Source: Blastocystis hominis
Taxonomy: Eukaryota; Sar; Bigyra; Opalinata; Blastocystidae
Direction: 5' to 3'
Assembly: GCF_000151665.1 (NCBI RefSeq)
Contig: NW_013171866.1
Location: 620,001-684,000 of the forward strand
Length of the DNA: 64,000 nt
Shown: in pieces, positions 1-64,000 of the stretch
Layout of the letters: each line of letters begins with the position of its first letter
Numbering within the stretch: the first letter of the stretch is position 1
Program-made: the position numbers and the translations under genes
The notes under the pieces: model-generated
Databases searched by the model: none
Seen by the model: the letters and a program-made list of their open reading frames with translations, nothing else
What the model was told of the DNA's origin: nothing

Positions 1-1760
1 CTACATCAATGCCAACAGGTTGGTGTCCCGAAACGGCCTCCCCTTCCCCGCGGAAACCCTCATCGCGACCTTCTCGACCCGCGCCGGCGTTCGGTTGGCG
101 TTCGGTTGGCGTTCGGTTGGCGTTCGGTTGGCGTTCGGTTGGCGTTCGGTTGTGGCCTGCTCGGATTGTGGAGAGCGCGATTGGTATGAGGGAAGTGGAG
201 TAGGCGCAGCGCAGCGCAGCGTGTCTGTGCAGATGGAGGTTCCCTGGAGCAGTGGCATCTCCGATGAAGCCCCGATGGATGGCCTTGATGGGCAGCAATG
301 TGCAGAGCCAGTTCTTCGAGACGCGCTCCGTGTTGGTGGCGGGCGCCATTGTGAACAGCGTGATGGCCATCAGCTGGCGTGTCCGCAAGGGCGCCTCCTG
401 GTCCGCCTTCGCGTCCTTCTCCGTCTACCGCCCCGTCGTGCTGCCTCCCTGCTTCCCTCCCTCCGCGCCCGTCGTGCTGCTGCCGCCTTCGAAGCCACGC
501 AGGTGCGCTGGGTCTGGTGGTGGTGCGAGCTCTTCGTGCAGGCCTTGGTTGGCTCCCACTCCCAGCTCTTCGCCGCCGACGCGCTCCTCCAAGAGGGCGA
601 CGTCCAGCAACCCGAGCTCTCTCTCTCTCTCTCGCTCTCTCTCGATGCGTGCGTGGCCTACTGGGTGCGCGTGGCGCTGTGCTCCGCCGCGTGCTCCATC
701 CTCTCCGAGGCCTCCTCTCCCATCACCCTCGCCGCGTATGTCGTCGCGCCCGGCGCGGTGCAGAACCTCGAGGTGGCCGCGCTCTCCTCGACCTCGCTGC
801 GCGTGCAGTGGGCAGAGCCGGCGGAGCTGGGCGGCGCCAGCATTCGGTACTACGTGGTGCGACGCTCGTGGATGGCGTCGATGGCCGTGATCCGGAGCGA
901 GAGCGAGAGCGAGAGCGAGAGCGAGAGCGAGAGCGAGAGCGAGGTCGCCAGCACGAACTGCTTCCTGGACCTGCAGAGCGTGCAGAGCGTGCAGAGCGTG
1001 CAGAGCGTGCAGAGCGTGCAGAGCGTGCAGAGCGTGCAGAGCGTGCAGCACACGCCCATCTATCTGAGCGTGGCCGCGTTCACCGGGTATCTCTCCCGCC
1101 AAGAGAAGATCCCCGCGGTTCTGTATGCGGTGTGTGTGGAATCAGGCGGAGGGCATTGAGTGGGACTGTGCGATGGCTGATTACCGGATCCTTCCATGAT
1201 CTCTGCACCGCCACGTGCGAGCTTCGCGCTCCCGCGACTTCCTCCTTCCTCCTTCCGCCGAACCGTCTGGTTCCCCGCGGGACGCGATGTGTGGGACGTG
1301 TTGGAGGGTGGGATCCCCGCGACTTCCTACACGCTGGAGTGCGTCCCGAGCGAAGTGGGCAGTGCCGAGTGGATGGGCAGGCAATTCGGAGTGTCCACGA
1401 TGGCCACGTCGGAATTCGTTGGGTGTTGGTGGTGGACGGCGAGCCAACCTCCTCGCTCACCGGTTCGCTCTGGGTGTGGGTGTGGGTGTGGGTGTGGGTG
1501 TGAGTGAGCAGGAATCTGGTGGGCGATGGGGTGGGGTCCGTGGCTCCCTACGAAGGTGTGCAGAGTCGACCGGGCTCTCTGGATCTCTTCCTGTCCAACT
1601 GGGCGCAGAACGCCACCGTGGTCTCCGTCACCCAGCCCCTCCGCCTCCGCCTCCGCCTCCGCCTCCGCTTCCTCTTCGCCTACGACGTGACCGGCGCGCT
1701 CATCCGCGCCCACCTCGTCGATCACGCCTGGTGCGTCGTGGGTCGCGATGTTTCCACGTT
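1..1760 (+). CDS. Partial fibronectin type III-domain protein, microsatellite-rich, structure unresolved
   Basis: The clearest coding signal is in frame 2 at about 500-1130. It reads as the end of one FN3 domain (AYWVRVALC, then SEASSPITLA) and most of the next (VQNLEVAALSSTSLRVQW, GGASIRYYVV, TPIYLSVAA). Further FN3-like text (GGIPATSYTLEC) follows near 1310, and hydrophobic coding text in frame 3 lies at 255-425. The frames must be joined by short introns that I could not place confidently. In-frame repeats have expanded inside FN3 loops: (GAGAGC)n gives Ser-Glu at 895-942, and a 9-mer gives Gln-Ser-Val at 973-1050. An 11-mer at 86-151 is probably intronic. The gene runs off the left edge, so its start and overall role are unknown; FN3 proteins are usually secreted or surface-exposed. 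Confidence 0.4.
86..151. repeat. 11-bp tandem repeat (GGCGTTCGGTT, about 6 copies)
   Basis: About six near-perfect copies of an 11-base unit. The unit length is not a multiple of three, so the array shifts frame; it fits best inside an intron of the FN3 gene. Confidence 0.85.
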
Positions 1761-1769
1761 TCCACGATC

Positions 1770-2769
1770 CAGACCGATTTGGCAGTTGCTGAGAGAAAGA
1801 AAGAGAGAAATGGTTGCGGTGTTTGGTTTGGAAGATGGATGGATGGATGGATGGATGGAATTGTAGAGATGTGGAATGGTTGAAGCGTTGTAGGATTTGA
1901 ATGAGAATCGAAAATGTGTTTAGGAAGGAAGGAAGGAAAATGTAGATTTAGAGTGTGTAGGGTGTTGGAATGATTTAGAAACATGAACAGAATAATCCAG
2001 AACGAGGAACCAAACGACTCTAGTTGATAATAATAATAATAATAATAGGGTGCTGTGAGTTGATAGTTGAAACAAACAAAGAAAGAAAGATAGATAGAAA
2101 GTGTATTTAGAGTTGGTTGGTTTAGGATAAGGAAATGATAGAAAATGGAGTGAATGGTTAACGATGTGCGAAGATAGGTTCTTTGTGTGAAAATCACTGG
2201 ATCAAAACCAATTTCCATTTGATTTACTAGTTTTACTAGTTTTAATTGCTTTCAAACCCAACCAGTCCCAAGTCAAAATGATTTGGCTAGAATCATGGAT
2301 GGATAGATTGGATTATCGAAATAATAATAATAATAATGATAATAATAATATAGACTATTTAGACAAAGTGGAGTGAACAACCAAATCCTTGCTTCATAAC
2401 ACGATTTCACTATGATATCATAAATATACAACCTATACAGACATAGTAGACAACAAAATGGACTTTTCCATTCTGAGTGTTTCCAAACAATCCTGAAATT
2501 ATTATTATTATAAATATCTATACCTCCGAACTATTTCAACCACAAAAATGTGAACAAAATGATGCGAAACACAAGTGAGTACTTCACTTGGAAATCTTGG
2601 ATCCAATGTGTATATGGTAGCACTCTATCATAATTTTTAAATATGAAGAATACTTAGGTGTACGGAAACAAACTGATCTCTCTGTTTTCTTCATAAATTC
2701 TTTATATTTGGCTGCAAATTACGAATTCAAAGAGTAGAGGCTAAGGATATGTGATTATAAATAGGTAGA
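1770..2769. other. AT-rich spacer with simple repeats, no gene seen
   Basis: GC content falls sharply after about 1.8 kb. The stretch holds GGAT repeats (about 1836-1857), several AAT runs (2028-2048, 2320-2350) and no supported reading frame. A minus-strand ORF across 1700-2218 has low-complexity composition and is not credible. Confidence 0.6.
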
Positions 2770-3555
2770 ATGCAAGAACTTAAGGGAAGCGAATTTCTCC
2801 TGGACGGTTACATAACGCGTGGTGAAGCAAAGAAAATCACTATTGGTGGCTGCAACTATAGCCTCCAATATTATCAAGGCGATCACGAGGATGAATACAC
2901 GTTGACGAAAGCTGGGAAGGTTTGCCTATTCCAAAATGGCATACTAAAAATGTGTTACGAGGTGGATGCGGACGGGAGCGAAATCGGTGACTTCACGCGA
3001 TTTGATAAGGGACGCGTCGCATTTGTGCAATCCTATGATGAAATCTGGGATAATCGGAATTTTCATCGTATTATAAACCATGTCCGAGGCGAGCGAATGG
3101 AAATCTATTCGCATGCGAGTGATCACCTGATTTATCACGGTGAATTTAATGAGAAGCGAGAACGAGAAGGATGGGGCATCGCGTATGACGATAAAACGGG
3201 TGCCATGTTGCTTGAGGGAATCTGGAAGGGGAACAAGCTGGTGGAGATCATCCGCAAGATCGAAGGAGGCATTATGATTGAGTTCAAGCGAAGCGGGAAC
3301 AACACCATCGCTTCGAATCGAATTCCCCTCTATGTGGGCGAATTCGTTTATGATGAATCGAAAGAATCGTTTCTTCGAAATGGTCGAGGATACTGGATCG
3401 ATGAAGGAACTCGGATTGCTACTCGCGAAGTGGAATGGAAAGATGGAGTGGAAGTGAGTGGAAGAGATCTCTATGATGGATGGTACACTCGATCCACAAC
3501 TCCAAAACCCAAACCCAAACCCAAACCCAAACCCAAACCCGCTCCGATGCCTGTG

Positions 3556-3605
<50 letters not shown>

Positions 3606-4600
3606 AAAACGCAAAGAACCTGCTCCTCTTCGATTCAGCGTCACTGGATCTACAAAATGGACCGATGTGAGTTTGCAAGTGACCGATTTGAAGATTTCAT
3701 CGAATTGCTGTAACGATTTGAATGCATTGGATCTGAATCGATTCGAGTGGCTACGATCTATCGAAATCGGCGATGAATGTTTTGGATCAGTGAAAACATT
3801 CCAAATCGATGGATTGAATCGATTGAAAACTATCAAAATCGGATACAATTCATTTACTCAAGTGAAACAATTTTACTGGTTCAAGTACAACAAAAAGATG
3901 GACAAGAAATCGAAATCATTCCACATATTGAATTGTGAATCATTGGAATCCATTCAAATTGGTCGATATAGTTTCAGTTATTTTGCTGGTGACTTTGAAT
4001 TGAAGAATCTACCACAATTACAATCCATTCGAATTGGTACAATTGGAAGTGATTCACGCAATTTCTATTGTAGTTCCTTTGTGATTCGAGGTATTGATAT
4101 GATATTGATTATTTGAATGATGCATAGATCTTCCAAATCTACGATCCATTACATTAGGTGATCGTGCATTCTATGATTCCTTATCAACAGTAATTGAAAG
4201 TATTGAATGAATTCGAATGAAATGATTGATGTAGATCTTCCGTCATTACAATCCATTCAACTCGGTTGGCGTGCACTTCAAGGAAGATTAAAGGATGATT
4301 CTTGTTCATTGGTAATTCGAAGTAATAATGAATTGATTGGTTATGATTTGTTTTGTAGATCTTCCAAATCTAACATCAATAACTTCTGAACGATATAGTT
4401 TCGTTAATCCTCGTGTAGTGACATTGGCAAGTATTTCTGAATATTGAATATTGATAGTATTTAGATATTCCAAATCTTCAAAATGTCAATCTACCTAATT
4501 CATTCGGGTGTGTTCGATCGAAATCAATTTCGAGTATAGTTTGATTGATTTGATTTGATTCATAGATGTTTCTTCCATTCTCGCTAATCTTGTCCACTAA
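2770..4600 (+). CDS. MORN / Pro-rich linker / leucine-rich-repeat protein, family copy 1
   Basis: Six exons: 2770-4090, 4128-4199, 4235-4321, 4359-4430, 4465-4533, 4566-4600, total 1656 bp (551 aa). The five introns are 32-37 bp, start GTA and end TAG. Residues about 1-235 contain MORN-like turns (YHGEFNEKREREGWGIAY, GRGYWIDEG). A linker of Pro-Lys then Pro-Ala dipeptides follows (about 240-280), made by CCAAAC and CTGCTC hexamers. The rest is leucine-rich repeats of the form DLPxLxSIxLG. All five introns are phase 1 and fall at the D/N codon that opens each repeat, so one exon equals one repeat. No signal peptide or membrane segment is visible. The cellular role is unknown; MORN and LRR parts suggest a binding or scaffold protein. 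Related copies lie at 19567-20688 and 62350-63575. Confidence 0.85.
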
Positions 4601-5148
4601 ATCAAGCATTAAATCCATAATTTTGATTTGATTTGTTCAGTGATTCGTCATTGTTTAGGAACATTTCCATTGATTGATTGTTTGATTGTTTGTTTGTTTC
4701 AAACCGATTCTTGATCACAATTCATGATTCTATAATTATCAAAATATCAATCCTGCCTGATTATTATGATGTTTTTCTTTACCATTTTAACAATGATACT
4801 GAATTATGATTGTTGTTTCAATCAATCAATCAATCATTGTTTTCGATCATTATTATTATCATTATTATAATTACCAATGACCCAATGATCACATATTCAA
4901 CATTCACAAATGATGAATCCAATCTACCAATATTAATAATAATAATATACAAATGATGGTTTGAATAGGTTTGAACTAGGATTTGTTCAATATTGATAGG
5001 AAACTGCTTGCTTAGAATAATCATAATCATAATAATCATAATCATGAATAATAAGATTGGATTTGATAGTGACACAATGGAATGGTTGGAATCGATTGAT
5101 ATTGGATGATTATTCACATTTGTGAATCCATTGTTAAATCGGTAGATA

Positions 5149-5231
5149 ATACAATACAATACAATACAATACAATACAATACAATACAATACAATACAAT
5201 ACAATACAATACAATACAATACAATACAATG
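5149..5231. repeat. Pentanucleotide microsatellite (ACAAT)n
   Basis: About 16 uninterrupted copies of ACAAT. Both minus-strand ORFs here are repeat translations (CIVLY...). Confidence 0.95.
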
Positions 5232-7379
5232 ATTGATATTGAATTAGGATATTGATTTTGACTTATTGAATAGGAATCGATCATTGTATACATGGAATAG
5301 AATAGAATAGAATCCGATTGAATAGCATTGGAAATCATATTGGATTCACCATTCAATCAATTCAACTATCTATCATTTGTTTGTTTGTTTGTTTGTTTAT
5401 CAATGAGTTACAAAACATGGATTTATCAATTTGATAATAATGGAATCAAATCGGATGTGTTTGATACTTGATAGTTGTAGTTCGTAATAATATCAATCGT
5501 GGTTTCACAATTCGATATTTGGATGGAATGTCGTATTCTTCAATATCACACAAACCATTCACTCATTCACTCATTCACTCACTCAATCAATCAATGGATG
5601 AAAGATAGCTGATTCAAAATGCAAATGAATGTTGAATATCGTAAAGAATCAATTCATCATTCACACTCAATAATACTGATAAGAATAGAAAGGCTGTTCA
5701 ATCCATTGATCGATTGAATGATTGATTGATTGAATGAATGGTGTGTATTTGGTTAGTTTTCGATATCCATTCATCATCATTATTATCATTATGATTGTAT
5801 GATCATCCACATTATTCATCGGTCTATTTCAGCATATTGAATACCATTAGATCACTTTGGTATTGTTGATCATGAATAGAATGATTGGATAGGATCGATC
5901 AATCAGAATCAGAATCAGAATCAGATTGATGATGAGTATTCAACCATCAATCCTCATGATTATTATTATTAGTATTATTTGTTTTTGTTTTTGTTTTTGT
6001 TCGATTATCAATGATATAGAATGGATCGAATGATTCATTGATAGCGATCTAATCGACTGATAGAATTATACAATTGATTCGATCGAATCCAAATGGAACA
6101 ATCACTCAAACACATTGTAGTCTCAATGGTTGTTTTGCAATTGAATCGATCGAGATTCATGAAATCGTTATGTTCGATCATTGGTTTAGCAGGAATCTAT
6201 CATTGTACTGTATTGTCTAACAATACTCTTATTTCTTTCATTCATTCTTTCTTTCTTTCTGCTTATTATCATTATTATTATTGATATCATTCAAATCATT
6301 AGATCCCATTCGAACAAGTCAATATGGAATCAGCATTTGATAATCACAATACAATAATGAGACATATTGTGAGAACCATTTGTGTTGTGGTTTGAATATG
6401 AGTATTTCGATAATGGCCTTTCTTGGAATCCATTGTTTGATTGTATATCCAATATGCTGTTTGTGATTATACACCGATGAATCCACAAATCACATATTTC
6501 GAATGAATCTTGATCGAACGACTTCAATCGAATCGTTTTGACAAGATTCATTGCACTTAATCCAATTGAATCAATAGGAATCGACACAATCCATATTTGT
6601 TTGTTGAGATAGTATTAATTTGGATAATACTCAATGATTCATTATTCTTTTGTTTGTTTTTGTTTTGATGTTGCTCATCTATTTTTGATTATTCCATTTT
6701 TCATTTGTTGTTGTTGTTGTTGTTTTTCAACTTTTGGAATTCATTGTAGTTCATTTTATTATTTCATTTTCGATTTTGATTTTTAGTTTATTCTTGTTTG
6801 TTTTGCTATTCTTTAGTTTTCTTTGTTTCTTATTTTCTTATATTTGTGCATTTTTTTCCTCTTCCTTTTTGTTTTGTTTTGTATGATATGATTCTAATTT
6901 GTTTTTAGTTATTCTTTTTTGTATTTTCTTTTTCTTTATTTCCTTTTTTATATTCTGACATTCATCTTATTATTCACTATCCACCAGACAAATTGAATTG
7001 TGTCGATTTTTATCTGATTCAATTCTCATAAGGAAATATGTGATTATTTGTTTGGATTGTTCCATGTTTTGTTTTGCTTATTTCTGTTTGTTTTCTGTTT
7101 ATCATCATCATCATCATTATTATTATTATTATTATATACCCATTTTAACCAATCATCGAATCAATCATGTGCCATCAGTTTGAAACAACAATACAAATTC
7201 CACAGATCATTGTAAAATGAACCAGATAGAATTGTTCCAATCATAATCAATCGAAATGTGTTCCTATTAAACGAATCAAATCAAATCAAATTATCAAGCG
7301 GAATCGAATGAAACACAATGAATCAAATCAAATCAAATCACCTAACAAGATAAGATAAGCTTAGACTTACCAAATGGAA

Positions 7380-7690
7380 TTGAAATCTATGAAAATTATA
7401 TGAAATCAATTCCATTCTATTTATCAACTATACTCGAATCGATTTCGATTGAACATACCCCAATGATACAAGTAGATTGACATTTTGAAACAGATTTGGA
7501 ATATCTATTTACCATCTCTATTCAATATTTAGATCCACTTTCCAATGTCACCAAAACGAGGACAACAGAAACTCCATTATACAGAAGTTAGTGATGTTAG
7601 ACTTGGAAGATCCAAAGCAAATCATAACTAATCGATTCATTGTTACTTCGAAGTGTCAATGAAGTTGAATCATCATCATCCCATCTTTCT
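7380..7690 (-). pseudogene. Relic of an LRR-family gene (two to three repeat exons)
   Basis: Read on the minus strand, this matches consecutive exons of the 2770-4600 gene. In order there is: the end of an exon (CTTCGAA, then GTAACAATG as donor), an intron whose acceptor has become TGG, an exon start ATCTTCCAAGTCTAAC, then TGACATTGGAAAGT and a further exon start ATATTCCAAATCTG. Repeat phasing and intron positions survive but splice sites and frame are damaged. It is a dead copy inside the AT-rich spacer and supports past local duplication of this family. Confidence 0.7.
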
Positions 7691-8912
7691 CCCCTACCTT
7701 CCAGTATCCGATATCATATGATCATATTGTTTTTCGTTCTTATTCATTCATTCATTCATTTTGTTTTCCTTCATCACTCACTCATTCAATTATTCATTCA
7801 TAGATTAATGGATCATTGATTGTCATAAAGGAAACACTTGATTCTTTGCTTTCATTGATTCCATTTCTTCTTTTGTTGACAAGAAATATTGTTATCGATT
7901 TTGATGGTCTGGAATCAATGAATGAATGGTAGGGGAGAAAGAGAGAAATAGCAATAGCAGCAGCAACATCCACAGCAACAGCAGCAATAATAGTAGTAGT
8001 AGTTGTAAGCAATGGACCAAACTATCTATCAAATGATTTAATCAATAATCAGAACCTACAATACGAAATCATTTCAAATCAATCCGATTGATGATTCGTG
8101 ACAACAATCAATCTTTCCATGGAAACCTACAATCAAATGATCTCCTCTTCATTTATATTTTAATCTGAATCGATTCACATAGATTCATTCAATTATGTGG
8201 ATTGTTTGAAATTGATATGCATTCTTGGTATTTGTTTGTTTTCACATATCGAGTTTGTTCTTCATTTCGATCATCCCACATAACAATCTAATTGATCTAT
8301 TATCCAGAATCGATCAGTAAGTATTATTGATTGATTGATTGATTGATTGATCCATGATAATAATAATAATACTCATATTACCAATAATATGACTATTATT
8401 ATCATGGATTTGGTTCTTTCCTTATTTCTTTATTAAACTACACATATGATTGTTTCAGTATCTCTTTCTATGATGATTACTAGTATTATTATTATTAATC
8501 ATCAATAGCTATGGATTGTTCTCAGATATTCTTCTTCTTCTTATTCCTTTTACTGTTATTATTCTCATTATTGCTTGTTATTCACATACACATTGTTTGT
8601 TCTACATCAATTTGGTATTGATTCGATATCGGACACTGCATTGAGTTCACAATTCATCCATTTGGATTATTACTCATATTATTGTTCGTTCCTATTATGT
8701 TGTTGCTGCTCATTACTTCATTTCATTTCATTTCATTTCTGTTCTAGACATTGCTTTTGAACACATAATCTTATTATTATTATTTTCATTGATTTCTATT
8801 ACTGTTATTATTGTTGCTGTGCCATTTTAACGAATTCATTGTCGTTATTATTGTTATTTGCTTTGTTGTTTGATAGATTCATATTATGAAAGAGTATACA
8901 GAATAGGCATCG

Positions 8913-8946
<34 letters not shown>

Positions 8947-11282
8947 GCGTTAAACAGTTCTAAAAGCATGAACAAATGAATGAATGAATGAATGAATGAA
9001 TGATTGAATCGATGACATTATTGATGCAGAATTACAGTTCATTGGTTGTGATAAAGGTCTTTGTTGTTTTGTGAATCACTCCACAGAGAGAGAATCTTTC
9101 GTTCATTCATTGATTCATTCATTGATTAATTCAATGATTTGTTGGTTGATTCAATCATTCAATCAGCCATCCAAACCAAAGTGAATCAAATATGATACTA
9201 TGAATGAATAGAATAGAATACAATAGATTGAATGAATGGCATCCTTGTTACTGATTTACAGATCATTGGTTGTGAGTAGTGTATTGAGATTGTCAATCAA
9301 TTCTTAGATAAGATATCATTCATTCATTCATTTATTCATTCATTGATTTGATGGTATAATCATTCAAATATCCCATTGCAATTCACATGATTGGTCCACT
9401 TTATACAGATTTAACGATATTTCCTTGTCAACAATCCATCATTCATTCTTATGGTACAAAATATACATAATCACAGTATGCACTCAATTCAAATCGATGT
9501 TTGTAGGATTACTCATTCATTCATTCATTCATTTGTTTTCATTTCAGTGTTGAATTGCTGAAATCGAATCGAATCCAACTCCAATATCACAACCAATCAC
9601 ATTCCCATTCATTTCGATTCTCTCTCATTCACTTTTCATTATCATTATCACGTATTACATTCATAATAAATAACTAATACATATCATTGAATGGATTAAG
9701 ATCTTAAGCAATGAATACTATTTCTTCTTTTCTTTTCTTTTCCTTAGGCCTTTCTTTCATCCATTCATGGTACAAAACATCTCCATGCTATGCAATCTTT
9801 GTACATCCAACTCATATTCATTCAATAGATTGTGACCAATTACACAAATGATTCCAGTACTATTCTATTCACATATAGCATACAATCTGTGATAATATCT
9901 AGGAATCATTCAGTTCCAACCACTATATACTAATCATTGTGCATTCCAACTAACAATAACGGAATTTACTACAAATTCCAATCATTCATTCATCGATTGG
10001 TTATTCCAGTACTAAGTATCAACAGTATTGTTCCTGTTACTCAGAATTAGTTATTTTATGAAAATGGATTTAACAGAATCAAACATTGTGTTAAACCAAT
10101 GAAATGACAGAATCGTGTTTGTCTGGATTTTGTTTGTTTTGAAGCAAAACTATGCATGATCTATGTAATTCGTTTCAGGATGTGCTAAAACAGATCCCTG
10201 TGAAATATCATCATTTCAGCTATTGTTCGTCATAATTTGTGAAAATGACTTCATTTCCATTACTACTTCATACATATGTTATTTTCTACTATTCTATTAC
10301 ATTCTAGTATTGTTGTTGTTTTCATTCATATTGGCCATTTCTGATTATTCCACACTTATCTATCTTATTTTCACAGTATTCTATTCCATGGAGTATACTA
10401 ATAAGCCAAAATATACAATCAATCACAAATACACATTATTCTATTTTCCCATACAGAATAATGATGATGATGATGATGACAAAACATCAACTATTCACAA
10501 TCAATACTATTGAGAATAACTAGTGTGAAGACTCTTGCTTGTTAATACTGCTCATTCCTTCTCTCAGCTTAGAACACGAACTAACAACATTATTAGTTGT
10601 CACATTTAGAATGTGAATTCATTATAGGCTTTGATACAATTCATATCACACAATATGCACAAAAATGAAACAATACACATTTGTTGTTATTCTATTGCAG
10701 ATATTCATTTTCCAAGTATTGATTCAAAGTATCTCGAGACTATAGTATACAGATTAGTCATATATCAAAGGAAATACAACAATACTTGTGATAAATGACT
10801 GATTCATCCTTCCTATTTCTATTGATGAGTTCATCCATATTTGATACATGTCACATAACAAAAATGATCCTATTTTCACAATAACAAAAGCTTTCGATCA
10901 ATAATAATATGATTTATCAACTTGTAGCCATCTTAAACCTCATTACTATGGAACAATAGTAGTAAGAGAATGGCACTATTTGTGTGAAACCTGGTGGCAG
11001 TTTTCTTTATATGCTATTTTGCACAATGACCACAATTGCGATCCTTTGTCAGTTGTTGTAATCGACCAACCGATTCTGAGTCCTCAACTATCGTTCCTAG
11101 GCTGTCTGGTCGACAATCATCGGTCAAGAACCAGGTTTCGTGCTTTCTTACTCCTATTCCTTTCTACTATCAACCTAGTGTCCATTTCTATTGTTGTGCT
11201 TGCTGCGTCAGTTATACTTGGATGCATGAAAGCAGTAGACATACCTAGCTAATGTGAATTATTGTTATTTCTCTCGTATTTA

Positions 11283-11370
11283 CATGTTTGTTTACTAATT
11301 TGTAATGACCGAAAGCCAATGTGTGTACATTGTCATCACAAATCCATCTATTGTTGTCTATGCAAGTCAT
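11283..11370 (+). other. Tiny Cys-rich reading frame at the element's left part
   Basis: A short frame, ATG at about 11320, reads M-C-V-H-C, eight residues, then C-C-L-C-K-S and a stop. Paired Cys-x2-Cys groups are compatible with a zinc-binding knuckle. It is too short to name and may be a remnant. Confidence 0.25.
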
Positions 11371-11517
11371 AAGTGTCTTTGGTAAAGAGAGAACATGCAT
11401 TACTCCATTCTCATACAAGATTCACCTATCAATGGTTCATTCGATTCAATCAATCCTTACAAGTTCAGAAATCCATTTATCACTTCCATGACTGTTCTAT
11501 TCTAACCCAATCAATTC

Positions 11518-11793
11518 ATGTTCAATATTGTGAACTCAATCAATGTGGTGACAAACATCAATGGTGAAGAGGTAACGATCTCGCCTGATTATTTTACACT
11601 GAGTAAAATCATTGCCATTCTGAACACCATGATTAATACTACATTCTCAATTTCCACAATGGATACAAGTTATGAGTGTATTTGGATCCAGTCTCCATAC
11701 TCTATCGATTTCACGAGGTACATATGATATCGAAACGATCATTGCAATGTTGAATGCGAGTGATGCTCTATTTGAAATAGTGTATAGTTGAGA
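11518..11793 (+). pseudogene. Possible Polinton penton-like (minor capsid) remnant
   Basis: Two consecutive frames give related segments: ITISPDY-like text (VTISPDYFTLSKIIAILN) and, after a frameshift near 11720, GTYDIETIIAMLNAS. The pattern of a short beta strand, Gly/Pro-Tyr turn and hydrophobic helix ending in Leu-Asn is typical of the N-terminal part of penton-like proteins of Polintons and related viruses. The match is pattern-based only. No full jelly-roll domain survives. Confidence 0.25.
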
Positions 11794-11893
11794 AAATGTA
11801 TTTCGAATCTATAACCAGTTTGTGATTCTTCCTCTGACACAACTTATTCATTCCTTGAATATAGTGACTCATTTATCGAGGTATGTGGGGAAC

Positions 11894-12909
11894 ATGAATG
11901 AGATCAAGGAACTATGGAAACCAGCAAAACGAAGAGGTGCCACTCGAATGATCATTAGTGGCTTCAAGAGAAACATATACTTCATCGATTTTATCGATTT
12001 CTATTCCAAACAACACAAATCGATACAGAAAGTATTGAGAAGACAAAAGAGTACTGGATTCTACATGAATCGTGGATACAAATATGTCCTTGTATGGATT
12101 GATGGATATTCGAAATATCTGATGACACGAAAACTGAAAAGCAAGAGTGCCACAGAAGTCACTCATGCGATGAAGGATATCATTCTAACATATGGTGAAT
12201 CACCAAAGCATAGTTGCTCGGATCGAGGTACCGAATTCACCAATGCCATCTTTCGTACCAACATCTTGAACAAGTATGATATCACCATGTATCACATGGA
12301 TTTAGCGAATAAGGCAGTACTAGCCGAACGAACAATTCGAGATATCAAGGAACACATCATGGTTCCTTCATTCCATTCAATCAATGGAAAGGTGTATGGT
12401 TTGATTTGATCGATGGTGCAGTTCGTCGACATAATGGAAGGAAGAACAGAGACATCGGATATACACCCAATGACATTTGGCTTAACAACAACAACGATAT
12501 CTTGTACATGGAGAAAACAAAACCATCCAACATGACAACAAAAAACACAACACCTCAATTCGATGTTGGTGATTATGTTGGAGTGACACGAAGACCTCGC
12601 ATTCTGGAAAAGCGATCATTGACGAGCAAATGGTCTCAGGACTTGGTTGAAGTTGTTGATATTGACGATCACATCATGCCATTGATGTACGAAGTGAAAG
12701 ATGTGGAAAGCGATAGCACACAGAAGTGTTATGATTGGGAACTGTTGGCTAGCAAATGTAAACCACAACCAGTATCATCCATCACTCGATCCAAGAGTCG
12801 AAAGGAACCCAATGCATTGAGAGAGGCAACAAGATCACATCGACCAATTACGAGCACCCAGAAGATGAAGCAACAACAACCTCATTCAAGTGTTCGAAAA
12901 CGATCGTGA
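11894..12909 (+). pseudogene. Polinton rve-type (DD35E) integrase, frameshifted
   Basis: The first part (frame to 12409) carries the catalytic core: a first Asp in IYFIDFIDFY, the second in CSDRGTEF and Glu in VLAERTIRDIK. The second Asp and the Glu are 35 residues apart, the D35E spacing of retroviral and Polinton integrases. The second part (frame from about 12380 to 12909) gives HNGRKNRDIGYTPNDIW and an SH3-like C-terminal domain (FDVGDYVGV, DWELLA) that normally follows the core. The parts lie in different frames and overlap near 12380-12409; no GT-AG interval reconciles them, so I read this as a frameshift. The activity would insert the element into host DNA. Its 3' end overlaps the convergent minus-strand gene by about 60 bp. 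Confidence 0.8.
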
Positions 12910-14072
12910 TGCTCTTCACACCTTTCAGACATACGAGAGAAGAGATATTCGTGAATACAGAGATCATATGACTCTCACTTGTCCATTCTATTCCATTTAT
13001 CAGTTTGGTATGGGAAAGGGGCACAAGATTGTTGAGTATATCGATGAATGGTACATCGAGCAAAGACACCCCATTAATTGAAACACTCGCCTTGTATTCC
13101 TTATCCACAACCGATTCGATGGAATCACAATGTTTGAATAGGGCATCATTCTCATTGTAACATGCAATCGATGTGATCGACAGATATAAAGCCGAAGATA
13201 ATTCGAATTGGCATTGATTATTGAATGGTTGAGTGGATGTGTGTGTATAATTAAACAGTGTGGCATTATTGACTTTCACAAAACACTCAGAAGGTATCGT
13301 CCATGAATATTGATGAACACCATCCACTGTTTCACGCACGAGGACATGTTTGCCGTCGTTCTCTGGCATATTGATGAGCATGTTATCGAGCTTCTTGAAC
13401 GTGTAATTGTTTCCATTGCTGCTGAATATGTACAACATTGATTGATACAATTAACTTTGGTTGATTTCGTTCATAGGGTTTGACATACATACCCTTCAGA
13501 CACGCGCCATCATCGATGAACAGATCGGACAACTCGGGAGGCACTTCATCATTCACGACCTTGTAGACCACGCGTACATAGTAGTTGGAGAAGAAGTAAA
13601 CAGCACGATTCTCAGTTTCCACAGACACCACGTAGGGTTGGGTGTAGTACGTCCTGCCGAAGACGTTCAGAGGCACACCGAGCAGACCATAGGATTCCAA
13701 TTGAGGCAATAGATATTCCCATTCATCCTCGGTAAATATGGGGGGACGAGCTTCGTCCAGGGTCATCTCGATGCAATCGTAGTCGTGCAGGATCAAACCA
13801 CAGTTCACATTCGATTGCGGAGTGCAAACACTGAAACCGAATAGACGCTCACAATTGATCGGATACTTGGTATGGATAATGATATCGGCGAGTTCGATAT
13901 TTTCGTCCTCACAAGTGCGTACCAGGGAAGACCATGTGTTGTTCTCTGTTTTCTTGTATTTCATTTTTATCAAGGCATCCAGTGGGGTTAAAAGAGAAAA
14001 TATTAATATATAAATACATATATGAACAAGCCAACTCACACATTGAATCCCAATACAGGACGAGAAATTCAA
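12848..14072 (-). pseudogene. Unidentified Polinton gene, minus strand, one frameshift
   Basis: Two overlapping minus-strand frames (14072-13383 and 13450-12848) appear to form one protein of about 400 residues, joined by a frameshift near 13440. The likely start is the ATG around 13963 (MKYKKTENNTWSSL) because upstream residues look like translated spacer. The text is rich in beta-strand-like alternation and aromatics (GRTYYTQPYVVSVETENRA, SNYYVRVVYKVVND, WTIPSECFVKVNNA), as expected of a virion-type structural protein. I cannot assign it to major or minor capsid families. No catalytic motif is visible. It is transcribed opposite to its neighbours and converges with the integrase. Confidence 0.45.
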
Positions 14073-14855
14073 ATCAACGGAGTTCGATTCTGGAACCTTC
14101 TCAGGCGTGGATTCAAGTACAACGAGAAATTGAATCGTTTGTAGGACAAACCATTACCACCAGGTACGATGAAATACGTTCCCAAATCGAGATTGCTCTC
14201 TCCTAACAATCATTCCTTGATTATTGGAGAATCTGCCTACTACCAATTTCTCCGTGACAACTCTAGACCACGAGGCGGCAAATGGGTGAAAATGACGAAA
14301 GAAGAAGCCAAAGCGTACGATAATGATTCGAATATCAAGAAGATATTCATGGACGACCAGAAAGATGATTCGGACAACTCATCGTCCTATCCAGACGACA
14401 TCGATGAATTCAAATATGACTAAGATGGAAATGCGATTATCCCATTTGAGGTCTGGTACCTACTAGCTACTTGCCATCTAAGTTTTACTTTAGACTTAAA
14501 CAATTTGGTTGCCTATATATTAATAAGTATTCATCGCAACGAATATACTATCAACCCGGAGACTGGACGAATAATCAAGATTGGCGCTCATACCTGGAAA
14601 CGCTTTGCTGCCAAGTACTATCTGATCGATGGGAAGTTCACAGAGTAGCTCATTCCTGATTCACGAGAATATGTGTCAAACAAGGTATGGAATGAGAATA
14701 CAAGGTCATTGAAAACAGCAAAGAAACCAAAATACGCAACTCCTTGTAAATGAGTTGGTGATCCCAAAGGAGAGTGCAAGAATCTGATTGTGGGAAGCAA
14801 AGCATGGAACGAGAGATATCTCGAATATTAATGGAATGGTCATGAATTCGGTTAG
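14022..14855 (+). pseudogene. Protein with three NPxTGR-type repeats (2-cysteine-adaptor-like), broken by nonsense codons
   Basis: A single frame of about 276 codons from ATG 14022 is interrupted by TAG 14142, TAA 14421, a TAG near 14642 and a TGA near 14748. Three copies of the same motif lie in frame: LNPNTGREIQINGVRFWNLL, INPETGRIIKIGAHTWKRFA and DPKGECKNLIVGSKAWNERY. Each is Asn/Asp-Pro-x-Thr/Gly-Gly/Glu-Arg/Cys, hydrophobic strand, Gly, aromatic, Leu. This resembles the 2-cysteine adaptor motif of proteins from large DNA viruses. The middle is acidic (DDQKDDSDNSSSYPDDIDE). Because all three stop codons occur, decay is likelier than recoding. Confidence 0.5.
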
Positions 14856-14882
14856 AAGAGAAAACAACCATTATTTGAAGCC

Positions 14883-15443
14883 ATGAACACGGTGGAGAAG
14901 CGACAAAAAATAACACGTCGCAACAATTTCTTTGCTATGTTCGATCGCAAAGTCGCGGAAAGAAACTTGTCGGATGTGATCGTTTTCTCACTTGAATGTG
15001 CACTCACTTTCTATCACACCGCGGATACTAACATATACACAGAATAGATGAATGAGAAGCGAACCAGGAAGGACTTTCGCCTCAAGAACGATGAAGACAA
15101 GAGACTATGGGTTCGACTTCTTGATGGAAAGAACGAAGAGGAAGTGGAACCGATGAACCTGATGATGGACGAGACGGGTGAGTTCAATGAGGTAGCGAAG
15201 AAGTTCATTCTCAATGGTATGTGTGATTATCCACAGTGTCTCATCACCATCATGGCATACAACCTCATGTGGTCACATGCCGGTGAACTCAAGATACTCA
15301 ATCTCACCGATGATCAATTGGGACACCTTCGTATCATTCACAAGGATTGTATCGACGAGTGGTTGGAGGATTATCTGAAGTGGTACAAAAATGCAGTGAA
15401 AGAGAAAGAGATGGAAGGAAGTGGATTTGTGTACCGTGGTTAG
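14883..15443 (+). pseudogene. Unidentified Polinton-borne gene with one internal TAG
   Basis: One frame runs from ATG 14883 to TAG 15441 with a single in-frame TAG at 15045, directly before an ATG. The part after the TAG (MNEKRTRKDFRLKND to GFVYRG, 131 aa) is charged and probably helical, with Trp-rich segments (WVRLLDG, EWLEDYLKWYK). No family recognised. It precedes the polymerase frame and overlaps its presumed 5' end by about 20 bp. Confidence 0.4.
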
Positions 15444-18400
15444 ATCGGCTTCCATGTCGAGATGTTCCCACTTCGCTGATTCGTGGGTTACAAACATCAT
15501 AACACCTTTGATCCTTGGATGCACAGTTGTCAACCCGAATATCAATGACATCCGGTGCCTACAGCGATGTCTCATCCTGACAAGTGATGGCGGACACAAG
15601 ATCATCATGAATCGCAAGATGGGCGATTCGAGTGGGTACAACATATGGTGGAAATAACCCGACAAGCACATGGTGTTTAGGATGACAATTCACGAAATCG
15701 AGGAAGCAATGGACATTTGTGATAACAAGGCATTCGAGCAAAGTGAAGAGAAATTCGCGAGATTGAAAGAATTGAAAGTCTCTTTTAATGTTTTAGAAAT
15801 CACTCTGTTGCCTGGTTACGCTGACAACTGCAAGGATGAGTATGAGCTATTCACATGTTATCAGGTATACAAGTCAGAGGTGAATGGAACCACCCTCTCT
15901 CTTTATATTGTAAATGATACTCGAGGGGAGGGAGAGATAACAAAAATCCCAAGTACTTCTTATACATCAAAGACTTGAGCGATTTCAAACATCGCATCTT
16001 TCGTCAGAGTGATGCAAAGAATAGGCATCTTGCAAGAAACGTGGAGTACAGGTTCTGTGACTTCTTTAGATCACAAAGAGCTTTCCGAACCCATGAAGTA
16101 CAGGCATATCACAAACTGATGGATGATCGTGATCAATACAAGTTGTCGAGTGAAGAAACACGTCTGCGATTCACGAACCAGCAATACGAAATGCCATCAC
16201 CGGTCGTCGTGTATGTTGACTTCGAGTCAGCCATTGATGACAAGAATAGACACAAACCCATCATGTTGTCCTGTTTGGCCGTATCACACATTTTAACCAT
16301 TCAGACTCAACTGTGGATCTTCCACTCACCACAGGAGAACGAGAGTGATCTTCGTCCTTTCATGGAGAATCTGATTCAGTTACAAGAAAACGTGAAGTAG
16401 TATCTATTCGATGAATTACCCCGTGAGAACACTCCCGAGATTGAAAGAGATTATCAGTCTACGTCTATGTGTCCATTCTGTCGCAAGAAACTTCAGGATA
16501 ATAAGGTTAAACATAATGCACATGTGGTAGGTGAGTATTCGAATGACACTGAGACCCGTTTCTACGAGGCTGGACAGTACATTGGCACCTGTTGTACCAA
16601 ATGCAATTTGCAGCTCTCGTTCAACAAGAAGAACTATCGTCTACCCGTCTACTTCCACAATGGATCGCACTATGATTTCACATTCATCATGAAACTCATA
16701 GCGGCAATGCCCGGGGACCTTGAAGTCATTCCAACCACTGAGGACAAGGAAATGCAGATCGAGTACAATGGCATTCAATTCAAGGACTCGTTGAAGCTCA
16801 TCAGTAGTCCACTGCGTTCCATTGTGGCACAGACACTCGGTGGTAACTTGGACCTCTATGTGCACACCAAACAACAACTATGCAAGTACTGTGAGTCTCG
16901 AGGCAAGCAATGGAATGACGAATACATCGATCTGTTGACACGGAAAGAACCCATGTTCTACAGTCTCATCAAGTCGTACGAGACGATGAACAATACTGTC
17001 ATTCCTCCTCGCGAGCAATGCATTGATGATATGAAGGGTGAGATGATGCCACAAGACGAATATGATCATATGGTGAAGCTGTGGAAGACCTTCGATATCA
17101 AGACATGGTGTGAATACTACGAATTGTACAATGTACTCGATGTGACTCTCATGGCTGATGTATTCGAGCATTTCCGAAACACCACACTGAATGCATTCGG
17201 TGTTGATCCCATGCATTACATCACAGCACCACAAATGGCATATTCGCTCTTCTTGAAAGTCACAATGGAGGGCGATCATAGTGAGAGTAGCCTCATGACC
17301 CTCGCAAGGAAATGGGCTCAGTACATCATGCGCATCAACGCGAATGAGGGGCTCACCGAGAAACAACTCGTGAAAGTGTTCTTGAATCGCATGGGTGAGT
17401 TCTATGATAGCAAGGGCATTCGATTGATGGAAACAAATGATATCGATGACTTCATGCGATTGTTGAAGAACCTGCGAGGAGGTATCACACAGATAGTGAA
17501 ACGACATGCCAAGGTTGACATTGACAACAAGGAGCAAGCAACGTCGTCCCAAGGCATCTACTACCTGGACGCCAACAACCTGTACGGTGGAGCCATGCAT
17601 CGAATGATGCCTTATGAGTTGGTGGGTGTACCTGAGCGACGAGAAGTGATGGAGAAGATCAATCGTGATCCAAATGGGTGGGTACAATCACTCAAGACGT
17701 TCGGCAAGTATGGGTTCATCATCGAGTGTGACATCGAGGCACCAGTGGAGCTGCACGACAAGTTCAATGATCTGCCATTCTTCCCCGTACAGAAGGCGGG
17801 AATGTACTCCGATGGAATCAAGAAGTACGCAGAGAAGAACGACATTGTGGACAAAGTGAAAGAGGTGAATACACCGAAGCTCATCTGCGATCTTGTACCT
17901 CGTCAAAAGTATCTCGTGCATTACTCACTGTTACAACTGGGCATTCAACAGGGATATCGTGTCACACACATTCACCACCTCATTCGATTCAAGCAGGCAC
18001 CATTCATCTTCGAGTACGTGAACATGCTGAGTGAGAAACGAGCGAAGTCCAAGACCACCGTGGAGAAGAACCTGTACAAACTGTTGGCAAACTCGACCTA
18101 TGGCAAATTCGTTGAGACTGGGCTGAAACGAATGAAAGTGAAGTTCGCTAACACGTGGAATGAACGTGAGGCAATCATTCAGAAGCATGGGTACGATATG
18201 ATCGCTGGGACAACCATGTATTCCGAGAATCTCATCGGCATCAAGTTGAACACACCGGTGCGCAGGGTGGAGAAGCCGTTCTTCATCGGGTTCGCCATTC
18301 TCGACATGTCCAAACACATCATATACGATTTCTACTACAATGTGCTCAAGAACACATTCGACACCGTGGAGCTGTTGGGACAGGACACGGATTCACTCAT

Positions 18401-18962
18401 CGTGCAGTTGCACGATCGCGCTAACATCGTTTACAAGATGTGTGACATGTACAAATCGTTCGACTTCTCGGAATTGGACAACACGAGCTACTTCTATGGA
18501 GAACTCGTGAACTATTACGAGCATGAAGTGGACAAGAGCAAGTTCCCTTCATTGGACTCGTTCCTCAACTTCAACAAGAAGTTGCCTGGTCCGATATTCA
18601 AGGACGAGCACAACGGACATCGCATCACGGAGTTCGTGGGACTTAGACCGAAGATGTACTGTTTGGTTGATGAGAAGCATGTGATACACAACGCAGCAAA
18701 GGGAGTTCCTCGCAACGTGGTGATCGATGGTGAGAGGATGAGCGTGAAGAACATCGAATTATTCAAACGTGCTCTTGAGGCAGAGATGAAGGGAAATGAA
18801 GTCATCGAAGGCAACTTCAAACACATCAATAACCAGGGATTCGATATCACCACCAAGGAACAGACTAAGACTCTTATGACTTGCACGGATGACAAGCGTT
18901 GGATCCTGGTCGATAATGTACATAAACTGGCTTTCGGGCATTCCCGATTGGCTGATAAGTGA
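15421..18962 (+). pseudogene. Polinton protein-primed family B DNA polymerase, with broken N-terminal part
   Basis: From 16401 to TGA 18960 the frame is open and all catalytic motifs are present. Exo I is VVVYVDFESA (just upstream of a TAG), Exo II is HNGSHYDFTFIM and Exo III is YNVLDVTLM. Polymerase motif A is YLDANNLYGGAM, motif B is KNLYKLLANSTYGKF and motif C is GQDTDSLIV. The order and spacing fit the protein-primed polymerases of Maverick/Polintons, which also carry a long N-terminal extension. That extension is broken: TAA at 15655, a frameshift at an A-run near 15945 and TAG at 16398. The enzyme would replicate the element. The start is uncertain. Confidence 0.9.
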
Positions 18963-18999
18963 TAATAATCTAACAAGTATTCACTTTGGCCCTCGGCCG

Positions 19000-19566
19000 A
19001 TAATTTTGCTGCATTGTTCGTCGTCGATTTTCAGGGAAGGTTAACATTTCGCGACTTATTGGTAATGAAGGGTAGAATAAGAGTTACCCAGAGTAAGCAA
19101 CGGTGAGTGATGGAAGATGGGGTCTGAAAGATGAATTTGATCGAAAATGGTTGGAAAAAACGGGAAATAGTATTTGCGCAAAACGAGTCTGTTACTAACT
19201 ACTCTTGGTTTTGTTGGTTTTTTGTAAGGGTACAATATTACGGCCATGTTGTGTGTTGTGCAAACGGCGCCTTTTCCTGATTAATACATAATAAAATACG
19301 GAAAGAACATGAATTGAAAGCTAATTGAACTCTACGAATCCTTTGCTTGAATAAGTCATTTTTATATTGATTTCCGCAATAATTATACTTGCATATACAA
19401 TGTGAATCTCCAAAAGTGTATTTGAACCGTTCTGTTATAAATTAACAGTGAATTAAACTGAGTTTCTCCATTTTGATGGTAGATTAATACTTTTTTTGGT
19501 GTACTGATATGTTCAAAAATAGTATATTCTTTTTTATATTACTCTCAAATAGCCAACCTTACTTCA
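19000..19566. other. AT-rich spacer between the element and LRR copy 2
   Basis: No gene seen. The right border of the Polinton should lie here. No inverted repeat matching the left side was found by eye. Confidence 0.4.
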
Positions 19567-19634
19567 ATGAACAAGGCTCAAAAGTTGTCTTGTAAATATG
19601 CTTCTGCTCCTGCTCCTGCTCCTCTTAAAATTTT

Positions 19635-19689
<55 letters not shown>

Positions 19690-20688
19690 CTTAAAATAAC
19701 TGTAACAGAAAATATGAAACTGAGTAAAGTGAGTTTGCAAGTGACGGATTTAATGATTTCATATAATTGCTGTAACGATTTATATACATTAGATCTGAAT
19801 CGATTCCAATGGCTACGATCGATTGTAATCTGCCAAAAATGTTTTGAATCAGTACAAACATTCGAAATTGATGGATTGCATCGATTGAGAACTCTAAAAA
19901 TAGAAATGAATTCGTTTACCGAAAAAAAGAATAAGTATGGAAAAGATGAATCGAAATCGTTTCACATATTGAATTGTGAATCACTAGAATCAATTGATAT
20001 TGGTCAATACTGTTTCAGCGATTTTGCTGGAGACTTTGAATTAAAGAATCTGCCCTCATTACGATCAATCAAAATCGGAAATATTAAAAATCCTCATAGA
20101 TACGAAGACAATGAAGATATGGAACTTGTACTCTTTTGTGCTTTTAATCAGAATTCTTCTTACAATTTTTATAATAGTTCGTTTGTGGTTCGAAGTAGTT
20201 ATAGGACTAATTATATTATGATTAGATCTTCCAAATCTTCAATCTATTATACTAGGTAATCAAGTATTCCGTGCTTCCACATTAACGATAATTGAAAGTA
20301 TTCAACAAGGAAAAGGAAATAGTTGATCTAGATCTTCCATCATTAGAATCCATTCAACTCGGTTGGTTTACACTACAAGGAAGTGATGAAGATTCTTGTT
20401 CCTTAATAATGCGAAGTATGAATATGATGATTCGAAATGATTGAATGTAGATCTTCCTAATCTAACATCTATTAGTTCCTCATATTCCAGTTTCCGTGAA
20501 TATCATTCAGTGACATTGGAAAGTCGTCTTTGTTAGTTCATATTAATGTAAATAGATATTCCTAATGTGCAAAATGTTGACATAAATTCTTCATTCATAA
20601 ACGTAGAATGCAAATCAATATCGAGTATTATGTGATTAATTCTATTCTATTTTTAGACGTGAATAGCAGGCTAGCTTCTCTTTTCTAG
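19567..20688 (+). CDS. Pro-rich / leucine-rich-repeat protein, family copy 2, lacking the MORN part
   Basis: Six exons: 19567-20194, 20226-20297, 20332-20415, 20451-20522, 20556-20624, 20657-20688, total 957 bp (318 aa). Introns are 31-35 bp, GT-AG, all phase 1 and at the same repeat boundaries as in the 2770-4600 gene. After a short N-terminus there are two Pro-Ala blocks from CTGCTC hexamers, then repeats (LSKVSLQVTDLMIS, SIVICQKCF, SFHILNCESLESIDIG, DLPxLxSIxLG). The MORN-like N-terminal third of copy 1 is missing, and the decayed Polinton lies just upstream. This may be a truncated but open gene. The role is unknown. Confidence 0.8.
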
Positions 20689-21266
20689 ACTGATTTAGAT
20701 TTCTTGTTGATTTGTGTTTGTTTTTTGTCAATTTATTTTATTCAATATTCACAAAGTCTTTTTGATAATAATAATTCAAGTAATTATTGTTTTATTTTTT
20801 GTGATTACTGGTATAAAAATAATCCTTGATGATATGATAATCGATACAAATACTCTTACTATTTACTCGATAGAATGTTATTATCATATAGACTAAATGT
20901 GGTGATGCTATCCTGTTTGAAATACCTTTATTGTTTATTCTCATTATTATACTCTATAGTAATTGCTCTAGTATATTCCTATTTCTTGTCGGTAGTAGCT
21001 GTATGTTGAGTATTGCCTTCATACAGATACCCTGTCCCTGTTTGATATTTCCTTCCTTGATATTATCAAAACTGCAATTCCTTATTTTCTACAAAATTTG
21101 ACCTTGATTATTATTATTATTGCAACATCTAACAGAATTTACTAATTACATTTTTCTGACATATCAAATAATAAATACACACGTCCACTGTCGGTCCATG
21201 ATCATTCTGAACCTCACACTGAAAAGAAGTACTCCCATCAACAATTCTCCCACTATTCCTTTATAA
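20689..21266. other. AT-rich spacer, no gene seen
   Basis: Low-complexity TTATTA and TTTTG-rich DNA between LRR copy 2 and the 3' end of the capping-enzyme-like gene. I see nothing else in it. Confidence 0.5.
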
Positions 21267-21274
21267 AACAAACA
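21267..21274 (-). terminator. TGTTTGTT 3'-end motif (capping-enzyme-like gene)
   Basis: Minus-strand TGTTTGTT 7 bp after the TGA at 21282. This octamer marks poly(A) sites in Blastocystis. Confidence 0.7.
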
Positions 21275-21281
21275 ACCAAAT

Positions 21282-22801
21282 TCAATCCAAATCACCAACA
21301 TATTTCCAATAACGTGATTCTGTGTCACCATAAACATATGGAGCCTTCGCATCAAACACACTAATCCCATCATTATCATGTGTCAGGGACGGAAGAAGCG
21401 ATTGTTTTATCTTTTTCAACTGATCGATCGGCCAACACTCACGATATCCGATCGATTTTACTTCAGCTTGCTGCGTTTTCTCCTTTTCCAACTCTTTCCG
21501 TTCGTGAATCTTATTTAGCACTTCCTTCTTCAACGCGTGGATTCGCTGTACGAATGGAAGCGTTTTCAGCGACATCCCATTAATGTACAAAACATCCAGA
21601 AGCAAAAGTCGCAGAATGGGAGGATTTAGCTTCCTACTCTTTGTTTAATTCACTGAAAACTCTACTTTTCGTGCACTATAATCCCATCACAGAGCGTGTG
21701 ATTGTGTGGATGGTTCTTTGCATCCAAAAATGTCTGTGGAAGAATGCATCGCATGGAGTTAACTCCATTTTCTGTTTTGATCTACTATCAAATCTGTTCT
21801 TTGTGAATACCAGTACACCATTTCCGTTCTCGATGAAAAAGAACACACGTTCACCGCGGGGAAGCCACGAACACATGAATTCTCCATCGGAAGGCAAAGT
21901 GGAAAGTGGAGAATCGATCTAAAGGCGAGTGGGTTGTGAAATGGGATAAAACTTTCATAGGAAGGCATGGAGAATGCCGTGAAAAAGAGTGGAAACGTTG
22001 CATCCAATTCGTGGTATGAACGTTAAAAGAACGCAATTGTGACAATAGATTTGCATTTGGAATGTCTGAACGAATGATAAAAAATAAAAAGAAAAAACTT
22101 TTGGATAACGAAAGGAATGAATCGAGTTCATGGATTGTCGCCTTCTTTGTGCGTAATAAATATCTATTTGTGTAATACTCAATAACAATACTGAGCAATG
22201 ATGAAATAGGGTAAATTGTATATAGTCATGTCCATTATTCCAACTAGTAAAGATGGATTCTTTTGGTGAAATTGGAACAGAAGCTGTAAGATTTTCAACA
22301 GCTCTTCTTCTGTCGGAATTGATGAGGTGATGTGCATGTTAATATAGCGAATTCCCCAATCATCAAATTCGCTACATGATATTCTATCATCGAACACTAC
22401 TCGATATCGCAATAGTAAATATCAGGATCGGCCAAACTTATTATCATCCCGATCTCTTGATTTCGCATGTGCCACTTCTGACAAAGCAGATCCGTATTCC
22501 ATATGTGACTTCTCTCAACCTGAGATTCATATCTACAGCTTGATCTCAAATATCCAATATAAACATCGATCCAAGAACCTGCTTGCATGCAAATATAAAT
22601 GAATCTCCAAGAAGTGAAGAACAAGAAGGAGAGGCAATCCACTCCCTTTTTTGATCCTCTGTCCATTGCAATAGTTTCCTACATATTATCCAAACTCCAT
22701 ACACCATTCTTTCCCTCGAATCGTTTCAACATCTCCTCTCTCTCCTGGATCGCCTCCTCCTCTTCTCGATCTCCAAAGGTTCGTTTGTTCTCTTCGCTCA
22801 T
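21282..22801 (-). CDS. mRNA capping-enzyme-like protein with both active sites lost
   Basis: Nine exons joined by eight GT-AG introns of 26-46 bp (including 22533-22578, 22372-22400, 22164-22191, 22066-22098, 21919-21952, 21782-21810, 21634-21665) restore one 420-residue frame. The first half aligns with the RNA triphosphatase of bifunctional capping enzymes (RYESQV; DDWGIRYINMHI; FHQKNPSLLVGI). The P-loop HCxxGxxR is replaced by MDMTIYNL, so the catalytic Cys and Arg are absent. The second half aligns with guanylyltransferase (LLLDVLYINGMSLKTLPFVQR, HDNDGISVF), but KxDG reads PSDG and LLDGE reads LCDGI, so the nucleotidyl Lys and motif IV Glu are gone. It ends before the OB fold; OB-like text follows in another frame. 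It is probably a non-catalytic paralogue or a recent pseudogene. Confidence 0.75.
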
Positions 22802-22821
22802 TCAATCTCAACGATTTTGTA

Positions 22822-22829
22822 AACAAACA
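22822..22829 (-). terminator. TGTTTGTT 3'-end motif (Rictor)
   Basis: Minus-strand octamer 23 bp after the Rictor stop and 20 bp before the next start codon on the same strand, showing how short the untranslated regions are. Confidence 0.6.
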
Positions 22830-22852
22830 TGATACAGGCAGAGTACATTTTA

Positions 22853-25800
22853 CTACTTATCACTAAGAATGCTGCTAGGAAACGGCGAATGGGAAACCGA
22901 CCTCACAAAACTGTGTATACCACCTCCAAGCGATCCAGAGAGAGCGGAAGAACGCAAAGCGGAGGAAGAGTGTGAAGATGGTAATCCCACTTTCAATCCT
23001 TCGTAATCGGAAAACATATCCTGCATGGGCACAGCCTCCACTTCCTCCTCTCCATTTTCCGATGAACTTTCTCTCTCGGACTCCTCGGTCTGCATGGGTA
23101 CAGGTTCCGAAACCTACGAATCAAACAAGCAGCCAATCATTTTACGCCATCAAATTCCCGCCAATTTTCGTCATCCCATTTTATGTCATCGAACAGCTGG
23201 AACACAAACTTCCGACAGCCTCTCGGGAATAGAGAGATCGAAAACATGTGGTGAATGCACAGAAGACACACTACAAGTGAAATGGCGAATAATTAGGTAC
23301 AGGGACTTCTGAAGAGTGCAGGCTTCTTGCGTTTCATGTCCTCGATCTGTAAATGGGCGTTGTAACTATACACGGTGGAATTGAGAAGGGCTTCACATAA
23401 AATAGAAAAGAAGCGTAGTACCGATCTTCTGTGTAAGGTCAATGATATCCTTATGCTGCGAGATATCGCCAATCACAATATCCGAGGGACAACTTTGTGA
23501 TCGTGAGTAATGATGTGTGTTGTCATCGATATTCATATGATAATTGGAAACTCCATGCGAATCCAACGAATTGGCTCCCGAGGTGTGTGTGAATCGACTT
23601 CCCAGCGAGGAAGCGATGGAGTTCTCTGTGAAAAGTGTGTTTCCTGCGTCTGCGTACCAATTGGAAACCGAGCGACGCGGAATGGGGCTGGTGATGGAGG
23701 GCATTCCAACCGAGCTCTTCCTGTGCTTATGAGTGGATTTGGTGGGTAGGAAGTGGCTGCAATAGGGCAATGCCCAGTCGTCGGGACTCACGATATTGCT
23801 AAAGAAGTGCTCATAATCGCGGGGGAGACAGATCGTGTTTTGATTGGCCGCTCCGCAGACCCAGTTGGCTTTGTGGATGAGCGGGTGGAGCTCGGGATTG
23901 CGAGCGAGGAAGGATAAAACGAGGATGCAGCTGCCTCGGAAAGAGAGAAACGGATCCATTTCGGCCATGCGGATCACGCTCTCTACGAAGTTGAGACTGG
24001 CCTTTTCTTGGATGAACGCGCAGCCGTGGGGCTGGACGGCGATGTGGGCGAGGCACCAGAGCGCGGCGGTGCGGTCCTTGAGATCGTCGCCGGTGGGAGT
24101 GACGGTGAGCAAGATGTTGGCGAGACTGATGAATATGATGTGGCTGCTGAGGAACTTGCGGCCTTCCTCGGTGGGGAATAAGGCGCCGAATATGTGCGGA
24201 GGGACCGTGAAAGGAGCGGGTCTGAGCGTGAGAGGGAGAGAAGCAAGCAAGCAAGGAAGTACTTGTGAGGAATGAGGTCGAGAATGATGTTGACACTGTC
24301 GAGATTGAGCGGACGACCCATGGCAATGTCGGACGCCTTGAAATCGCTCTCGGAGGTAACGAAGTTCCAGACGCAAGGACTGTCTAGCGATGAGAGGAGG
24401 GGGAGAGAACGACCCTTCACCGCATAGCGGAAGGCTGCGTTGGTCTTCTCGCTGCTGTTGAACATTTTGAGCTGCGACACGATCTCGTCATAGGCAGCGC
24501 TGAACACATCCACACACCCATTGTGCAGTTTGTAGTCGATAATCCGCTCCTACATCCCACATCCATCCAATCGCTCACGATCCGAATCGGATCTGAATGT
24601 CCCTCGTTCGAAATCTCGCGCCTCTCATCGCGCTCGTTCTTCTGCGCTGTCTGCTTGAAAACATCGAACGACGTGATGGGGTTGATTCGATCCGTGGACG
24701 TTCGGATGCCACAGCAATAGGGATTCTGCACGATCACATCGGCTCCGATATAAAGATGGGCTCGAACCGTCGATTTCGACGGAACTCGAATGGAACGCGG
24801 CTCGTGATTGTCAGGATCGAGGATCACTCCGCGAATGGAGATCTCATCGCGGTTATAGAAGGGGTTTTCGGGGGAGGAGGCGGTGATATCGACGTCCGTA
24901 TAAACATCGTACACACGCGTGCTGTCCTGCGATTCGATTTCGATCTGCGCGTGGAATCAATGCAGCGAACCCACCTCGATGCGCCATGGAATGTGCTTCA
25001 GCCACTCCAGGCGACGGTCGCCGTCTTTTAAGTAGCTGAATACGATGTGGGTGGGCGGCTGAATCTTGAGCGGCTTGACTTGGAGCGTGGAGTTTTCGAG
25101 GACAACGGTCTGGTCGAGAATTGTGTCGGGCGGCTGAATGATTCGGATGGCCAGTCCGTCCTCTAGATCCGAAGTGTAGTTGTAGATGTTCGCCTAGAAG
25201 GAATCGAAGGGAGACAGGGGAAATACCACGAAATCCTTGAACTCCTGATCGAGGTAATTGGAGTTGTTCTTAAACAGCGCAAATCCCTCGTTGGTGGACA
25301 TAATGCGGTAGATCAAACCGCGCGCACTGTCCAGTCGCGTGAGAGGCGGAACCAGATGCGGGTTGCTCACGAAGTGCTTCACCACGATGTTCAAATTGAG
25401 CGGCTTCTTGGTGTTCTGGTAGAGAATGTCGGTGACCATTTCGGTCACCTTGGAATCAACGCTGATCTGCGAAACCAGACGAGGAAACGCCCATTCGAGG
25501 AAGGTTCGCTCGTCCTTCTGCTCCTTCAGCACGCTCTTTAACCGCGACAAACACGCCAGTTTCATGGTTTGGTTTCCGTTCTGGAGGAAGAGCGCGAAGT
25601 GCTCTCTGGCTTTGGTTCCTTCGTGAGCGATATCGATCGTGTCGATGAGCAGCCAAAGCAGCAGCAGGTTGGAGTTACTGTAGTTCTCCTGCCTGGCGAT
25701 CTTCTCGATCACAGCCCAGAGACTATCGTGCGGCACGAGCGTGTTCATTCGATTCGAATACCACAGCCGAATGCAGATGATCGCGTAGAAGTACGCCTGG

Positions 25801-28800
25801 ATGAGAGGCGAGAGAGAGAGAGATACGTTGGTGTGTTTGAGGCTGTTCGGGAAGAAAAGTCCGCTGTGGTGGTGCTTCTTGAAGTCTTCCAGCTGCGCGA
25901 TGAACTGGTCGACAAACATGCGGAAAAAACGGCCTTTGCGAAGCTGCCCGAACTGCGAACTCTCCGAAACGATGAGCAGAGCGAACCACAGCGCGATGCA
26001 GGTCGCATAGAAAGCAGATTGCGACTAAAGATTAGAAAGAGAGACAGAGAGGGAAAGAGTACGTTGATGGGTTGGTTGATGAGACATTCGTCACTGCTCC
26101 ACTCTGAAAAAACGGCATTGAGACGAGGCAGTAAGGGACTGAGCTTGATGGTGCATTTGGGATTGGAGACGGCGATGATGAGACAATCCTGCAGAAGAGA
26201 CCAGTTCCAAGCGCAATAGGGCTTCAGCATGTCTTTCTATAGGAGGAATGAGGAGGAAGCAGAGAATGCGTACTTCTAATTGTTTGACGAGATTGTTGAA
26301 ATAGTCCGGATTGCAATTCACTTGCTCGTACGAACTCGAAACGAATTGCTGGAAGGGAATGCCCTGATTGCAGACGAAATCGATGATGTTGAACGAATTC
26401 GACTTGTTCGAAACATCGCAAATGCAGTCCAGCACGCAATGAAACAGCGAGAACTCCGAGAAAATATCGGTCAGCGAGGACGTAATGAAGGTCTCGCTCT
26501 CCTGAATCGGATACAGATAGGTGCTGGTCGATCCAATATCCGCAAAACACTCACGCGATCGAGCCTTCCACTTCAACTCCTCCTCCGAATCTTTATCCGC
26601 ATTCTGGAAACTGAGAGTGGACTGCTGCACTGTTTTCACGGTCGTCACATCGCTCATACACGCGAACACAGACGATAAATGAATCAAATTGCGAAGCAGA
26701 CTCTTGCAGAGGAAGGAAACTTCCGGGTTGCTGACCACCATCAAATTGGATAGGATTTCGGGTAGCTTGCTGTTGACCAAGATCCACACAATGAAAGAGA
26801 GATAGGTGGCGAGGAGATTGGTTTGGGGAATGCTATTCAAGCATCGCTCACTCGAAATCGACGAAATGAACATCGAGCAATTGTTCCAATAAATATTGTT
26901 CTGCGAGATCCGGCCTTCCTCTTCGAGATAATTCGGTGTGGGCACACCGATCACTGTGAATAACACCGAGAGCATCTCCTTCGCGATCTCTGGCTCTTCT
27001 TCTCCGTGCGTATTAAGGATATTGATATAGGAATTCAACCCGCTAAGATCGCCGCTGAAGATGAAAATGCCAGTCCAGGTTCGGAGAATCGTGAGGAGAG
27101 CGACATTGCAAATGTATCGAGAGGTTTGGAGCTCGTCTTGCTTGTCCTCTGCGACTGATTTGGATTCGATGAGGAGCGGATCGATGATGATTTGGAGATC
27201 CAGAATGGTTTTCTTCTGTCGGAAGTATGGGATGTTCAGATAATAAAGACACGCGAGGATCGAAGACTGCAGTAAGGAGTAGTTGAGCGTCTCCACACAA
27301 CCATTCAGAAGAACTTGCACGCCATCGCAGAAGATCACGCGCTGGGGAACGTGGATGAGGAGAGTGAGCACGAGCTTGAGGCAGGCGGTGCGAAGCGAGT
27401 CGGTTTTGTCGTTGGCGATACAGAGAATGGAGAGGATAATCGATCGAGGAATGAGCTCTGTGAACTTCTATGGAGAGAAAAAAGGGGGAAGGGGAAACGT
27501 GGATGAGGTGCGTGACGAGCGCGAGAGCGATTTCGCGTTCGTAGTGAAGCTTGTCGGAGCGCTCAAGCGACATTATGATGAAAATGTTGAGCTTGTATTT
27601 GAGCATGCGCTCCGTGATTTCTTTGTTCACACAGAGATATTTCATGAGACGCAGACCTGCGCAATGGACATAGGTGTTGTTAATCACCATCATCTTGCGA
27701 ATGGTGGAGAACTGCTGCTCCAAATCCATCTTATGAACCAGCTGAAGGTCCGACTTGAACTTCTAGAAATAGAGAGAAACGCATTCGATCCTACCGACAC
27801 CATTTCGTTCGAGATTTCCACGATGCGGTCGAGGCTTCCATTGGACACCGCATCCAACAAGTCTTTCTGACTCTACCCTTAATTCCACGTTTCCACTTTT
27901 ACATCTTTCACAATAGACTCTTTTCCAAATCGACCCACACGTCGCAATCGCTTCGACTGATCGTGTTCTTCGTCGGTAAACTGGCTCAGTTTCTCGTCTT
28001 CGTCCATATCCGTTAAGGGGAGTTCCGAATCCAGATCTAATCCCCTCACATCCTCATCGATCTCCCCGATATCCTCCAAAATCCCTGTTGGCATCGTGTC
28101 CATGTGTTTCACCATCAACGGATCGAACACGCGCGATTTTCGGGGAGAATCAATCTCGAAATCCGTGTTCACTAGCGACAGCGAGAGTCGATTCATTCGT
28201 CTCTGTCTCGGAGAGAGCATCGCCCCAATCTCCTCCAAAGGATCTTCTTTTGGCGGTTCTTTTTCTTCGTTTCCAGGCTCGGTCGGTATCGTCGGTGTAG
28301 GCAGTTTCTTTACATCTTTCGGACTCACTTCTTCTTCTTCTTCTTCTTTTTCTTCTCCTACTCCTGTTTCTCCTTTTTCTCCTTTTTCTCCTTCCGACAT
28401 CGAAGTCGAAGTCGGAATCGGAGTCGGAATCGGAATCGTCGGAGTTTTCGGTGACGTCCGGTTCGACAAATCCTCGCGCGCCTGCGCCAACTCCAATGCG
28501 AACACCACTGGAGAATGGTCACGTGATGAATGATAGGAGACGCGGTCCTCCCCCTTCCCTTCCTCTGCCTCCACGTCTTCGCTCTCCGGACGCGGCGACA
28601 GCACTCGCTCATCAAATCCGCGTTTGGGAGTCTGCGGACTCGTGGTGAAAGGTCGAGTTTCGGAGGGAGGAGGCGTGGAGTTGGGGGAGTAAAGCAATGG
28701 CATGGAGTGATCGGATTGAGGAGAACGAGAGCGAGAGGGCGAGCTGGGGAGAGAAGAGGTCCTGTGGACTCCGCTGGCTGTGGATTGGGAGGCTAGCGGG

Positions 28801-29660
28801 GAGGTGGAGGAAGGGCCCAAAGCGGGAGAGGAAGGAGAGGAAGCGGAGGTCGACGAGGGAGCAGAGGTCGGGATAGAAGGAGTGGATGGAACGGAGGAAG
28901 CCGACGAAAGGGGAGGAGGAGACGAGGGGGGAGGAGTAGAAGACTCGGTCGTGATTTTCTTTGTGGAAAGCTCGAGCGATTCAAGAGGAGGCGTGGTTTC
29001 TTCGATGGGTGATAGTTTCTTTATCGGGGTTTGTTTGGATTGAATCACCACTTCTGTACTGCACTCCGCCGCGGAGGCACTTCCCATGGAGCTGGAACTT
29101 GCATCACTCTCGGAGGACGTGGAAGCACTCAGGTCCATGTGTCCCTCGTAGGGAATCGGCATGGATTGCGCTCGCAGCGGACGACCCAGATCCGACTTTG
29201 CACCGGGGACACCCGCATGTAGGTTAAAAGATCCCGATGGTAAACGACGCACTGGGGAAACTCTTCCAGTTCGAAATTGAGGATCTGGAATCGAACTGCT
29301 TCCACCCCTTGTTGCATTATTTAGAATGCTTTCCATGTTGATGGTTGTCAGCTTTGTCGGTCCCTTTCCTCGCGGCTCGCTTTTGGTTGTCAGTTTCTTT
29401 ACAACTTGCTCTGAATAATCGAGAATATTCATTCCTCTGCCTATTCCAGTTATATCATATCCTTCATCTTGCGTATCACTGTCACTATCACTTGATTCCT
29501 CATCTCCGGGCAAAGGAGGAGGGGGAGGGATAAAGAACTCCACAAACATTCTCTTTTCGTTTCCTGGCATTTTTGACCGTTTGGAATGTTGGATTGGGGA
29601 CCGCTGTGATGTTTGTTCAGACGCGTTCTTTGTACTGCTATCACTCGGTAACGGCTGCAT
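22853..29660 (-). CDS. Rictor homologue, TORC2 subunit
   Basis: A 6.8-kb gene starting at ATG 29660. Exon 1 (29660-27903, 586 codons) is a disordered Ser/Pro/Glu-rich extension. A 36-bp intron (27867-27902) and a 32-bp intron (27763-27794) lead into the conserved region. Rictor N-terminal repeats follow (LRLMKYLCVNKEITERML, then FIIMSLERSDKLHYEREIAL), then LRTWTGIF and a long alpha-solenoid. The Rictor_V-type segment (AALWCLAHIAVQPHG, LSFRGSCILVLSFLARNP) lies near 24000. Many further ~30-bp introns separate the pieces at 23.1-27.5 kb. In other eukaryotes Rictor scaffolds TOR complex 2, which phosphorylates AGC kinases. The stop at 22853 is followed by TGTTTGTT at 22822-22829. It diverges from the WD40 gene over 296 bp. 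Confidence 0.85.
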
Positions 29661-29956
29661 AGTTAGGGTACAATTTAGATTTCAAAGTTACAAAATGATA
29701 GATACAATCCAAGCAGAATAATGTGAATTCTTGGGATCCCTAGATTTCTATTGTGTGCTCTCCTCCAGAGGTGTATGATATTTGAAACGCAAACGAAAGG
29801 AGATTCGCAGGAGTGTAAAATTCTGGTGGATATTACATAAGCAAGTACGATGTCAAACAAAATCATATATCTGTACAACCTTTACACGGCACATACTTGT
29901 TCATATAAAAATCGATCCTAACAGCGTCATATCACTCTTTGTTCACACCCTCACAC
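29661..29956. promoter_or_regulatory. Divergent promoter region between Rictor and the WD40-like gene
   Basis: 296 bp of non-coding DNA lies between two start codons on opposite strands, so it must contain both 5' control regions. I see no recognisable core element. Confidence 0.4.
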
Positions 29957-31484
29957 ATGGAGAACTTTTTTCGAAAGAAAAGTGTCAAACGAAAGAAGAA
30001 ATCTGTTATAGTATCGGATGTGAGTGAAAGTGATGAACAAGAAGAGATTCTTCAGAATCGAGTAGAAGAGGATCCTATAGTTTCCGATGAAGAGCCTACG
30101 AGATGTGATATTCGAAATTATAAAAAGAAAGGTAATCCTACTAGTTTCTGCTAAAATCCTTAGCGCCTTCAGTAATGCGATTTCCATTTATCGAGTGGAA
30201 ACTGAGGCGGGATTGGCAGAAGAAGCACAGAGAATGGATCCTGACTCGATACTTTTCAAGTTTCAAACGCAGCTCTCTTGCGATTAATACTTCGTTTCAG
30301 CTTCCAAGCACCGAGAGAAATGCGATGGCGCGCATTGTAAACACGCGAACGAGTGACATGGAGTTTTCTCCATCGTCAGACTATCTAGCGGTCGCTTCGA
30401 ACTGCATTAAGGGGGGATACATTTCGGTCGTGAAAACTGCGGATTTCGACACGCAGGATTCTCTTCTGTATTCCTTCTTTAACACAGAGCGAACGCAATC
30501 CACGCAAGCCTATTTCAAAGTATTTTCGTTCCCATGTTTGGATTTTCCTCGTAGGAACCCATCCTATCATGTCACTGGATCAATTCTTCTGAGATTCTCC
30601 TCGTGCGAAGATCCTGCCGTGAATTGAGCGTGTTTGATTCGAATGCGATCCAGTCGAGGAGGCTCGCCTCGCTTCCGTCCTTTCTGGACCAAGTGCTTCC
30701 TACCCATCTGAATGGCTGCTTTGTTGTATCGTTAGGCGACGGCCAAATCAAAATGATCGATTGCCGCGAATCGCAGCGTTTTTCTTCCTCCTGGACCACG
30801 GATTTCTCCAGGAAAAAGAGCGTTTGCCCTCCCTTCGACTCTTCACTAGGTCAAACGAATCATGCTGGATCCGGAAAAGCCGAACGAGCTGCTCGTAGCC
30901 TTCCAGTCTGCATCTTCTTCTTCTTCTTCTTCGCTCCTCTCCATGGAAGTCATCGATATTCGGAACACACGCTTTTCCTCCATTACCGGAAAGCAGTCTC
31001 CGAGCTTCCTTTCGTCCTGTACCCTCCCATCCCCTATCCACGCTTCCCCCATCTCCATGCAGCCATTCTTCTCGGCTGTTTCTCCTCTCTCTTTGCTCTT
31101 CACTCGTAGAATGACGTGCTCTCCACTCTCTCGGACGGATCCATCGCTGTGTTCGATCGCTATTCCGGGTCGGTTCGGCTCTTCTCTGATGAGCTCTGCA
31201 GCGAGCCCGAATACACGTGGGATGGCATTATTTCGCGCCCATTCCGACCCTGCTTCCTAAGCGATTTGCTCTGGGTGCCTTCGATCGTGCGGCGAACGCA
31301 AAGCATTCCGATCTTCGACTTCCAATCGCTTTCTGGGATCGAAGAGAGAGGCGCGCCTCGCTTGTTGCGAGGCCCCTGCGCGGAAGATGTCTATGGGTGT
31401 GCGTTTAGTGGTGAGGTGTGGAATAAAATCGTTGTTTCTTCGCAAGGAAACACAGTGGAACATCGTCTTTTAATATACGTATAG
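29957..31484 (+). CDS. WD40-like beta-propeller protein, unidentified
   Basis: Exons 29957-30131, 30164-30519, 30555-30821, 30850-31077, 31110-31484; introns 28-35 bp, GT-AG. The joined frame is 1401 bp (466 aa). A basic/acidic N-terminus (MENFFRKKSVKRKKKS) precedes blades of the WD40 type: MEFSPSSDYLAVASN, ILSCHWINSSEILLVRR, FVVSLGDGQIKMIDCR, NDVLSTLSDGSIAVFDRYSG. A run of seven serines sits in exon 4. The overall form recalls DDB2/DCAF-type nuclear propellers, but no diagnostic motif is clear and I do not name it. It is probably nuclear, given the N-terminal Lys/Arg cluster. Confidence 0.7.
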
Positions 31485-31519
31485 TGGGGAACATACAACA
31501 TGCGTGTTTGATCAATAAA

Positions 31520-32090
31520 GTCAATTAAGCAAAAGAGAGTGGCGAGGCGCTACTCTTTATCAAGTGAGGAGGTATAGGCTACGTTTCACACACCCAAATC
31601 GCACCTACCGAACCACTCTCACTTTCACTATCGTCGTAACAGCGACTCTTCATAGCAAAATACACTAGAGGGTGACGCAAGCCCAAAACTGCTCGTACTG
31701 TCATCAGTAAAGCCATGTCCTTCTTTTAAAAAAACGGGTCTTCTAACATTCCTAAACTAAATGCAGGTAAAGGAGCAAACTCGTTCTTAATAGGAATGTC
31801 TTGACTATGGCGGCGAGATCGATAAACGTAATTATCCTTTTTGGAACGTGTTTTAACATCCTCTGTATCATCTACACCAGGCGATGGAATTTGCTAGAGG
31901 GTTAGAAACACACTTCCTTCCTTACCAAATGATAACTTTCTAAGCGCAAGAAAAGGGCCTCTTTACTTCGGTCAAGCATTTTTTCCGGCTAGGGGATAAA
32001 ACAGCCACACCCAATTCTTACAGAAGCAGGTCTTCCAAAGAGAGACTTATTCTCCTTCAAATTTTGAGAATCATGTTTCTCAGTGTCCAT
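31520..32090 (-). CDS. Small gene of unknown function, 3' structure uncertain
   Basis: From ATG at 32090 the first exons are clear: MDTEKHDSQNLKENKSLFGR, a 33-bp intron (31989-32021), PEKMLDRSKEALFLRLESY, a 32-bp intron (31894-31925), then IPSPGVDDTEDVKTRSKKDN and a Tyr/Arg/Pro-rich stretch. After GMLEDPFF a TAA is read near 31725, but alternative splicing of the next 40 bp would extend the frame toward 31640 or 31520 (a Ser/Asp/Glu-rich tail). The protein is about 95-160 residues, hydrophilic, with no domain recognised. It converges with the WD40-like gene. Confidence 0.45.
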
Positions 32091-32174
32091 TCACAAAGCT
32101 TCTAAATAAAAAAAACCACAAAGCTGTATGAAGTATTTTCTTTTAATATACAAAAGAAGTTTCCAGGAAAAATC

Positions 32175-32426
32175 CTATGATAATGAAATTCTTCGGTTTA
32201 TTGAATACAATTCCTTATTTTTTGGATTTATAGGCGGTAATGGGCATGGGTAATCATCGCTAACGACAAAGGAGGATGTAAACAATTTTAAACCTTCGAG
32301 ACAACGAGTTGTGCGGGAACCACGATTATTTGCCGAATTTGGTGACATTGTTAAGGAGCTCTGTCGGTAACATCGTATTATTCTCAGAAAAAAGTTGACT
32401 GGAAAGTTGGCTCGAATAATAATCAT
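32175..32426 (-). CDS. Small ORF, hypothetical (55-83 aa)
   Basis: An uninterrupted minus-strand frame. The most plausible start is the internal ATG giving MSPNSANNRGSRTTRCLEGL, a basic and Pro-rich peptide ending NPKNKELYS... No homology recognised, and no TGTTTGTT close downstream. It may be an exon of a gene I cannot complete. Confidence 0.25.
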   Translation of the reverse strand: MIIIRANFPVNFFLRIIRCYRQSSLTMSPNSANNRGSRTTRCLEGLKLFTSSFVVSDDYPCPLPPINPKNKELYSINRRISLS

Positions 32427-32544
32427 CAGATAATAGATTTTCTATATACTAGAGTGTACCCTTTGTAGGAAATCTCTCTTGTTTCTATCTCATGCTCCAG
32501 AATATTCTCAATTGTTTTTTGATATTGTTTCATTCAATCACAAA

Positions 32545-35500
32545 ATGGATGATGTTTGCAAACAGTTAGAAGAGGCAATTATCTATGCCTATGACACTGA
32601 TTCCCCAAGCAGCTCACAGGAACGGAGAAATGCTGCAATTTCCTTGATTAACGATATGAGAGCGAACCCATCGAGCTGGAAAATTGCAATTTCAACCTTC
32701 CTTTCGTCGAAAAACGTAGGAGATCGTTTTTGGGACAACCTGTAGTTTCGAGTGATGTTCACGAGCATTGACTTGGTTGTTTCATTCATTCGTGATGGTT
32801 CCTATGTGATGTTGGCCACTGAGGAGAAAGAGTATATCCACAATAGTCTCCTAGATTGGCTGTGTAAGAAGTCACCTGATGAGGTGTCCGCCATTCCCCC
32901 TTACCTCAAGATTAAGTATAGCGTTTTGGTGGCGCTCTTAATCAAGATGGATTATCCATCCTTTTGGCCGAACGTGTTTGAAGTCCGATGATTGTGCCAG
33001 GAATGACTCGTAGACGCTGCTGTCGATTCGGACGCTCTCTCCATCCCACTTATATATGTACCTCAAAATCATATTCTACGTGGACGAGGAAATCGTCCAA
33101 GGAGCCGGAGGTACGCGGGCTCCCACCGACCGAGCGAATCTCGAAGCGGGAACCCGCGTCAAGGACACGCTCCGCGACAACTGCATCGGAACACTATTCC
33201 AGTCGTGGTAAGCGCCCTCGATGTGTTGAGATGACCCGTAGGATCGAGGTGTTACAGCAGTACAGTTCTCAGCACGACACGCTGAGCGAAGAGTTGTGCA
33301 ACGTGTGTCTGGAGATCCTCTCCGAATACTCGGATTGGATCGACATCTCGTTCATGGTGAACCCCGTCACTCTCCAGACGCTCTTCACGCTGGTGGAGTC
33401 GCCGGTGTACGTGGAGAAGACGCTGCTGACGTTCGAAGAGCTGATCGGAAAGGGCATGAACGCTCTGGACAAGATTTCGTTGATCCGCTCGCTGACTATC
33501 AATATCCTGTTTGTGTGGTTGGTTGTGTATTTGTTTGATTGATTGGTTGTGTTTTTGTTTGGTTGGTTGTCTGTGTATTTGTTTGATTGATTGGTTGTGT
33601 ATTTGTTTGGTTGATTGGTTGTGTATTTGTTTGATTGATTGGTTGTGTATTTGTTTGATTGATTGGTTGTGTATTTGTTTGGTTGGTTGTCTGTGTATTT
33701 GTTTGATTGATTGATTGGTTGGTTGGTTGTGTGCTTGGTTGTCTGTGTGGTTATGTGCTTATTTGTTCATTGATTGAATGATTGATTGCTTTTGAATAAC
33801 TGATTGATTGATTGATCATCTGCGTGATCACTGTGCTCCAAAGCGAGGTTCCTTCATTCCACCCGATCTCCTAAACCATCTCGTGACCTCCGAACAATAC
33901 TCCGCCGATCAGGACGTGATGATGCAGATCATCGACGTCCTCGCTGCGGTCGTCAAGGAAGAAATCGAAGCCTTAAAGCAGTGCTGCGGGAACGTGCCCA
34001 TTGAATCAGCGCATGACGCAAAGGCCGACGCGGTCGCGAACGTCCAGCACGATTTCCGCGTGATTTTCTCGTTCCTCCCCACGCTGCTGCACCAGGAATA
34101 CATCAATCCGATCTTCACAATCCCCGACATCCTCCAGTGTCTCGTCCAGCAGCTGCAGCGCGAGGAAGCCATCGCGGAAGCCACGCCGCCGATCGGCGTC
34201 AAGCACGTTCTCTCCATGCTTCTGGACGGGTTTTTCGCTCAGATCCGGTAGCAACGCGACGCGCAGTCGATTCTTTGTAGCCTCCCCGAGGATTATGCGT
34301 TCGATCCGGACAGCGGAATCGACACGGACGCGAATCTCTATCGCAGTGCGATGAAGAAAGCGATCGTGGGCGTGATCAAACTCTTCCCGGACGGCTATCT
34401 CGACTTTGTTCAGCACTTATTCGCGACGGTGACGCCGATCGATCGGTTCGCCGTGTCGGATTGGCGCGACGCGGAAGCCGTGTTGACGCTTCTTTTCTAT
34501 TTCGGCGACGGCTGCAACGTCAATCTGGGAACCAACCCGCATCGAAACCGCTTCATTTCGATCCTCGTCGATCTCTTCAGCTCCGAAATCATCGTCAAAC
34601 ACTACCATTTCTCGATTCTCCTCGTCGCCATGGACATCATCTCTCGCTATCTCCCTCTCCTCGCTCCTCTCGAGTCCATTCGCTATCAGCTTCTCACCAT
34701 TTTCATCACCGGACTCAACAGCAATCGCGAGCGATCTCGTGACCGCGCCGTCTCCTCATTGGCTCGTTTCGTCGCGTCCATCAAAGAAGGCATCATTCCC
34801 TACCAGCAGGGCATTCTCGATGCCGTGCAGGTGCGATCGGGGTTGGAATCTGACGAATAGAACATGATCGTCATCCCCACAGCCGACGATTTGGCGCGCG
34901 TTGGCGGCAATGCCACCTTCTTCGAAGCCAATTACCCGCTTTTCCTGATCACGTCCACCATTATTTCCGGACCCTGGAACGCCCAGAGCGATCTCGTCGC
35001 CTTCTATCATGTACTTCCACGTTTCCACGATTGGCTGACGTGTAGTCGGTGTTTTCGCTGCTGGCGTCGAACATCCAAACCGCACAGCAGCAGCTTCAAG
35101 GCACCGCCTTCGATCACTATCACCGTTTCTTTTCTCTCCCTTTCCGCGATTCTAGGGCTCGTAATCGCGGTGAACCTCGGCTGTCTCTGCTCGCTTCTCC
35201 GCGGGATCACGCAGAACTCCTCGCCAGACTGTTTCCGCGGGGAAATGACGGAGGAAGTGCTTCGCTTGCTGGAGTTGTACGTGTCGCTTCTGCCGCAGAC
35301 GTCCTCGCCAGACTCCGACTATTTCAACAGCCAAATGGACCAATTGCTGCACCGTCTTGTGCTCCACCTGCGTTCTGACATGTTCCTTGATTGTGTTTCT
35401 GTGTCTCACGCGCAGTCTGTCGTGCATCCCGCGGCTCTGCTCGCTTTTCGCGCAGCTGCAGTCGTACAAAGCGCTGGCGAACTGCCTCGACCTGCTCTCC

Positions 35501-36240
35501 CAAGTCTTCGCCCTCAACAAGGAGCAAGCCGTCCCCGTGATCGACCAGATCCTCTCCTCCGTCACGCAGCACGTCTTCGCCGACCTTCCCGGCGACGAAG
35601 AAATCATCGGTATTTCTGGAATTCCGCAATAACGCCCAGGCAAGAAGGAAGACACGGTCAATAAGTTCTACGGCTTTTTAGACACGGTCATTTCCAACGC
35701 GCCCGAAGTGCTTCTCTCCGCAGCCAACGCTCCCTTCTTCGCGCAGTACCTCCGTCTGCTGCGCGACGGCATCGCTGCGGGCTCGTCGATGCTGGTGGCG
35801 AAGACGTGCCTCGCCTGCTTCCGAAAACTCTGCGAAAAATGCCTGGATCCCGCGGTGCAGGTCCCCGAAGAGGTCGAATTCGATCGAATTGTCGAGTGTA
35901 GTGCCGGTCGGTGCTGCGCGAGGTGCTGCTGAGCGAGGTGGTTCCGGTGGCGTTCACGCTTCATCAGTGTCCCGCGTTTAAAATGGCGGATCCGCAGGCG
36001 AATACCGCGATTAATGAGATCGGTTTGCTGTTGTTTCATACGGTGAAGAAGAACGCGGATATTTCGACGTAGGAGATGAGGCGGAAGGGCGAGGAATAGA
36101 TGGTTTTTCGATGTGTTTTTAACGAAAAATGGATGCTCGCAGGAGATGATCATGTCTTTTAGGAACCTGCTCGAGAAGAAGAGGGCCGACGAGCTGTGCT
36201 CCTATTTGCGTTCTTTCTTTCGACAACTATGCAGCTCGTA
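32545..36240 (+). CDS. Exportin-T (tRNA nuclear export receptor)
   Basis: Joining exons from ATG 32545 (introns at 32716-32745, 32983-33013, 33208-33241, 33514-33843, 34248-34280, 34831-34860, 35011-35045, 35125-35155 and four more to 36240) keeps one frame throughout. The text follows the exportin-T family: LINDMRANPSSWKIAISTFL, KDTLRDNCIGTLFQSW, CLEILSEYSDWIDISFM, EELIGKGMNALDKISLI, FFEANYPLFLITSTII, FYGFLDTVISNAPEVL. It is an alpha-solenoid karyopherin that carries mature tRNA to the cytoplasm with RanGTP. All introns are 30-35 bp except the 330-bp one at 33514, filled with a minisatellite. TAG 36238 is followed by TGTTTGTT at 36254. Confidence 0.9.
33514..33843. repeat. Minisatellite-filled intron (GATTGGTTGTGTATTTGTTT-type units)
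   Basis: About 300 bp of degenerate tandem units built from TTTG, GATT and GGTTGTGT blocks, inside exportin-T. Flanking codons are consistent with a phase-0 intron from 33514 to AAAG at 33843. It is about ten times longer than its neighbours. Confidence 0.8.
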
Positions 36241-36253
36241 GTTTTAGTTCGAT

Positions 36254-36261
36254 TGTTTGTT
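36254..36261 (+). terminator. TGTTTGTT 3'-end motif (exportin-T)
   Basis: Octamer 13 bp after the exportin-T TAG; the next gene starts 64 bp further on. Confidence 0.7.
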
Positions 36262-36324
36262 GGACACGTGCGGAAAGCGGTGGGATCCCACCGATTGACA
36301 TTTTCTCCTTGTTACTGGTGGTTG

Positions 36325-37830
36325 ATGTATTCCAGATCAGCGGTGGGGAGCAAGTCATTATACATTCAGCAAGAAGTGGAGCAATTTAAGGAGAAAGGCT
36401 TCGACGCGCCACAGTATCACGATTTCAGTACTCCCGACAGTTTGAAGCAGTACACAGATGAAGAATTAAGCAAATTATTTGGTAAGACATCGTACGCTTG
36501 TATTGAATTCAGGCTCGAGCCACGTGCATTATCGATGGGTGCAATACGGCGGAAGTCTCGAATTGATGAGTTTTTCAAAGAATGAACCACTTTTTCGATA
36601 TGGTTGTTTCCAGGGAGAAGTTTGTGATGGATAGGTTCGATCGACCCGACAAAGCCTATTTCAGATGTAATTTCATTTGATGGTTTTGATCCGTCTAATC
36701 CCGAGCAGGATAATCCCACCTATCACATAGCTCCAGAGAATAACGTGTGTGTAAGTCCCTATTTTCCTCCTGATCGCAAGGATCACGGAAGTCTGGACGC
36801 AAAGCCCTCCGCAGCGTTGTACAACGCAATGAATATCGAAGCCAGCGAGGCGTGCAAAGAATTGGAAGCGTCGTCGTGCGCTCTCAAAGAAGGTGTCATC
36901 TCTGCCCGTTATGACATTCCATCTTCCTCCGGGAGTTTATTGACTTCGTATGAATCGGCGCCGGGTGAAATCGTGGATGAATATGACACCCTCGCCACCG
37001 ATGCGATGCTCTACAAACCCAAAAGCTCTCCTCCCTTCCTTTCCGCGGTTTCCACGATTTCCACGGTTTCTACGGTTTCTCCGAATGGAAACTCCTTCTC
37101 CCGTCCCGCCAAGCCCGTGAATCCCGCGCGTTCCGCGGTTCCCGTGGCCAAACCCCCCGTTTCCACTTCCAGACCTCCAGTTTCCACTTCCAGACCCCCG
37201 GTTTCCCCTCCGAAACCCCCGGTTTCCCCGCTCAAAACGTCGTATTCCACGATGCGGAGCTCCATTTCCTCTACTTCCTCGTCTTCCTCCGTTTCCGCGG
37301 GGAAGCCCTCCCTCTCCCCCACGCGGCCGGCTTCCTTCCCTCGCTCTCTTCCCTCCACACCCTCCTCGGCCTCCTCGGCCCCCCCGAAGCCCGCCATCCC
37401 CGCGAAAATCCCCGCTTCGTCCTATCGACCGCCGCGCGCCGCGGCTTCGAAGCCTCTTTCCGCCGCCTCCCGCGTCCCGCTCGCTCAGCCGCCCGCAGGA
37501 ACAACCGCAGGAACAGCCGCAGGAACAACCGCAGGAACAGCCGCAGGAAGCGCAGGAAGCACGGTGACGCATACACTGCCGCATTACATGATGGAGACGA
37601 AGTCGTCTAGAGCGCTGGCCAGGGCGCCGGTGGCGACGCCGAAGCATCCAACGCCGCTGGTGAGGGCGGAGGAGTGAGGTGACGCGTAGGGAGGAAGAAC
37701 GGTGCGACGCGAACGATTCGGTCAGCAATTACCGCTGTCTGCGTCGAAAACGGAGAAGAAGCCACAGATCGCTCAGAATACGACAACGCGAGTGTCCTAT
37801 GCTCGTGGGATTCGTACTACTCAAATGTGA
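36325..37830 (+). CDS. Pro/Ser/Ala-rich protein with a short conserved N-terminal region
   Basis: Exons 36325-36481, 36513-36602, 36635-37659, 37690-37830; introns 30-32 bp; total 1413 bp (470 aa). The N-terminal 110 residues are folded-looking (SLYIQQEVEQFKEKGFDAPQ, HVHYRWVQYGGSLELMSF, DNPTYHIAPENN). The middle is low complexity with SRPPVST and KPPVSP repeats and an AGTTAGTA repeat at about 395-410. The last exon is basic (TVRRERFGQQLPLSAS...YARGIRTTQM). The last intron is supported because the TGA it exposes (37828) sits 8 bp before TGTTTGTT at 37839. The ORF-level stop at 37675 would instead lie inside that intron. Family unknown; likely a largely disordered adaptor. Confidence 0.75.
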
Positions 37831-37838
37831 CATTAAAC

Positions 37839-37846
37839 TGTTTGTT
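37839..37846 (+). terminator. TGTTTGTT 3'-end motif
   Basis: Octamer 8 bp after the TGA at 37828-37830; it helped to choose the last exon of the Pro/Ser-rich gene. Confidence 0.7.
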
Positions 37847-37881
37847 AAATAACCGTGAAAGTGTTCAGTTTATGTTAAAAT

Positions 37882-39723
37882 ATGGCGTGCTTAGCTATTG
37901 ATGTTGGTACTTTTAACACCTGTGCTTGCGTGACTAACAATGGGGTCATGGAAATGGTGAGAGACCAGGGAGATCCGTTAATTCCATCAGTCATTCGTTA
38001 TAACAATAATGGCTCTGTCCAGTGCATTGGAAGGAACGCATACAGAAATTACTGGAGTGCCAAGAACGTTGTACGTTGTTTTAAGAGAATTATCGGATAT
38101 CGTATGAATTCCAGGGTCATGCATGACTACATGAAAAACTGTGTATGCAGAGTAATTGAAGGAGATGACGGATTCCCTGCTTTTAGAATGGAGTGTTTCC
38201 CTGGTAATTCCCTCACCCCTACTTTATGTACTCAGCATATTATTGAGTACGTCAAGAATCTGGCCTATAGACAAAGAGAAATGCAGTTTGATGAGTTAAT
38301 CATCACAGTTCCTGCTTTCTTCGATAATATTCAGAAGAATGAGGTATTGAAGGCAGCAACTGCTGCAGGAATTTGTAATGAAGATAATATAAAGATTGTA
38401 TGTGAACCTGTAGCAGCTGCATTGGATTATGGTGTAGTGGCTGGAGAGCAAAATTGCAGAATCATGGTCGTAGATATTGGAGGTGGTACCACGGATATTT
38501 GTGTTATGGATATCAATAACAAGAATTACTCTGTGAAGTCGACTCATGGAGACAATCACTTGGGAGGAGATGATATTACCAACACATTCCGTGAGTATAT
38601 TTTTAGAAAATATGAAGAAGTCTTTAACAAGCCACTAATTACTGCGCCTCGTACGAGTAAAATTTTCCAAGTTTGCCAAGAACAATTGAAAGATAAAGCT
38701 GAGGAGGCGAAGAAACTGTTTGCGAGAGAGGATCGTGTAACGATTTACGATTTGGACGTTATTAATTCCAATATTACCGCTGATAGTGACTCTTCCAGCG
38801 ACTCTTCTAGTGACTCTTCCAGCGATGATGAAGACGGTCATTGTATCACTATTAATTACCAAGAGTTTTGTAACCTGGTGAAACCTTATGTTGATCGAAT
38901 TGTGAACTTAACAACGCAAACACTTCAGATTGGAAACATCCGTGAAGACTCGATCGATAAAGTGATTCTTGTGGGAGGAAGTTGCCGTTTGCGTCCGGTT
39001 CAAGATGCCTTAAGACAAATGTATGGCAATAAAGTGATGGTATCGAATTATCCGGATGAATGTGTTGCTCGTGGTGCTTTGCGAGCTTCTAGTATTGAAG
39101 AAGCGAGAACTGGAGTCGTTTTAAAGCAGGTCATTCCTGAGTATTATGGCTTCCCAATTTATGATGATTACACGCATCGCGAAAAGTTCCAGGTGATGAT
39201 TCCTCGCAACACGGAGTATCCAACGGACCGAGTGTTTAGCACGAGTTGTTATTTGGTGAAAAAGACAGATGGAACTTATATTACTTGGGCCAATGTGGAT
39301 CTTTATCAAAGTAAAGACGGAACCATGCGAGAAGCCAAGCTTCTTAATGAGTTTGGTTTCACGGATGCAACGCCAACATCTCAAGCGATTAATGTGAAAT
39401 ACACCCTTGATCACAATGGATTCATCAACGTGGAAATCGTGCAGACGTGCGATAATCGAGTGCTTCTGCAGAAAGAGAAAGTCGTGAAGTTGAAGACTGA
39501 AACACGTGAAGTTGAGTATAATAATGATGAGGATTCGGACAGTGCTATAAGTGGAGAATACATCGAAGAGCAAGCAGTGGAACCCGACTTTTTGCCAGAG
39601 CCTCCAATCAATTTGGGAAGAGTTCCATTCGAGTTTCCAGATGTGCCTCGGGATGAAATGCCATTGCCGATCGAGCAATCCGACTCTGGGGATATTCTAC
39701 TATCGGAAGACAGTGACCTGTAA
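37882..39723 (+). CDS. Divergent Hsp70-family protein, intronless
   Basis: 613 residues in one uninterrupted frame from ATG 37882. The actin-like ATPase core is clear: phosphate 1 motif LAIDVGTFNTCACV, phosphate 2 MVVDIGGGTTDICVMD, VCEPVAAALDYG, adenosine motif KVILVGGSCRLRPVQDAL. The substrate-binding part is weaker but present (VMIPRNTEYPT, VDLYQSKDG). The second half of the ATPase domain holds an insertion of (DSSS)n-DDED. The canonical LSLG linker segment is not obvious and the C-terminus lacks EEVD, so it is neither a standard cytosolic nor an organellar Hsp70. It has no introns and is more AT-rich than its intron-rich neighbours, which suggests retroposition or transfer. TGTTTGTT lies at 39756. 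Confidence 0.85.
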   Translation: MACLAIDVGTFNTCACVTNNGVMEMVRDQGDPLIPSVIRYNNNGSVQCIGRNAYRNYWSAKNVVRCFKRIIGYRMNSRVMHDYMKNCVCRVIEGDDGFPAFRMECFPGNSLTPTLCTQHIIEYVKNLAYRQREMQFDELIITVPAFFDNIQKNEVLKAATAAGICNEDNIKIVCEPVAAALDYGVVAGEQNCRIMVVDIGGGTTDICVMDINNKNYSVKSTHGDNHLGGDDITNTFREYIFRKYEEVFNKPLITAPRTSKIFQVCQEQLKDKAEEAKKLFAREDRVTIYDLDVINSNITADSDSSSDSSSDSSSDDEDGHCITINYQEFCNLVKPYVDRIVNLTTQTLQIGNIREDSIDKVILVGGSCRLRPVQDALRQMYGNKVMVSNYPDECVARGALRASSIEEARTGVVLKQVIPEYYGFPIYDDYTHREKFQVMIPRNTEYPTDRVFSTSCYLVKKTDGTYITWANVDLYQSKDGTMREAKLLNEFGFTDATPTSQAINVKYTLDHNGFINVEIVQTCDNRVLLQKEKVVKLKTETREVEYNNDEDSDSAISGEYIEEQAVEPDFLPEPPINLGRVPFEFPDVPRDEMPLPIEQSDSGDILLSEDSDL

Positions 39724-39755
39724 AAGGCAAGTCCTCTACGATTACCACACTTTAC

Positions 39756-39763
39756 TGTTTGTT
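39756..39763 (+). terminator. TGTTTGTT 3'-end motif (Hsp70-like)
   Basis: Octamer 33 bp after the TAA at 39721-39723. Confidence 0.6.
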
Positions 39764-39854
39764 CACACACACACTATGGATTGATGTACATCTGAATAAT
39801 AAGGAGTTCTGTGTTTTGTACCATTTTAGATTTCACAATTGCTCCCCTTAAAAT

Positions 39855-41698
39855 ATGGTATTCTGTATAAACGGCATATGAAATTAAGAAATTCGGAGTC
39901 CTTTTACTGATTGCCGCACTCGCTGCTTCATCTCAACTCACCTTCCCCATTCATAGAATGGTGCAGTTCCAACGCAAGGGCAATCTTTATGGATCACAAG
40001 AGAATAATGGAGAACTTCGGCTGGCTTCTCTAGAGTCCATTCTGCAAATTGACAGTGATGCTCGTATGCAAGCTGATCATTATACTGCCCTCGTCATGAT
40101 GAATGAATTGGATAAGGAAATATTGGAAAACCTTGTGGACAAGAAGGAAGTGGGTGGTTTAGTCATTATTATTCCATCAACGGTAATTGCTGGTACTATA
40201 CTATGCTGATATGGTAGAATGATGAATCAGTAATCACTCGTTGCCAGTCTGTCGAGAAGTACATGCTGGATCGTTCCTTTGCCTGCCCTGTGTATTTCAT
40301 TGAGCAGTCAGACGACGTTCTCAATGTTTACAACACGCTTCAGTCGAAATCGGGAGTTCTGAGTGTATGTCCTTCTTCCCTTCATTTGAACCCCAGCCAT
40401 CGAACATCTACACGATCAACGTGAAGTTCCCTCGCACCAAGTCTCCCCATCCCCTTCCCGAGATCCGCACCATCGAAAGCGTCCTCGAAGGCCACAAAGA
40501 AGGCGTTTCGCCCTCCTCCCTTCCCACCATTCTCCTCACCGCCAGCTACGATTCCTTCTCCCTCGTTCCCTCCCTCGCCTCCGCGCAGACCGACGGCGCC
40601 GCCAGCACCGTCGCGCTTCTCGAGATTCTCCGCATGTTCCGCCGCCTCTACGACGACCAGAAAACCGCGGGCAGGTACGTGGCCCGCGCTCTCTTCCCTC
40701 CAGCTACAACCTTCTCTTCCTGCTCAGCGGCGGCGCGCACTTGGACTTCGAAGGCTTCCGCCAGTGGATGATTCGCTCGCCGCCCGAGCTCTTCGACGCC
40801 GTTCACTGCGTCCTTTCCCTCGACGATCTCCTGTAGGTTCCACGGTTTCCACGTTTCGTGCAGAGCGTCCGACCGGCTGGTTCTCCGCGTCGCGAAGCAC
40901 GCCGCGCGCGCCGATCTGCAGGGCCTCTACGACGCGTTCGAGGCCGTGGCCGCGCAGCTGGGCGTTCCGCTGACCGTCGAAAGCCGCACGGTGAACATCA
41001 TGGACGAGCACAGAACGCTGCCTCACGAGCGATTCGCGCTCCGCCGACTCCCTGCCGCCACGCTGACCGCCGCCAACACGGGTAGAAATTCCCTCGATTT
41101 TTGGAACTCCAGAAAACTCGCCGTATTTTGCAGGGTCGCTGTTTGCGGCGCCGCTGAACGAAACGCGGCTCTGTCTGCACATTCAGCTCGTCGCGGAGGC
41201 GCTGGCTCGCTTCACTTTCCGCGTTACCGATGCGGGACTGGTAAGAACCGCGGGAATGTGCGATGTAGATTTTTTCGCGGGGATTGGAGGCGGATTCGGT
41301 GTACGTGAATCATTGGCTGCAGAAAGTGGCGTCGACGCCGCGACATGCGCTGTTCTCCCCGCGGGACTCGCTTCTGGAGAGCGTGGAGGAGGAGATGAAG
41401 GCGTGGGCGACGCGGACGAGCGTTACAAACGTGGAAACGGATCTGAAGGAGGAGGTGAAGGTGTTCGCGGATAACGAGGGCGAGGTGTCGGTGTTCGTGG
41501 CGAAGTCTCCGCTGTTTGACGTGTACACGTTCGGCGCGGTGTGCTTGTATCTGACGGGAATGTACGGAGTGGTGATGGCGATGCACGGAGTGGGAAGAGG
41601 AGGAAGGAGGTGATGGGTAGGGAGCGGAGGATGTGAAGAGAATGGTGAGGAAGGTGATGGAGAGACTGGGACTGAAGGGAAGGGCGAAGGAGGAGTAA
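39855..41698 (+). CDS. Nicalin-like ER membrane protein (BOS complex)
   Basis: The ATG at 39855-39857 is followed at once by a 31-bp intron (39858-39888). The next exon gives a signal peptide (KFGVLLLIAALAASS), after which the text follows nicalin: LVIIIPST, PTILLTASYDSFSLVPS, TDGAASTVALLEILRMFRRL, YNLLFLLSGGAHLDFEGFRQ, EHRTLPHERFALRRLPA, then a C-terminal membrane segment (AVCLYLTGMYGVVMAM) and a basic tail. Other introns include 40833-40863 (contains TTTCCACG) and a final 31-bp one that exposes TAA 41696. Nicalin has a peptidase-like fold without catalytic metal ligands and works with TMEM147 and NOMO in the multipass translocon. Start chosen because no other in-frame ATG precedes the signal peptide. 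Confidence 0.85.
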
Positions 41699-42110
41699 AG
41701 GAAGGAATGAATGAGTTTGTTTATGGGGTTCGAAAAAGGAAAGAAGGAAGAAGAAATGAATTGAGGAGTGTTTGTTGGAGACAGATTATGTTGATGAAAT
41801 CGCTATGCTTGTTTGTTTGTTTGTTTGTTTTCAAAGCGATTCGATGAGTCATTCACCCTCTCTCTTTTCGCTCATGAATCACCCGCTTTCGACCCTTTAC
41901 ACCTTCGCAATCCTCAATCCATACACAAAATCCATTCTCATTCCATTTCTCCGCTCATTTCACAAGCAATCGCTCCTTTCCATCACTCAAACACTCGCAG
42001 AACCTGCTCAATCACACGCCTCCTTCGAATATCCCGTTTTGTTTGTTCAAACAAGTAACACAAAACAACTGACCAATTCAATATGGACCATTTTTCCCCA
42101 ATACAGACTA
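41699..42110. other. Spacer with TTTG run, no credible gene
   Basis: Contains TTTG repeats at 41806-41830 that include TGTTTGTT on the plus strand, a possible 3'-end signal for nicalin. A 125-codon ORF here spans the repeat and is not convincing. Confidence 0.4.
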
Positions 42111-42857
42111 TTATTTCTTTTTTCTAACAAAGTTGTTATAGATACATAGATAGATCTGCTCATGTGTGTTTAATACGCGCTTTTTTGGAATTGCCAAATT
42201 TGGAAATCGACTATGCAGTCGAAGCAGATAGTCGCCTCCATCTCCTGAATATATTTGCATGATTATATCTGTAATTTTCGCCGGCGAGCATTTTTGAGAG
42301 AATTCAGCATACACAGCGCGAAGAAAACTCTTTTCAGTGGAAGGAATTGCTCTGCGGACACGTTTCTTTTGTACTGTTGGACTCTTGTCAACTTTAGGGA
42401 CCAAAGAATCACGGTAGATCACTTGTGTAATATCGCCCCAATCAAGAATCACTTTATCTTTCTCATCTGGGATTCTTACCATATAACAATTATCTTCGCC
42501 ATAACTATTACAATCTGCAATATCGGCTTTTTCCACCTCACCCTCTGATTTTACATCAAGAGATGCAATATCTTGAAAGCTGGAACTCCTTGCATCACAC
42601 AATACTTTTTCTCTAGCTTGCTTTTCTTTTAGGCTGCTTAAAACTGTTTTTGCTGTTACTTGTTCAATGTTAGGAAGAATAATATTATTATTACAAAGAA
42701 CATTATCGTACAAAGTCTTATAGGCTACTTTGTTACCCAAAAACAACTCTCCTACATGGAAAATAAGCAATAAGTTTGGGCTGGACTTTAGAATTATCTT
42801 CTGTTTGATTAACATCCATGTTATTGCCTTTTTAACAGAACAAAAGTGAGATAACAT
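42111..42857 (-). CDS. Hypothetical protein, 248 aa, intronless
   Basis: An uninterrupted minus-strand frame from ATG 42857. Moderately charged with a Lys/Arg-rich centre (VQKKRVRRAIPSTEKSFLRA), a Tyr/Asp-rich segment (DWGDITQVIYRD) and a basic end (NNFVRKKK). No domain recognised. It starts 23 bp below the TGTTTGTT of the upstream aldolase gene on the same strand. Composition is AT-richer than the neighbouring multi-exon genes. Confidence 0.6.
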   Translation of the reverse strand: MLSHFCSVKKAITWMLIKQKIILKSSPNLLLIFHVGELFLGNKVAYKTLYDNVLCNNNIILPNIEQVTAKTVLSSLKEKQAREKVLCDARSSSFQDIASLDVKSEGEVEKADIADCNSYGEDNCYMVRIPDEKDKVILDWGDITQVIYRDSLVPKVDKSPTVQKKRVRRAIPSTEKSFLRAVYAEFSQKCSPAKITDIIMQIYSGDGGDYLLRLHSRFPNLAIPKKRVLNTHEQIYLCIYNNFVRKKK

Positions 42858-42879
42858 TCATCGATTCCCGCGGAATTTT

Positions 42880-42887
42880 AACAAACA
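42880..42887 (-). terminator. TGTTTGTT 3'-end motif (aldolase/adducin-head gene)
   Basis: Minus-strand octamer a few bases after the TAG at 42891-42893. Confidence 0.7.
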
Positions 42888-42890
42888 AAA

Positions 42891-44381
42891 ACTATTTCGG
42901 TATTAACGATCCCCCAAAGACACTGAAAACCTCCTGAATTTCCACGTCTGATAGCTCTACGATCGGGTGCCACAAATCATTACAATTACAAACAGCTTCA
43001 CACGTGGCCTCTAGAACCTCCAGCCTGTCATAAGCCTACACTTTCATTTCCAGTATGAAAACACACTTGAATAGCAGATTTGCCCATTACGAGCACTCCG
43101 TACCCTTCAATCAAGAGAACATGGTTTCCTTGTTCGATTGAGTCCAATACTTTTTCCTTAGAAAACGCTTCCGCCGAAATGAAGTCCACATTCCCTATCA
43201 CCACCAGAGACTCGGGCATTATTCTATATCATGTTTGTGCCATATATCTACGATGGATTTATCTTGATTCCCCGCAGCATCAGCAGGGAAACAAAGGTAG
43301 GAACACAATCAAAAATACAACCGATTTCCGGAAAACCACAAAATCTACACTTCACAGGGATCCCAAGACTCGAGACATGGCTTGATGTAATGCAACTCGT
43401 CCATTCGTTGCTTTGGAGGACACTGCGCCATTTTCCCACATCTGCGGACAACATCCGATTCGATTATGATGAACAATGTGACAGTCGTGTTCATCGCGAA
43501 TTGAAAACAAATGTTCGCAGGCAACAAGATGCTGGAAGTCAAAATCGTATTCGGAAGTGTACATGATCGTAAGCTCGTTTGGAAAAGGAGTTAATTCGTT
43601 CGTAAATCTTTTCGTTTTCCTTGCTGTAAAATTCGTCAGAAGAATCGATTAGTGTTAAAGTATCAAGAAAGGTGGGAGAAGATGCTTGTGGCGTTTTTGG
43701 GTTGGGGGCTTTAATGCAGAGTTTTGTTATTTTCACTAAGAGTTCTAAGCGATTGAACGCTTCCTCGATCGTTTTCCCTACGACGATCACACCATGGTTC
43801 TCTAGAATGAAGCAATTCGCCTTGGGATGGCTGCGAACCGCGCTGCAGAACGCATCCGCCTATGTAACACACGCTTTGAACACGGAACCAATTTGTCACT
43901 CCCACAGATACGATAGGGAACCATCGCTACTTCGCCCAGAAATTGAGAAATCAGAGGGAAAATCCGAGTTTCCGGAATATTGTGCGAAAGAGCGAATGTT
44001 AGAAGAGCGGGAGAATGCGTATGCACAATCGCTCCAATTTCACTTCGTTCAGCGTATCTATCTCTGAATCGAAGGGAAAAAACTAGGTACGCATTGTAAT
44101 GCATCTTCCATTCGCTCGTCGGCTTGTAGGATCCTCTTTTCTCCCCATTTGGAAGGATCTGAGACACTTGCTCAGGCAGAACGTGACACTTGTCCACCCC
44201 CTACGAGTTAAAGACTCACAACCGCTCCACATACAGTGGGTGTCATCCAGACAGAACCATCCTCATCCTTCACGGACACATTTCCTCCCGAGGTGGTTGT
44301 GAGTTCTCGGTTGTAGAGAGCCGTCATCGCACTAGCGACCTTGGCATTGCAGGGCAGTAAATCCCAGGAAGAGCAAAACAT
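42891..44381 (-). CDS. Tandem class II aldolase/adducin-head protein; second domain lacks zinc ligands
   Basis: From ATG 44381 several 25-34-bp introns join into one frame. Domain 1 has the full class II aldolase signature: TTTSGGNVSVKDEDGS, MTPTGVDK, EIGAIVHTHSPALLTFAL (metal His-x-His), FLGEVAMVPY, GSDKLADAF, CFILENHGVIVVGKTIEEAF (third His). Domain 2 repeats the fold (HLVACEHLFS, then DCVPTFVSLLMLRGIKI, then HVLLIEGYGVLVMGKSAIQ and AYDRLEVLEATCE), but the His-x-His is Cys-Val-Pro and NHG is GYG, so it cannot bind zinc the usual way. Family members are sugar-phosphate aldolases, epimerases, MtnB dehydratase or adducin. The exact substrate cannot be read from the sequence. TAG 42891 is followed within 4 bp by TGTTTGTT. 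Confidence 0.8.
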
Positions 44382-44832
44382 CGAAAATCAGAGACTCAAT
44401 TCTATTGGATGAACTATCTCGTCGGATCAATTCCAAGTATTTCATATCATAATAATTGGGTCCTATGGAATCCGCGCACAACGCCGTGCTTTTCCTTGGT
44501 TTGTCAGTTTTGGTTAAGGCTTGCTATGGTCATTCGCTGATTCAGGTCCTAGTGGCTTGCGATTGTAGGGAGTTGTCTTTTTTTGCTGAGAGTTAGGTGT
44601 GGTTCAATGACTAGGGAAATTCTCCGGACCTAAATGGCAGAAAGTGCCGTTCCGAAAGGAATAGTAGCAACTTCTGGTTCATGGCTACGATATGCTGAGT
44701 CTACGTTCTGGGTGTTGTGAATTGGTCGTTTTCAAAGTAATGCAAGCAACCTTCGGAGGGTTTTCGAGACCCTCCGAGGGCGAACTCAACGGAGCTTACT
44801 CTAACCAAAACTCATCGAATTATGTGTTTGTT
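44382..44832 (+). ncRNA. Possible structured RNA gene (weak)
   Basis: A 450-bp stretch without a credible ORF lies between the aldolase start and the SRP54 3' end, in a region where genes almost touch. It contains an 8-bp perfect hairpin with a 7-nt loop (CGGAGGGT...ACCCTCCG, about 44755-44778), a GGCA-GAAAG-TGCC stem near 44630, and ends with TGTTTGTT on the plus strand at 44825-44832. I could not match it to SRP RNA, RNase P/MRP or U RNAs from memory. Alternatively it is only the shared 5'/3' spacer. Confidence 0.25.
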
Positions 44833-44925
44833 GGACAATTCATTTTATTTTATTTTATGGAACGAAGGTGGTGATGATGAATGATAATGTAGTAGTAGAG
44901 AGAGATTGCCAATTCGGATCATTGC

Positions 44926-44933
44926 AACAAACA
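44926..44933 (-). terminator. TGTTTGTT 3'-end motif (SRP54) creating the stop codon
   Basis: Minus-strand octamer starting 3 bases after the TA of a would-be stop (44937-44938). Cleavage after that TA followed by poly(A) gives TAA. Confidence 0.7.
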
Positions 44934-44936
44934 GGG

Positions 44937-46604
<1,668 letters not shown>

Positions 46605-46696
46605 CTTTCAAGTATTGGAATTAGGAAAAGCGAAAAATGATCTATTTTCATCCTCCCGCGGTTATTCCATCTTTGTTTTTGTTCTGCTGTTTTTCT

Positions 46697-46704
46697 AACA
46701 AACA
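46697..46704 (-). terminator. TGTTTGTT 3'-end motif (IFRD)
   Basis: Minus-strand octamer 36 bp after the presumed TAG at 46741-46743. Confidence 0.5.
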
Positions 46705-46740
46705 ATCCTCCTCCATATCGAAAACAACTCCATCCCTTGA

Positions 46741-48211
46741 CTAATACTCTTCCATACACTCCTTCTCGTAGTTCCACATCTGCTCTTCCCTCACCTTCCG
46801 CATGTGCTGAATCGACGATTCTACCCTTCAATTTCCCTCCTTCTCTCGCACTTTTCATCTTGCTGCTCTCGGCGATGCTCGACTTCTGCGAGTTGCTCAG
46901 CTTTCCCTGCACCTCCAGCCGCGCTCCAAACACTTGTTTCACGAACTCACCTCGCTTCCCATCATCCCGTCCAAACAAACAAAACCGTAATAAAATACAC
47001 AAAACCACTCTGTAGAACCGACTTCAGCACCTCGTACTGCACAACCAGCGGCCACCGATCCAACATCAATGTCGCGCGCTCTCCGCTCCCCGTCTTGAAC
47101 TCCGCCTTCAGCTCCGGATGCCCGTCTCCGCGGAACGACTCCACGATCTCCCGCATCACCTTCTTCATCTCCTTGTCCTTCGACTGCTTCCAGCTCCGAT
47201 CGTATTCATTCACCGCGGTTTCCACGCGTTTTTCGATCTCCCGCGCCGCCTGCACCTCCGCCTCCCCCGTCTACATGCCATCCCCGCGGTTCTCGCTACA
47301 GAGAGGTGCAGCTCGCGAAGAAACGCGAGGCATTTGGAGGCGGCAATCCGGATTGCCACGCTCTGCTGCGACAGTTTCGCCGACACCCACGTGACCATGC
47401 TAGGAGTGAGAGAACCGCGGGAATAGGACGAAGGGAGCGCGGCGAGGACTTCGTGGCGCGAACGCGTCGAGGAGAGGAACATCCACATGTCGATGGCGGT
47501 CGCGGCGAGGGCGGGGTCGCTGGACGGTGAGGTGGAGGGGAAAGGAGAAACGTGGAAGAGGAGGAAATGCGGTCGGAGAGAAGAGAGAGGAGATCGAGGA
47601 CATCTTCATCGCGAGCGTCGCAGACGAAGAGGATGATCGAGGCCGTGCGGAAGCACTCGATGAGAAGAGGAACGCTCTTCGAGCTGCGGAGGCGTTGGAG
47701 CAACACGGGATAGGCAATGTCGTAGGTGACGGACGTGTCTGGAGAGAAGGAAAAAAATAGAAAGGAAACCTAACGCTAAACTGATCTGGAGCAGCGCGAG
47801 GATGCGACAACTACTGATGGCGACTTCCACGGGCTTTTCTTTCCGGATGTAGGAAAGGAGGTCTGTGCAGAGAGAATCCGCACTACCGTGTAAAGAGAAA
47901 GCGAAATAAACTGTTTGAGAAAAACATCTTGCTGAACGTTTCGCAACAGGCACTGCTGAATTCGATCGAGTGCAAGAGATCGATTCTTAATCCTACGTAT
48001 CAAATGGAATGGTCTGCAGCACTTTTTGTCGGTAAGTAAACTAAAATAATCCACAATATCTTCATAGAACGCTTCATCCGTCTCCAGTGTGCTAATCACA
48101 GTGGACTTTTGCGATTGCGTGTCGGACTCGGACTCCGACTCTGAGTAGTCTAAAAACAGTTAGAAGTGCGTACCACCCCTTTTCCCTTTCCCCACCTTCT
48201 TCGTAAGTCAT
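46741..48211 (-). CDS. IFRD-family (interferon-related developmental regulator) protein
   Basis: ATG at 48211 (MTYEED), then an intron of about 45 bp and an acidic Ser/Glu segment. An ARM-like solenoid follows (TDKK / IKNRSLALDRIQQCLLRN, LLSYIRKEKPVEVAISSC, VPLLIECFRTASIILFVC, SKCLAFLREL). The C-terminal part matches the IFRD C-terminal domain: SWKQSKDKEMKKVMREIVES, LDRWPLVVQYEVLKSVLQ, FVKQVFGARL. Introns at 47271-47299 and 47400-47429 both carry CCGCGG. A 58-bp intron contains TTTTGTTTGTTTGG, a near 3'-end signal inside a gene. The tail (RKVREEQMWNYEKECMEEY) is a probable coiled coil; the splice before it is unresolved. IFRD proteins are transcriptional or translational regulators in animals, plants and yeast. 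Confidence 0.7.
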
Positions 48212-48450
48212 CACGTTGTAAATTCTAAATTGAAATCAAACTTTTCGCTATTCAATACGACAATAGTACAATTACTAACTATTTCTTTCTTCACAATATA
48301 TTATTAAAAAAAATACGGAAAATTCTGGGAAATTCAATTTTCGTACCTATTTTTATTCCGTGACCAATTTCAAAACGGTTTACTATTCTCCTTTAGTTTC
48401 CATCAAGAACGAATTATAGGATCTCGTTTGGCCAGGAACTTGATTACAGA

Positions 48451-49610
48451 ATGCACGGCAAACGTAACTCTCCGTTAGACATGGAGGTCGGATTTCCTAT
48501 TATGGTTCTTGAAGAAGATAATTCCAAGAGCAAGAGGCGAAATAAGTGGATACTTTGGAAGCGCTATTCGAAAGCGATCTATTTGTTTGGAATTTGCGTG
48601 TGTTGCTGCTCTCTTCTCTATTGGCTCTATATCTATTTATGCAATTACTCCCTATCCTCCCAGTTGCAAGCGTTCTCCTTGAATCGGGAGACAACCTCGT
48701 TCAAACTCATGATTGTCGCTGATTTGGACAAGGAAAGCCGTGTCAAGGACGACAAAAAGGGGCGCTGGCGAAGCATATTGAAAAAGGGCGAACTCCGCAA
48801 GCAGAAGGACGGAACCTTCACGATTCATTGGCTCGAAGACCAAGAAATTTTCACCCAGCTGAGTGAGGCGGGTCGTGGAATGGAGCTAAGCGCACTCGTG
48901 GAGTACCACAACCGCTTGTATTCCTTTGATGATCGAACGGGTTTGGTGTTCGAACTAGTGAAAGGCAACAAGGCGATTCCGCGCTATATTTTAATGGAGG
49001 GCGACGGAAACACCACCAAGGGCCAGAAAACCGAGTGGGCGACGGTGAAGGACGATGCGATCCTCGCCGGGAGTTTCGGAAAAGAATACACGAACGCGGA
49101 CGGAAGCATTGCGAACACAAACAATATGTGGGTGTCGGTTATTCACAACACGGGGGAAATCACACACGAAAATTGGACGGATCGGTTTAATAAGCTGCGG
49201 AAAGCAGCCGGATGCCCTTATCCAGGGTACATGATTCATGAGGCGATCATGTGGTCCGATATTCGCAGACAGTGGGTGATTTTGCCTCGGAGAGTGAGTA
49301 AAGAGCCGTACGATGAGAAGGAAGACGAAAAGCGAGGGTCGAATGTGGTGATGTTGGCTTCGGAGGATTTTAGCTCCATCGAAGTGCGCCACATCACGCA
49401 GATAACGCCGACGAGAGGTTTCTCGGAGTTTAAATTTTTGCCCCAGTCGAATGATGAGATCATTGTAGCATTGAAGAGTGAAGAGAATGAAGAGCAGCAA
49501 ACACAGAACTCCTATATCACTGTTTTTGATTTAGATGGTCATATACTACTTAGTGAGTCTGTGATTCCTGGAAATCACAAATTCGAAGGTTTAGAGTTTT
49601 ATCATTTTTG
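48451..49610 (+). CDS. Calcium-activated nucleotidase (apyrase, CANT1 type), no encoded stop at the homologous end
   Basis: A single intronless frame from ATG 48451. A cytosolic N-terminus is followed by one membrane anchor (IYLFGICVCCCSLLYWLYIY, about residues 44-64), giving a type II membrane protein. The five-bladed apyrase fold is visible: FKLMIVADLDKESR, LSALVEYHNRLYSFDDRTG, KTEWATVKDDAILAGSFGKE, GCPYPGYMIHEAIMWSDIRR, RGFSEFKFLP, HKFEGLEF. The family hydrolyses UDP/GDP in the ER or Golgi, supporting glycosylation. Homologues end at or near GLEF-I. Here the frame continues YHF-TG, then CTG, then TGTTTGTT (49614-49621). Cleavage after TG at 49610 plus poly(A) gives TGA. A genomic TGA would otherwise come only within the motif. 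Confidence 0.88.
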
Positions 49611-49613
49611 CTG

Positions 49614-49621
49614 TGTTTGTT
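49614..49621 (+). terminator. TGTTTGTT 3'-end motif (apyrase) creating the stop codon
   Basis: Octamer 3 bases after a TG in the coding frame, the same spacing as at SRP54. Confidence 0.7.
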
Positions 49622-50021
49622 GAATTCGAATGTGATTGGTATGTGGGTGTGGTGGATCCCATTCATATTCTTGAGTGATTGTGTGAATGCTTAACTAAGA
49701 ACGATTCCAATTCTAAAGTAAAGGTACTCTCGGATGGAAATGGGGCCAATAGTGAAATGGATTGGCTCCATCCACTCGCACGTTTATTTTTCACAACATA
49801 TAAAACTTGGTGATTTACTACACTTCTAATTACACTCTCCCATCTTTTACAACCATTCCCTCCTTTCCTCTCAATACTATTATCTTCACTTCATTTCTCT
49901 TCTCTTCTCTTCTCTTCTCTTATATATATATATGTATATTTAATCATTCCAAATAGAAACACTTCCGCGGTTATGTACACTTTCGCAAATTTTGATTTAG
50001 AACAATCATCCGAGGCATCCA
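49622..50021. other. Spacer before SmG with CTTCT and TA runs
   Basis: About 400 bp upstream of SmG with (CTCTT)n at 49893-49920 and TATATATA at 49921-49935. No gene is seen. The pyrimidine run and TA tract sit 90-130 bp before the ATG and could be part of the promoter. Confidence 0.4.
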
Positions 50022-50289
50022 ATGGGTAAGGAAATCAACGTGAACCTCGCTAACTACATGGGCAAAGTGGTTACTGTGAAGCTCAATGGAAACCGCATCG
50101 TCGAAGGAGTACTCCGTGGATATGACCAGATGATGAACATTGTTCTGGAAGATGTGTACGAAGTGGTGAATGAGAACGAGAAGCAAGAAATGGGAAGAGT
50201 TGTACGTTCTTAAGGGTGCGATCGCTAAAATGTAGGTAATCCGTGGGAACGGCATCATTCAGATGGACTGCCAGACGACTAGTCATTAA
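50022..50289 (+). CDS. Small nuclear ribonucleoprotein G (SmG)
   Basis: Exons 50022-50201 and 50236-50289 around a 34-bp GT-AG intron; 77 residues, the usual SmG length. Sm1 motif: GKVVTVKLNGNRIVEGVLRG, then YDQMMNIVLEDVYEV. Sm2 motif across the intron: MGRVV / VIRGNGIIQMD. The Sm1 Asp-x-x-Met-Asn and the Sm2 Ile-Arg-Gly-Asn RNA-binding residues are present. SmG is one of seven proteins forming the ring on spliceosomal U snRNAs. Encoded TAA at 50287; TGTTTGTT at 50302. Confidence 0.93.
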
Positions 50290-50301
50290 TAAACAATCTC
50301 C

Positions 50302-50309
50302 TGTTTGTT
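50302..50309 (+). terminator. TGTTTGTT 3'-end motif (SmG)
   Basis: Octamer 12 bp after the SmG stop codon. Confidence 0.65.
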
Positions 50310-50442
50310 AGCACAAACAACGCAAAATCCATAACCAAATAATCCTTTAGCTCTGAGACGTCAGAGGAGTAAACAACGTATTTGCATCTATCCTCATTCC
50401 ATAAACAAATGACATTCTATCCCTCAGACCACGCCTCCTCAC

Positions 50443-51544
50443 TCACCCAAACACATACACATCGAAGAACGGATTGATCTGCGCCGAGAACGACATCGTC
50501 GCCTGGGATGTCAATTTCTCCTTCAGCACGATCTTTGCGGTTCCTTCCATTCCCATCATCACTCCGATCTCCGCCTTCGTCTTCGGGAGCTTGAAGCTCG
50601 CGCCGATCTGCGTGTTGATGTGTCTCTTTTCGCTGGATTTCAGCGCGAAGCCGTTCCACACCGCGGCCAAATTGACGTTGGGATTGACTCTCTGCAGTGA
50701 AAGCGTTGCGAGCGATGCGTACGCGAAGGTAGTAAAGATACAGCGAGGAGTTGGACGTCATCGTCACGATGGCCTTGCGAAGTTGATCGTTGTAACAGCC
50801 CGACACGGTGTAGTGCACGTTGTGATTGGAGAAGATGTCGTAGTAGCACTCCGCTAGAGTTAAAAACACGCCGAAACCCGACCTGCGATCGAGTAACGAT
50901 CATTAAGCATTTGGTGCGCGAGGACGCCGATTCCACTCTCACTCGAAAGCTGAGAGTGAGAGAGAGAGTAAAAGAGAAAAATACGGCGAGTTCGATACAC
51001 GTTTTGGGGAAGGAGAACACGGAGTAGGTGTTGAGATACTGCTGGAGTTTGCCCGATGGCTGGGCGATCTGCGTGGATGAAAGAGAGACAAACAGGGAAT
51101 ACAATGGACGTTGCTTCTTGCGTAAACCAATCGTTCGGGAACCATTGCACAGCTGCCTTCTGATTACCCTCGTGTGTCAGGATCGAATTTAGTTTTAACT
51201 AGCTGAAAGGGATGGAGACATCGATTACCTGATCATTCTTATACTGAAGATATAAAGAATAACGGGTGGAAGTGGGATTTAGGCGAAATATGTGATTGAC
51301 CAAAAAATTGCCGTGCTGGGATGCTAGGCACATCGTCACCGATTTGCTTTGTATTGTGAGCTACATCATAAATCAACTCCCCTCAGAAACGAACATCAAT
51401 AATCTCATTGATTTCGTTGTACATCTTTGAGACTCTTTCGCATTTAGACTAGTTCATAAACCACTCCCTCACCAAAAGTACGGGTTTCTCCAATTCTTTC
51501 TTTGTCATCCTCTTAACCGTCTGATTGATGTTTCCAAAATTCAT
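50443..51544 (-). CDS. Tom40-like mitochondrial (MRO) outer-membrane beta-barrel
   Basis: ATG at 51544 (MNFGNINQTVKRMTKKELEK). Introns of 24-34 bp plus one of about 48 bp restore a frame of roughly 300 residues ending FDVYVFG at TGA 50443. Alternating amphipathic strands run throughout: SVTMCLASQHGNFLVNHIFR, RYSLYLQYKNDQLKLNSILT, GIGVLAHQMLNDRYSIAAEC, KAIVTMTSNSSLYLYYLRRV, NVNLAAVWNGFALKSSEK, QIGASFKLPKTKAEIGVMM, AKIVLKEKLTSQATMSFSAQ. The last strands resemble Tom40 more than VDAC. Tom40 is the preprotein import channel, expected in the mitochondrion-related organelle of Blastocystis. Porin or Mdm10-like identity remains possible. Confidence 0.6.
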
Positions 51545-51774
51545 TCCACCCAGCCAATTCTCAAAATAATAGTATTTGAGAAAAGGGAAGGGAAGGGAAA
51601 CGGAAACCACGGGAAATGGAGGGTTTACGCGTCTGTTCCAAATCCATCTCAAGTCTCAATCGACTTATAATTTGTAATTTTGTTAGCGAGAGGAAGCATC
51701 GATACATATATTCATCTATATTCATAACATGTTCAAACCGAAGAGGCACCATGGAACGATAAAGAAGGCAGAAC

Positions 51775-52460
51775 ATGGTTGTTGATTGCTGTTCGTTTGT
51801 AAAACTAGATGAAGGAGAAGATTCAGGAGTCAAAATTGACCTAGAACGATTTCATTTAGAACAACAAGTATTCTGAACTTTCCTCTGTATTACTCAAACA
51901 GATACGATCCGAGTCACGCAAAGGAATATCCACCAAAGCTTTGATGAAACCCTCAGCTCGCGATGTGGATTCGGCAGTTCGGAAAATAGGGGGTGACACG
52001 GAAGATGAAGTCGTTTTCAATATTTGTGAATCATATGTAGACGTCCAAAGCAGAAAAGGATAAATCGAGCGGATTGGCTTCCGGGTACTCATTATTCATA
52101 TTTCTTATTTTATTGAGGACAGGATACGATCAAAAAACTCGAGGAATTCCTTGTTGATGATGCACAGCTGTATAAACCGGAAGGAATCGTAGGATGGATC
52201 AAAAGAACAACTCAGATGTAGTCGATTTTTAATCTAATCCCAGAGCCAGAAGCTCCTGAAAATGGTGAGTTGTTGTGGGACGTGAATCATAGCAGATAAG
52301 CGCGAAGTGGAGACAGTGGAAAGTGGACACAGAGAAACGATCGAAGAAGTTTTGGACATGAAACGCAAATTAACAAGTGTGTGCTGTGGTTCGTGGTGAC
52401 GTGTAGGAGAATTGAAGAGAGAGCGGCGAATGCAATTCGAATCGAAATATTGAGGTGGTT
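51775..52460 (+). CDS. Small coiled-coil protein, unidentified; overlaps spurious minus ORFs
   Basis: Exons 51775-51828, 51860-52036, 52070-52084 (15 bp), 52123-52188, 52222-52264, 52296-52377 and a last one from about 52408; introns 30-38 bp. The frame begins MVVDCCSFVKLDEGEDSG and continues YSELSSVLLKQIRSESRKG, PSARDVDSAVRKIGGDTEDE, DTIKKLEEFLVDDAQLYKPE, SIFNLIPEPEAPEN, EVETVEKWTQRNDRRS. Two readings of the end are possible: one stops at TGA near 52452, the other runs into the TTTG tract without an encoded stop. No family recognised; mostly helical, probably part of a protein complex. It is divergent from the Tom40-like gene. Confidence 0.5.
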
Positions 52461-52479
52461 GTTCACTTGTTTACCCTTT

Positions 52480-52550
52480 TGTTTGTTTGTTTACTCGTTT
52501 ACTCATTTACCTTTTTGTTTGTTTGTTTGTTTGTTTGTTTGTTTGTTCTC
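52480..52550. repeat. TTTG microsatellite containing many TGTTTGTT registers
   Basis: Runs of GTTT at 52483-52493 and 52518-52546, each including several overlapping copies of the 3'-end octamer, just downstream of the coiled-coil gene. Confidence 0.85.
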
Positions 52551-52814
52551 AAACAGATCAAATGCGTCTTCGTTTCTTTGGAGCGGGTTTCTGCATTTCC
52601 TTCTCCACGGCTCGTTCGATTGAATTCAACTTGTCAGCCACTTTCTGCATCACACGATTCTATTCATCAGCTCATCCCATCATTCCAACCGATTGCTTTT
52701 CCTCCTCCTCGCCTTCTCTTAACGCACCGACAGGTTTATCACTAAACCCAGGAAGTGGTTTTCGTCGTTTCAATGGCCTATTCCTAAGAACCCTTCGCAT
52801 CATCATCATCATCC

Positions 52815-53601
52815 CTACAGTTTGTTTTGTTCAGCCGTTTCATCGGCTTGTTTGGCTTCTTCCCTAATAGCTGGGGAGTTTTGCTGCTGTTGGGACGCAC
52901 GTTTCTGTGGAACAAACACGAAATCACCCGCAGGACGCGGTTCTTCTTGTTCTGTAAACTCGGGCGTTTCAACCTTTGCAAAAAGATGATTGGCTCGTTT
53001 TGGTTTGTGAATTTCGCTGTCAGGACGCTCCACTTTGAGCTCCTCGAGGCGCTGCAAGACTGCAATTTTCCGACTGTCGAGTTTTTGCTGAACATCCTCG
53101 CGAGATTCATACTCGGGAGCATATTGCACCCACAGATCCTGGCCAAAAAACGATGATTTGTTTAGTTTGTACTTTGCTAAGCTAAGCATGAGCCCTTCTT
53201 CGTGAATAAACCGAGCGGAAGAAATGAGTTCGTACTTCACCCATACAGTCTGAGTAAAGGGTGCCGAAGGGAGGTTTGTGACAATGTCGTACTCCTGAAT
53301 TGTGCCATACAACGCTAGTCGCTGAATGAGCTCGTTGATGACATTCGAAGGTGGAATATTTCGAATCATCAAATACCTAGACAATGAGAAGCAAAAAGAA
53401 GGTACGAACCGTGATTCTTGTGCAACAGTGTAAACTCGCACTGCTTTCTCTATAGAAGGTGTCCGATACCTACAATGTTACATAATTCCGACGAAAAGAT
53501 GCCAACTTGGGTAAATCGGTGGGCGCTTCTTCTGGCTGTGGATAATCCGGCTCTTCATAGGGATCGTACTGGATCGTATCCTTGAGCCAGGGATGATTCA
53601 T
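52815..53601 (-). CDS. RBM48-like RNA-binding protein (minor-spliceosome associated in other eukaryotes)
   Basis: ATG at 53601 (MNHPWLKDTIQYDPYEEPDY), a 37-bp intron, then YRTPSIEKAVRVYTVAQESR, a 34-bp intron and the RRM. The RRM reads YLMIRNIPPSNVINELIQRL, ALYGTIQEYDIV, FTQTVWVKYELISSARFI, SSFFGQDLWVQYAPEYES, closely following RBM48 (AVYTV..ESRYL, LHVCYAPEFE). A 10-residue insert (HEEGLMLSLA) sits between the third strand and helix 2. The C-terminus is Glu/Gln-rich and disordered. In maize and human RBM48 acts with ARMC7 in U12-type splicing. Stop TAG 52815. Confidence 0.8.
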
Positions 53602-53620
53602 TTGTTAGAGGTGTGTGTAA

Positions 53621-53628
53621 AACAAACA
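53621..53628 (-). terminator. TGTTTGTT 3'-end motif (large unidentified gene)
   Basis: Minus-strand octamer about 60 bp after TAA 53689, and 20 bp before the RBM48 start codon on the same strand. Confidence 0.55.
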
Positions 53629-53688
53629 ATGCGTAGCATCCATTACAATAATAATTATGATATGACAATACTAGAAATAATTCGATGG

Positions 53689-56600
53689 TTACTGCTTATA
53701 GGCCAGAAAGAACTCGATGTCGGAATTTTCATCCGGGATTTTGGATTCCATTTCATTTACGGTCGTCCACGGAATGGCCGTCCCACTGACGGTTCCCACT
53801 CCACTATTATAAACATTCGGCGAAGTGAAGGGATTTGCCTTCATGCTCGCCTCCTTCTTTTCGTATTCATACAGCAAGGAAATAAACTCCGCGAAGCTCT
53901 CCCAATAATACCTCTACTCCTCACTCCGTTTCCCCGTTTCCACCATCTGGTTGGGCGGTACGCAGTACTTCCCCTGTCGCCGGTTGGGGTTGGTCGTGTT
54001 TCCAATACTCAGCAGAATGTGCAGGTTCGACTTCAAGATCTCCGCGAGCTTCCCGTCCACGTTCTTCTCCTCTCATCCTTCCCTTGTTTCCTACCTGCGT
54101 CTCGCGGTACAGCCCCAGCTCCATCGTCATCGCCACCTTCTGCAGCCGCGCCTTCACCGCTCGCTGCGTCTGCGCGCGCTGGAAGCGGTCGTAGTTGAAC
54201 TGCGAGAAGATCTGCTGCTGCACTACGCGTGATTTCGAACGAAGAGCGGCCACTGTCGCGGTCGAACGAAAACAAGTTCGACTCGTCGTTGGCGCGCGGC
54301 TCGGCCGGCTGGCTGCGCGCCCACTTGCGGTAGTTGAAGATCTTGCTGTAGAGCTCGTTGTGGATCTCCACTACGCGTGAGGGACCGTGGAAACGGGGAA
54401 CCGGAGGAGTAGTGCGGGAGGTAGGAGAGGCGCGTGCGGAAGAGCTTGTAGAGAAGGAGGCGGTGGAAAAGATGGCGGATGTTGGGGCTCCAATGCGTGA
54501 AGAACTGGACGAAGTTGGGAAACACGATCTCCCGGAACAACTGAATCTTGTTAAGCATAACGAAACCTACCAGCAAGCGGTGCGCGCCGTTGAAGAAGTC
54601 CTCGTTGTAGTACAGGAACGTGATCACCTTCTGCAGAATCTGCAAGTGCGGCATCGCGATCAGCTGCTTCAGCGCGTAGATCAGATACACGTAGTTCAGC
54701 TTGTCCTCGAATTCACCGTGGTTATACGGACTAATCTCCGGGTACGCGAAGTGCTGCAGCTGCTGCGGCTGGATCACGTGGAACAGCGTCGTGCGGAACC
54801 GACGCTCGTATTTGATTGGCTCCAGCATCCGACGACTCTGCAGCAGACTCAGAAAGTCCAGCCCTTCCCCGCGGGACGTGATCACGTCTACGAAATAAAC
54901 AAATACTCCCGATTTCTGGAATACTGTTCTCCAACAAAAACTGAATCGCTTGCAGCTGCGTGAAACCCGCGCCTTTCCCGCGGAACGTCGAGAAAACCGC
55001 GGTTCGCTGACACTCCGTGCAGAGTTCCCGCGGTTCTTCCTCCACCGCTCCCGCGGTTTTTGGCGGCAAATCGGGCGGCGAAAGCAGCAGCACCTCCGTC
55101 CCCGCCGCCATTTCTTCGTTCCCCGCGGTTTTCTCGTGCACCGAATCCACGTTCCCCGCGGGAATTTCACGCGCCGAAGGGCGAATTTCCGCGGGGATTT
55201 CATCCGAATCGCGGTTTTCCTTTTTGAGCGTCTCTCCCGCGGGACTGCTCCTCGAAAGCTGTGCATTCCCGCGGGACTCATCATTTTCGCGCTGTGCGAG
55301 AGCGAGTGCGCCGGTCCATTCCGCGGGAATGGCCTTGGAGTGGGTGAGGGACTCTTTGCGTCGAATCGTGGAATCGATGGTGGTTTCATAGAGCAGATCG
55401 AGGGCGTTTCCCTGGGAGTAAATGATGGACTGGTTCTGGTTGTAGTAGTAATTGCTGTGGCTCAGCGTGTCGAACAGCGGCAGGTCCAGATCCGGTATGT
55501 CGTCCGCTGGAACCGGCGAGCTGCGCGCCGACATGCATGAGAGAGGGGAGGAGAAGTGCGTCGATACCGTGGAAACCAGAGGAACCGCGGGGAAGGATTG
55601 CTGCAGGAAGAGCAGGAGCTGGATTTCCCGAGACTAGATGAGGAAACGTGGAAAAGTGGAAACGGAGTAAACGCGGGCGTAGAATTCGGGGGAATAGGCG
55701 TGGTAGTTGAGGATTCGGTTTCGCTTGCGGACGGCTTTGAGGAGATTGTGGAGCACCATCATGGCTAAATGGAGAAACGTGGAAACAGAGTACTCTTGGA
55801 GATGTCGAGGAAGACGTTGACGTTGCATTTATCGAAGAGAATGGACATGACGCTACGAATTAGAAAAAAACAAAAAGAAAAAAAGAAAATACGAGTTGAG
55901 GATTTCGCCGTTGACGACGCAGCTGTCGCTACGGGTGACGAATTCGATGGAAGCCTACCACAACGCGTAGGCGATGGAGTCCTTGATAAGTCGCTCGCCG
56001 TTGAGATTGAGTCGGAGAATGCCTCCGGAGAGCTTGCTCATATAAAAGTCCTGGAAGTGGATGAGGAACAGCCGCATCACCAGAAAATACCCAGGAATCA
56101 CCGTCCAGCACACGCCTACGCTTCATCCTTCACAGATCGGGTTTTTACTGTCCTTCGGACCGTTCAGCTCGCGCACGTAGTCGATGTAGTAGGAGAGGAA
56201 CTGCGCGAGCAGCACGCGCGAGCGCCCCAGCACGTCCACGATCTGCGTGTCCAGATACAAATCCCCGATGGACTCGAACCCGCTCTCCTTCTCCTCCTCG
56301 CTCTCCCCCGCGGATTCGTTGCTCTGAAACTGCTTCTGGTTGATGTACATCGACTCCTCGTCCACCTCGCTCGCGTCGATCCGGTCCCAGCGGAACAAAC
56401 TCGGGTGCGCCGCTTCGTACCGCCGGCACATCAGTCGCTCCTCCACGCTCTCGCGGCATCGTTCATACATCAAATCCACGACCACGTTCATGTTCGGCAG
56501 CTTCAGCGGCGGCAGCTCGCTCCCCGTGTCCCGGTCGGCGAACCGCCCGGTGAGGGAGTAGTTGAGGGAGTAGAGGTGGTCTCGCACGATGTCGTGGATG

Positions 56601-57783
56601 TTCATCGTGGAGTAGGGGTTCTCCGAATAGTCGTCGTCGTAGTTGATGTGGTCAAAGTTGTGGTCATCGAAGCAAAACTCGTGCGAATCCTGCGGCGTCG
56701 CCGGCAGATCGTCGTGGAACACTATCTGGTCCGACCGCAACACAAACGCAGGAGGAATGTTCGCCACCATCGCTAGTCCTCACCCCGTTTCCACGTTTCT
56801 ACTCTTAAAATCGATCGACTGCTCCTCGATCGCCTCGCTCACAAAACTCGGAAAATCCTCCTCGACGCCCGCCAAACTCTCTCCTTCTCCGGCCTCCCCC
56901 GCGGGTCTCTCGTCCGCACTGCCGGTCTCCGCGGAAATCCCGCTCAGTGGCGTGGTGCGAGGGAGAGAAACGCGCAGGGAGTCGGAGAGAAGGCCGCTGA
57001 GGCGGCTGGAGGAAGTGGGGAGATTCAGCGGCGCGGCGCTGCGGAGAAGAGAAGGGTCGATGTATTTGTCGATGAAGGTGGACGTGGTGGTGGAGAAGGC
57101 GATGGTCTCGACGCCTGCGTCGGGCTCCACGCCGGTGTTCTTGATGGTGCTTTGGAGCTGGGTCAGGAAGCAGATGCGGTATTCCGGGATGCGAATGAGA
57201 GACGCGGAGATGATCTGGGAGTCAGGAAGGACGGATGAGTGGTACGGCGAAGACGAATTCGCGAGAGGGAGCCGCGTTCTTGATGATCGCGTGAGGAGTG
57301 TAGAGGAGAGACAACTTGAGAAGAAAGATGTACTGCACGAGCTGGTTATGGATTTGGGGGTCGAGAGAAGGATGGGCATCGACAAATCCGCAGTTCTCCT
57401 AGAAAGGGAGCAATCACAAGGAAACGGTACCAGAAGAAACTCGGATCGTTTCACGATAGCAACAATCAGCTGAAACAACATACATTGCTCAGAAAAATGA
57501 GCCTAGAGATCATTTCGCTCGTACTCTGCACACCGTTCGAAGCATAATCAAGAAACGCGACCAGAGCTTTAACAGAACGGTGCGCATGTACGTTCGGTGT
57601 CTTTCCTTCTCGTACTCTAAATCAATCAACGCAACACAACTCAATTACCGAAACCACCACACAGAATGTAAGGACTCAGTGTGTCCAAAAGACTATAGGA
57701 CTCTGCATTATCGCCTATAGTACTTGCAGCATTTGCCAAATCTCTTCCTACACTCTTTACATATTTTTGGATTCGAGACATCT
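53689..57783 (-). CDS. Large alpha-helical protein, unidentified
   Basis: A 4.1-kb gene from ATG 57783 (MSRIQKYVKSVGRDLANAAS) with many ~30-bp introns, including 56773-56802 and 55764-55792, both carrying TTTCCACGTTTC. Conserved-looking segments are SVKALVAFLDYASNGVQSTS, IHNQLVQYIFLLKLSLLY, IISASLIRIPEYRICFL, DVLGRSRVLLAQFLSYYIDY, GAHRLLVGFVMLNKIQLFRE, HWSPNIRHLFHRLLLYKLFR, SNLHILLSIGNTTNPNRRQG, NIEFFLAYK-like end. This is an ARM/HEAT-type solenoid with an acidic disordered centre (56200-57000) and a second low-complexity block (55000-55400) dense in CCGCGG. I considered dymeclin, STRIP, ARMH3 and FHIP families, none convincingly. Stop TAA 53689. Confidence 0.6.
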
Positions 57784-57905
57784 TGGCAATAACGTTCACC
57801 AATCCTTTTCTGAGTGCTACAAAAGAATACGAGAATGTACAGGTATGCAAAGAATTGCTTGATTATCAAAAACACAAAAACCTCAACCACAATCTTTACG
57901 CTTTT

Positions 57906-58190
57906 CTAATTAACAACTCGGTAGAAATGATCTGCGGACAGGCCCATACATGTTGTAGGGACTTTGGTTTTATTCCTTGGTAATTCAAGAGCCAATGGGA
58001 CTTGCTTATTCCAAAAAACAGCAAATTTAGGAAAGTGAGAGAATACGAAATTCAAAAACAAGGCCAAAACGAAAATTGAAAAAGCGAATCTTCGTCTAAA
58101 GTGAATGTAAGGCAGAGGGAAAATAAGCGTTGTATGCGTCGTTTGCCTGAATCTGAAGAATACAACTAGAAAGATAGGAACATTGGCCAT
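57906..58190 (-). CDS. Small putative membrane protein or unresolved exon set (94 aa)
   Basis: An uninterrupted frame from ATG 58190 with two hydrophobic stretches (VPIFLVVFF, FAFSIFVLALFLNFVF) and end SADHFYRVVN. Alternatively two or three introns give a shorter protein, since GT-AG intervals of 71 and 46 bp also keep a frame. It begins 6 bp after the stop of the next gene on the same strand. No homology recognised. Confidence 0.35.
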   Translation of the reverse strand: MANVPIFLVVFFRFRQTTHTTLIFPLPYIHFRRRFAFSIFVLALFLNFVFSHFPKFAVFWNKQVPLALELPRNKTKVPTTCMGLSADHFYRVVN

Positions 58191-58195
58191 GCACC

Positions 58196-58686
58196 TTACT
58201 CCATCAGTTCGTAGTGTTGCTCAGGTATCTCAAACTTATGCATCAAATCGACGACAGAGGGTTCTGCAGTCTCCTTTTTGAGCTCCAGTAACAATTCTTG
58301 AGTACTCGGTGAACAAGCCACAATCGAGCATAACACACCCAGCAGCACATTCAGAGAAGATACGTGGTCATGAATATACTCTAGACAATCATTTTCACTT
58401 GACACAAAAATCACCATCAGCACATGACAATAATGTCATGCGAGAGAGTTTTTCGCTTCCAGTATAAACAAATTTCTTTGTATGTAAGATGAAATCCATC
58501 AGCAAGTTGATTGCAGCTGACTCCTGCTGACGACGTCTCTACAATAGTACTGCCATGGAAAACACATACGGTTTCGCAAATTCTGTGCTTATTTTTCTTT
58601 AATTCGTTTTGAATTTCCTGCAGATAGCTTTCTTCAGCAGTTGGCTTCTTTGCCTTCCGTTGACCTTTCTTTCCTACCCGGACCAT
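58196..58686 (-). CDS. Unidentified small protein, possible longin-like fold
   Basis: ATG 58686 (MVRVGKKGQRKAKKPTAEES), a helical basic/acidic N-terminus, then RICETVCVFHGSTIVETSSA, FHLTYKEICLYWKRKTLSHD, a 26-bp intron (minus-strand GTGCTG to CAAG), ENDCLEYIHDHVSSLNVLLG, VLCSIVACSPSTQELLLELK and HKFEIPEQHYELME before TAA 58196. Alternation of strands and helices with a short hydrophobic beta segment recalls longin/AP-sigma-like folds, but this is an impression only. Confidence 0.45.
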
Positions 58687-58699
58687 ATGATTATCTATA

Positions 58700-58872
58700 G
58701 AATGCTTCGAAAACAAGGATTAATTAAAGAGAACTTGATTAATTACTATTCCTTTTACTCTTTCATTATTATAATTATTATTACTTATGAATCATTTTCT
58801 TCCTATTATTATGATTATTATTATTATGATTACTATTATTAAGACTATTTACTATTATTTTATTCATTCATT
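58700..58872. other. AT-rich divergent spacer (ATT microsatellite)
   Basis: Contains imperfect ATT/TTA runs directly upstream of the phosphatase ATG. No gene. Confidence 0.5.
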
Positions 58873-59913
58873 ATGAACAAGTGGATTCACAAACTCGATG
58901 ACTGGATAAGCAACAAAGAAACATTGACGCCATTACCAGAAAAGGATGTTTTTCAACTTTGTACTTTAGTGAGTGGTGTCCTATCGCCTTCATTTTTAGG
59001 CCAAAGAAATACTTATATGCGAGCCAAATATTAAATATATTCAGGGGCCAGTTGCCGTCGTTGGGGACATTCATGGGCAGTATTCGGACTTAATAGAGAT
59101 TTTTAGAATAAACGGTGATGCTCCTTTCTCAAACTACTTGTTTCTTGGAGACTATGTCGATCGAGGGCAAAAATCTGTACTCAGCTGTCATTTCGCTTTA
59201 GGGATAGGTGGAAACGATCACACTACTCGTGTTATTGAAAATTCGGTATCCAGATCGTATCACCCTTATTCGTGGCAATCACGAAAGTGAGCAGCCAAAT
59301 AAATTGTATCGCCTCCTTCCTCTCTTTCTAAGCTAGTTATGGATTCTACGAAGAGTGCATTGAGAAGTACGGAGACGAGCGAGTCTGGAGCTACTTTTCG
59401 GATCTATTCTGCTATTTGCCGATCGGTTCTATTATCAACGATCGATATCTCGCTGTCCACGGAGGCCTCTCGCCATCACTCTGTTCCATCGACCAGATCC
59501 AGGAGCTAAATCGCGTAAAGCAAGTCCCTAACATATCCTTCTCGAGGATTCATGGCTGCTTAACACCAGGAGGGAGGCTTCTGCGACCTTTTGTGGTCCG
59601 ATCCGTATGAAGTCGCGGGATGGAAGTTGTCTCCCCGCGGGATTGGATATTGCTTCGGAGAGGATATCAGCAAGCAGTTCAATCGAGAAAACGCGCTGCA
59701 GTGCATCGTTCGGGGCCACCAGGTGATTAGTTACGTGCAGAGCGAGGGTGGTGGATGATGCTCTAGGGATATCAGTTTTGTCATGATAAAAATGTAATCA
59801 CTGTTTTTTCCGCGCCGAAATACTGCGGAATGAAGAACACGGCAGCCGTCATGGTCATATCAGATAACCAAGAGTTTTCCTTGTTTGGTTTTTTCAGCTT
59901 CACTCATAAGTAG
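58873..59913 (+). CDS. PP2A-type serine/threonine protein phosphatase catalytic subunit
   Basis: ATG 58873 begins [18 protein letters not shown], like PP2A/PP4/PP6. All metal-binding motifs are present: [11 protein letters not shown] (GDxHG), [13 protein letters not shown] (GDxVDRG), ITLIRGNHE (RGNHE), [12 protein letters not shown] (HGG), with [19 protein letters not shown] and [16 protein letters not shown]. Six introns of about 31-49 bp restore the frame, for example after QKS (31 bp, next exon [17 protein letters not shown]) and after HQVISY (32 bp). The C-terminus ([10 protein letters not shown]) lacks the YFL methylation tail of PP2A proper, so PP6/Sit4-like or a divergent member is likelier. 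The loop after the HGG motif is shortened. TGTTTGTT at 59969. Confidence 0.88.
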
Positions 59914-59968
59914 TGTTCAGTACTAGTGCTTGTTGGAATTGTAACTTTCTTTCGAAAGATGACATCAT

Positions 59969-59976
59969 TGTTTGTT
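59969..59976 (+). terminator. TGTTTGTT 3'-end motif (phosphatase)
   Basis: Octamer 56 bp after the TAG at 59911-59913. Confidence 0.5.
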
Positions 59977-60099
59977 TGTAGTAAATAACCGCGGAAGAGT
60001 ATCTTTCTCTCTGAAACTCCACTCACTATTGAACTGATGAATGTGCGGTTATTCCTGATAGTAACTACGTACATATTCTGTATATGTCAACGTAAATGT

Positions 60100-60438
60100 G
60101 ATGACTGTAGGTTGTTCAATGAGGGTAACCGAGAGCTCCGTTTTAAGAATGGGACTCGAAAATGCCCCAGCTCGTAGTCAGTCTTTCCGTTGTCGGGATG
60201 TTTCCTATTACTCCACTTTGAACGGTATGGTCTCTTCGTGTCAAAGTGAGACTTCGTTTGGATTAAATATGAATCGTAATGCGCAATATACAAATTCTAT
60301 TCAAAAGTTCGAACTGTAGTTCAATTTTGAGCGTAGCTTCCCTTGGGTGAATAAGAATATATCCGGTAGTAAGGAGCGCAGTTTCTCGTTATTCTATGAT
60401 GATTCCGAGAACTCTGGTACGACTCTGTTTCGTTGAGG
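60100..60438 (+). CDS. Ser-rich ORF with one internal TAG, doubtful gene
   Basis: A frame from ATG 60100 (MTVGCSMRVTESSVLRMGLE) runs to TAG 60317 and continues in the same frame (FNFERSFPWVNKNISGSKER, then SFSLFYDDSENSGTTLFR) to TGA 60436. Composition is uniform on both sides of the TAG (Ser, Asn, Phe, Arg), suggesting one former gene. No GT-AG interval removes the TAG in frame. Broken gene or mis-read base. Confidence 0.35.
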
Positions 60439-60531
60439 TCATTAGTAGAAAACTCTTTGCTTAGAAACATCTCAAGGCTGCTTCGTAACAAGCGTGATAA
60501 AACAACCTTTATTTTTCTTTCAATATCTCCA

Positions 60532-60939
60532 ATGGATCAAGATCGTTTATCTGTATTCGTAAAAAACATGTAGGAGTATTTATCTCATGCGATGTCATAG
60601 AAATATAGTGGAATTAAACGTTAGTATCGTCCGAGTTGGAGATGGACCTCTCTTGTTTGGTTTGCTTGGTCGGATTCAATCATTTCGTTGATTTTAGATG
60701 ATTCGGTAATATCTTCGCCAGGATTATCATTTTGGTCCCTGGAGAGGAAGGACAATCAGCGCATGACAGTGAAGCTTCTCATTGAAGAGGATCCTGTGGA
60801 GGTGGAACTTCAATGGACCCTGAAGGAAGCAAGTGTTGGAGCAACCAATCGAAAGGACCCGCGACTGATACCGATTATCGTTGTGTTTTTGATAGAACTT
60901 GCATTTTTGATTACCATTGCCTTTGTACTATTATATTGA
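60532..60939 (+). CDS. Small tail-anchored membrane protein, unidentified
   Basis: Exons 60532-60569, 60601-60659, 60698-60939 with introns of 31 and 38 bp; 339 bp, 112 aa. The soluble part (MDQDRLSVFVKNINIVELNV, SFWSLERKDNQRMTVKLLIE, VEVELQWTLKEASVGATN) is followed by one C-terminal helix (LIPIIVVFLIELAFLITIAF) ending in LLY. This topology (N-cytosolic, C-terminal anchor) suggests post-translational insertion, as for SNARE-like or ER/outer-membrane proteins. No family recognised. TGA 60937 is followed by TGTTTGTT at 60958-60965, which supports the gene end. Confidence 0.7.
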
Positions 60940-61699
60940 TATTTAGCTGGATTGGTTTGTTTGTTGGAAAGAATCGAAACGAGGGGGAGGGAGAAGGGAG
61001 GTGGAATGCTGGCTAGAACAGAAAAGGAATGGAGAGCGTTGAAACAATAAGCAATATGTTTTGGTTAGGATGAGTGCGATCGGTTCAGAAAGGGCATTCT
61101 TTCGTGAAAAGGAACAACTGAGAATAGCTCCTCTTATAGCAAATAAAAAATAGATTCTCTAGTTATCCATAGGGTAAATAGACTTCGAGCAATATACATA
61201 TTTGGCACCGTGAAAATGTTGGAAATCGAGACCCTATTGTAGTAGAACAGCTTCCACTAATGTGATTTACTCCCTATGTCTGTAGAATTGATTGGAGAAT
61301 GAGAATACAAATATGAAGCAATCCACAAGGTTTTCAGAGTACATATTCTTACTAATGAGAGATACTGAACTAGATTTTTGATCCAGACATACAGTAAATT
61401 GTGGATAGCAGATAGCATTACGTATTTCCCATCAATAAAGCAATCTCATTCATAGCAAATAATACTCAAAACAACTATCCAGTGGGTTAAAGTTCCGTTT
61501 TTAACAATATTTATTCCCCACGGCAACAGTGAGAGAAAATTCCGCTCTTAAGATAGCTTCGAGAAGTTATCCTCGAATAGTGCAGTTAGGTCCTTAAATT
61601 ATAGTTCAAAATTACTTTACTTGTTTTAAAAACAAATAATAGGAAGAGAATGAAAATACCTTCGATTATGGCAATTCCATAATTTGCCAAACTAAGATA
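60940..61699. other. Spacer, no gene seen
   Basis: About 750 bp without a supported frame, downstream of the tail-anchored protein. Moderately AT-rich. Confidence 0.5.
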
Positions 61700-61909
61700 A
61701 TGTGTCAAATAGTAAAAAAAAAGTCAATGTGCTGTATATGTGGTGCGATTGCGCGTATGTTTGGATTTGGTAATCCTGGAATTGAATCGGGAAGTGCGGC
61801 GGCGTCAATGATGAGTGCTTCTTGGAGATCTGGAATTGGAAGAGGCATAATATCAGCATTTCAAAGCGTAGGAGCGACGTTTGGATCATCTAGAAGCCGT
61901 AATGGCTAG
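61700..61909 (+). CDS. ISG12/IFI6-like glycine-alanine-rich hydrophobic protein
   Basis: 69 residues from ATG 61700. After a Cys-rich basic start (MCQIVKKKSMCCICGAIAR) the text reads FGFGNPGIESGSAAASMMSA, then SGIGRGIISAFQSVGATFG. This follows the ISG12 (Ifi-6-16) family pattern: GF-x2-xGI-x2-GS-x-AA-x-MMS..., then GG-x-V-x4-x-LQS-x-GA. Animal members sit in mitochondrial or nuclear-envelope membranes. The match is by pattern recognition. The frame ends SSRSRNG at TAG 61907, and more exons are possible. It may be part of a longer gene with the overlapping ORF that follows. Confidence 0.45.
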   Translation: MCQIVKKKSMCCICGAIARMFGFGNPGIESGSAAASMMSASWRSGIGRGIISAFQSVGATFGSSRSRNG

Positions 61910-62129
61910 TAAGGACAGTAATAATATGCGTACTGTATTGCAGGCAAAATCAAAAACTAATGTAGACAATCAGTATTGTTTGTTATTAAAATTCAAGGAT
62001 TTGATTAGAAATAGAAATAGACTATTGCTGGCCAAATATAAAGAAACGAATATCATACAAATGCTTAACTATTTGTATAAAAAAGGGAATAATCATAAAT
62101 GTATCACTATTCTCTATTATGCAATTTGA
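61902..62129 (+). CDS. Hypothetical ORF, 75 aa, Lys/Asn-rich
   Basis: ATG 61902 (MASKDSNNMRTVLQAKSKTN) overlaps the end of the ISG12-like ORF by 8 bp in another frame and continues helical and basic (LLLKFKDLIRNRNRLLLAKY, NIIQMLNYLYKKGNNHK) to TGA 62127. AT-rich composition makes it doubtful. Confidence 0.3.
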   Translation: MASKDSNNMRTVLQAKSKTNVDNQYCLLLKFKDLIRNRNRLLLAKYKETNIIQMLNYLYKKGNNHKCITILYYAI

Positions 62130-62349
62130 TTATTTTGATAATTTGGATACAGACTGAATGTTAAGCATTGAGCAAGACAATTTTACAAGATGATTCAAAC
62201 AGAATATATACACTTTTCGATTTGTATATACACTCGACAAGCGAGAAATCACTATAGAATTAACACAACAAAAAGATTCCCGCAAGACTACAATAAAAAG
62301 ATTTGGAATGTCTAAACACAATCAATAATAAGCATATAGAACCTCATTC

Positions 62350-63575
62350 TAATGTAACGGAACGAGGATAATAGAATCTCGATCTTTTAGGATTCTTGAC
62401 GGATATCAAATTGGGAAGATGTACATTCAATCACTTCATTCGAATTCATTCAATCCATTCAATTATTGTTGATAAGGAATCACGGAAAACATCATCACCT
62501 ATTGTGATGGATTGTAGATTTGGAAGATCTATGTATCATCCAAATATTCAATATCAGTTCAATACCTCGAATCACAAACGAATTGTAATAGAAATTGAAT
62601 GAATAACTTCCAAGTATACCAATTTGAATGGATTGTAATTGTGGTAGATTCTTCAATTCAAAGTCGCCAGCAAAATCATTGAAACTAGATTCACCAATTT
62701 GAATGGATTCCAATGATTTACATTTCAATATGTGGAATGATTTCGATTCATCATCTCTCAATCCATTCTGTTTCTGAGTAAAAAAATACTTACCGATTTT
62801 GATAGTTTTCAATCGATTCAATCCATCGATTTGGAATGTTTGTACTGATTCAAAACAATCATCACCAATTTCGATTGATTCCAAATTATACAACAATGAA
62901 ACATCCCAATCAACCAATACACATTTGTCACTCAGTTTCAAATGTTTCATTCCCATATTCAATGATTTGTTTCCATCGCCTTCATATTTTTCATCAGTAT
63001 CACTTTCAATTCCATAATACCATTCACATTCATTCACTAATTTACCATACTGATCGATCATACACTTTTCCAATTCCAAATCGATTATCATCACACCAAT
63101 ATCCTTCATATTCAATCAAACCATTATTATGATAACTCGTTCCATAGCCAAATCGTTTCCAATTGATCATTATGCCCTTGTACACCAATATTCCATCATC
63201 ATCATACATTTCACCATATCCAAATGGAATTCCTATTTTACGTTCTCTATTTGTCAATACCAAGCCTTCAAATCGACTTCCATGGTCCAAATCCACTATT
63301 CCTTCTCCAATAAATTCTTCACTATATGAAATATCACCAATTTGATGATTTCCAAACACTTTCAAGATTTTCTGCTCATTGAGGACAAATCCTTGATTCA
63401 TGAATATTCCATTATTGAATTGCAATACTACACATTGTCTATTACTCAATATGAGTAAAATCCAGCCATTTGGTTTCATTTCTCTACCCAAGCATCCCTG
63501 CACATTTTGAATAATAGAACTATCAATTTGATAGTTACTAATAACAGAATTGACAAAATCAACAATCCTTGGCAT
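62350..63575 (-). pseudogene. MORN/LRR family copy 3, frameshifted by a GATC duplication
   Basis: From ATG 63575 the frame encodes MORN-like repeats (FGYGTSYHNNGLIEYEGYW, DDNRFGIGKVYD). At 63052-63059 the sequence is GATCGATC where one GATC would keep frame. After it the downstream frame continues as QYGKLVNECEWYYGIES, CFESVQTFQIDGLNRLKTIK, SFHILKCKSLESIQIG, FELKNLPQLQSIQIG to FVIR and a 37-bp intron (62529-62565) with intact GT-AG. The next repeat exon follows, but the following donor is GG and acceptor TAC, and the Pro-rich linker and one repeat exon are missing. So the gene is broken at one frameshift and at one intron. Confidence 0.8.
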
Positions 63576-64000
63576 CGAAATAAGAAATAATATGTAAAAT
63601 CAGTTAATAGTAGAGTGATGTTTTGTTCAGCAGTGCCAGTTCTTTCATTCTTAATATGTAATATGTGGATTGCACTGTATGGTGCCATCAAATAGTAAAA
63701 TCCCTACCAGAAGTCGTTCTCTATGTAGTAATTGTGTTTACCTTTCTTATAGTATTTACTCCTATCATTGCAACTCTTTTCGTTCCCTAAAAGGTTAAAA
63801 CATTTCAATTACTATGGAAAACCGTTATTTATTGGCTCTTATTTTCCAAAGTATAGAGCGTGATCTCTAAATTGTTTTTCAACAACTTCAATCCCAACTT
63901 AGATCAATCGCAATAATAGTTAAGTAATTCTCCTTTTTGTAAGTTACAACAAAATGGAAATATGATAGGTAGTGCTACAGCCTGAGGTGAAGTCATAACC
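63576..64000. other. Right-edge AT-rich spacer, no gene seen
   Basis: AT-rich sequence upstream of LRR copy 3 with no supported frame. Confidence 0.4.

Follow-up and report, generated by a model that had tools for sequence, protein, structure and literature searches.

The window, a stretch of 64,000 nucleotides of the Blastocystis hominis genome, very probably contains a decayed member of a Polinton lineage without capsid genes that arose from a 22-kb element and later recombined with capsid-bearing copies. An earlier note had proposed a Maverick/Polinton-type element at this locus and had suggested that intact relatives might exist. Both proposals were borne out: an rve integrase and a PolB (DNA_pol_B_2) are present in the window, relatives bearing terminal inverted repeats (TIRs) were found, and intact-looking relatives, six of them complete, occur in the same genome.

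The remnant and its genes

The rve domain at 11822–12409 was detected by Pfam with E = 1.5e-11 (3.7e-12 for a complete relative), and the integrase frame breaks at about 12406. The window protein shares 78–81% of its amino acids with the integrase of a complete element. Its acidic triad reads D, D-34-E (nt 12101, 12221 and 12326). The enzyme had been described as a DD35E integrase; an rve integrase is indeed present, but its spacing of 34 is one residue short of strict DD35E.

DNA_pol_B_2 matched 16467–18962 with a Pfam E of 5.2e-18. The motifs that we take to be A, B and C lie at nt 17568, 18081 and 18384 in the ORF 16467–18962, and the presumed ExoI at nt 16212 belongs to a separate ORF. Thus all of the motifs claimed for the polymerase were found, but only when it is read across broken frames. 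Over 15948–18956 the protein is 89.9% identical to that of a complete element. The decay described previously is evident from the split integrase and from the N-terminal half of PolB, which occupies several frames with five stops. One of these stops (query residue 145) is common to the window and the copy on C8 and the remaining four differ in each; given the common stop, the master copy may have been broken already. The PolB piece recurs in at least 53 other genome places at 89–94% amino acid identity (best 54 of 246 candidates), and the match in the window is therefore not due to chance. Searching this piece against the PDB gave no significant match. In PHROGs the hits were weak: transposase, unknown function and one DNA polymerase family. 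PolB in these elements would be protein-primed. Pfam matches of the ORFs scanned included no helicase.

The limits given previously, 11280–19000, were close. At the left edge, an inverted PolB piece matches the PolB 3' end (85.7% amino acid identity, E = 5.6e-11, tblastn) and forms an inverted repeat of 18867–18949, with a comparable layout in the C8 copy. The adjoining left-gene remnant is itself internally deleted, and its fragments match the left ends of the C40 and C36 elements at 70% and 78–81% by blastn and at 66–71% by tblastn. Gone at the deletion junction are the candidate capsid, protease, ATPase, fibre-like and KilA-N genes, and the candidate ATPase, protease and capsid genes of the relatives have no match in the window. 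The extra element-type genes suspected before are real, as three stretches match genes of a complete relative (Table 1). The two on the minus strand both lie inside open ORFs, and the counterpart of the 141-aa gene has one stop within 14022–14420. In the relative, the 141-aa protein shows a faint 2C_adapt (2-cysteine-adaptor-like) motif with a Pfam E of 0.31, below the cut-off.

Table 1. Features of the window (strand: + forward, - reverse,. none assigned)
Feature	Position	Strand	Remarks
Left part of the larger dispersed repeat bearing the remnant	1..11295	.	GC-rich stretch, LRR gene 2770-4116, AT-rich stretch
ATTGTA empty site	5794..5799	.	Duplicated target of complete element C2:1714370-1736709; flanks compared by eye
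Whole Maverick/Polinton remnant	11.3-19.1 kb		Split rve integrase; PolB open only in catalytic part
PolB 3' end, inverted duplicate (left edge of remnant)	11296..11379	-	PolB piece residues 1303-1330
Large left-end gene of complete elements, two fragments	11380..11809	+	About 11380-11730 and 11684-11809
Deletion junction, left-gene fragment to integrase	11810..11813	.	About 13.4-13.8 kb of complete element absent
rve integrase, two frames	11894..12906	+	ORFs 11822-12409 and 12406-12909
Counterpart of 197-aa element gene, no assigned function	12863..13438	-	tblastn 49% aa, E 2.4e-51
Counterpart of 169-aa element gene, no assigned function	13467..13964	-	tblastn 87% aa
Broken counterpart of 141-aa element gene	14022..14447	+	tblastn 75% aa to complete relative
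PolB N-terminal part, disrupted by stops and frame changes	15009..15945	+	
PolB exonuclease and polymerase region	15948..18956	+	ORFs 15975-16400 and 16467-18962
Polymerase segment	16613..18761	+	90-95% nt to C36 and C40; 17461-17961 left out of comparison
Degenerate right end	18951..19139	.	Resembles another capsid-less copy

On the right, window 18812–19139 is 73.8% identical to C37:275201–275531, and weak right-end similarity reaches about 19139; 18951–19139 gave no blastn match to the right ends of C36 or C40. The earlier note had pointed to TIRs and target duplications as a check, and these are found in the relatives. In the window copy the terminal pattern is absent even with up to three mismatches, leaving no recognisable TIR, and no target duplication was found round it, so that its own insertion cannot be demonstrated. 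A search for TIRs within 9 kb of PolB assumed too short an element and found none.

Complete relatives with a candidate capsid gene

Six relatives with both ends, 21.5–22.8 kb long, were identified in the 18.7-Mb B. hominis genome as inward pairs built from terminal matches, of which there were 34 in the genome and none in the control. Both complete elements examined (C36 and C40) carry TIRs. A perfect 6-bp target duplication, read by eye, flanks four of the six; C36 and C40 are the two that have none. Contamination is unlikely as a source of these sequences: the copies number dozens and are scattered over many contigs, PolB records carry the name Blastocystis hominis, and there is the empty site.

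The complete relatives encode PolB, the integrase and candidates for an ATPase, a protease and a capsid protein. The ATPase candidate, a 430-aa protein found in 87 rows, has a P-loop-like motif, as an FtsK-like packaging ATPase would. The protease candidate (137–197 aa) has a His..Asp..Cys-Gly pattern, as might be expected of an adenovirus-like cysteine protease. The capsid candidate (429 aa) occurs at 76 loci, with 61 full-length, stop-free rows. All three are candidate assignments, made from motifs together with the size, position and conservation of the genes, and none of the proteins has a significant match in Pfam or the PDB. A double-jelly-roll capsid identity of the 429-aa protein is unproven: searching PDB chains with its profile brought up no capsid at E values as high as 10, and a profile search for distant relatives returned 85 proteins (32 aligned), none beyond the ids of the first search and none named.

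dN/dS was low in ten capsid-bearing copies, namely 0.14 for the capsid candidate, 0.16 for the integrase, 0.14 for the N part of PolB and 0.04 for the last 333 PolB codons; these copies were taken in order from the PolB list, the first ten to follow the window, and are not a random sample. Blastocystis is a very common human gut protist. Its Polinton family has many copies, is largely intact and conserves a capsid candidate, so that particle formation can be put to the test.

The capsid-less lineage and its polymerase segment

Judged by sequence comparison, the window copy is a member of an amplified capsid-less lineage, often within a larger repeat. Its deletion junction is common to at least 40 rows, the window's own included (best 40 of 285 candidates), and in 0 of the 40 was there a capsid-gene match within 8 kb. 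A single decayed copy was rejected on the basis of this common junction. Integrase loci numbered 116 after matches less than 2 kb apart had been merged; with an 8-kb cut chosen by us, 66 had a capsid match (median identity 97%, below 90% in 13 of them) and 50 did not (median 87%). As many of the genome searches scored only the best candidates, copy counts are lower bounds.

Many capsid-less copies are located in the larger dispersed repeat with the LRR gene. C8:164364–182681 is collinear with window 1–18950, barring about 650 bp near 6.0–6.6 kb, and window segments 1900–2900, 8000–9000 and 10300–11400 each occur in at least 37–40 places, their own included, at 92–96%. The window-type copies may have spread only by segmental duplication of a host repeat that had taken up one relic, the capsid-less form not being self-moving; this is a real but less likely possibility. 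It concerns the mode of spread and is compatible with the rest of the best explanation. The collinearity with C8 is consistent with it, as are the about equal identities of the AT-rich part and the junction between copies (mostly 92–96%) and the match to 10300–11400 about 1 kb upstream in at least 26 of the 40 junction rows. However, the same junction has a different left end in C38:616495 and C14:30909, where about 560 bases left of the left gene are unlike the AT-rich part of the window. In C37:272573 and C13:177351 the left gene is 71–82% like that of a complete element. The left end of C38:616495 shows a faint TIR-like stretch (34 bases, E 4.8e-4). Because the junction occurs with other left ends, the capsid-less form is not restricted to the composite repeat.

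The polymerase segment was compared between the window and C8, C36 and C40 in an alignment of six rows. Over this segment C36 and C40 are about as close to each other as the window is to them, and so is C36 to two further copies (90–96%). At 18762–18950 the identity of the window to C36/C40 drops to 78–82%, and at 12.6–16.6 kb the window is not as close to these two as they are to each other. This mosaic suggests that the window gained the segment by recombination with capsid-bearing copies. Two copies of each kind, capsid-less and capsid-bearing, underlie the comparison. Among capsid-bearing copies, the median dS was 0.289 in the last 333 PolB codons versus 0.116 in the N part, and in these codons the window has a lower dS to C36 (0.395) than to C8 (0.456). 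Given this dS pattern, exchange may be general among the copies.

It is unlikely that the segment was conserved by purifying selection, with PolB still used by the capsid-less lineage and no recombination. The reading frame 16467–18962 is open in the window, the last 333 codons have no stop in the window or C8, and dN/dS in these codons is 0.04–0.08 in the pairs tested, all as such use would predict. Nevertheless, silent sites shift too, window–C36 dS in the N part being 0.995 against 0.395 in the last 333 codons, and nucleotide identity jumps between 16.2–16.6 and 16.6–17.0 kb.

Affinities and proposed history

Mavericks/Polintons (polintoviruses), found in animals and Trichomonas, likewise combine PolB and an rve integrase with TIRs and 6-bp target duplications, and reach many copies in a protist; for their ATPase, adenovirus-like protease and capsid protein the Blastocystis elements have candidate genes. 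The Blastocystis elements differ in a PolB that shares 27–29% of its residues with the named arthropod proteins, a capsid candidate with no detectable sequence relatives beyond its own set, and a derivative that lacks the capsid gene and was amplified along with a larger repeat. Element length is not decisive for membership. The complete relatives, at about 22 kb, are slightly longer than the 15–20 kb stated for Mavericks/Polintons in the part of PMC4028283 cited here.

Among the matches listed, PolB finds four named arthropod proteins with E = 2.4e-76 to 7e-70; their sources leave them uncharacterised or without a protein name, and they are probably Polinton PolBs. A related clade in metagenomes is 46–59% identical in PolB and separate from them. 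Of 210 PolB homologues, 120 were listed, 17 aligned and 48 placed in a 50-row tree, whose long branches were flagged by the program. Scans of IMG/VR viral contigs found no relative, the metagenome PolB clade included, and neither did scans of prokaryote genome contigs. The literature searched contained no report of a Polinton in Blastocystis or of an integrated DNA virus of this protist.

EMALEs, the mavirus-like virophages of Cafeteria, are similarly integrated in a stramenopile, with an rve integrase, TIRs and many copies per genome, but the cited part of PMC8547959 gives their target duplications as predominantly 3–5 bp, versus 6 bp here. No capsid similarity to EMALEs was seen, as judged through PDB and protein searches rather than direct comparison, and a distant relation to virophage capsids may nonetheless exist. 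OmPLV of Oxyrrhis marina is described, in the portion of PMC12721341 consulted, with a Y-recombinase and a helicase–PolB fusion; the Blastocystis element has an rve integrase. A virophage or Polinton-like virus, instead of a strict Maverick/Polinton, is improbable on the comparisons made: the capsid candidate lacks detectable similarity to any named capsid, as such an origin would allow, but PolB matches named arthropod proteins with E values down to the lowest given above, and the rve integrase goes with 6-bp duplications.

For a Polinton lineage that lost its capsid genes, the ancestor would have been a 22-kb integrating virus-like element of linear DNA with TIRs. Its rve integrase would have inserted it, giving 6-bp duplications, PolB would have copied it from the ends, and the products of its own capsid, protease and ATPase genes would probably have packaged it. 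A single copy would have lost the stretch absent at the junction, including the capsid module, kept the integrase and PolB, and then multiplied. A version with the inverted PolB tail at its left may have joined the larger dispersed repeat and been amplified together with it, and recombination with capsid-bearing copies would then have replaced or homogenised most of the polymerase segment. Packaging, virion formation and the mode of movement of the capsid-less copies are matters that we infer. That the composite of LRR gene, AT-rich stretch, integrase and PolB is one giant mobile element with captured host genes is very unlikely. Gene order is alike in many copies and the C8 right end is degenerately TIR-like (50 bases, 76%), both in favour of this reading, but no left terminus was seen (the window begins inside the repeat), the parts are separable (15 of the 40 rows for 8000–9000 lack a 10300–11400 neighbour among the matches listed) and the AT-rich part of the C3 copy stops at 10672.

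The capsid-less Polinton lineage offers a natural example of the change from virus-like element to genome repeat, and suggests that polymerase segments are exchanged among such elements. More doubtfully, the capsid-bearing family may represent a living Polinton-type virus of Blastocystis and related protists that has a capsid lineage of its own and a fibre-like gene of two types for host recognition, and that is still exchanged through virions; the capsid-less lineage would then be a satellite spread by virus proteins and refreshed by recombination. For the fibre-like gene, two of the ten capsid-bearing copies (c2c and c3) gave only short frames, and c3, being another frame, was excluded from the types.

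The Polinton relic in the window

The integrase and the PolB that the earlier note had proposed are both real, matching Pfam rve (E = 1.5e-11) and DNA_pol_B_2 (E = 5.2e-18), respectively. The acidic triad of the integrase was found to be D, D-34-E rather than the DD35E suggested. The copy is decayed, as had been supposed. A frame break at about position 12406 splits the integrase into two frames, and the N-terminal half of PolB is broken by five stops; C8, a similar capsid-less copy, also has five, one at the same residue. The 3' part of PolB is open. The extra element-type genes correspond to three stretches that match genes of a complete relative: two on the minus strand, each within an open ORF, and a broken one on the plus strand. 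At the left edge stands the inverted PolB tail; next come two pieces of the large gene found at the left end of the relatives, fused to the integrase. Searches of the window with the capsid, protease, ATPase, fibre-like and KilA-N proteins of the relatives gave no match at E up to 1e-3. The window copy is a capsid-less relic. It is flanked by LRR genes with proline-alanine tracts, about 16.1 kb apart.

Features of the window relic and, in gene order and PolB orientation, of its complete relatives (L010 and L030, excerpts of relative copies)
Feature	Coordinates	Remarks
LRR gene	window 2770-4116	
Inverted copy of PolB 3' end	window 11296-11379	left edge of relic, unusual
Uninterrupted PolB frame	window 16467-18962	
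LRR gene	window 19567-20590	same direction as the first
Large left-end ORF		1,004-codon open stretch, cut by piece edge
232-codon frame		similar kind to left-end ORF
800-aa protein		coiled-looking
337-aa protein		repeated GGA
Cysteine-protease-like protein		
KilA-N domain protein	L030:3504-4496	complete element; Pfam 1.4e-9
430-aa protein		other strand; P-loop-like motif
177-aa protein		other strand
429-aa capsid candidate		other strand
430-aa fibre-like protein	L010:6272-7564	first strand
Integrase		first strand
Two ORFs		minus strand
141-aa ORF		
PolB		

Complete relatives in the same genome

The window is C38:620001-684000 of the assembly searched (18.7 Mb, 40 contigs). Window PolB was found at a minimum of 54 places including its own (54 scored of 246 candidates), the others being 89-94% identical, and at 37 of the 54 scored places the frame stays open for 1,472-1,519 codons. 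Ten copies were read in stretches. Terminal inverted repeats (TIRs) delimit C36 and C40, two capsid-bearing relatives, from about -19.5 and -20.0 kb, measured from where the PolB piece begins, to 0.42 and 0.33 kb past its end. A search with the 26-base terminal pattern gave 34 matches, 17 per strand and 30 of them exact, against 0 in the control. Six inward pairs, paired by us, are spaced 21,478-22,825 bp apart and bound complete elements, intact-looking relatives of the kind that the earlier note had thought might exist. Their termini are AGTAGT/ACTACT, with one AGT missing at the left of C2:1714370. Perfect 6-bp target duplications were seen by eye at four of the six (acagat, attgta, acatta, ttcata) and were absent at C36:590110-612473 and C40:12994-35818, as might result if elements recombined once inserted. 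The element C2:1714370-1736709 is inserted in a copy of the dispersed repeat in which the window relic lies, and its empty site is present in the window as a single ATTGTA at 5794. The element proposed in the earlier note is a real Polinton.

ATPase, protease, fibre and capsid are candidate names for the relatives' genes, which we take from motifs, size, place and conservation; none of these names found confirmation in the libraries searched, Pfam and PDB giving no significant match for the ATPase, protease or capsid. The capsid candidate gave 83 matches from 83 candidates, forming 76 loci, and 61 of the 67 rows covering at least 409 codons are stop-free. Summed dN/dS over ten copies was 0.14 for the capsid candidate, 0.16 for the integrase, 0.14 for the PolB N part (500 codons) and 0.04 for the last 333 PolB codons. 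As sequence evidence, the stop-free rows and low dN/dS may point to function in the capsid-bearing copies.

The fibre-like gene adjoins the capsid candidate in L010 and at the corresponding position of nine more copies, and has two divergent types. It differs from capsid, integrase and PolB in its median dS of 1.86. Among nine copies, one placed by a 152-aa piece, protein identity is 48-56% across the two types and no lower than 81% inside each; the protein of copy c3 comes from another frame, its DNA there being 95% identical to C40. The neighbouring genes are about 90-98% identical in DNA. Two types amid such similar neighbours would be as expected for a host-recognition gene swapped as a cassette.

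Capsid-less copies, polymerase mosaic and composite repeat

A probe across the deletion junction (window 11280-12400; best 40 of 285 candidates scored) gave at least 45 rows, at least 40 of them spanning the junction, the window's own included. A capsid-gene match lay within 8 kb in 0 of 40 junction rows. The integrase gave at least 123 rows (122 of 180 candidates scored) at 116 loci. Median identity is 97% for the 66 with a capsid gene no more than 8 kb away and 87% for the 50 that lack one at that distance. Identity is below 90% in 13 of the 66 capsid-linked loci, so capsid-bearing copies can also have the more distant integrase type.

Ten 400-base bins cover the window from 12.6 to 16.6 kb; nine are 62-82% identical to C36 and C40, and the other one 87-89%. 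Over 16.6-18.8 kb (compared except for 17461-17961) identity is 90-95%, equalling the closeness of C36 to C40, C3 and C2b over these bases (90-96%). Identity of the window to C36 and C40 drops to 78-82% in the last 190 bases of the window PolB region, and integrase bins are intermediate (85-93%). Silent divergence between the window and C36 falls from 0.995 in the PolB N part to 0.395 in the last 333 codons, where C8 is not closer to the window (0.456) than C36 is; among capsid-bearing copies it is 0.289 in these codons versus 0.116 in the N part. The window copy has apparently recombined; its good polymerase despite decay would follow from recombination or gene conversion between copies.

C8:164364-182681 is collinear with window 1-18950, save about 650 bp. 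Probes 1900-2900, 8000-9000 and 10300-11400 each found at least 37-40 full-length or nearly full-length places (92-96%, own included). The upstream parts lay at the expected distance in at least 26 (10300 part), 19 (8000 part) and 14 (1900 part) of 40 junction rows. The composite may be a host repeat or a single giant element. Some copies with the same junction have another left end and no AT-rich neighbour; the capsid-less form is therefore not confined to the composite.

Literature and database relatives

The earlier note knew of no Polinton described from Blastocystis, and none came up in the open-licence literature searched. Neither titles nor opening lines of abstracts described such an element when Blastocystis was searched together with Polinton, Maverick, virophage or capsid, and where Blastocystis and Polinton occurred together Blastocystis was only in a reference. 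The main text of the subtype 7 genome paper (18.8 Mb, 25% repeats) contains neither 'virus' nor 'integrase' (PMC3129679), nor did this paper come up where both Blastocystis and Polinton were required, and that of a large protist survey does not mention Blastocystis (PMC10120064). This is the first Polinton found for Blastocystis within the literature searched; it may already be known beyond it. The Polinton kind is known, and what is new within the searched sources is the host, the lineage of the capsid candidate and the amplified capsid-less form.

Among the PolB homologues listed (best 120 of 210), three Blastocystis-like sequences are 88-92% identical, two of them named Blastocystis hominis. 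A group (P0004-P0023) from metagenome-type sources, on contigs of up to 23 kb, is 46-59% identical; P0024 is one partial relative, and the remaining listed matches (25-31%) include four named ones (two Leptopilina, Helicoverpa, Larinioides). Fourteen members of the metagenome group in the PolB alignment A1 share 41-51% identity with its first sequence. In a 50-row tree, with long-branch warnings, 26 rows (5 Blastocystis-like, 21 metagenomic) split from the other 24 with 100% SH-aLRT, the four named arthropod sequences falling among the latter. Capsid-candidate homologues numbered 85, at 42-97% identity plus one partial at 34%. Scans of IMG/VR and GTDB gave no relatives. The metagenome relatives could sit in other Blastocystis subtypes or in other hosts, because orthologues between subtypes have a median identity of 59-61% (PMC5608401).

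Several metagenome PolB relatives, P0004 and P0008 among them, have a 2-cysteine adaptor domain at the N terminus (PF08793; E = 9.9e-9 for P0008). This domain is known from large DNA viruses. In the Blastocystis elements, the 141-aa ORF shows only a faint trace of it (E = 0.31).
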